Shown here one piece after another: positions 1 through 64,000 of a stretch of DNA of 64,000 nucleotides. Position 1 is the first letter of the stretch. Each line of letters begins with the position of its first letter. Origin of the DNA: Streptacidiphilus rugosus AM-16 (GTDB lineage: Bacteria > Actinomycetota > Actinomycetes > Streptomycetales > Streptomycetaceae); NCBI RefSeq assembly GCF_000744655.1, contig NZ_JQMJ01000004.1, positions 1,364,001 through 1,428,000 of the forward strand. The letters are read 5' to 3'. A program made the position numbers and the translations under genes. The notes under the pieces were generated by a model, which did no database searches, was not told where the DNA came from, and saw only the letters and a program-made list of their open reading frames with translations.

Positions 1-1
1 G

Positions 2-2140
<2,139 letters not shown>

Positions 2141-2146
2141 CCGACG

Positions 2147-3133
2147 GTGCGCATCGACCTCGAGGCCTGCGCCAAGGGCGTGCTGGAGGGCAGGCGGGCG
2201 TTCGTCGCCCGTGCCATCACGCTGGTGGAGTCCACCCGGGCCGACCACCGCGTCATGGCCCAGCAACTGCTGTCCGAGCTGCTGCCGCACTCGGGCAGCG
2301 CCCGGCGGATCGGGATCAGCGGGGTGCCTGGGGTGGGGAAGTCCACCTTCATCGACGCCTTCGGCACCATGCTGACCGGGCTGGGGCACCGGGTCGCCGT
2401 CCTCGCGGTCGACCCCTCCTCCACCCGGACCGGCGGCTCCATCCTGGGCGACAAGACCCGGATGGAGCGCCTGGCCGTCGACCCCGCGGCGTTCGTACGC
2501 CCATCCCCCAGCGCCGGAACGCTGGGCGGGGTGGCCAAGGCCACCCGCGAGTCGATGGTGGTGATGGAGGCCGCCGGCTACGACGTGGTGCTGGTGGAGA
2601 CCGTCGGCGTCGGCCAGTCCGAGACCGCGGTCGCCGACATGGTGGACTCCTTCCTTTTGCTGACCCTGGCCAGGACCGGCGACCAGCTCCAGGGCATCAA
2701 GAAGGGCGTGCTGGAGCTGGCCGACGTCATCGCGGTCAACAAGGCCGACGGCCCGCACCAGCGCGACGCACAGGCCGCCGCCCGCGAACTGGCCGGGGCG
2801 CTGCGGCTGATGCACCCCGCGGACGCCGCCTGGACACCGCCGGTGCTCAGCTGCAGCGCGCGGGAGTCGGCCGGCCTGGACACGGTCTGGGAGCGGCTGG
2901 AACAGCACCGCACCCTGCTCGACGGCACCGGCCGGCTCACCGCCAAGCGACGCGACCAGCAGGTCGGCTGGGCCTGGTCGATGGTCCGCGACGAGCTGCT
3001 GGGGCGTCTGCACACCCACCCCGCCGTGCGCGCCCTCACCCCCGGACTCGAAGAGCAGGTCCGCGACGGTCGGTTGACCGCCACCCGCGCGGCCGGGCTC
3101 ATCCTGGACGCCTTCGACGGAGGGTCCTCCTGA
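2147..3133 (+). CDS. meaB: Methylmalonyl-CoA mutase-associated GTPase MeaB
   Basis: This is a G3E-family P-loop GTPase that loads and protects the cobalamin cofactor of methylmalonyl-CoA mutase. At 328 residues it has the usual length. The Walker A motif GVPGVGKST lies at residues 59-67, a Mg-binding VDPSS segment at about 88-92, and the guanine-specificity motif NKAD at 198-201. The GTG start follows the mutB stop by 6 bases, with no better in-frame start nearby. This supports translational coupling with the mutase. The C-terminal helical dimerisation arm (from about residue 265) is present. Family assignment is strong from motifs and context together. Confidence 0.95.
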   Translation: MRIDLEACAKGVLEGRRAFVARAITLVESTRADHRVMAQQLLSELLPHSGSARRIGISGVPGVGKSTFIDAFGTMLTGLGHRVAVLAVDPSSTRTGGSILGDKTRMERLAVDPAAFVRPSPSAGTLGGVAKATRESMVVMEAAGYDVVLVETVGVGQSETAVADMVDSFLLLTLARTGDQLQGIKKGVLELADVIAVNKADGPHQRDAQAAARELAGALRLMHPADAAWTPPVLSCSARESAGLDTVWERLEQHRTLLDGTGRLTAKRRDQQVGWAWSMVRDELLGRLHTHPAVRALTPGLEEQVRDGRLTATRAAGLILDAFDGGSS

Positions 3134-3298
3134 GCCTGGCGGGACGAATCACGGCCGATCCGGGCCACCGGCCCGGTCCGGTTTCCACCGCGCACCGGTG
3201 CCAGGACCGGCGTCTGCTGGGCCGAAGGGGGCGATACCGAAACGACCGCTCGCCCGCGGCAGCGGTCGCGGGCGGCCGTCGCCGCGTCCGACCTGGCG

Positions 3299-3907
3299 TC
3301 AATGGTCGCCGGAGAAGATCTCCCTGACCTCGCGGGACGCGTAGTAGACGAGGACGTAGCCCGCGACCGGGTCGGCCCACCACCAGCCGAAAGCCAGGTT
3401 CAGGACCAGGCCGAGCAGCACGGCCGCGGCCAGCAGGCCGTCGATGAGGGTCACCCGGCCCTCGGTCCGCAGGACCGGGTTGTCGAGCGCGGCACCGGTC
3501 CGGGCCTTGCCGTACGCGAGCGTGAACATCACCGCGGCCGTGATCGCGGTCCAGACGATGCCCAGCGTGGAGTGGTGCGGCCGGAAGCCGACGGCCAGGA
3601 CCCAGGTCGACTGCACGAGAAGATAGAGCGCGAGCAGCGCGAAGCCGACGCCGATCAGTTTCAGCGCGCGGTTCCGGCGGTCCTCTCCGCTGCCGGACAG
3701 CTCCCAGATCACCACCGTGGAGGCGCCGATCTCGATGAGCGAGTCCAGGCCGAACCCGGCCAGCGCCACCGAGCGGGCAGCGATCGCGGCGACGGCCAGC
3801 ACCCAGATGCCGGCCACGTTCCACCCCAGGGTCGCGTACTCCAGGGCGAAGCCCCGCCGCCGCAGAGCGGCACGCGACGCCGGGGCGAGCTCGTCTCTTC
3901 TTGTCAC
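3299..3907 (-). CDS. Cation diffusion facilitator-like membrane transporter, short form
   Basis: A 202-residue integral membrane protein with about six hydrophobic segments. It resembles the transmembrane domain of cation diffusion facilitators, with acidic residues inside membrane helices (FGLDSLIEIGAS at about 53-64; LIDGLLAAA and WWWADPVAGYVL near the C-terminus). Family members exchange protons for Zn, Co, Fe or Mn. It ends shortly after the last helix (REVREIFSGDH), so it lacks the cytoplasmic metal-sensing C-terminal domain of full-length members. It stands alone, with the gluconate genes upstream on the same strand after about 100 bases. The metal specificity cannot be read from the sequence. 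Confidence 0.75.
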   Translation of the reverse strand: MTRRDELAPASRAALRRRGFALEYATLGWNVAGIWVLAVAAIAARSVALAGFGLDSLIEIGASTVVIWELSGSGEDRRNRALKLIGVGFALLALYLLVQSTWVLAVGFRPHHSTLGIVWTAITAAVMFTLAYGKARTGAALDNPVLRTEGRVTLIDGLLAAAVLLGLVLNLAFGWWWADPVAGYVLVYYASREVREIFSGDH

Positions 3908-4009
3908 AGCCCCGCACCCTACCGATCACGAGATGCCCGCCGACAGCCGCGGTGCGACCCCGCCACGTCGGGAAACACGTCGGGGTCACCGATCGGGGGC
4001 GGGCGCGGC

Positions 4010-5410
4010 CTAGAGCACCAGGCTCAGGGGCAGGATGATGAGGATCGCCGTCACGGAGATCACGGTCTCCATCACCGACCAGGACTTGACCGTCTGACCG
4101 ACGCTCATCCCGAAGTACTCCTTGACGAGCCAGAAGCCCGCGTCGTTCACATGGCTGAAGAAGAGCGAGCCCGAGCCGACCGCGAGCACCAGCAGCGCGG
4201 TGTGGGAACTGGACATGCCCGCCGCCAGCGGCGCGACGATGCCCGCAGCCGTGATCGTCGCGACCGTCGCCGACCCGGTGGCCAGACGGATCAGGACGGC
4301 GATGAGCCAGCCGAGGAGCAGGACGGGCAGGTGGAGCTTGTCCGCCCAGGAGCTGACCGCGTTGCCGACGCCCGCGTCGACCAGGGTCTGCTTGAAGCCG
4401 CCGCCCGCGCCGACGATGAAGACGATGCCAGCGATCGGGGCCAGTGACCTCTCCACAGTCGCGGAGATCCTCGCCTTGGTGAAGCCCGCACCCCGGCCCA
4501 GGGTCACCATGGCGACCAGCACGGCGATCAGCAGGGCTACCGTGGGCGAGCCGACGAAGTCGAAGGCCCGCTGGACGGCGTCCTTCGGGTCGTCGACCAC
4601 GACGTCGACCAGCGCCTTGAGCAGCATCAGCACGACGGGCAGCAGGATCGTGCCGAGCACCGCGCCGAAGGAGGGGGCCCGCTCGGGGCGCTCCGCCTCG
4701 ACCGGGAGGGTGCGCTCGGGTATGTCCAGGTGGCCGACCCAGCGCTCGGCGAGACGGGCGAACAGGGGGCCCGCCACGATGAGCGTGGGAACGGCGACCA
4801 GCAGGCCGAGAGCGAGGGTGACGCCGAGGTCCGCGTGGAGCGCGTCGACGGCGACCAGCGGGCCGGGGTGGGGCGGGATCAGGCCGTGCAGGACGGAGAG
4901 GCCGGCCAGGGCCGGGATTCCGACCCTGAGCACGGGGATGTTGCCCCGCCGGGCCACCAGCAGCACGATCGGGATCAGCAGCACGACGCCGACCTCGAAG
5001 AAGAGCGGCAGCCCCAGCACCGCGGCGATCAGCGCCATCGCCCAGGGCAGCTTCCGTCCGCCGGAGCGGGCCAGCACCGTGTCGGCGATGACGTTCGCGC
5101 CGCCCGAGTCGGCGAGCAGCTTGCCCAGCATCGCGCCGAGGCCGATCAGCAGGCCGACGCTGGTGACGGTCGCGCCGAATCCGGTCGCGAAGCTGGAGGT
5201 CAGCTTGTCGAACGGCGCGCCCGCCACTGCGGCGAGGACCATCGAGCCAAGGGTCAGTGCGAGAAAGGGGTGCAGCTTGAGCCGGGTGATCAGCAGGACG
5301 ATCACGCCGATGCCCAGCAGGGCGGCCAGCAGCAGCTGTCCCTGGCTGCCAGTGTGCGGAAGCGCCGGTGGAGCGTCCGCCGCGAGCTGGGCGAGCGGGA
5401 GGGTGGTCAC
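4010..5410 (-). CDS. gntP: Gluconate:H+ symporter, GntP family
   Basis: A 466-residue permease with about 12-14 hydrophobic segments that imports gluconate for phosphorylation by the adjacent kinase. GntP-family signatures are visible: GLGAMLGKLLADSGGA, GLPLFFEVGVVLL, HGLIPPHPGP, and near the end GSGSLFFSHVNDAGFW. The GTG start is chosen because it overlaps the gntK stop by 4 bases (GTGA at 5410-5407), a clear sign of translational coupling. The open frame continues upstream through gntK but that part is not protein-like. The gene is read away from the operator pair at 6002-6040 that probably controls the gluconate operon. Confidence 0.93.
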   Translation of the reverse strand: MTTLPLAQLAADAPPALPHTGSQGQLLLAALLGIGVIVLLITRLKLHPFLALTLGSMVLAAVAGAPFDKLTSSFATGFGATVTSVGLLIGLGAMLGKLLADSGGANVIADTVLARSGGRKLPWAMALIAAVLGLPLFFEVGVVLLIPIVLLVARRGNIPVLRVGIPALAGLSVLHGLIPPHPGPLVAVDALHADLGVTLALGLLVAVPTLIVAGPLFARLAERWVGHLDIPERTLPVEAERPERAPSFGAVLGTILLPVVLMLLKALVDVVVDDPKDAVQRAFDFVGSPTVALLIAVLVAMVTLGRGAGFTKARISATVERSLAPIAGIVFIVGAGGGFKQTLVDAGVGNAVSSWADKLHLPVLLLGWLIAVLIRLATGSATVATITAAGIVAPLAAGMSSSHTALLVLAVGSGSLFFSHVNDAGFWLVKEYFGMSVGQTVKSWSVMETVISVTAILIILPLSLVL

Positions 5411-5955
5411 GCGAGGTCTCCGTTGACAGGCCGGGGCAGCAGCGCCACGGCGGACTCGATGAGGGTTTCGGGGGCGGGGCCGACGTCCAGGCGGGCGCCG
5501 TTCTCGTCCGGGCCGAGCGGTTCGAGGATGGCGAGCTGGGAGTCGAGCATCCCGGCTTTCATGAAGTGACCGCTGCGATGGGCGATCCGCTCCTCGATGA
5601 GCTGCTCCGTCCCGGTCAGGTGCAGGAAGAAGGCCCCCGGACAGGCGGCGCGGAGCAGGTCGCGGTAGCTGCGCTTGAGCGCGGAGCAGGTGACGACTCC
5701 CCCGGTGCCGTCGGCGACCCGCTCGGCGAGCCAGGCGCCGAGCGCGCGCAGCCAGGGCTCGCGGTCCTGGTCGTCCAGGGGGTGGCCGGCGGCCATCTTG
5801 GCGATGTTGGCGGCGGGGTGGAAGTCGTCGGCCTCGCCGTAGGGCAGGCCGAGGCGCTCGGCCAGTGCTTCGGCGACGGTCGTCTTGCCCACTCCGGCCA
5901 CGCCCATCACCACGATCGCGATCGGCGGTCGCCGGTTCTCGACACTGAGACCCAT
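5407..5955 (-). CDS. gntK: Gluconokinase, GntK family
   Basis: Phosphorylates gluconate to 6-phosphogluconate for the pentose phosphate pathway, in the cytoplasm. It has 182 residues, normal for the small P-loop gluconokinases. Walker A is GVAGVGKT at 18-25. Family motifs follow: EADDFHPAANIAKMAAGHPLDD (about 41-62), SALKRSYRDLLR, and HFMKAGMLDSQLAILEPL in the substrate-binding part. It is first in the operon and overlaps gntP by 4 bases. Its start faces the divergent GntR-type regulator across a 143-base region holding two matched operator half-sites. This is a confident assignment. Confidence 0.95.
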   Translation of the reverse strand: MGLSVENRRPPIAIVVMGVAGVGKTTVAEALAERLGLPYGEADDFHPAANIAKMAAGHPLDDQDREPWLRALGAWLAERVADGTGGVVTCSALKRSYRDLLRAACPGAFFLHLTGTEQLIEERIAHRSGHFMKAGMLDSQLAILEPLGPDENGARLDVGPAPETLIESAVALLPRPVNGDLA

Positions 5956-6001
5956 GGCTTGGTGCTCCGTTCTGTCCGTTCGCCCCAGTGTCGAACCAAA
6001 G

Positions 6002-6040
6002 GTATGACTTAATCAAGCTGCCGTAATCTAATAGTCATAC
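6002..6040. promoter_or_regulatory. Paired operator half-sites for the adjacent GntR/FadR-type regulator
   Basis: GTATGACT (6002-6009) and AGTCATAC (6033-6040) are perfect inverted copies. Each contains a GTNNNAC core (GTATGAC and GTCATAC), the core recognised by many FadR-subfamily GntR regulators, and the two cores are 32 bases (about three helix turns) apart. They lie in an unusually AT-rich patch midway between gntK and the divergent regulator gene, so both promoters could be repressed and released by gluconate or 6-phosphogluconate. The binding role is inferred from position and symmetry. Confidence 0.6.
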
Positions 6041-6098
6041 TTACGGGAGATGCTTCGAGGACGCTCCGAGCCCGCTTCGGTGCCCCTAACCTGGACGG

Positions 6099-6794
6099 AT
6101 GGACATCCAGGGCCTGCCGGGCCGCCTCCTCGCCGACCTCGGACCCGCCATCGCCTCGGGCGAGCTGGGCGAGGGTTCGGTGCTGCGGATCGAGGAGCTG
6201 GAGGAGCGCTACGGCGTCTCCCGCACCGTGGTGCGCGACGCGGTGCGGATGCTGGAGTCCATGCGGATGGTCGCTCCCCGGCGACGGGTCGGGATCACCG
6301 TGCGGCCCAAGTCCGACTGGGACGTCTTCAACCCCACCGTCATCGCCTGGCGCCTGGCCGGCGCGGACCGCGCCGCGCAGCTGCGCTCGCTCGGCTCGCT
6401 GCGGGTCGCGGTGGAGCCCGCCGCGGCCGGACTCGCGGCCACGCACGCCACGGACGACCAGCGCCGGGCACTGAGCACGCTGGCCACGGAGATGACGATG
6501 ACCGGCCGGGCGGGCGACCTCGAGGCCTTCCTGCGCCACGACGCGGACTTCCACGCGACGATCCTCCAGGCCTCGGGCAACGAGATGTTCGCCCACCTCG
6601 GCGACACCGTCGAGGCGGTGCTGCGCGGGCGCACCGAGCACCGGCTGATGCCGCATCACCCCGCCGAGTACGCGGTGCGGTTGCACCGGGAGGTCGCCGA
6701 GGCGGTGTGCGCGGGCGACGGCGCGCGCGCCGAGCGCGCGATGCGCTCGATCGTCGCCGGGGCGCTGGACGAGCTCGACGAGGCCCTGGGCTGA
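6099..6794 (+). CDS. GntR/FadR-family transcriptional regulator of gluconate use
   Basis: A 231-residue regulator. The N-terminal winged helix-turn-helix (about residues 8-75) contains the typical RIEELEERYGVSRTVVRDAVRMLES. A C-terminal all-helical FCD ligand domain follows from about residue 90, with probable metal/ligand residues in RHDADFHATILQASGN and HREVAEAV. It is divergent from gntK-gntP and flanks the operator pair at 6002-6040, so it is very likely the gluconate repressor. A weak GGACGG precedes the ATG. The effector is inferred from context only. Confidence 0.9.
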   Translation: MDIQGLPGRLLADLGPAIASGELGEGSVLRIEELEERYGVSRTVVRDAVRMLESMRMVAPRRRVGITVRPKSDWDVFNPTVIAWRLAGADRAAQLRSLGSLRVAVEPAAAGLAATHATDDQRRALSTLATEMTMTGRAGDLEAFLRHDADFHATILQASGNEMFAHLGDTVEAVLRGRTEHRLMPHHPAEYAVRLHREVAEAVCAGDGARAERAMRSIVAGALDELDEALG

Positions 6795-6966
6795 AGCGGA
6801 CGCGATCCCTCACCGAGCCGGGGACAAACCCGGGCGCGCATGGGTGGAGCCTGAAAGGTTCCTGTGAACAGGCACCCCCACTGGAGTGGCGCGGGGTGCG
6901 ACCGGTACCTTTAGCGCCACCTGATCGCCCATCCGGAATGCGATCTTCACAACTGGGGGGTTGTCA

Positions 6967-8328
6967 ATGCCTCGTGTGCGAACCCAACGCAACAGTCTGC
7001 TCGCCCGTGCTGCAGGCACCGTGGGCGTGATGGCCGTTGCCCTGGGCGCCACGATCACGCCCGCCAACGCGGCCGGACACCCGACCGACATCGGCGAGGC
7101 GAGCGGCAACGGCTCCACCGACGTCACCCCGGACACTCCGACCGCCACCGGCACCACCGTGAGCGTCGACGGCGACCAGGTCCACATCCACCAGCAGCAG
7201 GCACGGGTCCAGGCCGCCATGCAGGCGCACGCCCGCCGCCAGGCGCTGGTCACCGCCGTGATCCCGGCGCCGACCGGCCACTACCAGGTCGGCACGACGA
7301 GCCTGCACCTGATCGACCAGAGCCGCTACGACCCGTGGGTGCCCAGCCACCCCCGGCGCGAGCTGATGGTCCAGATCTGGTACCCGGCCACCAACACCGC
7401 CGGCCTCACCCAGGCTCCGTGGCTGCCGTCCGAGGCCGCCAACAGCTTCCTGCGCAACCTCGGCGCCTGGCCCGGCACGGTTGCCCTGCCCACCACGGCC
7501 GGATTCATGGGCGCGCAGGTGGACCCGGCCGCGGGCAAGCTCCCCGTGCTGCTCTACTCGACCGGTCTGCACTCGGACCGTTCCATGGGCACCACCCTGG
7601 CCGAGGACCTCGCCAGCCGCGGCTACCTGGTGGTGGCCATCGACCACACCCACGACGCCAACGAGGTGCAGTTCCCCGACGGCCGTCTGGAAACCAACTC
7701 CATACCCGCGAACGCGACCAACATCCTGACGGTCCGCGCCGCCGACGTGCACTTCGTCATCAACGAGCTGGCCGCGATCCAGGGCGGCACCAACCCGGAC
7801 GTCGACAAGGCGCCGCTGCCCACCGGGCTGACGCACAACATCGACATGAGCCGCATCGGCATGTTCGGCTGGTCCGAGGGCGGAGCCGCGGTGGCCACCT
7901 CGATGCAGCTCGACTCCCGGATCGCCGCCGGCGCCAACCTGGACGGCCAGTTCTACGGGTCCGCATACTCCAAGGACCTCAACCGGCCCTTCCTGCTGTT
8001 CAGTTCGCAGAGCCACAACCGCGACACCGACGGCAGCTGGCGCACCTTCTGGTCGCACCTGAAGGGCCCGCGCTACGACATCAAGATGGCCGGCGCCGCG
8101 CACCTGTCCTTCAGCGACTTCGAGGTGCTGCTGCCCCAGGCGGCCAGCGTTCTCGGGATCTCGCAGTACCAGCTGCAGCAGGAGGTCGGCACCATCAACC
8201 CGAGCCGCGCCATCCTGGTCCAGCGCACCTACCTGGCCGCCTACTTCGACACCGTCCTGCGCGGCCAGCACAGCACGCTGATGGACGGCCCCTCCACGAA
8301 GTACCCGGAGATCTCCTTCGTCCGCTGA
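6967..8328 (+). CDS. Secreted alpha/beta hydrolase, PAF-acetylhydrolase/lipase-like
   Basis: A 453-residue exported esterase/lipase-type enzyme. A signal peptide is evident: basic RVRTQR start, hydrophobic VMAVALGATI, and ANA|A cleavage near residue 35. The mature protein has an alpha/beta-hydrolase core with an LLYSTGLHSDR oxyanion region, the nucleophile elbow GWSEG (Ser about 303), an Asp in NLDGQFYG and a His in AAHLSFSDFE. This layout matches the platelet-activating-factor acetylhydrolase type II group common in streptomycetes. The ATG is preferred over a TTG six bases upstream because the GGGGGG ribosome-binding run lies correctly spaced from the ATG. Natural substrate unknown. Confidence 0.85.
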   Translation: MPRVRTQRNSLLARAAGTVGVMAVALGATITPANAAGHPTDIGEASGNGSTDVTPDTPTATGTTVSVDGDQVHIHQQQARVQAAMQAHARRQALVTAVIPAPTGHYQVGTTSLHLIDQSRYDPWVPSHPRRELMVQIWYPATNTAGLTQAPWLPSEAANSFLRNLGAWPGTVALPTTAGFMGAQVDPAAGKLPVLLYSTGLHSDRSMGTTLAEDLASRGYLVVAIDHTHDANEVQFPDGRLETNSIPANATNILTVRAADVHFVINELAAIQGGTNPDVDKAPLPTGLTHNIDMSRIGMFGWSEGGAAVATSMQLDSRIAAGANLDGQFYGSAYSKDLNRPFLLFSSQSHNRDTDGSWRTFWSHLKGPRYDIKMAGAAHLSFSDFEVLLPQAASVLGISQYQLQQEVGTINPSRAILVQRTYLAAYFDTVLRGQHSTLMDGPSTKYPEISFVR

Positions 8329-8350
8329 CGCGACGCCTGGATGCTTCCCC

Positions 8351-8383
8351 GCTGCCCCCGCACCCCACCGGTGCGGGGGCAGC
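8351..8383 (+). terminator. Intrinsic terminator after the secreted hydrolase gene
   Basis: GCTGCCCCCGCACC (8351-8364) and GGTGCGGGGGCAGC (8370-8383) form a perfect 14-bp stem with a 5-base loop, 22 bases after the stop codon. Only a short GCCGTTT follows, as is usual in streptomycetes. Confidence 0.85.
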
Positions 8384-8506
8384 GCCGTTTCTGCGCGGGA
8401 CACCTCAACTCCCTCGAACGGAGCAGTATCAACCGATAGGGTCCGGGTAGCCTGCGGAGGGCAGGAATCCCGGCCCGAGGAGGGCCGCGGCCTGGGGAGG
8501 GGCCAA

Positions 8507-8710
8507 GTGAGTCAGCCGGGTGCACAGTTGGAGCCCGACGAGGCGGACGCCCTGCGCGCGTGGGCGGCGGACGAGCGGGCCAGGGCGGACAGTCTCGCGG
8601 CGGCCCTGGAGGAGATCGCGACGAACGGGCTGCCGACGGCCGAGGAGTGCGTCGCCTGGGAGGAGATCCGCGAGTCGGCGCTGGCGAGGCTTGCGGGCCG
8701 TGTCCCTTAG
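8507..8710 (+). CDS. Small acidic protein, antitoxin-like partner of the next gene
   Basis: A 67-residue acidic, helix-rich protein (DEADALRAWAADERARADSLAAALEEIA) with no recognised domain. The GTG start is preceded by an excellent ribosome-binding site, GGGGAGGGG at 8494-8502. Its last 11 bases overlap the start of the next gene, which resembles RelE/ParE toxins. Size, charge, order and overlap fit an antitoxin, but no DNA-binding fold can be read from the sequence, so the role is an inference. Confidence 0.6.
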   Translation: MSQPGAQLEPDEADALRAWAADERARADSLAAALEEIATNGLPTAEECVAWEEIRESALARLAGRVP

Positions 8711-8957
8711 GCGCCTGCGGCGGGCGCAGATCCGGTTCACCGACGGGGCGCGCAAGCAGGTCGACGCGTTGACGGACGCCGCCGAGGTCACCCGGCTCGA
8801 CCGCGTGCTGGCCGAGCTGTCCCTCGACCCGCACCTGGGGGTGCCGACGCGTTTCCCGTTGATTCGGGACTACCGGAACGAGTCGGAGGGCGTTCGCGTC
8901 ATCTACTCCGTATCGGTGCTCCGTTCGGCCATTCTGGTCGCGTACGTGGAGGCGTAG
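8700..8957 (+). CDS. RelE/ParE-superfamily-like small protein, possible toxin
   Basis: An 85-residue basic protein beginning at GTG 8700 inside the end of the preceding gene. The pattern IRFTDGARKQVDAL, LDRVLAELSLDPHLG, a central DYRNESEGVRVIYSV and the closing LVAYVEA strands match the beta-sheet order of RelE/ParE ribonuclease/gyrase toxins (L-x-x-DP and RVIY are frequent in them). No strong catalytic His/Tyr/Arg set can be assigned by eye, so it could also be a domesticated homologue. Neighbours are the acidic 67-residue protein upstream (11-base overlap) and a two-helix membrane protein 3 bases downstream. Confidence 0.6.
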   Translation: MSLRRLRRAQIRFTDGARKQVDALTDAAEVTRLDRVLAELSLDPHLGVPTRFPLIRDYRNESEGVRVIYSVSVLRSAILVAYVEA

Positions 8958-8960
8958 GAG

Positions 8961-9227
8961 ATGGCACGAGTGTCGGAGGAGTCGCGGCGGGCGCGGGTAC
9001 GCCTGCTCATGTCCCTGGCCTGCACCCTGGTGGCGTTCGTGTTCACGGTGTTCGCGTCGGTCGGCCACGCCCACTACGTGGGCGTGGCGCTGACGGTGAC
9101 CGTCGTCGGGGTGTTCCTGACGACCTGGTTCCTGCTGGACGTCTGGATCACCGCGCGGGCCGGCCGGGAGCGTCAGTACGGCTCGGGCGGCGTCACTCCG
9201 ATGACGGGCGCGAAGCGCCCGCGCTGA
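8961..9227 (+). CDS. Small two-helix membrane protein
   Basis: An 88-residue protein with a basic N-terminus (ESRRARVR), two hydrophobic helices (about 15-34 and 40-62) and a basic tail, so it is probably an inner-membrane hairpin. It starts 3 bases after the preceding stop and is likely the third gene of the same transcript. Its last 35 bases overlap the end of the oppositely directed SMC-like gene. No function is recognised. Confidence 0.6.
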   Translation: MARVSEESRRARVRLLMSLACTLVAFVFTVFASVGHAHYVGVALTVTVVGVFLTTWFLLDVWITARAGRERQYGSGGVTPMTGAKRPR

Positions 9228-12200
9228 GCACCGCCTGCTCCCCGCCGGGCTCCTCCGACCGATCGTCCGTGCGCGGGCGGCGGAAGACGCGGGTGGCGCT
9301 GACCGCGCCGTGGATCTCCGCGTCCTCCTCCTCGATCGCGGGCAGGCCGGGACGCAGGTGCTCCTCCACCGAGATGTACTTTAGCCCCGCGCGCAGGTCG
9401 GCGTCGTTGCGCAGCCGGATGATCAGCGGGAACTCGGCCAGCGCGGTCGTGTCGAAGAGACCCGTGGTGTAGATCAGCTGCACCCCGAGCGCGTCAGCGA
9501 CCGCGCGCTGGAGCTCCAGCAGGTAGGTCGCGTTGGCGCGGCCGATCGGGTTGTCGAGGAAGAGCGTGCCGGCGTGCCGCAGCTTGGCCTGGCCACGGTC
9601 GTTGGCGCGCAGCGCGGCCATCGTGCAGTAGAGCGCGATGGCGGCGGTGAGCAGCTGGCCGCCGGAGAACACGTCGGACATCTGACTGACCGACACCCGC
9701 TCGGCGCGCAGCACCGCGTCGGGCTTCAGGATCTCCACGGCCACCCCGCGCGGTTCCAGCGCCGCGTGGACCCCGCGCAGCAGCAGCGACATGCCGTCGC
9801 GGCGGTTCCAGTCGACGGCGGCCGAGGACGAGCCGGGGCCCTGACGCCTGACCGCCGCGCGGGTCGCCTCGTCGATCACCTCGCCCAGACGCTCCGTCAG
9901 CACCGCGTGGTCGGGCTCCTCGAAGCGGATCCGCAGGAACTCCTGGCCCGACCACTCCCCCAGCCCGTCGGGCAGCCGGGAGAGGCGCTGCGCGGCGCGG
10001 AGGGTGGCGAGCGAGGTCTCCACCAGACCCCGCAGCCGGTCCACGATGCTGTCGCGGTTCCGCTCCAGCTGGGTGAGCTCGTCGGTGAGCACCCGCAGCC
10101 GGGGCGCGAACGCGGCGGCCCACTGGGCGGCGTGCTCGGGCAGCACGGAGGCGGGCAGCTCGCGGATCTGCTGGCGGGCCGGGGTGCGCACCGCCTCGAA
10201 GCGGGTCGAGTTGGCGTGCCGGATCAGCGCGTCGCAGGCGTCGCGGACGGACAGGTCCGCGGCGGAGAGCTCGGCGCTCGCGCCGCGCAGCTGACGGCGG
10301 GCGTCGGCGGCCGCGTGGCGGGCCTCGACCAGCGTGCCGGTGACGGGGGCGGCCTGCTCGTCCTCCTCCGGCGTGGCGTCGGGGGCGGGCTCGCGCAGAC
10401 CGTCGCGGAGCTGCGCGGCCGTCTCCTCGAACTCGGCGGCGGCGTGCTGGGTGGCCTCCAGGCCGCGCAGCAGCTCGGCGTGGGCCGCGCGGCCCGCCTC
10501 CAGCGCGTCGCTGCGGCGGGCGAGTTCGGCGGTGGCGGCGCGGAGCAGGGTCTGCGCGTGCTCCTGGTCGGCAGGGACGAGCTCCTCGGGCAGCTCGGTG
10601 TGGGCCTGGCCGGAGGCGGGGGCGCTGCGCTCGGCCTCACCGCGCAGCCGGCCCAGCTGCTCGCTGGCGGCCGACGCCCGCGACTCGATCGTCTGGACCA
10701 GGTCCTCGGCGCGGGCGGCGGCCGCCTGACGACCGGGTCCGTCGGCGCCGTCGGGGCTGTTCAGCAGCTCCTCGGCGCGGACCCTGACCTTGTTGGTGAG
10801 CCGGTCGAGCTCGGCGCGGGCCCCGGACTCGTCGCTCTCGGCCCGGGCCTGTTCGGCGCGCAGGTCCGCGCCGACGCCGACCTTCTCGTAGAGCTGCGCG
10901 GCGACCCGGTGCGCCTCCCGCAGCGCGGGCAGCGACGCGGCGGGGACGTCCGCCGCAGCCCCGGCCAGGTCGGCCCCGGGCAGGTCGGAGCTGGGCAGTT
11001 CGGCGCGCTCGGCGCGCAGCGCGCGGACCGTGCGGCGCGCGTCGTCGGCGGCGCGCTGGGCGGCGCGGCGGTCCTCGTCGGCGGCCTGGGCGCGCTCGGT
11101 GCAGGCCTGCTGGCGCTGCTCGGCCTGGGCGGTCTCGTCGGCGACCTCGCGCAGCCGCGCCGTCCAGGCGGCGCGCTCGCGCAGCCGGTAGGCGAGCCCG
11201 GCCAGGGCGTCGGCCCGGCGGCGGGCCTGCTGGGCGGCCTCCAGCCTGGTCTCGCGCAGGCGGGCGGCGGAGGCGCGCTCCTGCTCGGCCTCGGTGTGCT
11301 CGGCGCGGGCGGTGCTGCGCTCGGCTCCGGCCGCCTCCAGCGCGGTGCGCGCGGCCTCGACCTCGGCGGTCAGCTCGGCGAGCCGCCCGGCCGGGCAGCC
11401 CGCACGCCAGGAGGTGAGCCGGCCGGCCAGTATCCGGTCGCCGCCGAGGCGGGCGGCGAGTGCGCGGATCTGCTCGTCACGGGCGGCCGCGCGGTCGCGC
11501 AGCTGGCGGCGCTCCTCGTCGGCGGCGGACTCGTCGTGCATGGCCGGGTTCGGCGGGACCAGGAAGACGCCTGAGCTCTCCTCCTGGGCGGGGGTGACCG
11601 GGCCGAGCAACGCGGCGGCCGTGCCCACGGCCACGGCGGAGCGCGGCAGCAGCGCGGCGGCGGCGAGGACCTCGCGGGCCCGCTCCAGGGTGGCCGGGTC
11701 GGTGACGATGACGCCGTCGACCAGCTGCGGGCGGGCGGCCAGGATCCGCTCGTGGTCGACCGGGTCGACGGACTGGGCCAGGTAGCGCCAGCCGGGGAGG
11801 GCGGGCACGCCGTGCTCGCCGAGGTACTCGACGGTGGCGAGCACGTCGGGGCCCGGCGGCAGCAGACCGCCGTCGCCGAGCGCGGAGAGGATCCGGGCGT
11901 CGTCGGCGGCCTGGGTGCGCAGCTCGAAGAGGGTGCGCTCGGCCGTGGAGACCGCGCCGTCGAGCTGTTCGCGCAGCGCGTCGGCGGCGGCGTCGAGCTG
12001 TTCCGGCGTCAGTTCGCCGTCGGCCGCGCCGAGGAGGGCGGCGACGCGGGGTTCGGCGGCGAGCAGGCCCAGGGCGTGGCGCTCCGCGCCGAGCGCGGTC
12101 TCGGCGGCGGCCAGCGCGTCGTGGGCGCGGGCGGCGCCGAGCTCCGCGCGGCTCTCGCGGGCCGCGGCCTCGCGGGAGCGGGCGGCCGCCTGCTCGGCGG

Positions 12201-13944
12201 CGGCGCGGGCCTGCTCCCACGCGCCGGTGACGGCCTTCTCGGCGTCGGAGGCCTCCAGCGCGGCGCGGGCCGGGTCCACCGCCTCGGGGTTGTCGGTGTC
12301 GCCGTTGGTGGTGTCGATCCAGCCGGACCGCACGGCCTGCTGGGTCTCCTGCTCCACCTCGGCGAGGCGCTGACGGAGGTGGTCGCCCTCGCTGCGGGCC
12401 TTCTGCGCGGCGATGGTGGCGGCGGTGGCGTCGCGGCGGGCGGCCTCGGCCTCGGCCTGCAGCGCCTGGGCGCGCTCCTCCTCGCTGTCCGCGCGCTCCT
12501 CCCCCGCCTCGGCGGCGGCCTCCAGGGCGCGCACCAGGGCGACGGCGGCCTTGGTCCGGGCGGCGAGCGCGGGCGCGGCGTCGCGTTCGGCCTCGCGGAT
12601 CGCGGCGCTGACCCTGGCCGCTCGGTCGGCGGCGGCGCGGTGGCGCAGCACCAGCTCGGTGGTCTGCCAGGCGGAGTGCAGGGTGCGGGCGTCGAGCAGT
12701 TCGCGGCGCAGCGCGGCGGCGTCGGCGGTGGCGTCGGCGAGCGCCAGGCTGGCGTGCCGGTGCGTCAGTTCGGCCGTGATCAGCGACTGCCGGGTGCGGG
12801 CGGTTTGCGCGTCGTCGGCGGCCTCGGCGGCGACGGCGACCTGCTCCTCCAGCTCGGCGGCGTGGCCGCGCTCGACGCCGGCGCGGGCGGAGAGCGAGCG
12901 GGAGAGCCGACGCGCGCGGCGCTCGGCTCCGCGGTGCGTCTCGCGGACGGACTCGCGTGCGGTGGCGGCCTCGGCGATGCGGTGCAGCATGTCGAGCGAG
13001 CCGCCGGTGAAGTCGCGTTCGGCGGTGAGCTCGGCCCGGCGGCCCAACTTGTTGGCGAAGCCGTGGACCAGGTCGGCCAGCCCGTCGGTGTCGCGGGTGT
13101 CGGTGACGGCGCGGAGCAGCAGGTCGGTGAAGTCCTTGTCGCTCCTGACCGCGAAGAGGCCGGCGGCCTCGCCCTCGTCGGCGTTCATCTCGCGCTGGTA
13201 GCGGAAGAGTTCGGGGTCGAGCCCGAGGCCGCCGAGGTGCTCGATCCAGCGCTCGTGGCCCTCCTCCCAGGTGATCTCCAGCTCGGGGGCGAGCTTGCCC
13301 GCCTCGGTGAGGGCGTCGCGGAAGCCCTTCATGGTGCGGCGGCGCCCGCGTGCGCTGACAGGGAGGGTGCGCGGCGAAGCCGCTCCCTCAAGGGTGGTGG
13401 CGGGCGACCGGCCGGCTTGGCCGGGGGCGGGCAGCAGCACGGCGCGTTCGGCGACGGGCAGCGAGTCGAGGCCGAGCGTCGGGCTGGGACGGAAGGAGTA
13501 CCAGGCCTCGGCGAACTTGCGCGGGTCGGAGGAGACCTGGCGACCGCGCCACTCACTGACCTTGCCGACGACGACCGTCTCGCCGGTGAGGGTGTGCTGC
13601 CACTCCAGGGCGACATGGCCGCAGTCGTCGGCCAGCAGGAACTTGCGCAGCACGCCGGAGCTGGCCCCGCCGAGGGTGTTGCGGTGGCCGGGCAGCATGA
13701 CCGAGAAGATCAGCTTCAGCAGGACGGACTTCCCGCCGCCGTTCTCCAGGAAGAGCACCCCGGCGGGCGCGGGGCGGCGGACCGGGCCGGACTCCTCCTC
13801 GTCGAAGAAGCCGGGCTGGCGCGGCGCCGGATCGGGGACGACGTCACCGACGGCGCTCAGGTCGAGCACGGTGTCGGCGTACCGCGCACCGGCAGGGCCG
13901 ATGGAGTACAGACGGACCCGGTTGAGCTCGTACACCTTGCGCAC
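9193..13944 (-). CDS. Giant SMC-like coiled-coil ATPase (MukB/JetC type)
   Basis: A 1583-residue P-loop ATPase with an RecF/SMC-like split head. The N-terminal head has Walker A as ENGGGKS (residues 67-73, with Leu where the first Gly/Ala usually stands). About 900 residues of Ala/Glu/Arg-rich heptads form two coiled-coil arms around a central hinge-like segment (about 690-860). The C-terminal head has the ABC signature FSGGQ (1426-1430) and a Walker B strand GTLFLDN with Asp1464 followed by Asn rather than Glu. This architecture is that of MukB, MksB and Wadjet JetC, which extrude or sense DNA. Possible kleisin and MukE-like partners lie at 20378-21874 and 19201-20067. A GTG start with AGGA four bases upstream is used. 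Not a TIGR02680-type protein as far as I can judge. Confidence 0.8.
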   Translation of the reverse strand: MRKVYELNRVRLYSIGPAGARYADTVLDLSAVGDVVPDPAPRQPGFFDEEESGPVRRPAPAGVLFLENGGGKSVLLKLIFSVMLPGHRNTLGGASSGVLRKFLLADDCGHVALEWQHTLTGETVVVGKVSEWRGRQVSSDPRKFAEAWYSFRPSPTLGLDSLPVAERAVLLPAPGQAGRSPATTLEGAASPRTLPVSARGRRRTMKGFRDALTEAGKLAPELEITWEEGHERWIEHLGGLGLDPELFRYQREMNADEGEAAGLFAVRSDKDFTDLLLRAVTDTRDTDGLADLVHGFANKLGRRAELTAERDFTGGSLDMLHRIAEAATARESVRETHRGAERRARRLSRSLSARAGVERGHAAELEEQVAVAAEAADDAQTARTRQSLITAELTHRHASLALADATADAAALRRELLDARTLHSAWQTTELVLRHRAAADRAARVSAAIREAERDAAPALAARTKAAVALVRALEAAAEAGEERADSEEERAQALQAEAEAARRDATAATIAAQKARSEGDHLRQRLAEVEQETQQAVRSGWIDTTNGDTDNPEAVDPARAALEASDAEKAVTGAWEQARAAAEQAAARSREAAARESRAELGAARAHDALAAAETALGAERHALGLLAAEPRVAALLGAADGELTPEQLDAAADALREQLDGAVSTAERTLFELRTQAADDARILSALGDGGLLPPGPDVLATVEYLGEHGVPALPGWRYLAQSVDPVDHERILAARPQLVDGVIVTDPATLERAREVLAAAALLPRSAVAVGTAAALLGPVTPAQEESSGVFLVPPNPAMHDESAADEERRQLRDRAAARDEQIRALAARLGGDRILAGRLTSWRAGCPAGRLAELTAEVEAARTALEAAGAERSTARAEHTEAEQERASAARLRETRLEAAQQARRRADALAGLAYRLRERAAWTARLREVADETAQAEQRQQACTERAQAADEDRRAAQRAADDARRTVRALRAERAELPSSDLPGADLAGAAADVPAASLPALREAHRVAAQLYEKVGVGADLRAEQARAESDESGARAELDRLTNKVRVRAEELLNSPDGADGPGRQAAAARAEDLVQTIESRASAASEQLGRLRGEAERSAPASGQAHTELPEELVPADQEHAQTLLRAATAELARRSDALEAGRAAHAELLRGLEATQHAAAEFEETAAQLRDGLREPAPDATPEEDEQAAPVTGTLVEARHAAADARRQLRGASAELSAADLSVRDACDALIRHANSTRFEAVRTPARQQIRELPASVLPEHAAQWAAAFAPRLRVLTDELTQLERNRDSIVDRLRGLVETSLATLRAAQRLSRLPDGLGEWSGQEFLRIRFEEPDHAVLTERLGEVIDEATRAAVRRQGPGSSSAAVDWNRRDGMSLLLRGVHAALEPRGVAVEILKPDAVLRAERVSVSQMSDVFSGGQLLTAAIALYCTMAALRANDRGQAKLRHAGTLFLDNPIGRANATYLLELQRAVADALGVQLIYTTGLFDTTALAEFPLIIRLRNDADLRAGLKYISVEEHLRPGLPAIEEEDAEIHGAVSATRVFRRPRTDDRSEEPGGEQAVLSAGASRPSSE

Positions 13945-14055
13945 TCATTCCTGTTCTCGATCGACAGGCGGGACCGCCTCGTCTCACCAGAGGATATCGA
14001 GTGACGCCGACAGTCCCCGCTCCCCGCGCGGAGGCGGGAGCACCGCAGAGACAGG

Positions 14056-14406
14056 TCACCGCAGGACGGCGAGCCACAGAACGGCCGTGGCCAGGGCCAG
14101 GCAGACGCCCGCGAAGGGGACGAGACGGTAGGCGCGGCGCGGGACGTGCGCGCCGACCGCGCCGAGGTAGTACAGGACGAGCCCGACCGTCGCCGCCCCT
14201 CCCAGGACGGGGACGCCGAGCAGCCCGAGCACCAGCCCCACCGCCCCGGCGACCTTCAGCGCGCCCAGCCAGGGGTGCCAGGACTGCGGGATCCCGAGCT
14301 CGGCCATGTTGGCGACGACGAACTCCGCCCGGGTGAAGTTCGCGGCGGCGCTCGCCGCGTTCACGACGACGAAGACGCCGGCGACGATCACGTATGCGGT
14401 GGACAC
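14056..14406 (-). CDS. DoxX-like membrane protein
   Basis: A 116-residue protein with four predicted hydrophobic helices, in the DoxX-like small membrane protein group (LGIPQSWHPWLGALKVAGAVGLVLGLLGVP is characteristic). Members are linked to redox or thiol-stress complexes, but a precise role is not established here. The GTG start at 14406 is chosen for its GGGAGGG ribosome-binding site; the upstream extension of the frame is Arg/Pro-rich and unlikely to be translated. It is divergent from a LysR gene 113 bases away, which is its likely regulator. Confidence 0.75.
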   Translation of the reverse strand: MSTAYVIVAGVFVVVNAASAAANFTRAEFVVANMAELGIPQSWHPWLGALKVAGAVGLVLGLLGVPVLGGAATVGLVLYYLGAVGAHVPRRAYRLVPFAGVCLALATAVLWLAVLR

Positions 14407-14519
14407 GTACCCTCCCTCGCCCGGCCGCGTGGCCCGCGGCGGTGCTTCCGATCTCGGTCGCCACCAGCCTGACGAGCCCTCAGTCCGCGGTCCAATAGCG
14501 GCTTCCATAACCTGGGGGC

Positions 14520-15440
14520 ATGGATGTCGACACCCGGCTGCTGCGCTCCTTCGCCGTCGTGGCCGCGGAGGGAAACCTCACCCGCGCGGCGGAGCGGCTG
14601 TTCGTCTCCCAGCCGGCCCTGACCAAACAGATCAGGCAGTTGGAGGCCCGGATCGGGGTGACCCTGTTCACCCGCTCGCGGACCGGTATGACGCTCACGG
14701 CGTCGGGGCAGGCGCTCGCCGGACGGAGCACCGCCCTGCTGGACGAACTGGACCGGGTGCTGCGCGAGACGAAGGCGGTCGCGAGCCGCGCCGCCCGCGT
14801 GCTGCGCGTCGGCTTCATCGCCAGCGCGGCCAACGAGGCCACGCCGCTCATCGTCGCGGGGTTCACCCGCCGCCGACCTGGCTGGCGGGCGGAGATGCGG
14901 CAGGCGGCCTGGTCCGACCCGAGCGCCGGTCTGTCCGGCGCGGAGGTCGACGTCGCCCTGGTCCGGCTCCCCTTCCCCGGTCAGGAGTCCCTGCGCGTGC
15001 GGACGCTGTTCGCCGAGCCCCGCTGCGTCGCGCTGGCCGACTCGCACCCGCTGGCGGCCCGCGAGGTGGTCCCCTTCCGGGAATTGTGGGACGAGCCGTT
15101 CGTGGCCGCACCGGCCGAGACGGGCGCCTGGCGGGCCTACTGGCTGGCCGTCGACGAGCGCGGGGGCCGGCCCGCGCGGATCGGCGCCGTCACCGAACAG
15201 CCCGACGAGTGGCTCAGCGCCATCGCCAACGGCTACGGCGTCGCCCTCGCTCCGGAGTCCACCGCGCGCTTCTACGCTCGGCCCGGCGTCACCTACCGCC
15301 CGCTCACCGGCGTCGGCCCGAGCCGCGTCGGGGTCGCCTGGGCCCCGGCCGACGACGCCGACCCCGTGGTCCAGGATTTCGTGCGGTGTTGCCAAGAGGC
15401 CTGCGGGGAGACCGCGGCCGTTCCCGACGCCATCGGGTGA
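14520..15440 (+). CDS. LysR-family transcriptional regulator
   Basis: A 306-residue regulator of standard LysR length. The N-terminal winged helix-turn-helix is textbook (NLTRAAERLFVSQPALTKQIRQLE, about 19-42). It is followed by a periplasmic-binding-protein-like effector domain beginning around residue 90 (VLRVGFIASAAN). It is divergent from the DoxX-like gene, the usual arrangement for a LysR regulator and its target. Two close ATGs exist; the first, at 14520, follows a GGGGGC run. Effector unknown. Confidence 0.92.
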   Translation: MDVDTRLLRSFAVVAAEGNLTRAAERLFVSQPALTKQIRQLEARIGVTLFTRSRTGMTLTASGQALAGRSTALLDELDRVLRETKAVASRAARVLRVGFIASAANEATPLIVAGFTRRRPGWRAEMRQAAWSDPSAGLSGAEVDVALVRLPFPGQESLRVRTLFAEPRCVALADSHPLAAREVVPFRELWDEPFVAAPAETGAWRAYWLAVDERGGRPARIGAVTEQPDEWLSAIANGYGVALAPESTARFYARPGVTYRPLTGVGPSRVGVAWAPADDADPVVQDFVRCCQEACGETAAVPDAIG

Positions 15441-15452
15441 GGCCCGGCCGGC

Positions 15453-17569
15453 TCAGGCCGAAGGACGGGCGGGGTCGGCGCCGCCGGAACGGTCCGCGAC
15501 CGGCTGCGCCTGGGCGATCAGCAGGGCCACGTCGTCGTGGTCGTCGGGATGGCGCAGGGCGTTCGCCAGCCACAGGCAGGACTCGGCGAGGGGCCGCCAC
15601 GGGTGGTCGAGTGCCTGCAGCAGGGCGTCGAGGCGGGCGTCGATGGGATCGCGCCGGGTCTCGACGAGGCCGTCGGTGTACAGGACCAGCCGGTCGCCGG
15701 GGTGCAGGTCGAAGGCGACGGTCTCGAAGGGGACGCCGCCCACGCCGAGGGGCGCGCCGGTCGGGAGGTCGAGGAGTTCGGGGGCCGGTCGGCGCGGGCG
15801 AGGACGGGGGGCAGGTGGCCCGCGTTGGCGATCCGGCACTGGTGGGCGGCCGGGTCGTAGACGGCGTAGAGGCAGGTGGCGATGTACCGTTCCAGCCCGC
15901 TGGTGATCTTGTCGAGGTGGGTGAGGACCTCGTGGGGCTCCAGGTCGAGGTCGGCGAAGGCGCAGGTCGCGGTGCGCAGTCGCCCCATCGTCGCGGCGGC
16001 GTCGATGCCGTTGCCCATGACGTCCCCGACCACCAGGGCGGTGCGCTCGCCCGGCAGGGGGATGATGTCGTACCAGTCGCCGCCGACCTGGTGGGCGGCC
16101 TGGGCCGGCTGGTAGTGGGCGGCGACCTCCAGGCCCACGAGTTCCGGAGGGGCGCCGGGGAGCAGGCTGCGCTGCAGGGTCTCCGCCACGTTGCGGACGC
16201 TCTGGTGCCAGCGCGCGTTGTCGATGGCGACGGCCGCGCGGGCGGCGAGCTCACCGGCCAGCAGGACGTCGTCGGCGTCAAAGGGCAGCGGGTTGTTCGC
16301 CCGCAGCATGTCGAAGGCGCCCAGGACCTCGTTGCGGGCGATCAACGGGACGGCCAGGTAGGAGTGGGCGCCGGCCGCCTCCAGCTGGGCGGCGGCCGGG
16401 CCGTCGCGGGCGATGCGCCGGAGGTCCTCCGGCCCGGCGTGGCTGACCAGCACCGGCCGCCCGGTGCGTACACAGCGGGTGATCAGGCGGTCCGCACCGT
16501 AGGTGGCCGGCTCGCCCACCGTGTCGGCCGCCGTGGCGGCCTCGGTCGGGTACGCGGCGGCGACGGCGAGCGCGCGGAACAGTTCCGGGCCGTCGTCGTC
16601 CGGTCGCCGGGCCGGCCGGAACTCCAGCACCGAGTCCAGCACGTCGACCGCGGCCAGGTCCGCGAGATCGGGCACGGCGGCTTCGGCGAGCTCCTGCGCG
16701 GTCTGCTCCACCTCCAGCGTGGTGCCGACCCTGGCGGACGCCTTCGCGATCAGCGCCAGCCGGCGTCGGGCCCGGTCCGCCTCGATGCCCGCCTGGTGGC
16801 GCTCGCTGACGTCGATCACCGATATCGCCACCCCGATCACCCGGCCGCCGGGGCCTTCGAGGCGGTAGGAGGAAACCGACCAGGCGTGGTCGTGGTCCGG
16901 GTCCGCGCGGGTTCGACCGACGGTGTACTGGTCCAGCAGCGGGGCTCCGGTGAGCAGGACGTGCCGCAGCCCCGACTCGACGGTGGTGGTGTCCAGGTGA
17001 GGCAGGACGTCCCGCAGCCGGCGGCCGAGGTGCTCTGCGGCGGGCACGCCGTTGATGCGCTCCAGGGCGGGATTGACCATCACGTAGCGAAGGTCGGCGT
17101 TCATCAGCGCGAGCCCGATGGGCGCCTGGGCGACCAGGCGCTGCGACAGCGCCAGCTCCGTCTCGACCCGCTGCAGGGTGCTGTGGTCGACGGCGATGCC
17201 CAGGGCGAACACCTCGCCGTCGGCGTTGGTCAGCCGCATGTTGCGGAACTCCACCAGCGGGGTGCTGCCGTTCTTGTGCCGGACCGGGAAGGCGCCCGCC
17301 CAGGACGAGCCGGTGGCCATGACCTCGGCGAACAGGCCGGCGACCAGTCCCAGATGGTCCTCGGGGACCAGGAGGGGACCGGCGAACCGGCCCAGCGCCT
17401 CGTTCGCGGTGTAGCCGAAGACCTCCTCCGCCTGGGGGCTCCAGAACACGATCCGCCCGCTCGTGTCGAGGACCACGGCGGCCACGTGGAGGAGGTCCAG
17501 CAGGGCGCCCGCGGGTGGCGGCCCTGCGGCTCGCGCGCCGTCGTCGGGGAGACGCCCGTCACCGCCCAT
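15453..17569 (-). pseudogene. PAS-PAS-GAF-PP2C (RsbU/SpoIIE-type) phosphatase with a one-base frameshift
   Basis: A sensor phosphatase: PAS domains at about 15-125 and 140-260, GAF at about 290-450, and a PP2C/SpoIIE phosphatase domain from about 470 (GGDWYDIIPL, VVGDVMGNGIDAA). Such proteins dephosphorylate anti-sigma-factor antagonists. After ANAGHLPPVLARADRPP the frame loses homology. The expected continuation (ELLDLPTGAPLGVGGVPFE, YTDGLVETR, DDVALLIAQ) is read in another frame down to the stop at 15453. Restoring one base around 15780-15790, beside a G5 run, would give a 705-residue protein of normal architecture. Without it the frame runs to 15518 with a nonsense tail. Either a sequencing error or a real mutation. 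Start has GGAGGG 7 bases upstream. Confidence 0.8.
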
Positions 17570-17898
17570 CCGTGTTCCCTCCGACCGGGGGTTTCCTCCA
17601 TGGTCCCCTTCCGCACCTGACCGCGCACGACCAGGCCTCCGGCCGGGTCCGGGTCACCCGGCCACGACCGGGCCCGGACGTCGGCGGCGGCCTGGGTCGG
17701 CGCGCCGGCTTCCGCCGACGGCGCGTCAGACGGAGGTGACCGTCCCGCTCCTCCACCGGAGTGGAGCTCGGCCCGCTGCTGCATGGCGGCGTCGCCTCCG
17801 GCACACGATGCCTGGGTGGTGGAGGGGATCGCGGAGGAGGGTGAGGGTCACCCTCCCGAACCGGCACCGTTGTGCCGGCCGACAGGTGAGGAGCAGGC
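17570..17898. other. Intergenic region between divergent phosphatase and ScyD-like genes
   Basis: No credible gene. It must hold the promoters of both divergent genes. A small hairpin, CTCCAC-CGGA-GTGGAG, sits at 17751-17766, and the GGTGAGGAG ribosome-binding site of the plus-strand gene is near its right end. No clear -35/-10 pair stands out. Confidence 0.5.
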
Positions 17899-19161
17899 AT
17901 GACACGAGGGCGCGCGTTGATGGCGGCCATGGCGACGACGGCGTTGGTCGGGGCGGCGGGCATGACGTCCGCACCGGCGGCGAGCGCCGCCAAGGCCACC
18001 CCCGACTCCGAGGCGAGGGTGTCGGTGGTGGCCGACCACCTGGGCAACCCACGCGGCCTGTCGGTGGCCCCGGACGGCGGCCTCTACCTCGCCGAGGCGG
18101 GATCCGGCGGCAGCGTCTGCGTGCCCGGGGGCGAAGCGGGCCAGACCTGCGTCGGGCTCACCGGCTCCTTCGACCGCGTCAGCGCCAAGGGCCAGGTCAA
18201 GCGCCTGGTCACCGGCCTGATCTCCGCCTCGGGTCCGGGTGGCGTGGCCGCCGAGGGCCCGGTCTCGGTCTCCCGCGGCAGGGACGACGGCTTCTTCGGG
18301 CTCTTCGGCCTGAGCTCCCACGAGGTGCCGCCCAAGGGCGCGATCCCCGACAACCTGCGGAACGCCGCCCTCGCCCAGCTCGGCCACCTCTTCCTGGTGG
18401 ACCACCGCGGCCGGACCAAGGACGTCTCCGACGTCGGCGACCAGGACTGGACCTGGACGTCCACCCGGGTCAACCTCGCTCCCCACGACTTCCCCGACGC
18501 CAACCCCAACGCGGTCCTCGCCTCCGAGGGGCACGTCTACGTGGCCGACGCCGGGGCCAACCTCCTGGCCGAGGTCCAGCGGCACGGAAAGGTGGACGTC
18601 CGGGCCTTCTTCCAGGTCCCGCCGAAGTCCGCGACCGACGCCGTGGCCACCTGTGTCAGCCGGGGCCCTGACGACGCGCTCTACGTCGGCGAGCTCCTGG
18701 GCGGCTCGCCCGCTCCCGGCCACGCCCGGGTGTGGCGCGTGGCCCCCGGCCACAAGCCCACCGTGTGGGCCACCGGCTTCACCACGATCCAGGGTTGCGG
18801 CTTCGGCCCCGACGGCTCCTTCTACGCCACCGAGTTCCAGACCCACGGGCTCAACCCGGGCCCGGGCGGGAACCCGGCGGGCGACGTGGTCCGCATCGAC
18901 CGGCACGGCCACCGCACCCGTCTCGGCGTGGGCAAGCTGTCCTTCCCGTCCGGCTTCGCCGCCGGCAAGGACGGTGCGATCTACGTCTCCAACTGCAGCA
19001 TCGCCCCGACCACGGGCATGGGCCCCGGCCTCTGCCCGACGGGCGGCCAGGTCGTCCGCATCGACCAGGAGGACTGCGACAACGCCCAGACCGCCGACGC
19101 CGGCGGGCAGGGAGTCGTCGGCCGGCCCTCCGTCGCCACCCGGAGGAACGACGGGAGCTGA
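17899..19161 (+). CDS. Secreted ScyD/ScyE-family beta-propeller protein
   Basis: A 420-residue exported protein. Its signal peptide has a basic start, hydrophobic MAAMATTALVGAAGM and an SAPAASAA cleavage region at about 30. The body shows repeated propeller blades (GNPRGLSVAPDGGLYLAEAG, GCGFGPDGSFYATEF, FPSGFAAGKDGAIYVSNC) typical of the ScyD/ScyE family, named after scytonemin-cluster proteins but widespread and functionally uncharacterised in actinomycetes. Four to six Cys residues could form extracellular disulfides. It is transcribed alone; a strong hairpin follows its stop and separates it from the convergent MukE-like gene. Confidence 0.85.
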   Translation: MTRGRALMAAMATTALVGAAGMTSAPAASAAKATPDSEARVSVVADHLGNPRGLSVAPDGGLYLAEAGSGGSVCVPGGEAGQTCVGLTGSFDRVSAKGQVKRLVTGLISASGPGGVAAEGPVSVSRGRDDGFFGLFGLSSHEVPPKGAIPDNLRNAALAQLGHLFLVDHRGRTKDVSDVGDQDWTWTSTRVNLAPHDFPDANPNAVLASEGHVYVADAGANLLAEVQRHGKVDVRAFFQVPPKSATDAVATCVSRGPDDALYVGELLGGSPAPGHARVWRVAPGHKPTVWATGFTTIQGCGFGPDGSFYATEFQTHGLNPGPGGNPAGDVVRIDRHGHRTRLGVGKLSFPSGFAAGKDGAIYVSNCSIAPTTGMGPGLCPTGGQVVRIDQEDCDNAQTADAGGQGVVGRPSVATRRNDGS

Positions 19162-19166
19162 GGCCC

Positions 19167-19190
19167 GAGCCGTGCGGTGACGCACGGCTC
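19167..19190. terminator. Bidirectional hairpin terminator between convergent genes
   Basis: GAGCCGTGCG-GTGA-CGCACGGCTC is a perfect 10-bp stem with a 4-base loop. It starts six bases after the ScyD-like stop and ends ten bases before the convergent gene's stop. There is no U-tract, but position and strength indicate a shared terminator. Confidence 0.75.
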
Positions 19191-19200
19191 CGGCCGGGGC

Positions 19201-20067
19201 TCAGGCGTTGTGGAAGGGCAGCCCGGCGTCGGTGACGAGCTCCTCCGAGTCGTCCGGCGGCAGCAGCGTGGCGCTGCCGTCGGCGACGGGGACGATCCCG
19301 AGCGCGAGCAGCTCGGCCATGGCGGCGCTGCCGGCCATGTCACGGACCTGGAGCTGGTAGCGGGCGGTGGTGCGGTAGGTGCCGCCGGAGTCGTCCGAGG
19401 TCTTCTGCAGGAAGCCCGAGTCGACGAGGAAGCTGACCGCCTTGCCGACGATCCCGATGGTCGACCCCGCCAGCCGGCGGGCGTCCTTGGTGGCGCCCGT
19501 CGCGCTGCGGCGGGCGTACACCCGCCAGGCGGCCTCCAGCCCCGGCGCGTCGCTCACCGGGTCGCTGTTCGCGCCGTCGACGTCGGCCTGTTCCTCCAGC
19601 CTGCGGCAGGCCTGACGGACGAAGGCGTCGACGCCGTTGACGGTGATCCGCCCGAGGTAGCCGTCGTCGGCGAGATCCTCCGGCCGCGGGAACGCGAGCG
19701 CGGCGACGGCGAGATGCGCGAGCCCGTGCAGGAACCTGTCGGTCGACTCGGACGCGGCGCGCCGCGAGTAGTCCCCCATCCGCACGGCGAACACACTGTC
19801 CTCCGCGGCGGCCACGGCCATCCCCGCCCGCGCGGACACCTCCAGCACGATCAGCCCGAGCCCCGCGGCGACGGCGTCGGCGAGCCGGGCGAAGGCCGGG
19901 TCGTCCCGGTACCGCCGGATCAGCTCGGCGTACTCGGTGTCCCGCGCAGGCAGCAGCTTCGGCTGCACCCCGAACGAGACGAGCCGCGCGGCGTCCGCGA
20001 CATCGGCGGGCGTGACGGCGGGCCTCCCCTCGGCGGGCGGCGCGTCGTGCATGTCGTCGGTCGTCAA
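19201..20067 (-). CDS. MukE/JetB-like winged-helix partner protein (putative)
   Basis: A 288-residue soluble protein with no catalytic motif. The order of its segments suggests tandem winged-helix domains like MukE and Wadjet JetB: a first one around GDYSRRAASESTDRFLHGLAHLAVAALAFPRPEDLADDGY (about 95-150), and a second around TIGIVGKAVSFLVDSGFLQKTSDDSGGTYRTTARYQLQVRDMA (about 205-250). It is immediately downstream (310 bases) of the MukF/JetA-like gene on the same strand, and 5 kb from the SMC-like ATPase. The family call rests on architecture and neighbourhood; sequence identity to known JetB cannot be tested here. Confidence 0.55.
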   Translation of the reverse strand: MTTDDMHDAPPAEGRPAVTPADVADAARLVSFGVQPKLLPARDTEYAELIRRYRDDPAFARLADAVAAGLGLIVLEVSARAGMAVAAAEDSVFAVRMGDYSRRAASESTDRFLHGLAHLAVAALAFPRPEDLADDGYLGRITVNGVDAFVRQACRRLEEQADVDGANSDPVSDAPGLEAAWRVYARRSATGATKDARRLAGSTIGIVGKAVSFLVDSGFLQKTSDDSGGTYRTTARYQLQVRDMAGSAAMAELLALGIVPVADGSATLLPPDDSEELVTDAGLPFHNA

Positions 20068-20377
20068 CTGAACTCCAGCCGGGACGTGGCAATGCCCCTG
20101 AGGGACGCGGGGAGCGCGAGAAACCGCCCTGTGCAGATGGCCCTGGGCGCCCGGTGCTCCACCTGGGTGGGTGGCTTGTCGCGCAGTTCCCCGCGCCCCC
20201 GGAGGTGCAACCGGCCCCGCGCGGTGATCTGACGCGCCCTTGCGCCGGAGGCGCAGATCGGCAGAGCCTCGCGCAGACGCGTGGTTGCGACGAACCCTCC
20301 GCAGTGAGCTGTCGCGCCCACGCGCCGGAGGCGCGCAGTTCCTCGCGCCTCCGGAGGGTGCGCCTGGCGCGTGGGCA
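20068..20377. repeat. Repeat-rich intergenic region with a streptomycete REP-like element
   Basis: No gene. GGTGGCTTGTCGCGCAGTTC and the following CCCGCGCCCC (20170-20200) match the same sequence near 24867-24897. The preceding GTGCAGATGGCCCTG (around 20135) also matches that copy, so this is a second, more degenerate copy of the element at 24780-24910. Further right are the palindromic TGCGCC-GGA-GGCGCA (20241-20255) and a long hairpin at 20316-20376. Confidence 0.75.
20316..20376 (-). terminator. Long two-part hairpin directly after the MukF/JetA-like stop codon
   Basis: Outer arms GCCCACGCGCC (20316-20326) and GGCGCGTGGGC (20366-20376) pair perfectly over 11 bp. Inside, GGAGGCGC (20327-20334) pairs with GCGCCTCC (20345-20352), giving a very stable bulged hairpin ending two bases from the stop codon at 20378-20380. 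It may terminate or attenuate transcription into the MukE-like gene, or protect the mRNA 3' end. Confidence 0.6.
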
Positions 20378-21874
20378 TCAGGTGGCCTCCGTGCGGTCCG
20401 CGGCCATGGCGACGGCGTCGAGGAGGGCGCTGCCGACGATGAGGTCGGCGCCGCCGAACTCCTCGTCGAGGAGACGGGTGCCGTCGTCGACGGCGAAGAG
20501 GAGGCGCTCCTCGCCCTGGCGGTACGCCGTGCCCACGGAGGGGCTCGCCGCGTGGACGGCGAGGAGGGCCACCAGGTAGGGCAGCTCGGGATCGGCCCGG
20601 CGCGCCTCGGCCAGCAGGCCGGACAGGCGGCGCGGTGCGTCCGCCGGAAGGTCGAGCAGGCTCAGCGCGTGCTCCAGCTGGGCGTCGGTGAAACGGCTGT
20701 CGTCCGGGGTGGAGATCAGGTCGGGTTCGGGGAGCTCCGCTCCCAGGTGCTCGCGTTCCACCGGCGGGGTCAGCAGGACGTCGATCAGATCGTTCAGCCG
20801 CACCGCGCTCGGGGTGCGCAGACCTATGCCCTTGCGGAAGAAGGCCGTGGTCACCACCGAGGCCTGCTCCAGCGGGAGCGGCAGCACCGGCGCGAGCAGC
20901 TGGCCGTAGAGGTCCAGACCGCTGCGCGCCGTCGGCGTGGCGAACGCCTGGCGGTCCTGCTCGGCGCGGAACAGCGGGCCGGCCTCCAGCAGGCGCGTCT
21001 GCAGCTGGGTGTGCCGGCGGATGCAGTCCTTGACGATGTCGACCAGCTCGGCGGCACGCCGCTTGTGCTCAGGGTCCTCCGCCTCGTCGCGGGCGCGGCG
21101 GATGTTGGTGAGGATCGCGTTCTCGTGCCGGTAACGGTCCGCGATGTGCTCCAGCGCCTCGGCGATGAGGTCCGGGACCGTCTCCATCCAGTCGACCGCG
21201 CGGACGTTGCGGCGCGTCGCCTCCAGGGCCCGGCGCAGCACCTCGCTGTACTGGACGGTGCGGTAGCGGGCCTGCTCGGCGGCGAGCTGGGCGTCGGCGA
21301 GGCGGCCGCGCCTGATCAGGACCTCCAGCTTCACCTCGGCGGCGATCTGGGCCGAGGTGACGTCGGTGTCGAGCGCGCCGACCAGGACGTTGACGGCCTC
21401 GTCCGTGGTGCGCAGGTACACCCCGCCGTCCGGGCCGGGGACCTCCTCGATGAGCTTGAAGTCGTAGTCGCGCCGGACGTAGGAACCGTCGGATGCGAAG
21501 GTGCCGTAGACGGCGCGGAAACCGCGGTCGACGCTGCCGACGTTGATCAGCGACTCGAGCACCCACTTGGCGACCCGCTCGTGCTCGCGCCAGGCACGTT
21601 CCGGGGCCTGCGCGGCGACGCGGGGCTGGAGCCTGGCGAGCACCTGGTCGCGGTCGGCGCCGGTGTCGAAGTCCATGTGCAGGGTGACCAGGTCGATCGC
21701 CGCCAGGGCGACCTCGGCCATGCCGTAGACCGCGTACTCGCCGGCCAGGTTGGCCTTGCGGCTGTCGAGGTCGTGCAGCGGCGCGGTGCACGCAAGGGCC
21801 CGCAGCCGACGGGCGAGGCCCTCGTCGGCTGCGGGCCCCGGTGCGGGGCGGGCTGCTTCGGCTGTGGTGGTCAC
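20378..21874 (-). CDS. MukF/JetA-like kleisin-type protein (putative)
   Basis: A 498-residue soluble, helix-rich protein. An N-terminal winged-helix region (about 60-140) has a conserved-looking VAKWVLESLINVG, RGFRAVYGTF and DGSYVRRDYDFKLIEEV. It is followed by a long helical middle segment (EVKLEVLIRRGRLADAQLAAEQARYRTVQYSEVLRRALEATRR) and coiled coil to about 320, then a C-terminal winged-helix-like part. This is the plan of MukF and Wadjet JetA subunits, which bridge SMC heads. It precedes the MukE-like gene on the same strand. No JetD-like nuclease gene is visible. The label is structural inference; experimental or profile confirmation would be needed for certainty. Confidence 0.55.
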   Translation of the reverse strand: MTTTAEAARPAPGPAADEGLARRLRALACTAPLHDLDSRKANLAGEYAVYGMAEVALAAIDLVTLHMDFDTGADRDQVLARLQPRVAAQAPERAWREHERVAKWVLESLINVGSVDRGFRAVYGTFASDGSYVRRDYDFKLIEEVPGPDGGVYLRTTDEAVNVLVGALDTDVTSAQIAAEVKLEVLIRRGRLADAQLAAEQARYRTVQYSEVLRRALEATRRNVRAVDWMETVPDLIAEALEHIADRYRHENAILTNIRRARDEAEDPEHKRRAAELVDIVKDCIRRHTQLQTRLLEAGPLFRAEQDRQAFATPTARSGLDLYGQLLAPVLPLPLEQASVVTTAFFRKGIGLRTPSAVRLNDLIDVLLTPPVEREHLGAELPEPDLISTPDDSRFTDAQLEHALSLLDLPADAPRRLSGLLAEARRADPELPYLVALLAVHAASPSVGTAYRQGEERLLFAVDDGTRLLDEEFGGADLIVGSALLDAVAMAADRTEAT

Positions 21875-21968
21875 GGGGGCTTAGCGTAGAGGTTCCGGCT
21901 GACAACGTCCCAAACGGCACGGATCATCCCGGTCTGTACGCCACCGCTTGCCGACCGGTGGCCTCCGG

Positions 21969-22754
21969 CTAGTCCACCTCGCTGGTGGCCAGCTCCGGGG
22001 ACGCCGCCGCCTTCGCGGCCACGCCCGCGGCCTGCATCTGCTTGAGCGCGTTCCAGCCGAGCCCCGCCAGTGCCCCGCCGAGCAACGGGAAGATGATGAA
22101 GACCCAGAGCTGGCTCAGCGCCCAGCCGTGCTGGAAGACCGCCGTCGCCAGCGAACGGGCCGGGTTCACGGAGGTGTTGCTGACCGGGATGGTCACCAGG
22201 TGCACCAGGGTCAGGCCCACGCCGGCGACCAGGCCGCCCATCGGCACCGGGAAGCCGCGGGCCGTCGTCGCGAGCACCACCAGTGCGAAGAGCGCCGTCG
22301 CGACGACCTCAGCGAGGATGACCGCGCCCAGGTTGTAGTGGTCCGGCGAGTGGATGCCGTAACCGTTGGAGGCGAAGCCGGTCTCACTGACGGAGACGAC
22401 GGTCGGCCGTCCGTCCGTGCCGGTCGCGGTGAAGCCCGGGTGACCCTGCGCGACCGACCAGATCAGCAGCGCGCCGAAGAGGCCGCCGAGGACCTGGCCG
22501 CCGACGTAGGCCGGAAGAAGCTTGGCGTCCGTCTTGCGGACGACGACCATCGCGGCGCTGATCGCGGGATTGATGTGACAGCCGGAGATCGGGCCGATCA
22601 GGTAGGCCGCCGCGAGCAGGCTCAGGCCGAACGCGAGGGCCACGCCGAGCACTCCGGCCCGCTGGGCGTCGAAGACGGCCGTGCCGACACCGCCGATGAT
22701 CAGGATTGCCGTGCCCAGGGCCTCGGCGAAGAAGATACGTGTGCTGCTCCCCAT
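21969..22754 (-). CDS. aqpZ: Aquaporin Z / MIP-family channel
   Basis: A 261-residue six-helix channel for water or small neutral solutes. Both NPA motifs are present: HINPAIS (Asn62) and SVNPARS (Asn197), with the conserved Arg after the second NPA in the selectivity filter. The first half begins AEALGTAILIIGGVGTAVF as in AqpZ proteins. The ATG at 22754 is chosen because AAGGAGGT lies just upstream. The frame extends a further 57 codons upstream but that part is not membrane-channel-like. It is a single-gene unit; an inverted repeat covers its likely promoter at 22829-22870. Confidence 0.92.
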   Translation of the reverse strand: MGSSTRIFFAEALGTAILIIGGVGTAVFDAQRAGVLGVALAFGLSLLAAAYLIGPISGCHINPAISAAMVVVRKTDAKLLPAYVGGQVLGGLFGALLIWSVAQGHPGFTATGTDGRPTVVSVSETGFASNGYGIHSPDHYNLGAVILAEVVATALFALVVLATTARGFPVPMGGLVAGVGLTLVHLVTIPVSNTSVNPARSLATAVFQHGWALSQLWVFIIFPLLGGALAGLGWNALKQMQAAGVAAKAAASPELATSEVD

Positions 22755-22828
22755 CGCTACCTCCTTGCGGGGCGGCCGGGTTCGCCGCCAGGAAGGGGCC
22801 CCGCACCGACGCGAGGCACACACTCGGG

Positions 22829-22870
22829 AGCCTAGGCCGATCGTTCTGGTACGACCTTTCGGGATCGGCC
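22829..22870 (-). promoter_or_regulatory. Putative aqpZ promoter with overlapping dyad
   Basis: On the minus strand TAGGCT (22834-22829) fits a -10 box. Just upstream, GGCCGATC (22835-22842) and GATCGGCC (22863-22870) form a perfect 8-bp inverted repeat spaced by 20 bases, covering the -35 region. This suggests a repressor or activator site; the protein is unknown. Confidence 0.35.
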
Positions 22871-22961
22871 AGTCGGGTGATCTTTCAACGGCCCCGCCGA
22901 ACATGCCGGAGCCGGCCGGGCGCATCCCCCGACCGGCTCCGGCAGCGGCGCCGCCCGGGCG

Positions 22962-24605
22962 TCAGCCCAGTTCGGCGGAGAGGAAGCCCGCGCCGTTGTA
23001 GCTGCCCCAGCCGGTGACCTTGTCGTAGCCGGTCGCCGCGCTGTACGCGCCGTTGCTGCCGCTGGTCACGTCGTGGAAGGCGGAGCTGTAGCTCGACGAC
23101 TTGGCCAGGGCGTAGATGGTGGCGTTGGCGTAGCCGAAGGCCGACTTGGACTTCGCCGCGGCCTCGCTGTCGTAGACCGCCGTGAACGCCGCCCAGTTGG
23201 GCGCGGCGGCGCTGGTGCCCCCGAACTCGTACCAGGCGCCCTCGGTGTAGATCGCCCAGCCGGTGCTCGGGTTGGCGTCGGCGGCGACGTCGGGGACGTC
23301 ACGGTGGCTGCCGCTGTTGACCGAGGACTGGTAGCTCGGGGTGGCGAAGGTCGAGGAGATCCCGCCGCCGCTGCCGGACCAGGCGGTCTCCTTGCTCCAC
23401 GCGCCGGAGGAGTTGAGCGTCAGCGAGGTGCCGCCGGTGCCTGTGGTGTACGGGTCGCTGGCCGGGAAGTCGACCGAGGTGCCGCCGTTGCCGGCGTCGT
23501 CGGAGCCGCTGTCGCCGGACGCGGCGTAGACGGACTGGCCCTGGGCGGCCGCCTCCTGGAGGTCGGTGTTGACGGAGGTCAGGTTGCTCGCGGTCTCCCC
23601 CGATTCGTAGACACCCCAGCTGATCGAGACGACCGGCACGTCGTCGCTCACCAGCGCGGCGTAGACGGCCAGTTCGCCTGCGTCGCTGTTGGGCGCCTCG
23701 TAGACCTCGACGGCCGCCTTGGGCGCGAGCGCCTGGACGACCTCGATGTCCAGCTCGACCTCGTCCTGCCCGGACAGGTCGGTGGTGCCGCCGCCGGCGC
23801 TGCGGACCGCGGGCGTGGAGGGGCTCAACGAGAAGTACTTGTCGTAGGCGGTGATGTTGGACTGCTGGAAGGCGGAGAACTCCAGCAGTCCGACGGTCAC
23901 GCCGCTGCCGGTGTAACCGGCGCCGATCGCCGAGGTGAGGTTGTACCCGGAGCGCGCCTTGGTGGGGGTCAGACCGCTGACGGCGTGCGAGGTGGCCAGG
24001 GGTTCCTTGGCGCTGTCGCGGTGGTAGACCGCGAAGTCGTTCAGTCCGGCGATGTCGGTGACGGCCGCGGCGATCCCGGCCGGCAGCACAGGGGCGGCGG
24101 TGTTGGCGTAGAAGCCGCGCCCCGTGGCGTTGTCGCGGTAGGTGGCCAGCGTGGCCCCGAACGCGCGCCCGACCTGGGCGGCGGTCCCGCGCGCCTGCAG
24201 GGTCAGGTGGTTGGCGCTGACCTGACCCACCGCCAGACCCTGGGCCTTGAGGTAGCCGGCCACCTTCGCGACGGTGGCGTCCGTCGCCCCGAAGCGCCGG
24301 GCGAACTGGTGGACCGTCAGATAGTGCTTGTACTGCGCGGAGGCGGAGTCTGCGACCTGCCGCAGGAAGGCGTCCAGCCCGGCCTGGTCGCGCACGGCGA
24401 GGTTGAGGGTCACGGATATGGAGCGCTGCGGAGCGACCGCGCCGGTCCGCGTGGCATGGGCGGTGGCGGCGGCCGGCAGCACGTCCGCGCGGAGCGCGAT
24501 GCGGGCGTCGGAGCCCGCGGTGGCATGCGCGGGCACGGCGGCGAGCGCGAGCACGGGCAGGGGCGCTGCAAGCAGGGCGACGGCGGCGCGGAGCGGGAGC
24601 CTCAC
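22962..24605 (-). CDS. Secreted S53-family (sedolisin/kumamolisin-type) serine-carboxyl peptidase
   Basis: A 547-residue pre-pro-protease. A short signal peptide (RLPLRAAVALLAAPLPVLALAAVPAHA) is followed by a pro-kumamolisin activation domain to about residue 200 (VHQFARRFGATD, RGTAAQVGRAFGATL). The catalytic domain has Glu282 and Asp286 in DEVELDIE and Ser465 in GGTSAAAP. A C-terminal calcium site is suggested by DVTSGSNG and the GYDKVTGWGS ending. These enzymes act at acidic pH after autoprocessing. The GTG start is preceded by AGGAGG; the open frame further upstream runs into a repeat element and is not coding. Transcribed alone. Confidence 0.93.
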   Translation of the reverse strand: MRLPLRAAVALLAAPLPVLALAAVPAHATAGSDARIALRADVLPAAATAHATRTGAVAPQRSISVTLNLAVRDQAGLDAFLRQVADSASAQYKHYLTVHQFARRFGATDATVAKVAGYLKAQGLAVGQVSANHLTLQARGTAAQVGRAFGATLATYRDNATGRGFYANTAAPVLPAGIAAAVTDIAGLNDFAVYHRDSAKEPLATSHAVSGLTPTKARSGYNLTSAIGAGYTGSGVTVGLLEFSAFQQSNITAYDKYFSLSPSTPAVRSAGGGTTDLSGQDEVELDIEVVQALAPKAAVEVYEAPNSDAGELAVYAALVSDDVPVVSISWGVYESGETASNLTSVNTDLQEAAAQGQSVYAASGDSGSDDAGNGGTSVDFPASDPYTTGTGGTSLTLNSSGAWSKETAWSGSGGGISSTFATPSYQSSVNSGSHRDVPDVAADANPSTGWAIYTEGAWYEFGGTSAAAPNWAAFTAVYDSEAAAKSKSAFGYANATIYALAKSSSYSSAFHDVTSGSNGAYSAATGYDKVTGWGSYNGAGFLSAELG

Positions 24606-24687
24606 AGGTCCTCCTGGGACGTGGGTGTGCGCAGCGGCCTTGGCCCTGCGGGGCGTTGGGGGCTGCGGCCGGAATCGGTCGGCACCC

Positions 24688-24727
24688 ACGCTAGGGACGC
24701 ACGGCAGTCGGGATAAGCGGGATAACC
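24688..24727 (-). promoter_or_regulatory. Putative S53 peptidase promoter with tandem GGGATAA repeats
   Basis: On the minus strand TAGCGT (24693-24688) fits a -10 box about 80 bases before the start. The -35 zone is covered by two head-to-tail copies, GGGATAAGC and GGGATAACC (24710-24727, plus-strand reading), which look like a regulator site. No regulator is identified. Confidence 0.35.
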
Positions 24728-24779
24728 CTTGCTCTTGTCGTGAACACGCGATGTCGCTCCATGTCGCCACCGACCCCGT

Positions 24780-24910
24780 CAGTTGCAGGACCTCCAGGGG
24801 CGCGGGGAACTGCGCGAGCAACCACCCCGTGCGGATGGCCCTGAACCTTTGGGCACTCATGTCGTGGGTGGCTTGTCGCGCAGTTCCCCACGCCCCTGAG
24901 GTCGTGCAAC
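24780..24910. repeat. Long imperfect inverted-repeat element (streptomycete intergenic repeat)
   Basis: The arm at about 24780-24826 (GGGGCGCGGGGAACTGCGCG core) is the near-perfect reverse complement of that at 24864-24910 (CGCGCAGTTCCCCACGCCCC core). The arms are about 45 bases with a roughly 37-base loop, flanked by GTTGCA/TGCAAC. A related, degraded copy occupies about 20090-20211. It lies between the peptidase promoter and the end of the LAL gene. It is a non-coding, possibly mobilised or transcript-stabilising palindrome of a type repeated in many Streptomyces genomes. The rest of 24606-24962 holds only the peptidase promoter. Confidence 0.8.
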
Positions 24911-24962
24911 GGGCCCTCTGTTCGGAAGCACCGCACCCAGGTGGTTGCAGCGTGCCGCACCG

Positions 24963-27842
24963 CTACCGGTCGGAACCGGCCGTCTGCTGGAGGGCGCGCG
25001 CCAGCGCCGTGCGGGAGCGGACGCCGAGCTTGCGGTAGACGCGGGAGAGCGTGCCCTCGACCGTCTTGACGCTGACGAAGAGCGCCGCCGCCGCCTCGCG
25101 GTTCGTCGCACCGTCCGCGACCAGGCGGGCGAGGCGTTGTTCGCCGGCCGTCAGTTCCACCGCGCCGCGGCCCGGCGCGCGCTCACCCGGCGTCAGCCGG
25201 TCGAGCTCGGTGCGGGCGCGGGTCAGCAGGGGGAACGCGCCGTGCCGCAGGCACAGCCGCTCGGCCTCGGTCAGCGCGTCCCGGGCCGCGGCGCGATGGC
25301 GGGCGCGACGTTCGACCGCGCCCCAGGCGATCAGCGCGCGGGCCAGCTCCAGCGGCAGGGGCAGCGCCCGCAGGCTCTCCACCGTCGCGCGCAGGAGCGT
25401 CACCGCCCCCGCCGAGTCGCCCCGCGCCGCCAGGGCGACCGCGCGGGACCTGCCGACCGCGGCCGCCGCACCCGCGCCCCAGGCCGGCTCACGCCAGCCC
25501 GCGACGGTCGCCCCGGCCTCCGTCAGTACGGCCTCGGCCTCGTCGTGCTCGCCGAGCAGCGCCGTCGCCTCGGCGAGGTCGGCGAGTCTGCGGACGGCGT
25601 CCGGATCGGCGAGTTCCATCCGGGCGGCCAGCGTTCTGGCACGCTGGAGCGCCTCGACGGCGTGCGCCGTCCGCTCCGCCCCACCCGCGTGCAGCAGCGA
25701 CTCGCCGAGCACGCCGAGCGCCCGCACCTCGAACAGCCGGTCGCCGTCGGCCGCCGAGCCGCGCACCGCGGCGCGGGCGGCCGCGACCGCGCCTTCCGGT
25801 GTGCCTCCCGCGCAGGCGGCCAGCGCCGTCGCGTACGCCCCCAGCGGCGAGTCCAGCCCGGTTGCCCCGAGCAGCCGGACGCAGCGCGCCGCGTGCTCCT
25901 CGGCCCGGCGGCAGTCCCCGGCGCGCACCTGCACCCGCGTCAGCGCGACCAGGGTGGCGACCTGCTCCTCCACCCCGGCACCGGCCGCCTGCGCCAGCGA
26001 GGACAGCAGCCGGGAGGCCTGCCCGACCCGGTCGGCGTCGAGTGCGGCCAGCGCCCGACGACGCAGCAGACTCGCCCCCGCTTCGGCCCCGACCGTCGAC
26101 GCGGCTCCGCCGACGGCCTCGTGCTCCAGCCGGAGCGCGCGGCGCAGGGCCGGGTCGGCCTGGCGCGGTCGCCCGCGCAGCGCCAGCACCGTCGCGAGCA
26201 CGCCCAACGCCTGCGCGCCGAGCGCCGGCTCACCGGCCCGGTCCGCGAGACCGGCGGCACGGGCCGCCGCCCGCGCCGCCGGACCGGTCCGCCCGCCGAG
26301 CAACTCCCTGACGGCGGACCAGCGGTAGAGGGCCGCCAGCAGTGCGGGGCGGCCCTCGGCCTCAGCGAGCCCGGCGGCGATCAGCGGGCCGGTCTCCTCC
26401 AGGGCCTGGCCTGCGGTGTCGAGCAGCAGCAACCGGGCCCTGACCCGCTGACGTGGATCGTCGGAACAGGTCAGCACGGACTGCGCCGCGGTACGCGCCC
26501 AGTCGTGCCTGGCCGCCGCGACGGCGTGGGCGGCGGCGTCGAGCCGACGCCGGTCGCGGTGCTCGGGGCGGTCCGGCGGGGTACGCGCGGCGGCGAGGCG
26601 GGCGAGCTCGTGGGCGGTGGCGGCGTCGCCGCGACGCCTGGCCGTCGCCGCCGCCGCGTCCAGCGCCGCGGCCACCTGCTCGTCGGCGCAGGGCCTGGCC
26701 AGGGCCAGATGCCGGGCGCGGTCCACCGGATCGCCGACGGCCCGCGCCAGCGCGGCGTGGGCGCCGACCCTTTCCGTCAGACCGGCCCCCTGGCGGAGCG
26801 CGGCGGCCAGCAGCGGTGACCGCAGTCGCGCCACGCCGTCGGGCCCGAGGGCGACCAGTCGCGCGCGCTCGGCGGCGGCCAGGGCGAGGACCGGATCGTC
26901 GACCCCCGAGGCGCCGAGCACGGTCAGGGCGGGCTGGTCCGTCGAGCCCAGCGCCAGCAGCAACAGGGCCTGCGCCGTGTCCTCCGGGAGCGCGCGGACC
27001 GACGCGAGCTCCCGGTCGAGCAGCCGCGGCGGCAGCGCGATCTCCGGCTCGTCGAGGGCCGTCGGCTCGGGCTGCGGCGCGAGCGCCGCCGCCTCGGCCA
27101 GTTCGAGGGCGGTCGCCGGATTGCCGTCGGCCAGCCGCAGGACGGAGCGGAGAGCGGCCTGCGGGAGGGGCCACCGACGGTGCTGCCGCAGGAGGTCGAC
27201 GAGTTCGTCGTCGGCGAGCGACGGCACCGCGAAGCGGCGGATCTGCCGGGGCAGCACCCGACCGGGCGGGGCCGAGGGCGTCGCGCCCCCGGTCCGCACG
27301 GCGACGAGGAAGGTCACCGCGAGGGTGGGCGCCCGGCGGGCGACATGGGCGAGGGCGCCGGCGCTGGCCCGGTCCAGGTGCTGGGCGTCGTCGAGCACGA
27401 GCAGCAGCGGACGGTCCGCGGCGAGGTCGCCCAGCAGCGCCGTCAGGGCCGTGGCGACGGCGAAGTCGCCCGCCGTGCTCCCCGGCGTGGGCGCGCCGCG
27501 CAGCAGGGCGGCGGTGAGCGCCTGCCGCTGCGGCGGCGGAAGCGCGGCGAGGAGGCTGTCGGGCAACGGGCGGAGCAGGTCGACCAGCCCCGCGTACGCG
27601 GTGCCGAGTTCGGCGGCGGTCGGCCCGCAGCGCAGCACGCGCGCTCCCTGACCGGCGGCGACGGTGGCGAGCGCGTCGAGGAGCGTGGTGCGACCGATGC
27701 CCTCGGGCCCCGTCAGCAGCGCGCCCTGCCCCGGATGCAGGGTGCTCGCGACGAGGCGGACCAGAGCCTCGCGCAGCACCGGCTGCCCGGCCGTGGGCGG
27801 CGGGGTCGCCGAGGGGTGGTGGGCCACGCGGGCTCCGTTCAT
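24963..27842 (-). CDS. LAL-type regulator: AAA/STAND ATPase with TPR-like region and LuxR helix-turn-helix
   Basis: A 959-residue regulator of the LAL/MalT group. N-terminal ATPase: the P-loop is GPEGIGRTT (about residue 44-52), with Arg in place of the usual Lys, and Walker B is PLLLVLDDAQHLD (about 146-158). The middle is Ala/Arg/Leu-rich helical repeats. At the C-terminus is a LuxR domain (LTAGEQRLARLVADGATNRE, VSVKTVEGTLSRVYRKLGV). Such proteins activate secondary-metabolism or catabolic operons after ligand and ATP binding. The Lys-to-Arg change may weaken nucleotide binding. It is transcribed away from the pxp operon, whose control it might exert, but nothing in the sequence proves that. 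Confidence 0.9.
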   Translation of the reverse strand: MNGARVAHHPSATPPPTAGQPVLREALVRLVASTLHPGQGALLTGPEGIGRTTLLDALATVAAGQGARVLRCGPTAAELGTAYAGLVDLLRPLPDSLLAALPPPQRQALTAALLRGAPTPGSTAGDFAVATALTALLGDLAADRPLLLVLDDAQHLDRASAGALAHVARRAPTLAVTFLVAVRTGGATPSAPPGRVLPRQIRRFAVPSLADDELVDLLRQHRRWPLPQAALRSVLRLADGNPATALELAEAAALAPQPEPTALDEPEIALPPRLLDRELASVRALPEDTAQALLLLALGSTDQPALTVLGASGVDDPVLALAAAERARLVALGPDGVARLRSPLLAAALRQGAGLTERVGAHAALARAVGDPVDRARHLALARPCADEQVAAALDAAAATARRRGDAATAHELARLAAARTPPDRPEHRDRRRLDAAAHAVAAARHDWARTAAQSVLTCSDDPRQRVRARLLLLDTAGQALEETGPLIAAGLAEAEGRPALLAALYRWSAVRELLGGRTGPAARAAARAAGLADRAGEPALGAQALGVLATVLALRGRPRQADPALRRALRLEHEAVGGAASTVGAEAGASLLRRRALAALDADRVGQASRLLSSLAQAAGAGVEEQVATLVALTRVQVRAGDCRRAEEHAARCVRLLGATGLDSPLGAYATALAACAGGTPEGAVAAARAAVRGSAADGDRLFEVRALGVLGESLLHAGGAERTAHAVEALQRARTLAARMELADPDAVRRLADLAEATALLGEHDEAEAVLTEAGATVAGWREPAWGAGAAAAVGRSRAVALAARGDSAGAVTLLRATVESLRALPLPLELARALIAWGAVERRARHRAAARDALTEAERLCLRHGAFPLLTRARTELDRLTPGERAPGRGAVELTAGEQRLARLVADGATNREAAAALFVSVKTVEGTLSRVYRKLGVRSRTALARALQQTAGSDR

Positions 27843-28006
27843 CCGCCGTCATGTTTCTGACACATCAGGGATCTTGTCGCGTCCCGATCACTGCCCGGTT
27901 CTCGGCGGACCATTCACCCCGGGGCATGTGAGGCCGCTGTGAGCCTGTCTCGTCGGCGCCGCGCGCGGCGCATACGATCGGCCCTGCAGCTGGACTGGAG
28001 GTGCAG

Positions 28007-28768
28007 ATGGATCTCAACGCCGACCTCGGCGAGGGCTTCGGCCGCTGGACGCTCACGGACGACGACGCACTGCTCGCCGTGGTGACCAGCGCCAACGTGG
28101 CCTGCGGCTTCCACGCGGGCGATCCGACGACGATGCGACGCGTCTGCGCGGGGGCCGCGGACGGCGGTGTGCGGATCGGCGCACAGGTCTCCTACCGCGA
28201 CCTGGCCGGATTCGGCCGCCGGGCGATGGACGTGCCGCGCGGCGAGCTGGCGGACGAACTCCTCTATCAGATGGGCGCCTTGGAGGTCTTCGCGCGGGCC
28301 GCCGGTGCCGGCGTCGCCTATGTGAAGCCGCACGGCGCGCTCTACAACCGGGTGGTCCGGGACGAGCAGCAGGCGGGCGCGGTGGTGGACGCGGTCACCG
28401 GGTTCGCCCGCGCCTACGGGCGCGAACTCCCGGTGCTCGGACTGCCGGGGTCCGCGCTGCTGCGCGCCGCTTCGGCCGCCGGGCTGCGCACCGTCGCGGA
28501 GGCCTTCGCGGACCGCGCCTACACGCCCGCGGGAACCCTGGTCCCGCGTGGCGAGCCGGGCGCGGTCCTGCACGACCCCGAAGCGGTGCTGGCCCAGGCG
28601 CTCGCCATCGCGGTGGACGGCGAAGTCCTGGCGGCGGACGGCACGAAGGTGTCGGTGGCCGCTGATTCACTGTGCCTGCACGGGGACACCCCGGGCGCGG
28701 CGGCGCTCGGGGTGCGCGTGCGCGCTGCCCTGGCGGCGGCCGGCGTGACGCTGGAGCCGTTCGCTTGA
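28007..28768 (+). CDS. pxpA: 5-oxoprolinase subunit A (LamB/YcsF family)
   Basis: Part of the ATP-dependent PxpABC enzyme that opens 5-oxoproline to glutamate. It has 253 residues, the normal length. The start MDLNADLGEGFGRW, the metal/ligand motif NVACGFHAGDP, the HGALYN segment and FADRAYTPAGTLVPR are all family hallmarks. The ATG at 28007 is preferred over an in-frame GTG six bases upstream because the GGAGG sequence then lies 5 bases away and the protein starts like its homologues. A possible -10 box TACGAT is at 27973. First gene of the pxpABC operon. Confidence 0.94.
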   Translation: MDLNADLGEGFGRWTLTDDDALLAVVTSANVACGFHAGDPTTMRRVCAGAADGGVRIGAQVSYRDLAGFGRRAMDVPRGELADELLYQMGALEVFARAAGAGVAYVKPHGALYNRVVRDEQQAGAVVDAVTGFARAYGRELPVLGLPGSALLRAASAAGLRTVAEAFADRAYTPAGTLVPRGEPGAVLHDPEAVLAQALAIAVDGEVLAADGTKVSVAADSLCLHGDTPGAAALGVRVRAALAAAGVTLEPFA

Positions 28769-28806
28769 GCGGCGGCGAGGGGACCGGCGGCGGTCGGCGG
28801 GCCGGG

Positions 28807-29433
28807 GTGAGCGTCCTTCCGATGGGGGCCCGTGCGCTGCTCGCCGAGGTCGGTTCGGACGAGGAGGTCGCCGCGCTGCTGGCGGATCTGGTGCGGCGTC
28901 AGCGGGCGGGTGAGCTGGCCGCCGGTCTCGACCTGGTCCCGGCGGCACGGACGGTGCTGGTCGACGGGCTCGTGGACGCGCGGGAGTTGGCGGCCCTGAG
29001 CGGCTGGCTGGAGGGCTGGACGCCGCACCGGGCGCCGGTGGACGAGGGTCGGCTGGTGGAGGTGGAGACGGTCTACGACGGGGAGGACCTGGCGGAGGTG
29101 GCGGCGCTCTGGGGCATGTCCGCGGCCGAGGCGGCGCGGTGCCACGCGGCGTGCACGTTCCGGGTCGCCTTCTGCGGCTTCGCGCCCGGCTTCGCCTATC
29201 TGACCGGCCTGCCGGAGTCGTTGGCCGTGCCCCGGCGGGCGACGCCGCGCACCCGGGTGCCGGCCGGCTCCGTCGCGCTGGGCGGCGCGTACACGGGCGT
29301 CTACCCCGGTCCCTCCCCCGGCGGCTGGCAGCTGATCGGCCGGACCTCGCTCCCGTTGTGGCAGCCCGACCGTGAGCCGCCCGCGCTGCTGGCGCCGGGC
29401 ACCAGGGTCCGCTTCGTGGCGGTGCCGGCATGA
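28807..29433 (+). CDS. pxpB: 5-oxoprolinase subunit B (KipI/AHS1 family)
   Basis: About 208 residues. The family motifs FCGFAPGFAYLTGLP, PRRATPRTRVPAGSVALGG, YTGVYPGPSPGGWQLIGRT and RVRFVAV are clear (allophanate hydrolase subunit 1 fold, KipI-like). The start is uncertain: GTG 28807 gives the usual VxVLPMGARALL opening, while TTG 28765 would overlap the pxpA stop (TTGA) and add 14 Gly-rich residues. GTG 28807 is used. It overlaps pxpC by 4 bases, so the operon is translationally coupled. Confidence 0.9.
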   Translation: MSVLPMGARALLAEVGSDEEVAALLADLVRRQRAGELAAGLDLVPAARTVLVDGLVDARELAALSGWLEGWTPHRAPVDEGRLVEVETVYDGEDLAEVAALWGMSAAEAARCHAACTFRVAFCGFAPGFAYLTGLPESLAVPRRATPRTRVPAGSVALGGAYTGVYPGPSPGGWQLIGRTSLPLWQPDREPPALLAPGTRVRFVAVPA

Positions 29434-30392
29434 GCGGGGACCCGGGGACGAGCGGGGGCGGCATGAGCGCGGGCGCGGACGGGAGGGGCGGCGCGGCCGT
29501 GGCGGCGGGCCGGAGCTTCGTGGTCGTGCGGCCTGGGCCGCTGGCCACCCTTCAGGACGGCGGGCGTCGCGGCGTGGCGGCGCTCGGCGTGCCACGGGCC
29601 GGTGCCCTGGACGGGCCCGCATACCGGTGGGCGAACGCCCTGGTCGGGAACGGCTCGACGGGAGGTTCCGGAGCCGCTGTGGTGGAGGCGACGCTCGGCG
29701 GGCTGGCGCTGCGGGCCGCTGGCGGGGACGCCTGGGTCGCGGTGACCGGCGCGCCCGCGCCGGTGCGGGTCGGCGGCCGTCCCGCGGCGTGGGGCGCGGC
29801 GGTGCGGGTGCGGGAGGGGGACCTGGTCGAGGTCGGCGCGGTGACCGCCGGGCTGCGCTGCTACCTGGCCGTCGACGGCGGCTTCGACGTGCCGCCCGTG
29901 CTGGGCAGCCGCTCGGCCGACCTGCTCTCCGGACTGGGCCCGGCGCCCCTCGCGGCCGGCACGGCGCTGCCGCTGGGCACGTCCACGCCGGACGCCGGCC
30001 CGCTGCACACGGACTGGCTGCCGCTGCCGGCCCCGCCGGGCGAACTGCTGCTCGGGCTCGCGCCCGGCCCGCGCAGGGACTGGTTCACGGCGGACGCGCT
30101 GAACGCGCTGGCCCGGGCCCGCTACACGGTCTCCCCGGCCAGCAACCGGGTCGGACTGCGGCTGACGGACGGGCCGGCGCTCGCGCGCCGCGCGGGTCTG
30201 GGCGAACTGCCCAGCGAGGGCATGGTGCTCGGCTCGGTGCAGGTGCCGCCGGACGGACTGCCGGTGGTCTTCCTCGCCGACCATCCGACCACGGGCGGCT
30301 ATCCGGTCGTGGGCGTGGTGCCGGAGCCCGATCTGGCGGCTGCGGCGCAGGCCGCGCCGGGAACGCCGGTCCGGTTCGTGCCGGTCCGGTGA
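29430..30392 (+). CDS. pxpC: 5-oxoprolinase subunit C (KipA/AHS2 family)
   Basis: A 320-residue biotin-independent carboxamide-type subunit that acts with PxpA and PxpB on 5-oxoproline. Typical motifs: GPLATLQDGGRRGVAALGVPRAGALDGPAYRWANALVGN, CYLAVDGGFDVPPVLGSRSADLLSGLG, SPASNRVGLRLTDG and EGMVLGSVQVPPDGLPVVFLADHPTTGGYPVVG. The ATG overlaps the pxpB stop (ATGA at 29430). The first ~25 residues are Gly-rich and not conserved; an internal ATG at 29463 is an alternative start. Last gene of the operon. Confidence 0.93.
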   Translation: MSGDPGTSGGGMSAGADGRGGAAVAAGRSFVVVRPGPLATLQDGGRRGVAALGVPRAGALDGPAYRWANALVGNGSTGGSGAAVVEATLGGLALRAAGGDAWVAVTGAPAPVRVGGRPAAWGAAVRVREGDLVEVGAVTAGLRCYLAVDGGFDVPPVLGSRSADLLSGLGPAPLAAGTALPLGTSTPDAGPLHTDWLPLPAPPGELLLGLAPGPRRDWFTADALNALARARYTVSPASNRVGLRLTDGPALARRAGLGELPSEGMVLGSVQVPPDGLPVVFLADHPTTGGYPVVGVVPEPDLAAAAQAAPGTPVRFVPVR

Positions 30393-30585
30393 CGCCGGGG
30401 GCGCGCGACTCGGCGGTGCGCGCTCACTCGTTCGTAGGTTCGAGCGCGTTGGACAGGACAGCGAACGCACGATCGGTCCAGACTGCTGAGTGAAGCCGGA
30501 ATTCCGCTGGAGGCGCTCCGCGCGTCACTCCCCGAATCCCGCGCTCCCCGAAATCCTGCCTCGAATCCGCACGGAGGTGTCGGAC

Positions 30586-31680
30586 ATGACCGAGACGCTG
30601 CTCGCCGTCGGCACGGCCAAGGGTCTCTTCCTCGGCCGCAGCAAGGACCGTCGCTCCTGGTCCTGGACGGGGCCGCACTTCCTCATGCAGGGGGTCTACT
30701 CCGTGGCGGTCGACCGCCGCGGCACCGCCCCCCGCCTGCTGGTCGGCGCGGATTCGAGTCACTGGGGTCCCTCGGTCTTCACCTCGGACGATCTGGGCGC
30801 CACCTGGCAGGAGCCCGCGGCCCCGGCCGTCAAGTTCCCCGAGGGCACGGACGCGTCGCTGACCAGGGTCTGGCAGTTGAAGCCCGCCGGGCCCGACGAG
30901 CCGGGTGTCGTCTACGCGGGCACGGAGCCCGCCGCGCTCTTCCGTTCGGAGGACGGCGGGGTCTCCTTCACCCTCAACGAGAGCCTGTGGCGGCATCCGC
31001 AGCGCGAGCAGTGGCAGGCCGGTTTCGGCGGCCAGGGGCTGCACACCATCGTGCTGGATCCCCGCGACCCTCGGGCGATCACCATCGCCGTCTCCACCGG
31101 CGGCGTCTACCGCTCGCTGGACGGCGGCGCGAGCTGGGAGCCGTCGAACACCGGCATCGAGGCCCGCTTCCTGCCCGAGCCGGACAACTACCCCGAGTTC
31201 GGCCAGTGCGTGCACAAGGTGTCCCAGGACGCGGTCGACCCGTCCCGCCTGTACCTGCAGAACCACGGCGGCGTCTACCGCAGCGACGACGCCGGCGCGG
31301 TCTGGAAGCGCATCGACTCCGGCCTGCCGGCCGACTTCGGCTTCCCCGTCGCGGCCCATCCGCACCGCGCCGACACGGCCTACGTCTTCCCGCTCACCGC
31401 CGACTACGAGCGGATCGCCCCCGAGCACCGCTGCCGGGTCTACCGCACCGAGGACGCGGGCGAGACCTGGCAGCCGCTGGAGAAGGGCCTCCCCGCCGGC
31501 GAGCACTTCGGCGTGGTCCTGCGCGACGCCCTGGCCACGGACGACGGCGATCCGGCCGGCATCTACTTCGGCAACAAGAACGGCGAGGTCTACGGCAGCG
31601 CCGACGAGGGCGAGTCGTGGACGCTGCTGAGCGAGCACCTGCCGTCCGTGCTCTGCGTCCGGGCGGTCACGCTGGACTGA
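30586..31680 (+). CDS. BNR/sortilin-like repeat beta-propeller protein
   Basis: A 364-residue protein made of Asp-box/BNR-type repeats: SDDLGATW, SEDGGVSF, SLDGGASWEP, SDDAGAVWKR, TEDAGETWQP and SADEGESWTL. It has the look of WD40/YVTN or sortilin-type propellers related to exo-sialidases and photosystem-stability factors, but no sialidase catalytic residues are obvious and there is no signal peptide. The ATG has GGAGG 8 bases upstream; the frame extends 32 codons further upstream without protein character. Its 3' end overlaps the convergent SGNH hydrolase gene by 91 bases. Function unknown. Confidence 0.8.
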   Translation: MTETLLAVGTAKGLFLGRSKDRRSWSWTGPHFLMQGVYSVAVDRRGTAPRLLVGADSSHWGPSVFTSDDLGATWQEPAAPAVKFPEGTDASLTRVWQLKPAGPDEPGVVYAGTEPAALFRSEDGGVSFTLNESLWRHPQREQWQAGFGGQGLHTIVLDPRDPRAITIAVSTGGVYRSLDGGASWEPSNTGIEARFLPEPDNYPEFGQCVHKVSQDAVDPSRLYLQNHGGVYRSDDAGAVWKRIDSGLPADFGFPVAAHPHRADTAYVFPLTADYERIAPEHRCRVYRTEDAGETWQPLEKGLPAGEHFGVVLRDALATDDGDPAGIYFGNKNGEVYGSADEGESWTLLSEHLPSVLCVRAVTLD

Positions 31681-32513
31681 AGCGCCAAGGGGCCCGGCAG
31701 CGCACGCAGGGCTGCGGCGGTCTGCTCGGCGGCCTCGTGGTCGAGCTGGGCCGACCGGTTCTCCCGGCGTTCCGTCGCGGCGAGACGGAGCAGGTCGGGC
31801 AGCAGGTCGGTGCAGCGGTCGAAGACCCAGCGGGTGCCCTTGGTCGCCATCCACAGCACCTGCGCGGCGCGGCTGGGAGCGACGCCGTCCGGACGCTGGT
31901 CAGGGGCCGGTCCGAGGGCGACGCCGCGGCGCGCGAGTTCGCCGTGGAAGGCACGGGCCAGGGCGCGGTGGCCCCGTTCGCTCGGGTGCAGCCGGTCCAC
32001 ACTCCACATCGCCGGATCGTGGACCCAGTCGTCCGTGGCGGCGTGCACATGGACGGCGTCGTAGCGGTCGGAGAGCGCGTGCACGACGGTGTTGACGCAG
32101 GCCATCCGCCGCCCCAGCGGGCGGGCCAGGGCGTCGGGCAGGCCCAGCATCCGGCCCGGGTCGGGCAGGCACGCCGTGAGCAGCACCGAACCGTCCTCGA
32201 CCAGACTGCCGAAGGTCGTGTCGAGGTGGCGGGCCACGGCGTGGATGTCGTAGCCCGCGCGGAGCGTGTCGTTGACGCCCACCAGGACGGCGGCCAGGTG
32301 CGGTCTTCTGGCGCGCGCCAGCGGCAGTTGGCGCAGCAGCACGTCGGCGGTGCGGGCACCGCTGCTGGCGTGGTTGACGAAGGCGACGGCCCCGGGGTCG
32401 GCCGCGCAGCCGCCCGCGAGCAGCGCGGCCCAACCGCGCCAGCCGCCGTCGAAGGGATCGCCCAGGCCCTCGGTCAGGGAGTCGCCGAGCGCGGAGATAC
32501 GGAGCTGGGTCAT
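31590..32513 (-). CDS. SGNH/GDSL-type hydrolase
   Basis: A 307-residue cytoplasmic esterase-fold protein. Block I is ALGDSLTEG (catalytic Ser about 12), block III GVNDT (Asn), and block V VDRLHPSERGHR with the Asp/His pair. Homologues hydrolyse acyl esters of lipids or sugars. It is translationally coupled to the upstream glycosyltransferase (ATGA overlap at 32510-32513), forming a three-gene operon that may make and edit a mannosylated lipid or polysaccharide. The C-terminal ~30 residues run into the convergent BNR gene; they are Ser/Thr-rich and may be dispensable. Confidence 0.88.
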   Translation of the reverse strand: MTQLRISALGDSLTEGLGDPFDGGWRGWAALLAGGCAADPGAVAFVNHASSGARTADVLLRQLPLARARRPHLAAVLVGVNDTLRAGYDIHAVARHLDTTFGSLVEDGSVLLTACLPDPGRMLGLPDALARPLGRRMACVNTVVHALSDRYDAVHVHAATDDWVHDPAMWSVDRLHPSERGHRALARAFHGELARRGVALGPAPDQRPDGVAPSRAAQVLWMATKGTRWVFDRCTDLLPDLLRLAATERRENRSAQLDHEAAEQTAAALRALPGPLALQSSVTARTQSTDGRCSLSSVHDSPSSALP

Positions 32514-33793
32514 CGCGGAGCTCCTTGCTGAGGCGGCATGGCGAGCGGATCGGGGACGAGCACGCGCGGACGGCCGGACCGTGGCCGCGGCGCCGCGCCG
32601 GGTTCGTCGACGGGCCGCGGGGCCTCGGCACGGTTCTCCTGCCGGGTCGCTCCGACCGTCGCCGGAACGGGGCCCATGTCGTGCGCGGCGAGGAAGGCGG
32701 CGACCGCAGCGTCCCAGCCGAACTGTTCGGCGCGGGCCCGGGCCGTCGCGCGGCGCAGCGGCTCGGGCCGGGCCAGGAGGCGCAGGACGGCGTTCCCGAA
32801 CGCCGCGCCGGAGTCCGCCGCGGCCAGGCCCGCGTCGCCGAGGACGGCGGGCAGCGCGGAGGAGGCGCTGGCCACCACGGGAGTGCCGCAGGCCAGTGCC
32901 TCCAGGGCGGCCAGGCCGAAGGTCTCCACCGGCCCGGGAGCCAGGGCGACGTCGGCGGTGGCGAGCAGGGCCGACAGCCGTTCCGGCGAGGAGACGTGCC
33001 CGAGCAGCCGGGCCGGCAGGCCTTCCCTGCCGATCCTGGCCTCCAGCCGCGACCTGAGCGGTCCCTCGCCGGCGACGACCAGGCGGGCGGGCACACCCCG
33101 CAGGAGCAGCTCGGCGAGCGCGTCGAGGGCCCGCTCAGGTCGCTTCTCCGGCGAGAGCCGGGAGCAGAGCACCAGCAGCAGCTCCCCTGGCCGGGCCAGC
33201 TCGCCCCGGAGCGCCTCGTCGTGGCAGTGCGGGTGACGCAGTCTCAGGTCTACCCCGAGCGGCGCGAGGCGCAGGTCACCCCCGGCGACGCCGAGCCTGT
33301 GGAACTCGGCCGCCGCCCAGTCGGTCGTGCAGATGATCCGGGAGAAGGCCCGCGCGCTGCGGGTGTTCAGTGCGTCGGCCGCGCGCCGCGCCACCGGCTC
33401 GGGCAGGCCCCAGACCCGGAGCACGCCGTCCAGGCTCTCGTGCGAGACCATCGCGGCCGGCACGCCGTGGTCGCGCGCCCAACCGCCGGTCCAGCGCAGG
33501 GTCGTCCGGTCGGAGACCTCGAGCCGGTCCGGGCGCAGCCGCTCCAGCGTCGCGGCGACCAGCCGCCGGTCGCGCAGCACCCGGTAGCCGCCGGTGCCGG
33601 GAACCACCGGACCGGGCAGGGTGATCACGCGTCCCTGCTCGGTCTCCTCGTCGGCCGCCGCGGGCCCGGGGACGACGAGCACGGGCCGGTGCCCGGCCGC
33701 GAGGTAGCCCGCCCCGAGCCGCCGCAGCGCGGTGCGCAGCCCGCCGGAGGTGGGGGTGACGAAGTTCGCGAGTCGCACGATGCGAAGTGCCAT
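32510..33793 (-). CDS. GT4-family glycosyltransferase (mannosyltransferase-like)
   Basis: A 427-residue GT-B fold transferase. The N-terminal acceptor domain starts RIVRLANFVTPTSGGLRTALRRLG. The C-terminal nucleotide-sugar domain has LVLCSRLSPEKRPERALDALAELL, VVAGEGPLRSRLE and the EX7E motif as GPVETFGLAALEALACGTPVV. It resembles GDP-mannose-dependent PimB/MgtA-type enzymes. It is the second gene of an operon of two glycosyltransferases and an SGNH hydrolase, 15 bases after the first. The last ~40 residues are Pro/Arg-rich and variable. Donor and acceptor are inferred only. Confidence 0.88.
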   Translation of the reverse strand: MALRIVRLANFVTPTSGGLRTALRRLGAGYLAAGHRPVLVVPGPAAADEETEQGRVITLPGPVVPGTGGYRVLRDRRLVAATLERLRPDRLEVSDRTTLRWTGGWARDHGVPAAMVSHESLDGVLRVWGLPEPVARRAADALNTRSARAFSRIICTTDWAAAEFHRLGVAGGDLRLAPLGVDLRLRHPHCHDEALRGELARPGELLLVLCSRLSPEKRPERALDALAELLLRGVPARLVVAGEGPLRSRLEARIGREGLPARLLGHVSSPERLSALLATADVALAPGPVETFGLAALEALACGTPVVASASSALPAVLGDAGLAAADSGAAFGNAVLRLLARPEPLRRATARARAEQFGWDAAVAAFLAAHDMGPVPATVGATRQENRAEAPRPVDEPGAAPRPRSGRPRVLVPDPLAMPPQQGAPR

Positions 33794-33808
33794 GACCGCC
33801 CTCCGCCT

Positions 33809-34945
33809 CTACGCCGCGACGTCGAGGACCCGGGCGGAGCGCCCGACGACCTGCCCGTAGTGCTCGATCAGCTCGTCGCCGACCGACTGCCAGGTGCGCG
33901 ACTCCACCTCGGCCCGCCCCGCCGCGCCGTAGCGGGCGCGTCGCTCGGGGTCGGCGGCCAGCTCCGCGACGGCACGGGCCAGCGCGTCGCCGTCGCGGGG
34001 CCGCACCAGCAGGCCGGTGCGGTGGTGGCCGATCAGGTCCAGCGGTCCGCCGACCGCCGGTCCGACCACCGGGATGCCGCTCGCCATGGCCTCCTGGATG
34101 GTCTGGCAGAAGGTCTCCATGGGCCCGGTGTGGGCGAACACGTCCAGCGAGGCGTAGAGCGAGGCGAGCTCGTCCCCGGTCCGCCGCCCGAGGAAGAGCG
34201 CTCCGGGCAGGGCCGCCCGCAGCGAGACCTCGCTCGGCCCGTCGCCGATGACGACGACCCGGACCCCGGGCACGGCGAGGGTCTGCGCCAGAACGTCGAC
34301 GCGCTTCTCCGGCGCCAGCCGGCCCACGTATCCGACGAGCACCTCGCCTCCGGGGGCGAGTTCGCGCCGGAGCGCCTGGTCGCGGTGGCGCGGGTGGAAC
34401 CGCACCGAGTCGACGCCGCGCCGCCACAGGTGGACGCGCGGGATGCCGTGCGCGGTGAGGTCCTGCGCGGCGGGGGTGGACGGGGCCAGCGTCCGGTCGG
34501 CGGCGCAGTGCACGGCGCGCAGCCGCCGCCAGGCCGCCGCCTCGCCCAGCGAACTGCCGGCCCGGTAGGCGCGGGCGTAGCCCGCGATGTCGGTCTGGTA
34601 GACGGCGACGGCGGGCAGCCCGAGCCGCTCGGCGGCGACCATGCCGCGTGCTCCGAGCAGGAACGGGCTCGCCAGGTGGACCACGTCGGGGCGGTGCGCG
34701 GCGATCAGCTGCTCCAGCTTCCTGCTGGGCAGCGCGATCCGCACCTGCGGGTAACCGGGCAGCGGCATCGCGGGCACCCTGACCACCGGGCAGGGGTCGG
34801 CCCCGGCCGGCGGCGTGGCGGGAGCGGGAGCGATGACGAGGGGGTGGTGTCCGCGACGCACCAGGTGCTCGGCGGTCCTGAGCACGGAGTGGGCGACGCC
34901 GTTGATGTCGGGAGGAAAGGACTCGGTGACGAGGACGACACGCAT
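33809..34945 (-). CDS. GT4-family glycosyltransferase, MgtA/PimB-like
   Basis: A 378-residue GT-B enzyme. It opens with MRVVLVTESFPPDINGVAHSV, typical of the bacterial alpha-mannosyltransferases that decorate glycolipids. It has ASPFLLGARG, YQTDIAGYA, GRLAPEKRVDVL and the donor-site motif HTGPMETFCQTIQEAMASGIPVVGPAVGGP. The ATG at 34945 is the first start that gives the conserved opening; the frame runs 139 codons further upstream with no protein-like content. First gene of the operon with the second glycosyltransferase and the SGNH hydrolase. Confidence 0.9.
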   Translation of the reverse strand: MRVVLVTESFPPDINGVAHSVLRTAEHLVRRGHHPLVIAPAPATPPAGADPCPVVRVPAMPLPGYPQVRIALPSRKLEQLIAAHRPDVVHLASPFLLGARGMVAAERLGLPAVAVYQTDIAGYARAYRAGSSLGEAAAWRRLRAVHCAADRTLAPSTPAAQDLTAHGIPRVHLWRRGVDSVRFHPRHRDQALRRELAPGGEVLVGYVGRLAPEKRVDVLAQTLAVPGVRVVVIGDGPSEVSLRAALPGALFLGRRTGDELASLYASLDVFAHTGPMETFCQTIQEAMASGIPVVGPAVGGPLDLIGHHRTGLLVRPRDGDALARAVAELAADPERRARYGAAGRAEVESRTWQSVGDELIEHYGQVVGRSARVLDVAA

Positions 34946-35517
34946 GTCAGCGTTATTCCGAGCCGGAGCGTGCAGGGAGGCACGTCGATCTGACCGAACG
35001 GCGAACGCCGCACGAATCCTCGTGCACACGCGTTCGAGACGCCCCCTGGCAGGCGCTCCCGTCCGCCGCGACGGGCCCCACGCAGGCCCGCTCCCGGCCG
35101 GAGGCTGTGGAGGGCGACAACCGCCGTTGCCCGTCACCACCACAGCTCGCGGGCCCAGCCCGCAGAGACCCGCACCCTGGCCGAAGCGGCCGCGCCGCCC
35201 AGCCCAGGGGCGGGTGCCGCCCGGCCGAAGACCGTGGGGGCAAAAGTGCTCCTGGGGCCGCTGGCCTGCGCGCCTCCGGACGTGGCCGTCCACCGGGGGG
35301 TGGGTGCCGCCAAAACCGAATGCCGTGGGAGGCCGTGTCGGTCGCTGGGGCCCGGGCACCACACCTCAAGGTCCGGCCGCGTGGCCGCTCAGGACGCAGC
35401 GGCCCGGGGCGCGAGGCCTCTGTCGCGGGCTGTCGCGGGCCGCACAGATCTCCGCAGCCCCGGCCGACCGCAGCGCCGCTTCGGGCCGCGGTGGCGCGCC
35501 TCAGGAGCGGCGGGCGG
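34946..35517. other. 572-base region with no recognisable gene
   Basis: It lies between the glycosyltransferase operon start and the end of the HEAT-repeat gene, both on the minus strand. Overlapping open frames on both strands have no family resemblance or consistent codon bias. A perfect 10-base tandem duplication TGTCGCGGGC occurs at 35421-35440. It must contain the operon's promoter near 34946-35000, where base composition is lower in GC (GTTATTCCG), but no clear boxes are seen. A small RNA or decayed gene cannot be excluded. Confidence 0.4.
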
Positions 35518-36927
35518 TCAACCCGCGCTGAGGCGGCCGCGGACCGCAGCGTGGACCTCGGCTTCTTCGCCCGGGTCGGCCGCCATGCGGCGCAGGCGGT
35601 CGAGGACGCGTACGTCGCCCTTGGTCAGGACGTGGCGGGCGGCCAGCTCGCGGGTCGCCTCCTCGCAGTCCCAGAGGCATTCGACCGCGGCGCCCGTCGC
35701 GAAATAGGGGTCGACGACGGCCAGGCCCCTGGCCGCGCTCTGGCGGAGCTGGGAGCAGACGGTCTCGGCGTAGATGTGGCGCAGGACCGACACCGCCTGC
35801 ACGGCCTCCAGCCGGCCGACGCCCTCGACCAGCGGGAAGAGCAGCTCGCTGTCCGTACCGGTGGCGGAGACCTCGCGGTGCAGGGCGGCGACGACGTGGG
35901 GGGCGTCCTCGGGGCCGCCGGCGCAGGCGAGCAGCCGGGCCGCGGCCTCCGACAGGCGTCCGCCTTGGTGGCGGCCGGCCCAGGCGCGCGCGTGCGCGAG
36001 AATGCGCTCGCCGCGCATCCGGCCCAGGGTGTCCAGCGCGAAGTCGGCCACGGGCTCCGAGCCGTCCTCGACGGCGAGCTCCATCAGGCCCGGCAGGGAC
36101 TCGTCCTCGGCCTCGGCCAGGTGGCGCAGCGCGGCACAGCGCGCGGCGGGACGGCCCTCGCGGGCCGTGGTCCGCAGCAGCGGGAGGTCCGCGGGACCGG
36201 CCACCGCGCCGAGCAGCCGGGCCGCCGCGGCGGCCTTGCGGACCAGGGCGGGTCCGTCGGCGGCGGGGTCCGCGTCGGCCCAGGCCAGGACGGCGGTGGT
36301 GCTCCACTCCGGCGTCTGCGGGCGTTCCATCTGGCGCTGCCACAGGTCGAAGGGCGCGCGCTCGGTCGCCGCGGCGACCCGCGGGTGCTCGGCCGCCCAG
36401 AGGTGCCAGGGCCTGGGCTCGTAGGCGTCCCGCACGGCGGCGCGCAGTTCCGCGTCCCCCTCGGGGCCCTGCGGGAAGCGCGCCAGCACCGGTTCGGCGA
36501 GCGAACGCAGGCCCTCGTCGGTCTCCCGCACGGCCAACTCGTCCAAGGCCCAGGCCCAGTTGCTGCCCTCGGCCGTGTAGCGCCGCAGCAGTTGCAGCGC
36601 GTCCCGGCGGCCGTAGCCGGCGAGGCGACCGAGCACGGCCAGGGTCAGGCCGGTGCGCGACTCGCTGTCGTCGAGCGAGTCCCACGCGTCGAAGAGGTGC
36701 GCCTCGAGCCCGGAGAGCGGCGCCTCCAGCTCCATGTAGAGGCGCGCGTAGTAGAGGGAGCGGTTCTCCACCTGCCAGTTGCGGCGGGGGTCTCTGGTGA
36801 CGCACTCCTCCAGGGCGGCGAGCGCGTCGAGACGCTCGGCCGCCAGAGCGTGCAGGGTGCCGTCCCCTCGGCCCCGCTGAAGCAGGCCGAGAAGGGAGGC
36901 GCTGGGCGCTATCGCGGGCTCGAACAT
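35518..36927 (-). CDS. HEAT-repeat protein of unknown function
   Basis: A 469-residue soluble, Ala/Leu/Arg-rich helical protein. Repeating paired helices of HEAT/PBS-lyase type are evident (PLLRTTAREGRPAARCAALRHLAEAEDESLPGLMELAVEDGSEPVADFALDTLGR; PHVVAALHREVSATG; AVQAVSVLRHIYAETVCSQLRQSAARGLAVVDPYF). These usually form protein-binding scaffolds. There is no catalytic signature and no signal peptide. It appears to be a single-gene unit. Function cannot be assigned. Confidence 0.8.
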   Translation of the reverse strand: MFEPAIAPSASLLGLLQRGRGDGTLHALAAERLDALAALEECVTRDPRRNWQVENRSLYYARLYMELEAPLSGLEAHLFDAWDSLDDSESRTGLTLAVLGRLAGYGRRDALQLLRRYTAEGSNWAWALDELAVRETDEGLRSLAEPVLARFPQGPEGDAELRAAVRDAYEPRPWHLWAAEHPRVAAATERAPFDLWQRQMERPQTPEWSTTAVLAWADADPAADGPALVRKAAAAARLLGAVAGPADLPLLRTTAREGRPAARCAALRHLAEAEDESLPGLMELAVEDGSEPVADFALDTLGRMRGERILAHARAWAGRHQGGRLSEAAARLLACAGGPEDAPHVVAALHREVSATGTDSELLFPLVEGVGRLEAVQAVSVLRHIYAETVCSQLRQSAARGLAVVDPYFATGAAVECLWDCEEATRELAARHVLTKGDVRVLDRLRRMAADPGEEAEVHAAVRGRLSAG

Positions 36928-37320
36928 GAGGTCAGCATCCGTTGCGGCGGTCCTGGTGGCAATGGAATTTCAGTACGCGGGGCGGTGGACCTGGTCGGTC
37001 CTGCCCGCGTACGGGGGTGGTTCGGGTCCGCGACGGTGGCCGCGGGGGAATTCTGGCACCGGCTGTCGAGAGGCCGCCAGCCGGAAGCACGGAATCCTAC
37101 CGTCCGCCCAGCTCCCCGCGCATCCGCCGCCCCTCCGACATGGGGTCGGCGACGGGCCGGAGAGGTGGAGGAACGGGACCGGACCGCGCCGGGACCGGCC
37201 GTCTGAGGCATATGCCAAAGGCAAAACTTGCCCTACTTTCGAAAAAGCCACCCCCCGTCGCCACGCTCTGTGCAAGAGTCGTAACGGTCACCGGTCACCC
37301 CGAGAAAACCGTGGGACGCC
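36928..37320. other. Intergenic region upstream of divergent HEAT and PAS genes
   Basis: No credible gene in 393 bases. The right third (37205-37310) is markedly less GC-rich and probably carries the PAS-gene promoter; two adjacent palindromes there are listed separately. Reading frames crossing it are not protein-like. Confidence 0.45.
37207..37232. promoter_or_regulatory. Adjacent palindromes GGCATATGCC and GGCAAAACTTGCC
   Basis: Two perfect palindromes separated by three A residues, with alternating GGCA and TGCC half-sites, sit about 90 bases upstream of the PAS gene in the AT-richest part of the region. They look like a double operator for a dimeric regulator, identity unknown. Confidence 0.4.
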
Positions 37321-37845
37321 ATGCACCCCCAGCTACCTCCCCCGTCACTGCCCCAGCAGCTCCAGGCCCTGCGCGAGCAGCTGGACGCCGCCTTCGGCGC
37401 GACCAGGGACCGGAGCGAGCGAGCGCTTCTGGGGCATGCCCGCTCCCATCTCGAGGAGCTCGCGCGCGTCGTCGAGGCCCTGACGGGCGCCGCGACGCCG
37501 GGCGACGGCGTCGCCCTGCTCGGCGACGCCGAATGGGATCTCACGAACGACAGGGTCGCCTGGTCCGCCGAGATGTACCGGATCTTCGCGCGCGCACCGC
37601 AGGAGGGCCCGCTGACCCTCGACCAGCTGCCCAGCGCGCTGCACCCGGAGGACCGCCGCACGGTCTCCGGCCTGCTCACCGCCGCCCTGGTCGACGGCAA
37701 GCCGATCGACGCCGAGTTCCGGCTCCAGTTCGAGGACGGCTCCGTCCGCACCGTCCACTGCGTCGGCGCCCCACAGCTCGCCGACGACGGCGGCGTCCAC
37801 GCCGTCTGGCTCGCCCTCCGCGACCTCGGCCGCGCCGCGGCCTGA
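37321..37845 (+). CDS. PAS-domain protein, stand-alone
   Basis: A 174-residue protein. A helical, coiled-coil-prone N-terminus (about 1-55: LPQQLQALREQLDAAFGA, HARSHLEELARVVEALTG) precedes a single PAS_3-type fold (about 60-165: DAEWDLTNDRVAWSAEMYRIF, ALHPEDRRTV, DAEFRLQFEDGSVRTVHCVG). No kinase, cyclase or phosphatase output domain follows, so it may act as a sensor subunit of another protein. The ATG has only a weak GTGGGA upstream. It converges on the NsdB gene after 45 bases. Confidence 0.8.
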   Translation: MHPQLPPPSLPQQLQALREQLDAAFGATRDRSERALLGHARSHLEELARVVEALTGAATPGDGVALLGDAEWDLTNDRVAWSAEMYRIFARAPQEGPLTLDQLPSALHPEDRRTVSGLLTAALVDGKPIDAEFRLQFEDGSVRTVHCVGAPQLADDGGVHAVWLALRDLGRAAA

Positions 37846-37890
37846 ACGGCCACGCAGCGCCACGCCGCGCCAAGCTGGCGCGCGGCCCTG

Positions 37891-39366
37891 TCAGATGATC
37901 TGCGGGCGAGCCTTGCGCGGCATCGCCCTGCTGATCTCCGAGCGCAGCTCGGAAACGGCCGGCAGTCTCTCGTAACGCGCTGTCAGGCGGTACATCTGCC
38001 GCAGCCGGTCCCAGGTGCGGTGCGAGGACATCTCCCCGGTCGCGCTGAGCGCGAGCTGCGCGTAGCGCTGCGCCTCGTCCGGCTTGTTGGCCAGGTAGCA
38101 GGCGGAGGCCATCGAGATGTGGTCGAACAGCTTGGACCTGTCGTGGCCCCCCTCGCGCAGCTCCAGCGCCAGCAGGGCGTGCCGCTGCGCCAGGGGCGCC
38201 GCCGTGGGGTCGTGGTCGGCCAGGGTGCGGTAGGTCAGCGCCTGCATGCCGTGCAGGTCGGCCAGGTCGAAGAACTGCAGCCAGCTCGGCCCCGGCTCAC
38301 CGGTGTCCTGGGCGAAGAGGTCCTCCGCCTCGCCCAGGGTGCGCCGGGTGGCCTGGCTGTGGCCCAGTGACGCGTGCGCCCAGGCCTCCACCGTGCGCAG
38401 CATGGCGCGCGTGCGCGGCAGGGTGCCGCCGCCCGCGCCGGCCTCGGCGACCCGCATCAGGTCCAGGGCGTCGCCGGCGCGGCCCAGGTGGACCATCTGA
38501 CGGGCGGCGCGCGCCAGCGCCTCGCTCGCCCGCGGCTTGTCCTCCGCCTCACGGGCGGCGTGCACGGCCATGACGAAGTACTTCTGCGCCGTCGGCTCCA
38601 GCCCCACGTCGTGGGACATCCACCCGGCCAGCACGGCCAGGTTCGCCGCCACGCCCCACAGGCGGCGCTCCAGGTAGTCGGGGTGATCGTAGGTCAGCAT
38701 GCCGCCGACCTCGTTGAGCTGGCCTACCACCGCCTTGCGCTGCAGTCCTCCGCCGCGGGAGGCGTCCCACCGGCGGAAGACCTCCACCGACTCCTCCAGC
38801 GCGCTCACCTCGTCCTCGCCCACGGGGCCGGCCTCGTAGAAGTCGAGCGCCGGCAGGGCCGAGGGGCTGCGCACCGCGGCGGCCGACGAGCCGGCCGGGG
38901 GCGGTGGCGCGGCCGGGGACCGCATCCAGTCGTACAGGGGGTTGGCGATGGCGGCGCCCGCCGCGAGGGCGGTGCTCGCGCCCATCAGTCCGCGTCGATT
39001 GAGCATCAGGTCCATTCCCGTGAACTCGGTGAGGACCGCGGCTGTCTGCCCTGGCGCCGGTCTGGAGCTGTCCGGCGCGCCTCGTCGCGCGCCGGGCCCA
39101 CTGTGCCGTTCCCGTTGGAAGCCGAGGTCCTCTGGCGTGACTACTCGGCCGAGCTGCTCGCTGAAGAGAGCCGCCAGGATGCGCGGGACGGGATCGCGGG
39201 GAATCTCCCCGCGCTCCATCCAACGGCGCACCCGCGAGGTGTCGGTCGACAGCTGCTGCTGTCCGGCCGCCGCCCCACGGCGGTTGACCATCCGCGCCAA
39301 CTCGCCTTTCGACCAGCCCGTCAGGGCGAACAGATCGGCGAATCGGGTGTTCGGTCCTCGGTTCAC
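37891..39366 (-). CDS. nsdB: NsdB-type regulator (XRE-like N-terminus plus TPR-like repeats)
   Basis: A 491-residue streptomycete regulator. The N-terminus shows a helix-turn-helix (TRFADLFALTGWSKGELARMVNRRG, then STDTSRVRRWMERGEIPRDPVPRILAALFSE). A linker contains the characteristic LTEFTGMDLMLNRRGLMGAS. The rest is TPR-like helices (GQLNEVGGMLTYDHPDYLERRLWGVAANLAVLAGWMSHDVGLEPTAQKY). This pattern is what I recall of NsdA/NsdB proteins, negative regulators of sporulation and antibiotic production in S. coelicolor; the linker and opening fit NsdB better than NsdA. It is divergent from an APH-fold kinase, with repeats in the shared promoter. Confidence 0.8.
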   Translation of the reverse strand: MNRGPNTRFADLFALTGWSKGELARMVNRRGAAAGQQQLSTDTSRVRRWMERGEIPRDPVPRILAALFSEQLGRVVTPEDLGFQRERHSGPGARRGAPDSSRPAPGQTAAVLTEFTGMDLMLNRRGLMGASTALAAGAAIANPLYDWMRSPAAPPPPAGSSAAAVRSPSALPALDFYEAGPVGEDEVSALEESVEVFRRWDASRGGGLQRKAVVGQLNEVGGMLTYDHPDYLERRLWGVAANLAVLAGWMSHDVGLEPTAQKYFVMAVHAAREAEDKPRASEALARAARQMVHLGRAGDALDLMRVAEAGAGGGTLPRTRAMLRTVEAWAHASLGHSQATRRTLGEAEDLFAQDTGEPGPSWLQFFDLADLHGMQALTYRTLADHDPTAAPLAQRHALLALELREGGHDRSKLFDHISMASACYLANKPDEAQRYAQLALSATGEMSSHRTWDRLRQMYRLTARYERLPAVSELRSEISRAMPRKARPQII

Positions 39367-39428
39367 GTCAAGCCCCCAGGTTCCTCGGCACTTTCGAGGC
39401 TAACCACCCGTCATGTGCCAGGCGAGCA

Positions 39429-39472
39429 TTCGCCAGGGTTCGCCAGGGTCCGCTAGCTGTCCCGCTATCTGT
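39429..39472. promoter_or_regulatory. Tandem repeats in the nsdB / kinase divergent promoter
   Basis: TTCGCCAGGG occurs twice head-to-tail (39429-39438, 39439-39448), followed at once by two copies of a CCGCTANCTGT unit (39450-39460 and 39461-39472). They begin 63 bases upstream of the nsdB start and could be autoregulatory sites. A separate inverted repeat, GCGCCACCCC (39494-39503) with GGGGTGGCGC (39551-39560), lies further toward the kinase gene. The remainder of 39367-39739 shows nothing else. Confidence 0.45.
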
Positions 39473-39739
39473 GCCTCGGTGTGTTGTAGAGCTGCGCCAC
39501 CCCAACCTGGTCCATCGCCGGTCCGAGAGTCGGGGAACAGCCCAGGGGCAGGGGTGGCGCGAGGGGTGGCGTGCGGATCGCCACGCGCCAGGACTCGCCC
39601 GGGAGGCACAACTCCCCAGGGTGTGCCATCCGGGCCCCGGCCCGTCACGAGCCGCGCGCCACCCCGAGCAGCGGCAGGCCGACCAGGCCCGCCGGCGGCA
39701 GCCCGCCACCGGACACACGAAGGGACCAGGACCCACCCC

Positions 39740-40825
39740 ATGTACTCACAGGCTCTCTCCCCCGCCCCGGTGTCCCGACCGCAGCAGCCGTCCCCCACCG
39801 GCCCGCTGCGGCGCCGGCCCGCGCTGGGCCTCGACCCGCGCCCCCGCGAGATGAGCGGCCCCCACGCCGCCCAGCAGCTGCGTCGGCCGATGCCCGCCCC
39901 GGCCCGTCCGGGCGTCGCGGCCCGGCCGGAGAATCCCGCCGAGCGCTCCCCGCAGGTCCGCGCCGCGCTGGCCCACATCGCGCGGATATCTCCCGCCTTC
40001 GTGCCGCGCCAGCTGCTCCGCGACGGCCGCCACGTGCTGATCGCGGGCACGGCGGGCCGCACGCCGGTGGTGGCGAAGGCCCTGGCGCGCCCTGGCGAGG
40101 ATCTTGAGGGGACCGAGCAGTTCCACCGCGAGGTCGCCGCCTACCGCGCCTTCGTCCGTCACCGTCCGCCGGCCCGGCTGCCCAAGCTGGTCGCCGCCGA
40201 CGCGGACCGCTGCGTCCTGCTGATGGAGCGCGTCCCCGGTCGTCCCGCCGCCCGCGAGCGCCACCCCTCCGACACCCCCACGCCGGGCGAGGTCCGCGCG
40301 ATCCTCGGCGCGGTCCGCGCGCTCAACCTGTGGCGTCCTCCGACGGGGGTCTTCGACCGCCCGCTCGACTACCCCAAGGAGATCGCGCGCTACCACGCGC
40401 TGGGCCTGCTCACCGACCGCGACGCCGGGGATCTCCAGCAGCTGCTGCACGGCCTGACCCACCAGCCCTGGCAGTTCTGCCACGGCGACGCGCTGCTGAC
40501 CAACGTGCTGCTCGCGCCCTCGGGTCCGGTCCTGGTCGACTGGGAGCAGACCGGCTGGTACCTGCCCGGCTACGACCTCGCACTCCTCTGGGCCGTCATG
40601 GCCGGGGACACCGGGGCGCGCCGCCAGCTCAGCCAGGTCGCGCAGGCCTCGGGCACGCTGCCCAGGGACGCCTTCCTGGTCAACCTGATCCTGGTGCTGA
40701 TGCGCGAGATCCGCCGCCACGACGTGCCAGGTGCGGGCGAGGAGCAGCGGATCCTGATCCGCCGCCTGCACGAGGACGCCGGGCTGGCCCGACGTGCCGT
40801 CCGCGCCGCGGTCGGCACTCGCTAG
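39740..40825 (+). CDS. Aminoglycoside-phosphotransferase-fold kinase family protein
   Basis: A 361-residue protein with a disordered Pro/Arg-rich N-terminus (about 1-70) followed by a kinase-like APH fold. Visible are [10 protein letters not shown] (ATP-binding Lys), [26 protein letters not shown], the catalytic loop [12 protein letters not shown] (HGDxxxxN) and the metal-binding [20 protein letters not shown]. The ATG at 39740 is the best start after an AGGGACCAGGAC stretch. It is divergent from nsdB; I recall this pairing as frequent in streptomycetes, which suggests a function in the same developmental circuit rather than drug resistance. Substrate unknown. Confidence 0.85.
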
Positions 40826-40866
40826 GGGGCCTGTCCTCGCACCCCTTCCTGGCCGCCTGACAAGGT

Positions 40867-40890
40867 CTCCCCCGGCCACCGGCCGGGAGG
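40867..40890 (+). terminator. Hairpin after the kinase gene
   Basis: CTCCC-CCGGCC, loop ACC, GGCCGG-GAG(G) forms a bulged 9-11 bp stem about 40 bases after the stop. No U-tract. Probable terminator between the convergent kinase and acyl-CoA dehydrogenase genes. Confidence 0.55.
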
Positions 40891-40983
40891 CACCCCTGGC
40901 TGCGCCACCGGGTCATCCACGTACGGTCCCGTACGAGGACGCCCCTCCGCCCTGAGGGTTCGAGGACCGGCCCCAGCTTCCGG

Positions 40984-42027
40984 TCAGAGGGGTGAGGAGC
41001 CCGCCTCGTGGAGGACGACGTCCTCGCGGGGCAGCAGGGCCCTGACGCTGACCGCGTCGCGCAGATGACGTTCGAGCGGGACGACGCGGCTGAGACCCGT
41101 GGCCCCGGAGAGGGCGACGACCCGCTGCACGACGGAGAGGCCACGCTGCGCGATGCCGGGAGCGAGCCAGGCGGCTCGCCGGTCCGCGCCCGCCAGGTCC
41201 GCGTCGAGGCCGCCGGCGATGCCGTTCAACAGCTCCTCCGCCTCCGCGAGTTCGAGCGCCACCCGGCCGAGCTCCGAGGCCGGCAGCCCCCTGCCGTTCC
41301 TGGCCAGCCAGGTGTGCGCGCCGCCGCCGATGCCCAGACAGACCGCGGCGATCGCCAGCCGACGGCAGGCCTCGTCACGGGGGGTGGGCGAGGCGAGCCG
41401 GTGGGCGTCCTGCGCCTGCACCTTCTCGAAGTGCACGTCCTGCACCGCACCGGCGCGCAGTCCGAGCTGCTCCCAGCCCGGTTCGACGGCGACTCCCGGG
41501 CTGTCCCCCGGCACCAGGAAGGTCGCCCGCTCCTCCGCCGTGTCTTCGAGCCGCGCCTCGACCGTCATCCAGGCCAGTGCCTCGGCACCGGGAACCGCCT
41601 GCTCACGGCCGGTCAGCAGCCATCCCTCCGAGCCGCGCGAGGCCGTCACCCCCGCCCCGCCCTCGGCGGCGCGCAGCGAGCCGACCAGCGCCGGACCGCG
41701 CCGGGAGTCGGCGAGCAGGGACTTGTACGCGGCGGCGGGCCAGCGGGCGGCCCGCGCCTGGGCGGCATGGGTGAGCAGGGTGTCCGCGGCGAGCAGCGCG
41801 ACCGAGGGGTCGCCACCGCCGAGCGCCGCGAGCAGCCGGACCGTGTCCGCCACCCCCGCGCCCACGCCGCCGTGTTCCGTGCCGACGGTCAGCGTCAGCA
41901 GACCGGCCTCGTGCAGCGCCTCCACTCCCCGGTAGGGGAAGGCCGCCTCACGGTCGTGCTCGTCGGCCCGCGCGGCGAGCAGGTCGACGACGCGCGGCAG
42001 CCGCGCCATGGCTTCGTTCAGCGACAT
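40984..42027 (-). CDS. Acyl-CoA dehydrogenase family flavoprotein
   Basis: A 347-residue protein of the acyl-CoA dehydrogenase fold, rather short for the family (about 380). N-terminal helical domain (FPYRGVEALHEAGLLTLTVGTEHGGVGAGVADTVRLLAALGGGDPSVALL), middle beta domain (SLRAAEGGAGVTASRGSEGWLLTGREQAVPGAEALAWMTVEA), and C-terminal helices (SGATGLSRVVPLERHLRDAVSV, the usual FAD-side segment). The catalytic Glu cannot be placed with confidence, so it may be a DszC/monooxygenase-like or non-classical member. The next gene upstream (42040-42534) is 12 bases away and probably shares its transcript. Confidence 0.82.
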   Translation of the reverse strand: MSLNEAMARLPRVVDLLAARADEHDREAAFPYRGVEALHEAGLLTLTVGTEHGGVGAGVADTVRLLAALGGGDPSVALLAADTLLTHAAQARAARWPAAAYKSLLADSRRGPALVGSLRAAEGGAGVTASRGSEGWLLTGREQAVPGAEALAWMTVEARLEDTAEERATFLVPGDSPGVAVEPGWEQLGLRAGAVQDVHFEKVQAQDAHRLASPTPRDEACRRLAIAAVCLGIGGGAHTWLARNGRGLPASELGRVALELAEAEELLNGIAGGLDADLAGADRRAAWLAPGIAQRGLSVVQRVVALSGATGLSRVVPLERHLRDAVSVRALLPREDVVLHEAGSSPL

Positions 42028-42039
42028 CCGCGGACCCGA

Positions 42040-42534
42040 TCAGATCTGGAACATGTCCGCGGGCAGGGGCTTCAGCAGCCGGTAGAGATCCTCGCTGACC
42101 GGCCGGTCCCAGGTCACCACGGTCACCTGGACGTCGTCGCTGCGACCGAACTGGACACAGGCGAGCCGGCTCTCGCTCAGCTTGACCTTCTTCACGATCA
42201 GCAGCGCGTCGTCCAGCATGACCGGGAAGTCCTCGCTGTCGAGGACGCCGACCGGCTCGTCGTTGCCGATGGCCGCCAGCATCTGCCGCACCTCGAGCGG
42301 CACGCCGTCCTCGGGCTCCCTGGCCGGCGAACCCGGACGCAGGTTGCCGATCATCATCGAGGGGCCCCGCCCGCCCATCAGGTCGTAACGCAGCACCACT
42401 CCGTGGCAGCTGCCGTCCTCCGGATCACTGAGCAGCGCGGCGCCGAAGTCGCCGGGCCAGTCGCTCGGGTCCATGGCGAGAATGTCGAAGTCCGGGCCTG
42501 CGGGTGTGCCGGAGCGGCGGCGAAGAAAAGCCAT
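42040..42534 (-). CDS. Conserved hypothetical protein
   Basis: A 164-residue soluble alpha/beta protein with no recognised domain. Its segments (FDILAMDPSDWPGDFGAALLSDPEDGSCHGVVLRYDL, VRQMLAAIGNDEPVGVLDSEDFPVMLDDALLIVKKVKLSESR, VTVVTWDRPVSEDLYRLLKPLP) have the even codon bias of a real gene. It starts at ATG 42534 and is followed after 12 bases by the acyl-CoA dehydrogenase gene. Nothing in it suggests a catalytic role. Confidence 0.7.
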   Translation of the reverse strand: MAFLRRRSGTPAGPDFDILAMDPSDWPGDFGAALLSDPEDGSCHGVVLRYDLMGGRGPSMMIGNLRPGSPAREPEDGVPLEVRQMLAAIGNDEPVGVLDSEDFPVMLDDALLIVKKVKLSESRLACVQFGRSDDVQVTVVTWDRPVSEDLYRLLKPLPADMFQI

Positions 42535-42610
42535 GGGGCAATCGTACGTGTCCGCCGAGGTCGCGAACGCGTGCCAGGGGGCCGGTTCGGGTCCGGCCCC
42601 GAGACGCAGG

Positions 42611-42640
42611 TTGACGCGGCGATCACGTTCCGATTACGGT
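42611..42640 (+). promoter_or_regulatory. Vegetative-type promoter for the leader peptide
   Basis: TTGACG (42611-42616), an 18-base spacer and TACGGT (42635-42640, fitting TANNNT) form a good sigma-HrdB-type promoter. The predicted start of transcription falls at or within a base or two of the ATG at 42648, so the message would be leaderless. Confidence 0.7.
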
Positions 42641-42647
42641 CGGCGAC

Positions 42648-42743
42648 ATGCAGAGATCGCCGCATCTGGTGAGCAGGGGTCATATCGACCTGCTACGGGT
42701 GGCTTCCGCTGCGTGTTTCCGCGCCTGCCCCCCGAGCCGTTGA
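42648..42743 (+). CDS. Putative cysteine-type attenuation leader peptide, leaderless
   Basis: A 31-codon frame, ATG to TGA, with the core HIDLLRVASAAC at residues 12-23 and a second Cys at 27 (codons TGT and TGC). Actinobacterial short peptides with an H-[IV]-D-L-x-R-x-[AS]-S-A-x-C core are known to me as 'putative leader peptides' placed before sulfur-metabolism genes; in mycobacteria cysteine-rich leaderless leaders respond to cysteine. Here the promoter at 42611-42640 puts the transcript start at the ATG. An in-frame GTG at 42669 is an alternative. A second 32-codon frame starts at GTG 42751. About 200 bases downstream lies a strong terminator (42944-42988), and the next gene is an ankyrin protein with its own promoter. 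Confidence 0.72.
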   Translation: MQRSPHLVSRGHIDLLRVASAACFRACPPSR

Positions 42744-42943
42744 CGCCTCGGTGAGCCCGCAGCGGCCGTCGGACGACCCACTGGGATCGCTCGGGATCAC
42801 TGGTGAGCCTGCGGACCGGCTGCGCGTTCTGCGAACCTGGACCCCGTAACCCGGAAGAAACCGAAGTACTCGCCTGCCCTGCCCTGACCGGCCGGGTCGG
42901 CGGGCCCGCTCCGCACCGCGTGGGGGCGAGCGAGAGCGGGCTG

Positions 42944-42988
42944 GGCGCCGCGTCGACCCCGTGGGGGTGGTCGGCGCGGCGCCTTTTT
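42944..42988 (+). terminator. Strong intrinsic terminator with U-tract, attenuator candidate
   Basis: GGCGCCGCG (42944-42952) pairs with CGCGGCGCC (42975-42983). The stem extends inward by TCGACC/GGTCGG with one wobble, and TTTTT follows directly (42984-42988). True U-tracts are rare in this genome. No other plus-strand gene lies upstream for over 900 bases, so it must end the leader-peptide transcript. A smaller hairpin, GCCCGCTC/GAGCGGGC, lies just before it. Confidence 0.85.
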
Positions 42989-43017
42989 CGGTTCCCCCAC
43001 AGCGGGTGCCGAGGCTC

Positions 43018-43151
43018 TAGACTTCCGGTGGCGCTCCGGGGCGCCACCCGTCCGCGGACAGGGCCGAGCCCACCCGGCTGTGCGTTGCGGCATCGGCATC
43101 GCCCTCCCTCCTTTCAGCCCGGCGCAGCGGACCGCGGGCCCTGGAAGGAGG
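43018..43151 (+). promoter_or_regulatory. -10 box and structured leader that can sequester the ribosome-binding site
   Basis: TAGACT (43018-43023) fits a -10 box. A perfect 8-bp hairpin follows at once, GGTGGCGC-TCCGGG-GCGCCACC (43027-43048). Further on, CCTCCTTTCAG (43107-43117) can pair along all 11 bases (one G-U) with CTGGAAGGAGG (43141-43151), which contains the ribosome-binding site GGAAGGAGG of the ankyrin gene. The ~128-base leader thus looks like a translational switch; no ligand class is recognised. Confidence 0.5.
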
Positions 43152-43156
43152 TCGCC

Positions 43157-44650
43157 GTGGCGACCGTGCGTCTTCCCGACGACCCGAGCTTCGAGCAACT
43201 GCGCAAACAGGCCAAGGATCTTCGCGACCACGCCAGGTCCGGCGCCCCGGACGCGCTGGCCCTGGTGGGCGCTCACCACCCGGACGGGCCGCACCCGCCG
43301 TCACTGGCCGGTGCGCAGCTGGTCGTCGCCCGCCACCACGGGTTCCCTTCCTGGGCCGCGCTCAAGCGGCACGTCCAGACCATCCGGCAGTACCGCAGGG
43401 TCCCCGACCAGGTGGACGCGGCGATCTCCCGCGCCGACGAGTTCCTGCTGCTGGCCTGTCTCCGGTACGGCCACGACGACGACCCGGCCCGCTGGCGGCG
43501 GGCCGCGGCACTGCTCGCCGCCCACCCCGACCTCGCCACTGCCTCGGTGCACGTGGCGGCGGCCGCGGCCGACGGCGACGCGCTCGCCGGCCTGCTCGCC
43601 GCGGATCCGTCGGCGGCCGCCGCGGAGGGCGGCCCGTTCGCGTGGGAGCCGCTCCTGTACCTGGCGTACGCCCGGCACGATCCCTCCGTCAGCGCGGACG
43701 CCGTCGCCCGGACCGCCGGCATGCTGCTCGACCACGGCGCCGACCCGAACGCCGGCTATCTGTGGCACGGTCTGACCTCGCCCTTCACCGCGCTGGCCGG
43801 AGCCCTGGGCGGCGGCGAGGGCGGGCAGCCGGCCCATCCGCGAGCCGCCGCTCTGGCCCGCACCCTGCTGGCCGCCGGCGCCGATCCCAACGACGCCCAG
43901 GCCTTGTACAACCGCCAGTTCGGGTCCGCCGACGACCACCTGCGGCTGCTGATCGACCACGGCCTCGGGCACGGCGACGGCGGCCCGTGGCGGGCACGGC
44001 TGGGGAACGCGATCGCCTCCCCCGCCGACCTGATCGCCGATCAACTCTGGTGGGCGGTCTCCCACGATCTCGTCGGGCGGGTGGGTCTGCTGGCCGAGCG
44101 CGCCGACCTGCGTGCCGCCTTCAGGTTCCGCGACGATCGCCCGGCGCACCGGCGCGTCTGGGACGGCAGCACACCGGCACGCCTGGCCGCGCTGTGCGGC
44201 AGCACCGAGGTGCTCGGGTACCTGGCCGCGCACGGCGCTCCCTGGTCACCGGCGGACGACGTCGACGCACTCGTCGCGGCGGCCCTGGCCGGCGATCGGG
44301 CCGGCGTCGAACGCTTGCGCGCGCACGCCGACGCCGCGCGCCGGCAGCGACCAGGGCTGGTCGTCTGGGCGGCGGCCCGCGGAGCCTGGCGCGCCGTGCC
44401 ACTGCTGGTGGCGCTCGGATTCGACGTCAACGCGCTGGGCCGCGGCGACATCCCGCTCGACCAGCCGTGGGAGACCGCGCTGCACCAGGCGGCGGCCGCC
44501 GACGACGTGACCGGCGCGAACCTCCTGCTCGACCTGGGCGCCGACCCGGACATCCGCGACGCCCGGTTCGACGCCACCCCCCTGGGCTGGGCCGAGCACT
44601 TCCACCACACCGCCGTCGCCCACGTCCTCCGGCCACGAACGAGCCGATGA
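43157..44650 (+). CDS. Ankyrin-repeat protein
   Basis: A 497-residue soluble protein. The N-terminus (LRKQAKDLRDHARSG, VVARHHGFPSWAALKRHV) is the conserved opening of a group of actinobacterial ankyrin proteins. Ankyrin-type repeats follow: LLDHGADPNAGY, LLAAGADPNDAQALYN, GSTPARLAALCGSTEVLGYLAAHGAP, and TGANLLLDLGADPDIRDARFDATPLGWAEHF at the end. The GTG start has an excellent GGAAGGAGG site that may be hidden in a hairpin. Likely a protein-binding scaffold. The convergent MerR gene ends 24 bases after it. Function unknown. Confidence 0.85.
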   Translation: MATVRLPDDPSFEQLRKQAKDLRDHARSGAPDALALVGAHHPDGPHPPSLAGAQLVVARHHGFPSWAALKRHVQTIRQYRRVPDQVDAAISRADEFLLLACLRYGHDDDPARWRRAAALLAAHPDLATASVHVAAAAADGDALAGLLAADPSAAAAEGGPFAWEPLLYLAYARHDPSVSADAVARTAGMLLDHGADPNAGYLWHGLTSPFTALAGALGGGEGGQPAHPRAAALARTLLAAGADPNDAQALYNRQFGSADDHLRLLIDHGLGHGDGGPWRARLGNAIASPADLIADQLWWAVSHDLVGRVGLLAERADLRAAFRFRDDRPAHRRVWDGSTPARLAALCGSTEVLGYLAAHGAPWSPADDVDALVAAALAGDRAGVERLRAHADAARRQRPGLVVWAAARGAWRAVPLLVALGFDVNALGRGDIPLDQPWETALHQAAAADDVTGANLLLDLGADPDIRDARFDATPLGWAEHFHHTAVAHVLRPRTSR

Positions 44651-44673
44651 ACCGGCCGCCGGAGCCGGAGGGG

Positions 44674-45015
44674 TCAGAGCCGGGCGAGCTCGTCGGCCAG
44701 CATGCGACGGGTGGCGCGCAGCGATGCCATCCTGGCGTCGATGTCGGTGATCTGGGCGTGCAGCCGTTGCCGCGCGCGCTCGCACGGCGTCAGCTTCCCG
44801 TCCTCGGCGAAGCACGGGAGCAGCCGGGCGACATCGTCGAGGTCGAGCCCGATCTCCAGCAACTGCCTGATCCTGCGGACCCGTTCGACGGTGGGCTCGG
44901 GGAAGTCACGGTAGCCGTTCGCCAGCCGTTGCGAGGGCAGCAGCCCGTTCTGGTCGTAGTGCCGCAGCGCCCTGGGGCTGACCCCGGTCCGTCGGGCGAG
45001 CTCGCCGACGCGCAT
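44674..45015 (-). CDS. MerR-family transcriptional regulator
   Basis: A 113-residue MerR protein: N-terminal winged helix (MRVGELARRTGVSPRALRHYDQNGLLPSQRLANGYRDF), then RVRRIRQLLEIGLDLDDVARLLPCFAEDG and a C-terminal coiled coil (QRLHAQITDIDARMASLRATRRML). Two Cys (LLPC and LTPC) lie where metal-responsive members have ligands, but a third is missing, so metal sensing is doubtful. It is divergent from an amidohydrolase gene whose promoter has the 20-base spacer and dyad expected for MerR activation. Confidence 0.93.
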   Translation of the reverse strand: MRVGELARRTGVSPRALRHYDQNGLLPSQRLANGYRDFPEPTVERVRRIRQLLEIGLDLDDVARLLPCFAEDGKLTPCERARQRLHAQITDIDARMASLRATRRMLADELARL

Positions 45016-45041
45016 GACTGTCCCGATCCCCCGCCGCCGCC

Positions 45042-45073
45042 TTGACCTTCACACCGGTGTCAAAGTTTAGCGT
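45042..45073 (+). promoter_or_regulatory. MerR-type promoter: 20-base spacer with central dyad
   Basis: TTGACC (45042-45047) and TAGCGT (45068-45073) are separated by 20 bases, too long for unaided transcription and diagnostic of MerR activation by DNA twisting. The spacer holds ACACCGGTGT, a perfect 10-base palindrome, extended to an 8-of-10 match per arm (CCTTCACACC / GGTGTCAAAG). The start of transcription would be at about 45080, the ATG itself. Confidence 0.65.
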
Positions 45074-45079
45074 GACGGA

Positions 45080-45865
45080 ATGATCATCGACTTTCACGCG
45101 CACGTCACCGTCGACGTCCCCGCTCAGCTGGCTCGTGCACGGCGGGCGGGGGTGACGCGCACGGTGCTGCAGTCCACCCGCGTCCATCCCGAGGCGCCGA
45201 CGACACTGGACGGCCTGCGTGCCGAGTTCGCCCGGCTGGTCGGGGTGGTCGGCGGCGAGGCGGCCGCGGAGGAGGAGTTCCGCGCGGCGATGGCGGAGCT
45301 CTGCGCCGCTCTGGACGCACACCCGCAGGAGGCCGTCGGTCTCGCGAGCGCCCGCCTGGGGGTCGACGCCGAGCGGACGACGGCCGCCTGGCTCGACTCC
45401 GCGCTCGCCCGACCCGGCATCGTGGGGATCGGCGAGCTGACGCCCGCCCCCGGCCGGGCCGAGCTCATCGAGCCGGCACTCGCGGTCAGCGCCGACCACG
45501 GTGGCGTGCCCGTCCTGGTGCACGGCTTCGCCCCGAACACCGTCGAGGACCTGCGCACCTACGCCGCGCTGGCCGCGCGGTACCGCACCGTGCCGCTCGT
45601 CGTGGGCGCGCTGGGCGGGTTCAACTGGCTGGAGCTCGTCGACCTGGCCCTGCAGACGCCCAACCTGCACATCGAGCTGTCCAGCGCGCTGCAGGTGTTC
45701 GCGGTCCGGGCCGCGGTGCGCGAGCTGCCGGAACGCTGCCTCTTCGGCTCCAATACGCCCTACGGTGACGTCGTCGCGGCGCGCCGCACCGTCGAGGCCG
45801 CCGTGGACGACAGGGCGGTGCTCGCCCTGGTCCTCGGCGGCAACGCGGCGCGCCTCGTCGGGTGA
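45080..45865 (+). CDS. Amidohydrolase-superfamily protein
   Basis: A 261-residue TIM-barrel hydrolase of the amidohydrolase-2/TatD-like type. It opens with MIIDFHAHVTVD (metal-binding HxH). Further on are GIVGIGELTPAP, VPVLVHGFAP (metal His), VGALGGFNWLELVDLA and CLFGSNTPYGD (catalytic-site region). Substrate is not evident. The message is probably leaderless, made from the MerR-type promoter just upstream, so expression should depend on the divergent MerR regulator and its inducer. Confidence 0.82.
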   Translation: MIIDFHAHVTVDVPAQLARARRAGVTRTVLQSTRVHPEAPTTLDGLRAEFARLVGVVGGEAAAEEEFRAAMAELCAALDAHPQEAVGLASARLGVDAERTTAAWLDSALARPGIVGIGELTPAPGRAELIEPALAVSADHGGVPVLVHGFAPNTVEDLRTYAALAARYRTVPLVVGALGGFNWLELVDLALQTPNLHIELSSALQVFAVRAAVRELPERCLFGSNTPYGDVVAARRTVEAAVDDRAVLALVLGGNAARLVG

Positions 45866-45889
45866 TCCGGCCCGGAGAGGTCGGCCGGA

Positions 45890-46174
45890 TCAGGTCAGGT
45901 CGAACTCGCCGTCGCGGGCGCCGAGTACGAAGGCGTTCCACTCGGCCGGGGTGAAGATCAGCGACGGGCCCTCGGGGCTCCGTCCGTCGCGCATGGCGAT
46001 GAATCCGTCCACGAAGGCGATCTGCACGTCGCCCACGCCCTGGCTGCTGGACAGCCACTCGGCGCCGCTCAGATCGAGAGGGGGTTTGCTTCCGTCAACG
46101 CCACTCTCGAATGGACCCCGCTGAGTGAGAACCCCGGCCCCCGCGGATTCGTCGAAGAATGCGTCGCTCGTCAC
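45890..46174 (-). CDS. DUF397-family protein
   Basis: A 94-residue small acidic protein. Typical DUF397 features are visible: LSGAEWLSSSQGVGDVQIAFVDGFIAMRDGRSPEGPSLIFTPAEWNAFVLGARDGEFDL. These proteins usually accompany a helix-turn-helix (XRE/DUF5753) regulator in streptomycetes and may act as its partner. Here no such regulator is adjacent, so this is an orphan copy. GTG start with GGGAGGAG well spaced upstream. Confidence 0.88.
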   Translation of the reverse strand: MTSDAFFDESAGAGVLTQRGPFESGVDGSKPPLDLSGAEWLSSSQGVGDVQIAFVDGFIAMRDGRSPEGPSLIFTPAEWNAFVLGARDGEFDLT

Positions 46175-46298
46175 GTCGTGCTCCTCCCGCCGTCAGTTGA
46201 TCCCACTGTAATCTCCGCGACACGCCTGGGTGGAGGCCTTCGACACGATCCGCCCGTGCGGGTGAGGACGGGCGGATCGGGGTGACAGCGGGGGCGGT

Positions 46299-47477
46299 TC
46301 AGTGCTCCGGCTTCTCGTCGCCGACGAGCCACATGGAGAAGAACTGCGCGCCCCCTCCGTACGCGTGGCCGAGCGCGCGGCGGGCGCCGTCGATCTGGTG
46401 CTCGCCGGCCTGGCCGCGCACCTGCATCGCCGCCTCGGCGAAGCGGATCATGCCGGAGGCGCCGATGGGGTTGGAGGAGAGCACCCCGCCCGAGGGGTTG
46501 ACCGGCAGGTCGCCGTCGATCTCGGTGACCCCCGCCTCGACCAGCTTCCAGCCCTCGCCCTCCTCGGCGAAGCCGAGGTTCTCCAGCCACATCGGTTCGT
46601 ACCAGGAGAAGGGGACGTAGATCTCCGCGACGTCGATCTGCCGCCGCGGGTCGGTGATCCCCGCCTGCCGGTAGACGTCCGCGGCGCAGTCACGGCCGGC
46701 CTGCGGACTGACGTAGTCCTTGCCCGCGAAGATGGTCGGCTCGCTGCGCATCGCCCCGCCGTGCACCCACGCCGGTCGCCGCGGCGCGCGGGCGGCGCCG
46801 CGCTCCCCGGTGAGCACCAGCGCGCACGCGCCGTCGGAGGAGGGACAGGTCTCCGAGTAGCGGATCGGGTCCCACAGCATCGGCGAGGTCTGCACCTTCT
46901 CCAGCGTCAGGTCGTGCTCGTGGAGATGCGCATAGGGGTTCTTCAGCGCGTTGTGGCGGTCCTTGAACGCCACCAGCGAGCCGACGGTGTCAGGTGCACC
47001 GGTCCGCCGCATGTAGGCGCGCACGTGCGGCGCGAAGAAGCCGCCCGCGCCGGCGGTCAGCGGCTGCTGGAACGGGACCGGCAGCGAGAGTCCCCACATG
47101 GCGTTGGACTCCGACTGCTTCTCGAACGCCACCGTCAGCACGGTGCCGTGCACGCCCGCCGCGACCAGGTTGGCGGCGACCAGCGCCGTCGATCCGCCCA
47201 CGGAACCGGCGGTGTGCACCCGCAGCATGGGCTTGCCGACCGCCCCGAGCGCGTCGGCCAGGTAGAGCTCCGGCATCATCACGCCCTCGAAGAAGTCGGG
47301 CGCCTTGCCGATGACGACGGCGTCGATGTCGGCCCAGCTCAGCTCGGCGTCGGCGAGCGCCCGCACGGCGGCCTCGCGCAGCAGGCCGGCGATGGAGACG
47401 TCGTGGCGTGCGGCGACGTGCTTGGTCTGGCCGATCCCGACGACGGCGACGGGTCGCCTGTTGCGCTGCGCGCTCAT
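46299..47477 (-). CDS. Thiolase-fold lipid-transfer protein, Ltp3-like
   Basis: A 392-residue SCP-x/non-classical thiolase. N-terminal VAVVGIGQTKHVAARHDVSIAGLLREAAVRAL; active-site region RVHTAGSVGGSTALVAANLVAAG, with Ser/Gly where thiolases have the acylated Cys. The C-terminal NPSGGVLSSNPIGASGMIRFAEA and HAYGGGAQFFSMWLV are typical. The length and gene order match my memory of Mycobacterium Ltp3 (Rv3523) of the cholesterol side-chain cluster, where such proteins act as aldolases together with DUF35 partners. Last gene of the operon starting at 49579 (or 50496). Confidence 0.82.
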   Translation of the reverse strand: MSAQRNRRPVAVVGIGQTKHVAARHDVSIAGLLREAAVRALADAELSWADIDAVVIGKAPDFFEGVMMPELYLADALGAVGKPMLRVHTAGSVGGSTALVAANLVAAGVHGTVLTVAFEKQSESNAMWGLSLPVPFQQPLTAGAGGFFAPHVRAYMRRTGAPDTVGSLVAFKDRHNALKNPYAHLHEHDLTLEKVQTSPMLWDPIRYSETCPSSDGACALVLTGERGAARAPRRPAWVHGGAMRSEPTIFAGKDYVSPQAGRDCAADVYRQAGITDPRRQIDVAEIYVPFSWYEPMWLENLGFAEEGEGWKLVEAGVTEIDGDLPVNPSGGVLSSNPIGASGMIRFAEAAMQVRGQAGEHQIDGARRALGHAYGGGAQFFSMWLVGDEKPEH

Positions 47478-47532
47478 GCCGTGTCCTTTCGCGCTCCGAT
47501 TCGGCCCTGCTCAGGACCGGTGGCCCAGGCGC

Positions 47533-48597
47533 TCATCGCGCCTCTCCTTCCAGCACGGCGACCAGGTTCTGCTGCAGGCAGGGACCCGACGTGGCGTGGG
47601 CCAGCACGCGCCGCGCACGGCCGTCGTGGATCAGGGCGGCGGCCTCGCCGATCCTGATGAGGCCCGCGGCCATCACCGGGTTGGCGGCCAGCGCGCCGCC
47701 GGAGAGGTTGACCGGCACCGCGTCGTTCAGGTCCAGCGCGCGGCGGAGCACGATCTCCTGCGAGGTGAACGGCGCGTGCAGTTCCGCCGCGTCCAGCGGA
47801 GCGTCGAAGGCTCCGGCCGCGACGGCGGCGGTCCGGGTGGACGGGGACTCGGTGAGGTCGCGCACGCCCGGCTGGTGCGCCTCGATCCGGTGGTCGATGC
47901 CGCGGATCCAGGCGGGGTTGGCGTGCAGCGCGCGGGCGGCGTCGCCGGCCGCGAGGACCACGGCCGCGGCGCCGTCGCTGATCGGCGGGCAGTCGTGCCG
48001 GCGCAGCGGCTCGACCTCGTAGGGCCCGCGCAGGAGTTCGGCCGCGTCGGCGCTGCCGCGCAGTTGGGCGTGCGGGTTGCCGGCGGCGTCGCGGCGGCTG
48101 CGCACCGCGGTCTCCGCGAGCGCGGCCTCGTCGGTGAGCCCGGAGTCGATCAGCGCCCGGGCCTGGAGCGCGGCGAGCGCGACCGAGTCGGGCCAGAGCG
48201 GCGCGAGGGTGTAGGGGTCCAGCTGCCGGGTGAGCACGTCACGGACGCTGCCCGGCGAGGACTTGCCGTAGGAGTAGACCAGGGCCGTGTCGGCCTCGCC
48301 GGTCCGCAGTTTCACCCAGGCCTCGTAGAGCGCCCAGGCGCCGTCCATCTCCACGTGCGACTCGGAGATCGGCGGCCAGGCCCCGACGCCGTCGAGCGCC
48401 ATGGTGAAGGAGAAGGCGCGGCCGGCCAGGTAGTCGCTGCTGCCGGAGCAGGTGAAGCCGATCCGGTTGGCCGCCAGACCGGTCTGCTTGAGCACGTCGT
48501 GGATCACCGGCATCACCAGCTCGACCTCGCTGAGCTGGTCGGTGCGGCGGGTGTGGCTCGTCTGCGCGAAGGCGACGACGGCGATGTCGCGGGTCAC
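47533..48597 (-). CDS. Thiolase-fold lipid-transfer protein, Ltp4-like
   Basis: A 354-residue non-classical thiolase: IAVVAFAQTSHTRRTDQLSEVELVMPVIHDVL, FTCSGSSDYLAGRAFSFTMALDGVGAWPPISESHVEMDGAWALYEAWVKL, then NLSGGALAANPVMAAGLIRIGEAA. The start is set at GTG 48597 because GGAGG stands 5 bases before it and it overlaps the preceding stop by 4 bases (GTGA); an in-frame GTG at 48603 is less well placed. The resulting length equals what I recall for mycobacterial Ltp4 (Rv3522). Probably acts with the DUF35 proteins in steroid side-chain shortening. Confidence 0.82.
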   Translation of the reverse strand: MTRDIAVVAFAQTSHTRRTDQLSEVELVMPVIHDVLKQTGLAANRIGFTCSGSSDYLAGRAFSFTMALDGVGAWPPISESHVEMDGAWALYEAWVKLRTGEADTALVYSYGKSSPGSVRDVLTRQLDPYTLAPLWPDSVALAALQARALIDSGLTDEAALAETAVRSRRDAAGNPHAQLRGSADAAELLRGPYEVEPLRRHDCPPISDGAAAVVLAAGDAARALHANPAWIRGIDHRIEAHQPGVRDLTESPSTRTAAVAAGAFDAPLDAAELHAPFTSQEIVLRRALDLNDAVPVNLSGGALAANPVMAAGLIRIGEAAALIHDGRARRVLAHATSGPCLQQNLVAVLEGEAR

Positions 48598-49124
48598 ATC
48601 CACCTCCGGTAGGACTCAGGGTCCGCGTCGGGCTCTCCGGTGGGACGGAAGTGGCTGATGGAGGCCAGGGTCGGGCCGAGCTTCGCCTCGTTCCACACGG
48701 CCTCGACCCGCTGGCCGATGTGGACCTCGGCGTACGGGATCTCGCCGATCCGCGCGTGCAGCCCGACGTGCGCGCCGTCGATCAGCACGTAGGCGTAGCA
48801 GTAGGGCACCTCGAGGTCGAGGCCCTTGGCGGCGATGTTGACGATGCAGAAGGTGGTGACGGTGCCGGTGTGCGGCAGTTCCAGCTGCTCCGTGGTGGCG
48901 ATCCCGCAGGTCGGGCAGGCGCCGCGGGGCGGCACGTACACGCGGGTGCACTGCGGGCATCGCTCGGCGAGCAGGCGTTTCTCGGGCAGCGCGGTCAGGA
49001 AGCGGGTCTGCGCGGCGCCCGGGGAGTGGGTGTAGTCCAGGCGGGCCGGGAGCGTGACCCTGGTGACGGGTTCGACGCCCGCCAGTTCCGGTATGCCCGC
49101 CAGGAGTTCGGCGACTGAGCTCAT
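48594..49124 (-). CDS. DUF35 OB-fold protein with zinc ribbon
   Basis: A 176-residue acyl-CoA-associated accessory protein. A rubredoxin-like zinc ribbon (CPQCTRVYVPPRGACPTCG, four Cys at about 56-73) is followed by an OB-fold (TGTVTTFCIVNIAAKGLDLEVPYCYAYVLIDGAHVGLHARI, GQRVEAVWNE). Such proteins form complexes with non-classical thiolases or with acyl-CoA hydratases (ChsH2-like). Overlaps with its neighbours by 4 bases on both sides (ATGA with the upstream gene, GTGA with the Ltp4-like gene), so all three are translationally coupled. Confidence 0.87.
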   Translation of the reverse strand: MSSVAELLAGIPELAGVEPVTRVTLPARLDYTHSPGAAQTRFLTALPEKRLLAERCPQCTRVYVPPRGACPTCGIATTEQLELPHTGTVTTFCIVNIAAKGLDLEVPYCYAYVLIDGAHVGLHARIGEIPYAEVHIGQRVEAVWNEAKLGPTLASISHFRPTGEPDADPESYRRWM

Positions 49125-49579
49125 GCGGCGGAGGCCTCCGCGGTCGGCGCCGGCACGAAGCAGGCGATGTCGGTGATGGCGCCGGTGCGCTCCTCGGCCC
49201 AGCGGATCGCGACCCGCATGCCGCTGCGCACACTGTGGCGCGGCGCGTCGAGCGCGTGCAGCAGCGCGGTGTCGGCGCCGTCGAGGCGGACCAGCACCCA
49301 GGCGAAGGGGGTGTCCAGCGGCTGGTAGGGCCGGGGGCGGTCGTTCCAGGCCCAGGTGGTGACGGTGCCGAGCTGTCCGAGCGGGACCAGGTCGGTCAAC
49401 TCCTCGGCGGTGACCGGGTCGTACTCGGCGGGCGGGCAGATCACCCGCCCGTCCCCGGCCCGGACGCCGAGCACGACGCGTTCGCGCAGCCCGGTGAGGA
49501 AGGCTCCGAGCACGGGTCCGGTGGAGCGGGTGAAAGGGAACTCGACGACGAGCGGTGCGCTGAGCACCTCGGGAGGCAT
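49121..49579 (-). CDS. DUF35 OB-fold protein without complete zinc ribbon
   Basis: A 152-residue OB-fold protein: FPFTRSTGPVLGAFLTGLRERVVLGVRAGDGRVICPPAEYDPVTAEELTDLVPLGQLGTVTTWAWNDRP, then FAWVLVRLDGADTALLHALD and GMRVAIRWAEERTG. It has the DUF35 plan, but the zinc-ribbon Cys pairs are replaced (only one Cys before PPAEYDP). It is first of the four-gene overlapping run and is probably the partner of the zinc-ribbon DUF35 protein. In mycobacteria I recall one longer protein (Rv3521, about 300 residues) at this position; the pair may represent its two halves. Confidence 0.8.
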   Translation of the reverse strand: MPPEVLSAPLVVEFPFTRSTGPVLGAFLTGLRERVVLGVRAGDGRVICPPAEYDPVTAEELTDLVPLGQLGTVTTWAWNDRPRPYQPLDTPFAWVLVRLDGADTALLHALDAPRHSVRSGMRVAIRWAEERTGAITDIACFVPAPTAEASAA

Positions 49580-49692
49580 GGCGGCGTCCTTGGGGTGGGG
49601 GGTGGGGGTCGGATGAGGTGATGACGGGTGCCCTGTCGGTCGGCCCCGGTCCGCTCGGCGGCCGACGGGGCTTCCGGTCCGCCGGACGGGCG

Positions 49693-50496
49693 CTAGCGGC
49701 GGCGGTAGACGGGGGCGCGCTTCTCGGCGAAGGCGCGGGGGCCTTCCTTGGCGTCCTCGGTGGCGAAGATCGGCCAGCCGATCTCCAGCTCGCGCTTGAG
49801 CCCGTCCTCCTCGCTCAGCGCGGCCGTCTCGTAGACGGAGTGCTTGACCGCCTCGACGGCGAGCGGCGCCGCCTCGTTCACGGCCTCGGCCAGCTCGAGG
49901 GCCCGCTTGAGCGCGGTGCCGTCCGGGACCACACTCCCCACCAGGCCGATGTCGCGCGCCTCGGCGGCGCTGTAGCGGCGGCCGGTGAGCAGCATCTCCA
50001 GGGCGTGGGTGTGCGCGATCTGGCGGGTCAGCCGGACCGTGGAGCCGCCGACGGGGAAGAGGCCGCGCCGGACCTCGAAGAGCCCGAAGCTGGCGGACTC
50101 GGCGGCGACGCGGATGTCCGTGGCCTGCAGCACCTCGGTGCCGCCGGCGACGCAGACGCCCTCGACGGCGGCGATGACGGGCTTGCGCGGGCGGTGGTGC
50201 CGCAGCATCGCCTTCCAGTGCAGGTCCGGGTCGGCGGCGAGCCGCGCGCGGTAGGGATCGTCCTGGTCGAATCCCCCGCCGGCCAGCGCTTTGAGATCCA
50301 TTCCGGCACAGAACGCCCCGCCCGCACCGGTGAGAACGATCGACCTCACCTCGTCGTCCGCGTCCGCCTCGATCCAGGCGTCGTGCAATCCGACGAGCAT
50401 CGGTATCGAGAACGCGTTCTTGGCCTCAGGGCGGTTCAGCGTCAGTACGAGCGTCGCGCCCTGCCGTTCGATGATCAGATGTTCTGTGCCCGCCAT
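49693..50496 (-). CDS. Enoyl-CoA hydratase/crotonase, EchA19-like
   Basis: A 267-residue crotonase. The oxyanion-hole segments are TGAGGAFCAGMDLKAL and KPVIAAVEGVCVAGGTEVLQATDIRVAAESASFGLFEVRRGLFPVGGS, in which the Glu of GGTE aligns with a catalytic acid. GGAGG stands 7 bases before the ATG. It is divergent from a FadD19-like ligase, the same arrangement as echA19/fadD19 in mycobacteria (from memory), supporting hydration of a steroid side-chain enoyl-CoA. The KstR-type site at 50540-50553 lies in its promoter region. Confidence 0.86.
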   Translation of the reverse strand: MAGTEHLIIERQGATLVLTLNRPEAKNAFSIPMLVGLHDAWIEADADDEVRSIVLTGAGGAFCAGMDLKALAGGGFDQDDPYRARLAADPDLHWKAMLRHHRPRKPVIAAVEGVCVAGGTEVLQATDIRVAAESASFGLFEVRRGLFPVGGSTVRLTRQIAHTHALEMLLTGRRYSAAEARDIGLVGSVVPDGTALKRALELAEAVNEAAPLAVEAVKHSVYETAALSEEDGLKRELEIGWPIFATEDAKEGPRAFAEKRAPVYRRR

Positions 50497-50539
50497 GGAG
50501 CAGCCTCCGCAGCCTCGCCCACCGATTCCGGTTCAGATC

Positions 50540-50598
50540 TAGAACAGGTTGCAGTCTTGCTGACGGGTTTTCAAGTGCAGTTCCAAGAACAAGTTCCA
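50540..50598. promoter_or_regulatory. Two KstR-type operators in the divergent echA19/fadD19 promoter
   Basis: TAGAACAGGTTGCA (50540-50553) matches the KstR consensus TNNAACNNGTTNNA exactly. AAGAACAAGTTCCA (50585-50598) matches 13 of 14. KstR is the TetR-type repressor of actinobacterial cholesterol catabolism. The consensus is from memory; the kstR gene itself is not in the window. Confidence 0.65.
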
Positions 50599-50657
50599 GG
50601 AATGTTCAAGATGCCGGAGGCCTGGAGTTCTCAAGGTGCCGCTCCTACTCTCCGGCC

Positions 50658-52271
50658 ATGGAATTCAACCTGGCCGATCTGTTCGAGCAAGCGGTTGACC
50701 ACTTCCCCGCACGGGAGGCGATCAGCTGCGCCTCCGCCGACGGCGCCGCCGTGCACCGGCGCAGCTTCGCCGAACTGGACGAGCGGGCCAACCGGCTGGC
50801 CCACCACCTCCAGGAGACCGGCCTCGGACCGGGCGACCGGATCGCCGTCTATGCGCTGAACTGTGCGGAGTGGGTGGAGTCCCTGCTCGCGATCTGCAAG
50901 ATCCGCGCGGTCTGTGTCAACGTCAACTACCGTTATGTCACGGATGAGTTGAGCTACCTGCTGGGGATGGCCGAGCCCACCGCGCTGATCTACCAGGAGC
51001 ACTGGGCCGACCGCGTCGCCGAGATCCTGCCCGGCCTGCCCGGCCTGCGGCACCTGATCGTCATCGACGACGGCAGCCCGGCCTCCGGCCTGCAGGCCGT
51101 GCCGTACGAGAAGGCGCTCGCCTCCGGCGGCCCGCAGCGCGACTTCGCGCCGCGCTCCCCCGACGACCACTACCTGCTCTTCACCGGCGGCACCACCGGT
51201 CTGCCCAAGGGCGTGGTCTGGCGGCAGGAGGACGTCTTCTTCGCCCTGGGCGGCGGCATCGACGTGACCAACGGGCACCGGATGGCCACGCCGGAGGAGA
51301 TCGTCACCACCGGCTACGACAATCCCATCACCTTTCTCCCGATCGCGCCGCTGATGCACGGCGCGACCCAGTGGGCGCTGATGCAGCAGCTGTTCCGTGG
51401 CAACCGGGCGGTGCTCGTCGACCGCTTCGAGGCCCGGCGGATCTGGGAGCTGGTGGGGAGCGAGAAGGTCAACGTCGTCATGATCACCGGGGACGCGATG
51501 GGCCGACCGCTCGTCGAGGCCCTGGACGCGCCCGGCGCCGACTACGACCTGAGCTCGATGTTCGGCCTGGTCAGCAGTGCGGCACTGTTCTCCGCCCCGG
51601 TCAAGAAGCGCTATCTGGAGCTCCTGCCGAACCTCTACCTGAGCGACGCGATCGGCTCCTCCGAGGGCGGCGCGGGCGGAGTGAGCCAGTGGCGGGCCGG
51701 CGACGAGGGCGGCCAGGGCACCGTGACCACGAACGCGATCGGCGACTCCGAGGTGGTCGACGACGACCTCAACCCCCTGCCCGCCGGCGTCATCGGCAAG
51801 CTCGCCCGACGGGGCAACATCCCGCTGCGCTACCTCGGCGACCCGGTCAAGAGCGCCGAGGTGTTCCGCACCGCCCCCGACGGCACCCGCTACTCGGTCC
51901 CCGGGGACTGGGCCCGGCGGGAGGAGGACGGGCGGATCACCCTGCTGGGACGCGGCTCGTCGTGCATCAACTCCGGCGGCGAGAAGATCTTCCCGGAGGA
52001 GGTGGAGTCGGCGATCAAGGCGCACCCGGCCGTCTACGACACGGTGGTGGTCGGCGCACCCGACGAACGCTGGGGAGAGACCGTGGTCGCCCTGGTCCAC
52101 CAGCGCGACGGCTCCGCGGAGCTCACCCTGGACGCGCTCCAGGAGCACTGCCGCGGCCATGTGGCCCGCTACAAGGTGCCGCGCCGGCTGCACCTCGTCC
52201 CCGCCATCGAGCGCACGCCCACCGGCAAGCCGGACATGCGCTGGGCCAAGGAGGTCGCGGAGCACTCCTGA
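50658..52271 (+). CDS. Acyl-CoA synthetase, FadD19-like
   Basis: A 537-residue adenylate-forming ligase that would activate a steroid side-chain carboxylate to its CoA thioester. The AMP-binding loop is LLFTGGTTGLPKGVVW (about 175-190). Further motifs are DAIGSSEGGAGG, YSVPGDWARREEDGRITLLGRGSSCINSGGEKIFPEEVE and the catalytic Lys in RTPTGKPDMRW. There is no ribosome-binding site. TACTCT at 50646-50651 fits a -10 box 7 bases before the ATG, so the transcript is probably leaderless. It is divergent from the EchA19-like gene and next to KstR-type operators. Confidence 0.9.
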   Translation: MEFNLADLFEQAVDHFPAREAISCASADGAAVHRRSFAELDERANRLAHHLQETGLGPGDRIAVYALNCAEWVESLLAICKIRAVCVNVNYRYVTDELSYLLGMAEPTALIYQEHWADRVAEILPGLPGLRHLIVIDDGSPASGLQAVPYEKALASGGPQRDFAPRSPDDHYLLFTGGTTGLPKGVVWRQEDVFFALGGGIDVTNGHRMATPEEIVTTGYDNPITFLPIAPLMHGATQWALMQQLFRGNRAVLVDRFEARRIWELVGSEKVNVVMITGDAMGRPLVEALDAPGADYDLSSMFGLVSSAALFSAPVKKRYLELLPNLYLSDAIGSSEGGAGGVSQWRAGDEGGQGTVTTNAIGDSEVVDDDLNPLPAGVIGKLARRGNIPLRYLGDPVKSAEVFRTAPDGTRYSVPGDWARREEDGRITLLGRGSSCINSGGEKIFPEEVESAIKAHPAVYDTVVVGAPDERWGETVVALVHQRDGSAELTLDALQEHCRGHVARYKVPRRLHLVPAIERTPTGKPDMRWAKEVAEHS

Positions 52272-52449
52272 CCGCGAACTCTCCCCGACCGGCCCGTACA
52301 GGCCGCTGACCTGCGGGCGCCCCTGACCTCCCTCAGGGTTCTCCCCCAGTGATCCCCCAGCTCCCTCCGTTCGGACCCGCCCCCGTCCGCGCCAGGGGCT
52401 ACCGTGGAGTTCTCGGTCCGGGGGTGCAGGTGAGGGAGGCAGGCGGACG

Positions 52450-53094
52450 ATGGAGGCTGTGGGGATCCTGATCGCGCTGGTCGGGTGCATCGTGCTGGTG
52501 CTCGGCACCCTGGTCGTCCTGGGCGCGGTGCGGGCCGCCCGTGCCGTGAGCGCCAAGGCGGAGAACGTCGCCCTGAAGGCGCGTGCCTACACCAATCCGG
52601 GCGCGCCCGGCCGGATCGCGTCCGTGCGACTGCGGCTGCGCAACTCCCTGGCGGGCACCCGCCAGGCCCTGGACGCGGCCGCCGCGCAGGACGCGCAGGT
52701 CGGCGAGTCGCTGGCGCTGCTCAAGCGCCTGGACGAGCTCGCCGCGGACCTGGACGGCCAGCTCAGGGTGCTGGAACACGAACCGGACGCCGCCAGGGTC
52801 GACGCGAAGCTGCCCGAGCTGCGCGAGCGCGCCGGGCGGATCACGCACGCCGCAGAGGAGCTGCGCTGGGCCGTGCAGGACCGCCAGCACCGCTTCGCGG
52901 ACGACGAGCTGGCCCGCCTCAGCGCGGAGTGCTCCCAGGAGGCCGACGCCCTGCGTCACTGGAGCGAGCCCGTCACCGCCGAGGAGGTCTCGCCCGAGGA
53001 GCCCAAGCGCCTCGGTGCCGCCCGCTGGCCCTCCGCCGAGGAGGTCCTCGGCCTGGTCGACCGCATACGCAAGCCCAGCGGCGAGGCCCGCTAG
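52450..53094 (+). CDS. Membrane-anchored coiled-coil protein
   Basis: A 214-residue protein with one N-terminal transmembrane helix (about 4-27, ILIALVGCIVLVLGTLVVLGAVRA) and a long Ala/Glu/Arg-rich helical body with heptad character (LAGTRQALDAAAAQDAQVGESLALLKRLDELAADLDGQLRVLEHE). GGGAGG precedes the ATG. It has no enzymatic motif and no recognised family beyond conserved actinomycete membrane proteins. The 178 bases before it contain its promoter; no operon partner is adjacent. Confidence 0.72.
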   Translation: MEAVGILIALVGCIVLVLGTLVVLGAVRAARAVSAKAENVALKARAYTNPGAPGRIASVRLRLRNSLAGTRQALDAAAAQDAQVGESLALLKRLDELAADLDGQLRVLEHEPDAARVDAKLPELRERAGRITHAAEELRWAVQDRQHRFADDELARLSAECSQEADALRHWSEPVTAEEVSPEEPKRLGAARWPSAEEVLGLVDRIRKPSGEAR

Positions 53095-53226
53095 GTAGGA
53101 ACTCTCCGGATCAGCCGGGGCATCCGGCGCGGTCGGCCGCCGGACGGCAGGGCGACCTCCTGCCGCCCGCTGTCGGGCGATTCGGCACCACGGCAAGGGG
53201 GCTCCGGGACGCCTCCCGGGCGGGCG

Positions 53227-53901
53227 CTACCGCGCGAAGGGCCCGTCGAGGGCGGCCCACTGCAGCAGCAGGACGGTCTTGCCGTCGGTGATGCGTCCGT
53301 CCCTGACCATGGCGAGGGCCTCGGCGAAGGGGAGTTCGAGCACCTCGATGTCCTCGCCGTCCTCCTCGAGTCCGCCGCCGTCCCCGGTCCGGTCACCCGG
53401 AGTGTAGGGCGCGGCGTAGAAGTGCAGGCGCTCGGTGACGGAGCCCGGGCTCATGTAGGCGTCGAGGACATGGGTGAGCTCGCCGAGCGTGACTCCGAGC
53501 TCCTCGGCGCTCTCTCGCCGGATGGCGGCGGCCGGATCGTCGCCGTCGAGCAGCCCGGCGGCGGCCTCGACGAGCATGCCGTCGGGGTGGTCGTTGACGT
53601 AGGCCGGGTACCGGAACTGACGGATCAGCAGCACGCAGCCGCGTTCCACGTCGTAGGGCAGCACGACCGCGCCGTTCCCCCGGTCGTAGGTCTCGCGCTG
53701 CTGGGTCACCCAGCGTCCGTCGCGGCGCCGGTAGTCGAGGGTGGTGCGGCGCAGGACGTGCCAGCCCTGCGAGGTGAGCTCCACGTCGCGGACCCGGACG
53801 CCGGAGTTGCGGTCCAGCCCACGCCCGGCCCGGTCGAGGCCGGTGCGGCCGCGGTGGTCGGGAACGTCGATGCCGGGAACGCGCAGGGGCTTGTCGGTCA
53901 T
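53227..53901 (-). CDS. Nudix hydrolase, NudK/ADP-ribose pyrophosphatase-like
   Basis: A 224-residue Nudix protein. The box reads GLLDGDDPAAAIRRESAEELGV, one residue shorter between G and RE than the standard box, as in the NudK (GDP-mannose hydrolase) subgroup. The acidic EExG metal ligands are kept. Flanking segments LLIRQFRYPAYVN and YMSPGSVTERLHFYAA are also typical of that group. Substrate is likely a nucleoside-diphosphate sugar. It is divergent from a DeoR-type regulator with repeats in the 49-base gap. Confidence 0.9.
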   Translation of the reverse strand: MTDKPLRVPGIDVPDHRGRTGLDRAGRGLDRNSGVRVRDVELTSQGWHVLRRTTLDYRRRDGRWVTQQRETYDRGNGAVVLPYDVERGCVLLIRQFRYPAYVNDHPDGMLVEAAAGLLDGDDPAAAIRRESAEELGVTLGELTHVLDAYMSPGSVTERLHFYAAPYTPGDRTGDGGGLEEDGEDIEVLELPFAEALAMVRDGRITDGKTVLLLQWAALDGPFAR

Positions 53902-53917
53902 GACACGCTACGATACA

Positions 53918-53937
53918 TGCAACAACGTGCAAGAACA
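53918..53937. promoter_or_regulatory. Tandem repeat in the nudix/DeoR divergent promoter
   Basis: TGCAACAACG (53918-53927) and TGCAAGAACA (53928-53937) are adjacent direct repeats (8 of 10 identical) in a 49-base gap between divergent genes. DeoR-type regulators often bind CAACA/GAACA-type repeats, so these are the probable operator. Confidence 0.5.
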
Positions 53938-53950
53938 GGAGAGAACGCGG

Positions 53951-54709
53951 ATGCTGGCTGCCGAGAGGCGCGACCACCTGCTGGGTCTGCTCGCCCGCGA
54001 GGGCAAGATCGTCGCCAAGGGCGTGGCCGCCGACCTGGGCATCTCCGAGGACAGCGTGCGGCGCGACCTGCGCGACCTCGCCGCCGAGGGGCTCTGCCAG
54101 CGGGTCTACGGCGGAGCCCTGCCCGCATCCCCCGCCGTCGCCGACTTCGGCACCAGGCAGACGGTCACCCCCGACGGCAAACGCCGGGTCGCCGCAACCG
54201 CCGCAGCGCTGCTGCGCCCCGGCAGCGCCCTGATCCTGGACGGCGGCACCACAGCCCTCGCCCTCGCCCACGCCCTTCCGTCGGACCTGGCCTGCACCGT
54301 CATCACCCACAGCCCGACGATCGCGGTCGCGCTGGTCGACCACCCGCAGGCCGAGGTCTTCCTGCTGGGCGGGCGGCTGTTCAAACACTCGGTGGTCACC
54401 TGCGGCGCAGCCGCAGTCGAGGCCGCCCAGAACGTCTCGGCCGATCTCTGCTTCCTCGGCGTCACCGGCGTCCACCCGGACGCCGGACTGACCACCGGCG
54501 ACGCCGAGGAGGCCGCGATGAAACGCGCCCTCGCCGCCCGCGCCGCGGACACCTACATCCTCGCCTCGTCCGAGAAGATCGGCGCCGCCTCCCCCTTCCG
54601 TGTCCTGCCCTGGGCGGACATCAGCGGCCTGATCACCGACGCCGCCCCCGACCACCCGGTCCTCGACCGGCTCTCGGCGCACGGCGTGGAGATCCTGACC
54701 GCCGACTGA
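53951..54709 (+). CDS. DeoR-family transcriptional regulator
   Basis: A 252-residue regulator: winged helix at about 5-60 (LAAERRDHLLGLLAREGKIVAKGVAADLGISEDSVRRDLRDLAAEGLCQRVYGGAL) and a sugar-isomerase-like effector domain from about 75 (GSALILDGGTTALALAHALP, FLLGGRLFKHSVVTCGAAA, VTGVHPDAGLTTGDAEEA). The ATG at 53951 is chosen for AGGAGAG 7 bases upstream; the frame extends 70 codons upstream without meaning. Effector probably a phosphorylated sugar or nucleoside. Divergent from the Nudix gene. Confidence 0.93.
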   Translation: MLAAERRDHLLGLLAREGKIVAKGVAADLGISEDSVRRDLRDLAAEGLCQRVYGGALPASPAVADFGTRQTVTPDGKRRVAATAAALLRPGSALILDGGTTALALAHALPSDLACTVITHSPTIAVALVDHPQAEVFLLGGRLFKHSVVTCGAAAVEAAQNVSADLCFLGVTGVHPDAGLTTGDAEEAAMKRALAARAADTYILASSEKIGAASPFRVLPWADISGLITDAAPDHPVLDRLSAHGVEILTAD

Positions 54710-54770
54710 CACAGGCTCGGGTGCCGTAAATCCGGATGCCGCGCCCCGCCGCCGTCTTCGACAATGCACC

Positions 54771-55427
54771 ATGCTGATCGACCACTGGCCGCTGCTGGGC
54801 CTGCGCGTGACCACCCCCCGTCTGGAACTGCGCCTCCCCGACGACGACGAGCTGGCCGAGTTGGCCGAGCTCGCCGCCGGGGGTGTCCACGAACCCGACC
54901 GGATGCCGTTCCTCGTGCCCTGGACCGACCTTCCGCCAGCCGAACGGGCCCGCTCCGTGGTCCAGCACCACTGGCTGTGCCGGGGGAACTGGACCCCGGA
55001 CGACTGGGCGCTGAATCTCGCGGTCTTCGTGGACGGCCGGGTCGCCGGCCTGCAGACCGTCGCGGGCCGCCGCTTCGCCGTGCTGCGCGAGATCGACACG
55101 GGCTCCTGGCTCGGCAGGCGCTTCCAGGGGCAGGGCATCGGCACCGAGATGCGGGCCGCCGTGCTGCACCTCGGCTTCGCCGGCCTGGGGGCGGTGCAGG
55201 CGACGTCGGGGGCACTTGAGGACAACGCCTCGTCCTTCGCCGTTTCGCAGAAGCACGGCTACGAACCCGACGGCGTCTCACGCCACGTGGTGCGCGGCGT
55301 GCCCGTCACCTCCAGGCGGCTCCGGCTGACGCGCGAGCGCTGGAAGGCGCGCGCGCAGGTCGAGGTGTCGATCAGCGGTCTGGCCCCGTGCCTGCCGATG
55401 TTCGGGGCCGCCTCCACCGGAGGCTGA
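54771..55427 (+). CDS. GNAT-family N-acetyltransferase
   Basis: A 218-residue acetyltransferase of the RimJ/RimL-like branch: LLGLRVTTPRLELRLPDDDELAELAELA at the start, then GSWLGRRFQGQGIGTEMRAAVLHLGFAGLGA containing the acetyl-CoA pyrophosphate-binding Q-x-x-G-x-G pattern, and DNASSFAVSQKHGYEPDG. Substrate unknown. No ribosome-binding site is seen before the ATG, so translation may be leaderless. The last ~20 residues are variable. Confidence 0.87.
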   Translation: MLIDHWPLLGLRVTTPRLELRLPDDDELAELAELAAGGVHEPDRMPFLVPWTDLPPAERARSVVQHHWLCRGNWTPDDWALNLAVFVDGRVAGLQTVAGRRFAVLREIDTGSWLGRRFQGQGIGTEMRAAVLHLGFAGLGAVQATSGALEDNASSFAVSQKHGYEPDGVSRHVVRGVPVTSRRLRLTRERWKARAQVEVSISGLAPCLPMFGAASTGG

Positions 55428-55738
55428 CCGGATCGCGACGTCGGCGGAGAGGCCGGAGTCCTCCGACGGCGCCCCGCAGCACCGCGGGAGTGGTCCACGA
55501 GCCCGCGGGTACCCGTGGACGTCCCGCGCCGGGTACCGGACCGAGACCATCGGCTCGCGCCCGTGCCCGTGACCGGCCACGGGGTCCGGGCGCGAGCGGC
55601 CGACCAGGTGCAGCGGGACCGCGCCCGGCGGCCCGGCCGCCCCGTGCGACCCCACGGATCATGGGGCGACGAGCCCGGGGGCGGGCGCGATGGAGCGGGG
55701 CCCACGTCCGGGGTGGGTGCACCCCTACCTGCCCCTCC
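55428..55738. other. 311-base gap without a recognisable gene
   Basis: It lies between the convergent GNAT and DUF2332 genes. Several palindromic stretches occur (for example GGGTGCACCC near 55717-55726 and paired GGTACC-type sites around 55510-55560), but no convincing protein-coding frame, terminator with U-tract or RNA gene. Confidence 0.4.
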
Positions 55739-56851
55739 CTACATCGCCCAGGCGGGGAGGCCGTGGGGATACGCCTCGGCGAGCACCTGCCGTTCCTGCC
55801 GCCCCACGCGCACGGAGGCGCGGAACGGGAAGCTGCGGCCCACCCGCTCCGGCTCGAACGCCACGTGCGCGAAGGGCGCTTCCGGGCCGCTCTCCGCCGC
55901 CAGGCGCTCCAGCTCCGTCTCCACCTCGGCCCACTCCGCCGCAGGCACGTACTGCTTCATGATCGAGTGCCAGACCACCGTCAGCGTCCCCTCCCGCACG
56001 CTCACGCCGCGCAGGAACTGCGCCGCGCCCAGCCGCTCCACGCCGGCCGGACGCTCCGACGCCAGCCGGAGGGCACCGCTCAGCCGGGCGAAGCGGGCGG
56101 GCTGGTCCGCCCAGACGTAGGCGCGCAGCGCCAGCGCGCCGTCGTCGGTCAGCGGGTCGATCGGAGTCAGGTCGCAACCGCGGCGCTCGACGACCTGGAG
56201 CGTGGGCCGCTGCTGCGCCGCCTCGGCGAGCCACGTCGGCACCGCTCCCCGCCAGGCGTCCTCCAGATGGACCGGCGAGTCCGGGTCGCCCCAGGCGTAG
56301 CCGGGGGCGGTGTAGCGGAAGAGCTCGGGCCGCAGGTTGAGTCCGGCGCTGGATCCCAGCTCGAAGAGCCGGACCGGCAGCGGGGAGCCTGACGCGAGTG
56401 TGCCGGCCCGCAGCAGGCCGGTGATGAGCAGGTTGGCCCGGCCGACCTCGTTGGTCTGCGGCGGGCGGGTCATCCAGTCCCTGACCCAGGGCAGTTCGGC
56501 GGCCACCGCCTCGCGGAACGCCGTCCAGCAGGCGTCCAGCAGGTCCGGCTGCCAGCTCCCGCCCGCGGAGGGGTAGTGGGCGGCCAACTCGGGGGCCCGT
56601 CCGGTGAGCACCAGGGCGTGCACGCCACCCAGCAGCCGCAGCGCGATCGCGTCGGGACCGGGGGCCCGCTCGTAGCCGGCGACGGCCGCGGCACAGGGCC
56701 CGCCCGCCCGGACGTCCTCGGCGGCGCGCCGCAGCAGCGCCGCGTAGAGGCTCGAGCCGAGTTCGGCGCACCCGTCCGCCTGCCGCTCGAACATCCCGGC
56801 CGCCCGCTCCAGCCCCGTGGCCTCCACCGGCGATCCCTCCGTGCGCATCAT
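55739..56851 (-). CDS. DUF2332-family protein
   Basis: A 370-residue actinobacterial protein of the DUF2332 family. Typical stretches: NEVGRANLLITGLL, LPVRLFELGSSAGLNLRPELFRY, GCDLTPIDPLTDDGALALRAYVWADQ, and VVWHSIMKQYVP. The FELGSSAGLNL segment resembles a methyltransferase SAM loop, which hints at a Rossmann-type methyltransferase-like fold, but activity is unknown. Two ATGs stand in tandem; the first at 56851 has GAGGAG 6 bases upstream. The frame continues 44 codons further with no coding character. Divergent from the DUF2087 gene. Confidence 0.88.
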   Translation of the reverse strand: MMRTEGSPVEATGLERAAGMFERQADGCAELGSSLYAALLRRAAEDVRAGGPCAAAVAGYERAPGPDAIALRLLGGVHALVLTGRAPELAAHYPSAGGSWQPDLLDACWTAFREAVAAELPWVRDWMTRPPQTNEVGRANLLITGLLRAGTLASGSPLPVRLFELGSSAGLNLRPELFRYTAPGYAWGDPDSPVHLEDAWRGAVPTWLAEAAQQRPTLQVVERRGCDLTPIDPLTDDGALALRAYVWADQPARFARLSGALRLASERPAGVERLGAAQFLRGVSVREGTLTVVWHSIMKQYVPAAEWAEVETELERLAAESGPEAPFAHVAFEPERVGRSFPFRASVRVGRQERQVLAEAYPHGLPAWAM

Positions 56852-56981
56852 GCCCCGCTCCTCTCCGAACTGTTCATGATCATGCACCGGTGGACCGCCC
56901 GAATCCAGCAGCCGGGTCCCACCGGGCCCTGCGCCGGAATTCGATGGCGCGGGCGAGCGGGCTCTCCCTAGCCTGCTGCCC

Positions 56982-57494
56982 ATGCCTGATATCTCGCTGC
57001 TCGCCCCGCTCGCCTCCGCGCTCTCCGACCAGGACCGTCTGCGCGCCTACGCGACCGTCGTCCTGGCCGGTCCGGAGGGCGCCGACCCGGCCGCCGTCGC
57101 CCCGCACGCCGCCAGGCTGCAGCAGGCCGGGCTGGTCGAGGCGGGCGCGGACGGACGCCTGGTCGCCCGGTCGGGCGCGTTCGCCGACGCGCTGCGCTCC
57201 CCCGCGGCGGCCGAGGGCGGCGCGGGGGCCGAGCTGGCCGTGTTCTTCCGCGACGGGCGGCTGACCGAGATCCCGGTCCGCCCGGCCCGCCGTCTGGCGC
57301 TGCTGGCGCATCTGACCGCGCGCGTCTTCGAGCCCGGCGTCTCCTACGGCGAGCCCGAGGTCAACATCGCGCTCAAGCAGTACTGGGACGACTGCGCCGC
57401 GCTCCGCCGCTACCTGGTCGAGAACGGCTTCCTGACCAGGTCCGCGGACGGCACGGTCTACCGGGTGGCCGACCCGGCGCCTTCGGCCAGCTGA
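56982..57494 (+). CDS. DUF2087-domain winged-helix protein
   Basis: A 170-residue protein with an ArsR-like N-terminal winged helix (DQDRLRAYATVVLAGPEGADPAAVAPHAARLQQAGLVE) and a C-terminal DUF2087 domain (RLALLAHLTARVFEPGVSYGEPEVNIALKQYWDDCAALRRYLVENGFLTRSADGTVYRV). The latter is found attached to regulators and is thought to bind nucleic acid or protein. Its final 37 bases overlap the convergent ketopantoate-reductase-like gene. Probably a transcription regulator of unknown target. Confidence 0.87.
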   Translation: MPDISLLAPLASALSDQDRLRAYATVVLAGPEGADPAAVAPHAARLQQAGLVEAGADGRLVARSGAFADALRSPAAAEGGAGAELAVFFRDGRLTEIPVRPARRLALLAHLTARVFEPGVSYGEPEVNIALKQYWDDCAALRRYLVENGFLTRSADGTVYRVADPAPSAS

Positions 57495-58483
57495 GCGCGG
57501 AGTTCCTCCGGGGTGGCGCTGCCCGGCTGCAGGCCCTCCTGCGCCAGGCGCGTCACCTCACGCCGCATCAGGTCGTTGACCGGCGTGGGCACCCCGTGCT
57601 CACGACCGAGCAGGGCGATCTCCCCGTTGAGGTAGTCCGCCTCCACGCTGCCGCCGCGGCGCAGGCTCTGCCACGTCGAGCCGCCGGCCCGGGGCACGTC
57701 GGCGATCGGCGCGACCTGCATCCGCTCGCCCTGGACGGCCCTCCGCTCCTCCTCCGTCGAGTAGGCGATCCCGGCCGCGTCGAGCACGGCCACGCCCTCC
57801 GCCCGCCCGGCGTCCCACAGATCCTCGGCCTTCTCGATCTGCTCCCGCCCGACGAGCGCCTCCAGCGCGTTGGCCAGGTTGTTCAGCAGTTTGCCGTACT
57901 TCCAGCGCATCACGTCCGGAACGACGGGCGCGTCGAAGTGCGCCCCGACCAGGTCCGCGGCGACGGCGGCGAGGACGGCGTCCGCGTCGTCGCCGCCCCG
58001 CGGGTAGCGGCCGAGGGTGAGGATCCCGCTCTGCGGCGCGCAGTGCGCGATGACGGTGCCGGGCTGCAGGTGCGTCGACGGCAGCCAGACGCACATGCCG
58101 ACGACGTTCGCGAAGTACCGCAGCGCGACCCGCTCGTTGGCGACGCCGTTCTGCGCGCAGACGACGGTGAGCGTCTCGCCCGCGGTGCCGCCACCGCTCA
58201 CGGCGGCGTTCGCCCAGTCGCGCAGCACGCTCTCGGCGTCCTGCGACTTGACCGCCAGCACCAGCACGTCGTCCCGGCGCAGCGGACCGAGGTCCTCGTG
58301 GTGGGCGTAGGACGGGATCCGCAGCAGTTCACTGCCCTGCGGCGTGATCAGCCGCAGCCCCTCCGTACGGAGCGCATCCAGATGCGCGCCGCGCGCCACC
58401 AGGGCGACCTCCCGCCCGCTCTGGGCCAGCCGCCCGCCGATCGCGCCGCCCACGGCGCCCGCCCCCACGATGATGTAGCGCAT
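57458..58483 (-). CDS. Ketopantoate reductase-family protein (ApbA/PanE-like)
   Basis: A 341-residue NAD(P)-dependent reductase. The Rossmann dinucleotide motif is at the start, YIIVGAGAVGGAIGGRLAQSG. The middle has LVLAVKSQDAESVLRDWA and VVCAQNGVANERVALRYFANVVG, and the C-terminal helical domain has MRWKYGKLLNNLANALEAL, with the conserved Lys of the active site. It could make pantoate for CoA synthesis or reduce another 2-oxoacid. It stands alone among hypothetical genes, so panE is not asserted. Confidence 0.88.
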   Translation of the reverse strand: MRYIIVGAGAVGGAIGGRLAQSGREVALVARGAHLDALRTEGLRLITPQGSELLRIPSYAHHEDLGPLRRDDVLVLAVKSQDAESVLRDWANAAVSGGGTAGETLTVVCAQNGVANERVALRYFANVVGMCVWLPSTHLQPGTVIAHCAPQSGILTLGRYPRGGDDADAVLAAVAADLVGAHFDAPVVPDVMRWKYGKLLNNLANALEALVGREQIEKAEDLWDAGRAEGVAVLDAAGIAYSTEEERRAVQGERMQVAPIADVPRAGGSTWQSLRRGGSVEADYLNGEIALLGREHGVPTPVNDLMRREVTRLAQEGLQPGSATPEELRAQLAEGAGSATR

Positions 58484-58873
58484 GATCGCACCCTAACCCG
58501 CCGACGGCCCGTCAGGGGCAGGACCCGTCGAGCGGGTCCTCAGGCGCGTCGGCGGACAGCAGGATCCGGCCAGGGGCCCGCGGGTGACGTCGGGCTCGGT
58601 GGCGGGACGGTCACGGTCGCTCTCCCCGTGCGCGTCTGGTGGCGATCTCGGCCATCAGGGCCACCAGGTCGGCGGCGGCGTCGCGCAGAGGTCGTTCGGT
58701 CGACGGCCGGGCGGGTCCGCTCCCCGCGGGTGGCGCTGTCCGCGGCCCCACCTGTTCAGCGATCCGTCGATGCTCCTGGCTGATTGACGGGTCACCGGCG
58801 CGGAGCGGAGGCGGGATGCGCGAAACGGCCCCGTCCCCCATGGGACAGGGCCGGTCCGCGGTGCTTCGGCGGC
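58484..58873. other. 390-base gap; only a doubtful small open frame
   Basis: A minus-strand frame at 58611-58841 (76 codons) ends in an amphipathic helix (PLRDAAADLVALMAEIATRRARGE) that looks protein-like, but its first half is Pro/Gly/Arg-rich and no ribosome-binding site fits its ATG; a shorter start at a GTG near 58752 is possible. I do not call it a gene. The region also holds the end and promoter zones of the flanking minus-strand genes. Confidence 0.3.
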
Positions 58874-60433
58874 TCAGACCTGGCGGGTGCGGCCCTCCCA
58901 GTACGGGTCGCGCAGGCGTCGTTTGTAGAGCTTGCCGTTGGGGTCGCGCGGCAGCTCACGGACGAAGTCGACCGAGCGGGGGCGCTTGTAGGTGGCCAGC
59001 TGCCGTTCGCAGTGCGCCAGGATGTCGGCGGCGAGCTCGGGGCCCGGCTCGTGGCCGGGGGCGGGCTCGACGACCGCCTTGACCTCCTCGCCCCAGTCCT
59101 CGTGCGGGATCCCGAACGCCGCCGCGTCGGCCACCGCGGGGTGGGTGAGCAGCGCGGACTCGATCTCGGCCGGGTAGATGTTGACCCCGCCCGAGATGAT
59201 CATGTCGATCTTGCGGTCCCGCAGGTAGAGGTAGCCGTCCGCGTCCAGCAGTCCCAGGTCGCCGACGGTGAAGAAGTCGCCGATCCGGTTGGCCCGCGTC
59301 TTCGCCTCGTCCTTGTGGTAGGTGAAGCCGCCGGTCATCATCTTCAGGTAGACGGTGCCGAGTTCGCCGGAAGGCACCGGCTCGCCCGCGTCGTCGAAGA
59401 CCGCGATCTCGCTGATCGGCCAGGCCTTGCCCACCGTCCCCGGCCGCTCCAGCCACTCCCGCGCGGTCGCGAACGTGCCGCCGCCCTCGCTGGCCGCGTA
59501 GTACTCCTCGACGCACTCGCCCCACCAGTCGATCATGGAACGCTTCACGTGGTCGGGGCAGGGTGCCGCCCCGTGGATCGCGTGGCGCATCGAGCTGACG
59601 TCGTAGCGCGCCCTGACCTCGCCCGGCAGCGCGAGCAGCCGGTGGAACTGGGTGGGCACCATATGGGTGTGGGTGGCCCGGTGGCGGTCGATCAGCCGCA
59701 GCATCTCCTCCGGCGTCCAGCGGTCCATCAGTACCACCTCGTGGCCCAGGTGCAGCGAGGCGGCCGCGAACTGCAGCACGGCGGTGTGGTAGAGCGGGGA
59801 GCAGACCAGGTGCACGTGACCGTCGCCCGGTCGGATGCCGAAGATGCCGAGGAAACCGCCGAGCGAGGTCTCCTCCGGCGGCTTGCCGATCAGCGGACGG
59901 CGGATGCCGCGTGGCCGCCCGGTGGTGCCCGAGGTGTAGTTCATCACCCAGCCGGTGGTCCGGCCCTCGGGCATAGCCTCGCTCCGGCCGTCCAGCAGCT
60001 CGGCGTAGGGGCGGAAGCCGGGCAGCTCTCCGACCGCGTAGCGGCGCTCCTTGGGCAGCCCCGCCTCGTCGGCCGCGGCGGTCGCCGCCTCGGCGAAGCG
60101 CTCGTGCGCGATCAGCACCTTCGCCCCGCTGTCGGCCACGATCCAGCCGATCTCGGGGCCGACCAGGTGGTGGTTGACCGGGACCAGGTAGAAGCCGGCC
60201 TGCGAGGCGGCCAGATAGGCGGTGAACAGCTCGATCCCGTTGGGCAGCACGACGGCGAACGAGTCGCCGACGTCCAGGCCGGCCTCCCGCAGGCCGTGGA
60301 CCATGCGGTTCGCCGCGGCCAGCAGCCGGCCGGCGGTCCAGGCCCCGCCGTCGGGCGCGTGCATGACGGTGCGCTCGGGGTCGCTCTGGGCCTGCGCCCA
60401 GAATCCGGGCAGGGGCGTGGTCATGGGGGTCAC
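58874..60433 (-). CDS. Acyl-CoA synthetase (FadD family)
   Basis: A 519-residue AMP-forming ligase. The AMP-binding loop is NYTSGTTGRPRGI (about 168-180; Arg where Lys is usual). Further motifs: YYAASEGGGTFATAREW, GDFFTVGDLGLLDADGYLYLRDRKIDMIISGGVNIYPAEIESAL, and the catalytic Lys in RDPNGKLYKRRLRD. The GTG at 60433 overlaps the upstream gene's stop by 4 bases (GTGA); an ATG at 60424 is an alternative. It is coupled to an NMO-like flavoprotein, so the pair may process an unusual acyl-CoA, for example from steroid rings. Confidence 0.9.
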   Translation of the reverse strand: MTPMTTPLPGFWAQAQSDPERTVMHAPDGGAWTAGRLLAAANRMVHGLREAGLDVGDSFAVVLPNGIELFTAYLAASQAGFYLVPVNHHLVGPEIGWIVADSGAKVLIAHERFAEAATAAADEAGLPKERRYAVGELPGFRPYAELLDGRSEAMPEGRTTGWVMNYTSGTTGRPRGIRRPLIGKPPEETSLGGFLGIFGIRPGDGHVHLVCSPLYHTAVLQFAAASLHLGHEVVLMDRWTPEEMLRLIDRHRATHTHMVPTQFHRLLALPGEVRARYDVSSMRHAIHGAAPCPDHVKRSMIDWWGECVEEYYAASEGGGTFATAREWLERPGTVGKAWPISEIAVFDDAGEPVPSGELGTVYLKMMTGGFTYHKDEAKTRANRIGDFFTVGDLGLLDADGYLYLRDRKIDMIISGGVNIYPAEIESALLTHPAVADAAAFGIPHEDWGEEVKAVVEPAPGHEPGPELAADILAHCERQLATYKRPRSVDFVRELPRDPNGKLYKRRLRDPYWEGRTRQV

Positions 60434-61557
60434 TCACCCTTCGCTGGGGCGTCGGAGACGTTGGCGGCGATGCGGCCGAGCCGGGCCACGGCCCGCTCGA
60501 AGCCGCGGGTCAGCTCGTCCATCACGGCGGCGACGGGCCGGACCTCGTTCATCTGGCCGACGATCTGGCCGACCGGAGTGCCGATCAGTTCCGGGGTCTC
60601 GTAGGACTGGATCCGGCTGAGCGCGTCGGCGACCAGCAGGCCCTGCAGCGGCATCGGCAGCGTGCCGGGACTCTCCGCGCCGTCCCAGGCCTCGGTCCAC
60701 TCTGTGCGCAGCTGGCGGGCCGGCTTGCCGGTCAGCGAGCGCGAGCGGACGGTGTCGCCGCTCCCCGCGGCCAGCAGCTTCTGCCGCAGCACCGGCGAGG
60801 TCAGGTCGGACTCGCTGACGGTCAGCCAGACCGAGCCGAGCCACGCGCCCTGCGCACCGAGCGCCAGCCCGGCGGCCACCTGCGCCCCGGTGCCGATCCC
60901 GCCCGCGGCGAGGACCGGCAGCGGGTCGACGGCGGCGACGATCTCGGGGACCAGTACCATGGTGCCGATCTCGCCGGTATGGCCGCCCGCCTCGTGGCCC
61001 TGGGCGACGATGACGTCGATGCCGGCCTCGGCGTGCCGCCGCGCGTGCCGGGCGCTCCCGGCGAGGGCGGCGACCAGCACCCCGGCCTCGTGGGCGCGCG
61101 CGATCACGTCGGCGGGCGGCGAGCCCAGCGCGCTGGCCAGCAGCTTGATCGGGTGTTCGAGCGCCACGTCCACATGGGACCGGGCGACCTCCTCCATCCA
61201 GCCGGTGATCCGCCAGCCGCCGCGCTCCCCCTCGGGCAGCTCGGGCACGCCGTGCCTGGCCAACTGCTCCCGCACGAAGGCCCGGTGGCCTTCGGGGATC
61301 ATGGCCTCGACCTGCTCGACGGTGACGCCCTCGACCTTCTTGGCGGGCATCACCACGTCGACGCCGTAGGGCAGGCCGCCACACTGGGCGTCCATCCAGT
61401 CCAGGTCCTTCGCCAGCGCCTCGGCCTCGCCGTAGCGGACCGCGCCGAGGACGCCCATGCCGCCGGCCCGGGTGATCGCGGCCGCCACGGCGGGGAACGG
61501 CGTGAAGCCGAACACGGCGTGCTCGATACCGAGTTGGTCGCTGAGTCGGGTTCTCAT
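60430..61557 (-). CDS. NMO/2-nitropropane dioxygenase-family flavoprotein (IpdC-like possible)
   Basis: A 375-residue FMN-binding TIM barrel. The start ATG 61557 has GGGAGCAGCG upstream. Flavin-site segments are GGMGVLGAVRYG, VAQGHEAGGHTGEIGTMVLVPEIV and VLAAGGIGTGAQVAAGLALGAQGAWLGS. The family includes nitronate monooxygenases and IpdC, a flavin enzyme of steroid ring C/D degradation. Coupling with an acyl-CoA ligase (4-base overlap) makes an IpdC-like role attractive, but ipdAB partners are not in view. An inverted repeat at 61633-61649 marks its promoter. Confidence 0.83.
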   Translation of the reverse strand: MRTRLSDQLGIEHAVFGFTPFPAVAAAITRAGGMGVLGAVRYGEAEALAKDLDWMDAQCGGLPYGVDVVMPAKKVEGVTVEQVEAMIPEGHRAFVREQLARHGVPELPEGERGGWRITGWMEEVARSHVDVALEHPIKLLASALGSPPADVIARAHEAGVLVAALAGSARHARRHAEAGIDVIVAQGHEAGGHTGEIGTMVLVPEIVAAVDPLPVLAAGGIGTGAQVAAGLALGAQGAWLGSVWLTVSESDLTSPVLRQKLLAAGSGDTVRSRSLTGKPARQLRTEWTEAWDGAESPGTLPMPLQGLLVADALSRIQSYETPELIGTPVGQIVGQMNEVRPVAAVMDELTRGFERAVARLGRIAANVSDAPAKGE

Positions 61558-61632
61558 CGCTGCTCCCAAAAGCTGCGGACTCATGCTGCTGGGGGCAGCA
61601 TGGCGCACGGAGCAGGAGAGCGGAAGAGATTT

Positions 61633-61649
61633 TCTGACACAGCGTCAGA
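61633..61649. promoter_or_regulatory. Perfect dyad upstream of the flavoprotein/ligase pair
   Basis: TCTGAC-ACAGC-GTCAGA is a perfect 6-bp inverted repeat 76 bases upstream of the flavoprotein start, in an AT-richer patch (GATTTTCTGACACAGCGTCAG). It has the size expected for a TetR-type operator. It does not fit the KstR consensus. The remainder of 61558-61688 shows no gene. Confidence 0.5.
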
Positions 61650-61688
61650 TAACTGGGGTGGCGCCCCCGGGGAGCGCCCCGCGGAATC

Positions 61689-62654
61689 TCAGGGCCAGCG
61701 GCGGGTCAGCGCGGCGAGGGCCGGCGGCTCCGGCACCACCCGGATCAGCGAGACCGGAACCGGCCCTATCCCCCGCGCCCACGACGGCAGCGCGCCCCGC
61801 GCCGGGGGCGCCTCGGCGGCGGCCTCCTCCAGCCGCCGGAGCACCTCGCCCGCACTCGCCGGCCGGTCGTCAGGATCCTTGGCCAGCAGGTCGAGCACCA
61901 GTCGCTCCAGCGACTCGGGGATCTCCGGCCGCTCGGCGCGCGGCGGCGGCGGCGCGGTGTCGCGGTGGTCGAGCAGCACGACCAGCGGATCGCCCTGATG
62001 GAAGGGCGGGTGACCGAGCAGCAGTTCGTAGAGGACGCAGCCGAAGGAGTAGAGGTCGCTGCGCTCGTCGACCCCGGTGCCCTCGATCTGCTCCGGCGAC
62101 ATGTAGTAGGGCGTGCCCACGGCGAAGGTACTGCCGCCGAGCCGCGCGGTGCAGTCCTGGTCGGTCCCGAGGCGGGCGATGCCGAAGTCGCAGATCTTCA
62201 CCGTGCCGTCGGCGGTGCGGATGAGATTGCCCGGCTTGAGATCACGGTGGATCACCCCGCGCTCGTGCGTGTAGACGAGCGCGGTCGCTATCTGCCGGGC
62301 GATCCCGATCGCCTCGGAGGGCCGCAGCCTGCGGCTGCGGGCGGCGTCCAGCAGCCGGCCCAGGTCCTCGCCGTCGAGGAGTTCCATGACCAGGAAGAGG
62401 ATGCCCGACCACTCGCCGAAGTCGTGCACCACGGTGATCCCGGCGTGCTGCAACCCCGCAGCGAGCCGCGCCTCGCGGCGGAACCGCTCGCGCACCAGCT
62501 CACCGCTGCTCTGACGGCCCTCCGGCATCAGGCACTTGACCGCGACCAGCCGCCCGAGCGCCTCGTCCTCGGCGCGCCAGACCTCTCCGGCGCCGCCCCG
62601 ACCGATCCGACGCAGCAGCCGGTACCGACCCTGGACCAGCGTGTTCTCCTCCAC
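61689..62654 (-). CDS. Soluble Ser/Thr protein kinase
   Basis: A ~321-residue Hanks-type kinase: glycine loop RIGRGGAGEVWRAED, ATP-binding Lys in LVAVKCL, catalytic loop VIHRDLKPGNLI, metal-binding KICDFGIARLG, VGTPYYMSPEQIEG and DERSDLYSFGCVLYELLLG. The chain ends about 40 residues after the kinase domain with no transmembrane helix or PASTA repeats, so it is cytoplasmic. The start is uncertain: GTG 62654, GTG 62660 or TTG 62693 are in frame and none has a ribosome-binding site. TACTGT (62664-62659, minus strand) fits a -10 box for a leaderless message at 62654. Divergent from the CopD gene. Confidence 0.9.
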   Translation of the reverse strand: MEENTLVQGRYRLLRRIGRGGAGEVWRAEDEALGRLVAVKCLMPEGRQSSGELVRERFRREARLAAGLQHAGITVVHDFGEWSGILFLVMELLDGEDLGRLLDAARSRRLRPSEAIGIARQIATALVYTHERGVIHRDLKPGNLIRTADGTVKICDFGIARLGTDQDCTARLGGSTFAVGTPYYMSPEQIEGTGVDERSDLYSFGCVLYELLLGHPPFHQGDPLVVLLDHRDTAPPPPRAERPEIPESLERLVLDLLAKDPDDRPASAGEVLRRLEEAAAEAPPARGALPSWARGIGPVPVSLIRVVPEPPALAALTRRWP

Positions 62655-62722
62655 CCCCACAGTATGCGCGGTGCTCCCCGCTGCCGTGGACAAGTCGACG
62701 GGGTGGACAAGCCAACATCAAC

Positions 62723-62741
62723 TTAGGTTAGCCTTACCTTA
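62723..62741. promoter_or_regulatory. Iron box (DtxR/IdeR/DmdR-type operator)
   Basis: TTAGGTTAGCCTTACCTTA matches the DtxR-family consensus TTAGGTTAGSCTAACCTAA at 17 of 19 positions and is nearly symmetrical. Its last base is the A of the copD-like ATG at 62741. Iron-loaded DmdR would block transcription or initiation, so the gene should be induced by iron limitation. The divergent kinase start is about 70 bases away. Confidence 0.78.
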
Positions 62742-63919
62742 TGAGCCTCCCTGCCTCTCTTCTCGCCGCCGCCGGCTACTCGCCCCCGCCCCTGTGGCGC
62801 GTGCTCACCAAGTCCGGCTACTTCCTGGGTCTCTGCGGGGCCATCGGCGCCACCCTCACCTACGCGGCCGCCGTGCGCCCGGCTCTGCGCTCCGGAGTCG
62901 GCGACGCCGCGGACGTCGACACGCTGCGCCGCCGCGCGGCCCGCTTCCTCGCCTGGTCCGGAGTCGTCCTGCTGGTGGCCGGCTACTTCCAGCTCGCCGC
63001 CCGGGTGGCGCGCGCGGGCAAGGGCATGCCCTTCGGCTCGGCCCTGGCGCCGGCCAGGATCGCGGACTACCTCAACGCCCCGGCCAAGCACGGCGCCTGG
63101 GTGGCGCAGGGGACGATCACCCTGGTGCAGAACCTCGTCCTGGTCGCGACCGCCGCCGTGCTGATCTCCCTGTTCGCCCCTCGCGCCGGGCGCCGCGTCG
63201 ACACCCTCGCGCTTATCGCCCTGCCGCTCTCCGTCGCGACGACCCTGGTCGGCGCCGTCCCGACGAAGGCCTTCGCGGACCTCGACGACCTGCTCGACAC
63301 CCTGCTGGTGCAGGTGCACATCGTCAGCGGCACGGTGTGGGTCGGCGGTCTGGCCCTGCTCGCCGCGCTGGCCACGGCCGGGCGCCGGCTCGGCGACGGC
63401 GCGGGCGTGCTCTGGGCGGACCTGTGGCGGCGCTTCGGACTGGTGGCGCTGATCTGCGTGGGCGCAGTCACGATCTCGGGACTCTGGCTGACCTGGAAGT
63501 CCGTCGGCTCGGTCCCGCAGCTGTGGACCACGACCTACGGAGTCTTCCTGCTCGTCAAGATCACGCTCGTGCTGGGCATGATCACCGCCGGCGGCTTCAA
63601 CCAGTTCTGGCTCATGCCGCGGATCGCCCGCGCCCGCCGCGCCGACGCGACCTCCACCCTGCTGCACCTGACCCTGCGGCACTTCCCCCGCGTCGTCTGG
63701 GTCGAGGTCGCCCTGGGCGCGGCGGTCCTCGGCGTGCTCCCCTTCCTCAGCGGCTCCGCCCGCAGCGAGGCCGCCCCCGACAGCCCCGCCCCGACGGCGA
63801 CCGGCGGCATCCTCGCCCTGGGCCTGGTCCTGGTGCTGACCCTGGCCGCCTCCCTGGTCGCGACGGCGAAGGTCTCCGACACCCTCGCCCGCCGCGAACC
63901 CGGGCTGGCGACCGCCTGA
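62741..63919 (+). CDS. CopD-family membrane protein
   Basis: A 392-residue integral membrane protein with about nine hydrophobic helices, of the copper resistance D family. The conserved HIVSGTVWVGGLALLAAL helix with its His, and TTYGVFLLVKITLVLGMITAGGFNQFWLMPRI, are characteristic. CopD proteins move copper, or in some actinomycetes are linked to haem/iron handling. The ATG lies within an iron box, so iron control is expected. No ribosome-binding site is present; TAGGTT at 62724-62729 could be the -10 box of a nearly leaderless transcript. It appears to be a single gene. Confidence 0.9.
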   Translation: MSLPASLLAAAGYSPPPLWRVLTKSGYFLGLCGAIGATLTYAAAVRPALRSGVGDAADVDTLRRRAARFLAWSGVVLLVAGYFQLAARVARAGKGMPFGSALAPARIADYLNAPAKHGAWVAQGTITLVQNLVLVATAAVLISLFAPRAGRRVDTLALIALPLSVATTLVGAVPTKAFADLDDLLDTLLVQVHIVSGTVWVGGLALLAALATAGRRLGDGAGVLWADLWRRFGLVALICVGAVTISGLWLTWKSVGSVPQLWTTTYGVFLLVKITLVLGMITAGGFNQFWLMPRIARARRADATSTLLHLTLRHFPRVVWVEVALGAAVLGVLPFLSGSARSEAAPDSPAPTATGGILALGLVLVLTLAASLVATAKVSDTLARREPGLATA

Positions 63920-63931
63920 CGCGGTGGCGTC

Positions 63932-64000
63932 TCAGCCGACCGGCCAGGGGCGGGCGATCGCGCCCAGCCGGTTCCAGGCGTTGATCACGGTGATCGTCCA
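63932..64000 (-). CDS. C-terminal end of a probable AhpD/carboxymuconolactone-decarboxylase-family gene
   Basis: Reading the minus strand from the window edge gives 22 residues (ITVINAWNRLGAIARPWPVG before the TGA at 63934-63932). The INAWNR ending is typical of CMD/AhpD-like proteins, often antioxidant or decarboxylase relatives. The rest lies beyond the window. Convergent with the CopD gene, 12 bases apart. Confidence 0.5.
   Translation of the reverse strand, partial: WTITVINAWNRLGAIARPWPVG

Follow-up and report, generated by a model that had tools for sequence, protein, structure and literature searches.

Cysteine leaders of actinobacteria (NCBIfam NF042934, cis_reg_atten; the Ms4527A and Ms5788A families) share with the locus described here a leaderless ATG, an HxDLxRVASAxC core and Cys codons near the end. 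Canestrari et al. 2020 is said to be on actinobacterial cysteine leader peptides of this kind. In mycobacteria, cysteine-rich leaderless uORFs are described upstream of the genes they are thought to regulate (PMC4633059), whereas nothing co-directional follows our unit in its usual arrangement, and of eight leader peptides reported from S. lividans RNA-seq none is given as cysteine-dependent (PMC8079986). Beyond the actinobacteria, the uORFC-8-2 motif of Rhodobacterales, as described in PMC8632094, places a cysteine uORF before cysS; it resembles our unit in its uORF with Cys codons, two prominent stems and terminator-like end, but it is followed by a U run and cysS, and belongs to another class of bacteria. 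A further likeness is offered by rnTrpL of Sinorhizobium meliloti, an attenuator RNA which begins at the ATG of its leader ORF, acts as an sRNA in trans and encodes a peptide that also acts in trans (PMC7298713). For our unit, both a start at the leader ATG and trans action are predicted. However, rnTrpL arises by attenuation before trpE(G), according to the same source, whereas our unit stands alone and has orthologues without a peptide.

Structured RNAs of other kinds need to be compared as well. ANTAR-target RNAs are described as two stem-loops with six-base loops, A at position 1 and G at position 4, joined by a linker of 2-25 nt (PMC8164766). Streptomyces possesses sRNAs with C-rich loops, such as scr5583 (PMC3765725); like these and 6C sRNA (RF01066), our unit has loops rich in a single base, which in its case are G-rich and without an Rfam match. 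Ms1 (scr3559), which in S. coelicolor is reported to occupy the sco3558-sco3559 interval, next to a HAD hydrolase (PMC9130861), is likewise a free-standing structured RNA of actinobacteria; as far as that description goes, its surroundings differ from those of our unit, which is flanked by a gene that we call F1 and by a DUF397 gene. Here, we analysed a window of 64,000 nucleotides from the 9.0-Mb genome of Streptacidiphilus rugosus AM-16, to which all positions refer, and we read the unit within it as an undescribed structured RNA. At a probability of roughly 0.6, we take it to be a free-standing RNA gene acting in trans and not a cis attenuator, which in Streptacidiphilus carries a cysteine leader.

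Locus, promoter and leader peptide

The divergent neighbour F1 (42040-42534, minus strand) encodes a conserved 164-aa protein of unknown function and occurs almost throughout the family (119 of 121 genomes). The usual convergent neighbour is F6 (45890-46174, minus strand), a DUF397 protein (Pfam PF04149). In the window, a block with approximate borders at 43017 and 45865 comprises an ankyrin gene with its upstream region (gene at 43157-44650, plus strand), a MerR gene (44674-45015, minus strand) and an amidohydrolase gene (45080-45865, plus strand). The start codons of the immediate neighbours, at 42534 and 43157, are 622 bases apart, in agreement with the gap of about 620 bases given by the initial annotation.

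Within this gap, we predict a plus-strand promoter of the TAnnnT type at 42611-42640, consisting of TTGACG (42611-42616), an 18-nt spacer and TACGGT (42635-42640). The prediction draws on the sequence itself and on a genus-wide pattern: searched with up to three mismatches, the promoter-to-ATG pattern TTGACNNNNNNATCACGTTCCGANTACGNTCGGCNACATG occurs in one copy per genome in 14 of 14 genomes of the genus and in 0 of 47 others. What had been called a consensus promoter does not deserve the word consensus, as a scan of 42000-43700 for consensus elements returned no promoter and no terminator; the scan requires four matching -10 bases, and TACGGT has three of six. We think that it also overlooked the 3' hairpin H2 (see below) because an uninterrupted stem leaves a loop larger than 8. 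The A of the ATG at 42648 is the eighth base past the -10 element, the expected position of a start site, so that the coincidence of start site and start codon proposed initially is upheld at the level of prediction.

This ATG opens a leaderless ORF for a cysteine leader peptide of 31 amino acids (42648-42743 including the stop, plus strand) with Cys at positions 23 and 27; its length and the number of its Cys codons are as the initial annotation had them. The peptide, MQRSPHLVSRGHIDLLRVASAACFRACPPSR, scores 32.8 bits with NF042934 ('putative leader peptide'), whose cut-off of 27 is passed by four of the ten Streptacidiphilus unit peptides scanned, a set leaving out G002, G007, G008 and G013. 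For codons 1-23, pN/pS is 0.25 across nine species, and the two other frames give the opposite; by this computation, purifying selection acts on the leader peptide. Furthermore, a Cys close to the C-terminus is retained in 12 of the 14 Streptacidiphilus units, the exceptions being G005, whose peptide has no Cys, and G013, whose peptide is frameshifted. The alignment of relatives that had been called for thus speaks for the peptide frame throughout nine species and for the Cys codons in most genomes. The G013 assembly (L055) is 76% complete and carries F1 in two overlapping pieces besides the frameshifted leader, which suggests indel errors.

Five leaders in this genome, including that of the unit, exceed the NF042934 cut-off. 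The other four all stand before genes of families used in sulfur metabolism, namely a protein like 3-mercaptopyruvate sulfurtransferase (below its NCBIfam cut-off), a ThiS-family protein, a nitrite/sulfite reductase-type protein (the locus end cuts the gene, and its matches do not separate the two enzymes) and an SsuE-type FMN reductase. A further leader-like peptide (L070) stays below the cut-off at 21.5 bits; the gene after it resembles by look a 2-oxoglutarate-dependent oxygenase, with no NCBIfam match, and is possibly an unlisted cysteine-controlled gene.

To place the unit within the genus, 14 Streptacidiphilus genomes, the window's own among them, were queried with 42600-43180 by BLAST. 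Both ends of 42600-42983 were recovered in all 13 other genomes, as one full-length match in six (G002, G004, G006, G007, G008, G009) and as two end pieces in seven. F1 was called beside the unit in 12 of the 13, and placed there by coordinates in the last (G003). On the 3' side, the next gene called by a simple ORF caller lies on the minus strand and faces the unit in 13 of 13, being F6 directly behind it in ten; where neighbours were annotated, those named behind the unit encode the DUF397 protein and one resembling a thiolase, and both genes face it. Ordinarily, therefore, there is no gene in cis to attenuate, and the co-directional downstream gene that marks a cysteine cis attenuator was the next gene called in none of the 13. 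In five genomes, a 74-aa plus-strand ORF occurs behind F6 where others carry the minus-strand thiolase-like gene, which we take to be a wrong call. Beyond F1, an NsdB-type DNA-binding protein is encoded at 37891-39366 (minus strand; NF050135, 852 bits, cut-off 700), and of the 13 other genomes, 11 have a member of this family called in the unit's vicinity. An acyl-CoA dehydrogenase-like gene (40984-42027, minus strand), whose best NCBIfam match is the sulfur acquisition oxidoreductase SfnB at 65.7 against a cut-off of 430.9, was not called beside the unit in six of the 13.

Twin GUGGGG hairpins at the 3' end

The leader ORF ends in a small hairpin, CCGAG...CTCGG, which lies across the stop codon (42732-42751, plus strand), is kept in seven of seven members of the window's clade and has a putative function. 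It is followed by a spacer (42752-42902) whose length and sequence depend on the clade, as seen in the alignment. Two hairpins then follow on the plus strand, H1 at 42903-42942 with its hexaloop GUGGGG at 42920-42925, and the terminator-like H2 at 42945-42982 with GUGGGG at 42961-42966, in the window separated by a 2-nt linker. Fold prediction presents the GUGGGG loop in each of them, and in H2 a closed five-base loop and a bulged U. H1 and the identity of the two loops had been overlooked by the initial annotation, which saw in H2 a true intrinsic terminator. The hairpin is indeed there, followed by a C and a T5 tract (42984-42988), and the unit's transcript is predicted at about 341 nt. However, while H2 is found in 14 of 14 genomes of the genus, T5 follows it in this species only (1 of 14 in the alignment), so that the U tract cannot be the conserved feature. 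An intrinsic terminator can accordingly be claimed for this species alone.

Judged by alignment, the twin 3' hairpins are the best-conserved part of the unit, their loops being invariant and their stems variable. Pairing was tested on an alignment of 14 sequences, 13 of them distinct, over 26 pairs, and standard pairing was found in 338 of 338 cells, in a structure that was derived from plus-strand folds, which biases the test in its favour. At four pairs of the outer H1 stem, both sides have changed with every cell still paired. None of 500 shuffles matched the cells paired, the 11 double-changed cells or the covariation score; four double-changed pairs were reached by 57 of 500 and the 13 further pair types by 301 of 500, so that these latter two counts are not decisive. 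Furthermore, 23 cells are G-U on the plus strand, equivalent to A-C mismatches on the minus strand, and A-C cells number zero. The fold is more stable on the plus than on the minus strand in 14 of 14 Streptacidiphilus; compared with shuffles, the 3' module is more stable (z -3.51), and the whole RNA shows a modest excess of stability (z -1.95). A minus-strand RNA with C-rich loops is rejected in Streptacidiphilus on the wobble cells and the fold energies. Two ideas about targets were also dropped: loop pairing with the start codon of F1, judged by eye, because some species lack CCCCAT, and CCCCCACG as a guide to targets in this genome, because its 442 matches are fewer than the 746 of the reversed control and so indicate no target.

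The H1-H2 pattern is present in a single copy in each of the 14 genomes of the genus, the window's included, and was found in none of 283 other genomes of the family; a covariance model, run under the stricter filtering applied to large sets, returned the same 14 out of 249. In a database of genome contigs, the exact pattern yielded nine records, all from Streptacidiphilus. The exact H1 core also matches 11 genomes of genus g9 and two of g6, all of the GGYG or CGCG type, which we regard as chance, since the reversed control matches similar numbers of g9 and g6 genomes. Rfam 15 gave no match at gathering score anywhere in the window, and a permissive scan of 42500-43200 returned ctRNA as its single, weak match (15.6 bits against a gathering score of 45; E 2.4). 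The Ms1 model RF02566 matched neither this genome nor any control, and is uninformative here. Among the titles listed from the open-licence PMC literature, none was on this RNA.

Orthologues outside Streptacidiphilus

Since F1 is found in nearly the whole family, its divergent side could be searched for GTGGGG, over up to 1,500 bases, at 37 loci outside the genus (17 best F1 matches and 20 from a second set). Both hairpin motifs, with CGCGTGGGGGCG, occur at 14 of 14 loci of genus g14, chosen for their best F1 matches, and at the single locus of g3, which is represented by one genome. One of three g11 loci (L106) has H2 plus, by eye, an altered H1, and the pair was found at none of 19 loci from 12 other genera. 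In g14 and g3, H2 is recognisable by a GCGCCG outer stem as a similar hairpin in the same place, and by hand count the H1 core is present in 56 of 70 g14 genomes, with adjacency to F1 checked for the examined loci. A collection of 43 g14 and g3 loci, some sharing a genome, comprises 31 distinct sequences; when trimmed, the hexaloop folds in 26 of 26 H1 and 14 of 14 H2 among the distinct g14 sequences, and in wider windows the predicted fold differs for one g14 H1 (L174) and for the g3 H1 (L135). For H1 of g14, the plus strand is the more stable in 14 of 26, with 8 G-U, 2 A-C and 9 other non-pairing cells, a mixed result that favours neither strand. From the size of the genus, our guess is that g14 may be Kitasatospora.

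The 5' part of these orthologues is of another make. In six aligned g14 loci, the promoter reads TTGACT-18-TACGTT and no ATG stands at the expected start. This promoter is almost invariant across the six sequences, and at L109, L111, L113, L116, L117 and L121 an inverted repeat, GCTCAG(A/G)G-11-CTCTGAGC, lies over the -35 element about 300 bases before H1, looking like a site for a regulator. A search for leader-like ORFs was negative for 13 of 14 g14 loci and in the remaining one (L117) hit an ORF that starts upstream of the expected start site; at the g3 locus, no cysteine leader was seen by eye, and L106 of g11 has a Cys-less ORF, MQRSARPVTRSQGDLLRVAAARR, without an NF042934 match. As the twin hairpins of g14 and g3 occur without the leader, the twin-loop RNA looks like the wider part of the unit and the leader peptide like the narrower one. 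For the same reason, cysteine gating cannot be its core function.

Alternative explanations and possible function

The initial annotation had left three options, namely a decoupled attenuator acting as a small RNA, the remnant of a lost sulfur operon, and an ankyrin gene under cysteine control. The last of these, in which the unit's leader would attenuate the ankyrin gene, fits the window, where ankyrin is the next plus-strand gene, but is contradicted by the arrangement elsewhere, where a convergent minus-strand gene takes that place. The ankyrin, MerR and amidohydrolase proteins were not found in the 13-20 kb round the unit in the 13 other genomes, and the region from 43017 on, which lies upstream of the ankyrin gene, matches separately in G011 and G003; in both, an ankyrin gene of 79-80% identity is located away from the unit and has a conserved upstream region of its own, and neither MerR nor amidohydrolase was found in these two short loci. 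On this synteny, we reject the idea, and give it next to no chance. That the unit is a relic, a cysteine attenuator left behind by the loss or relocation of its sulfur gene, with a decaying peptide and hairpins as by-products, could explain why the peptide matches a leader family, why it is broken or Cys-less in two of 14 genomes and why a Cys-less version persists in one g11 genome (L106). We consider it quite improbable, given the pN/pS of the peptide in nine species, the absence of any gene immediately following in the same direction in the 13 others and the twin hairpins without a leader in g14 and g3. A lost sulfur operon also finds no support in the named neighbours, which are DUF397 and thiolase-like proteins. 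An ancient origin of the unit from the leader of such an operon is conceivable. Of the three, the evidence best supports the first option, a decoupled attenuator working as a small RNA, with the next called gene on the opposite strand in all 13 other genomes.

Other explanations take the hairpins themselves as a starting point. H1 and H2 might merely end the transcripts coming from the unit and from the facing DUF397-thiolase genes, being conserved for termination only; the facing gene in 13 of 13 genomes and the very stable H2 would suit such a convergent terminator, which we nevertheless regard as unlikely, since a T tract occurs in one of 14 species, the loops are invariant although the stems change, and the Streptacidiphilus wobble cells suit one strand only. 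Alternatively, the unit could be a sponge for 6C sRNA, its two G-rich loops kissing the two C-rich loops of 6C. Matches to 6C exist in 42 of the 46 relatives searched, this genome included, where 6C is located on a different contig; its loops are C runs in the 17 loci examined, and modelled as free duplexes with the genome's own two 6C loops, CGUGGGGGC would reach -12.8 and -13.0 kcal/mol, and GUGGGG alone -7.8 kcal/mol. However, any G run can pair with any C run, and C-run loops also occur where the unit does not, namely in genera g6 and g15 and in relatives from beyond the family, so that no co-evolution is seen; the odds of this proposal are slim. Slimmer still are those of a target RNA, or sponge, for ANTAR-domain proteins, to which the paired GUGGGG hexaloops with G at position 4 and the 2-nt linker of the window would conform. 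Position 1 is G in every aligned sequence, as opposed to the A of ANTAR loops described in PMC8164766; between the loops lie 163-202 nt in g14 and 88 nt in g3, while the 2-nt linker of the window falls within the 2-25 nt given there, and no gene stands directly behind the unit.

We therefore return to a free-standing RNA gene acting in trans. Conserved structure and promoter sequence are combined with the lack of a gene in cis, as in a free-standing sRNA gene, and the unit is very probably a conserved plus-strand RNA gene with working twin hairpins. Transcription, trans action and any response to cysteine are what we infer beyond that. If transcription begins, as predicted, on the first base of the ATG, the RNA would double as leaderless mRNA for the cysteine leader peptide, with the leader ORF followed by the variable spacer of roughly 90-200 bases and then by the two GUGGGG hairpins. 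These twin loops would be the working end, binding a partner twice and in trans; loops that stay invariant in two hairpins whose stems change point to such recognition, and action in trans is, in our judgement, probable. Candidate partners are a protein, C-rich segments of mRNAs, or sRNAs with C-rich loops such as 6C. If charged tRNA-Cys became scarce, a ribosome held at the Cys codons might alter how the 3' part folds, whether it is completed or how stable it is; the peptide's family and the selection on it suggest that translation of these codons affects the RNA, and gating by cysteine in Streptacidiphilus is a tentative proposal that we hold with some doubt. Somewhat less likely still, a cysteine leader ORF may have been added onto an older free-standing twin-hexaloop RNA, yielding an sRNA whose 3' end is gated by stalling.

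Attenuator leaders are usually viewed as cis switches, with rnTrpL as a case that works in trans too. Here, a leader that is not immediately followed by a co-directional gene in 13 of 14 species is joined to a structured RNA outside Rfam, a compact and strongly conserved twin-loop RNA. If our reading is true, amino-acid attenuation would control a trans-acting RNA rather than a gene, and Streptacidiphilus and another genus would offer a natural comparison of one RNA that has an amino-acid-sensing ORF in the former and lacks it in the latter.
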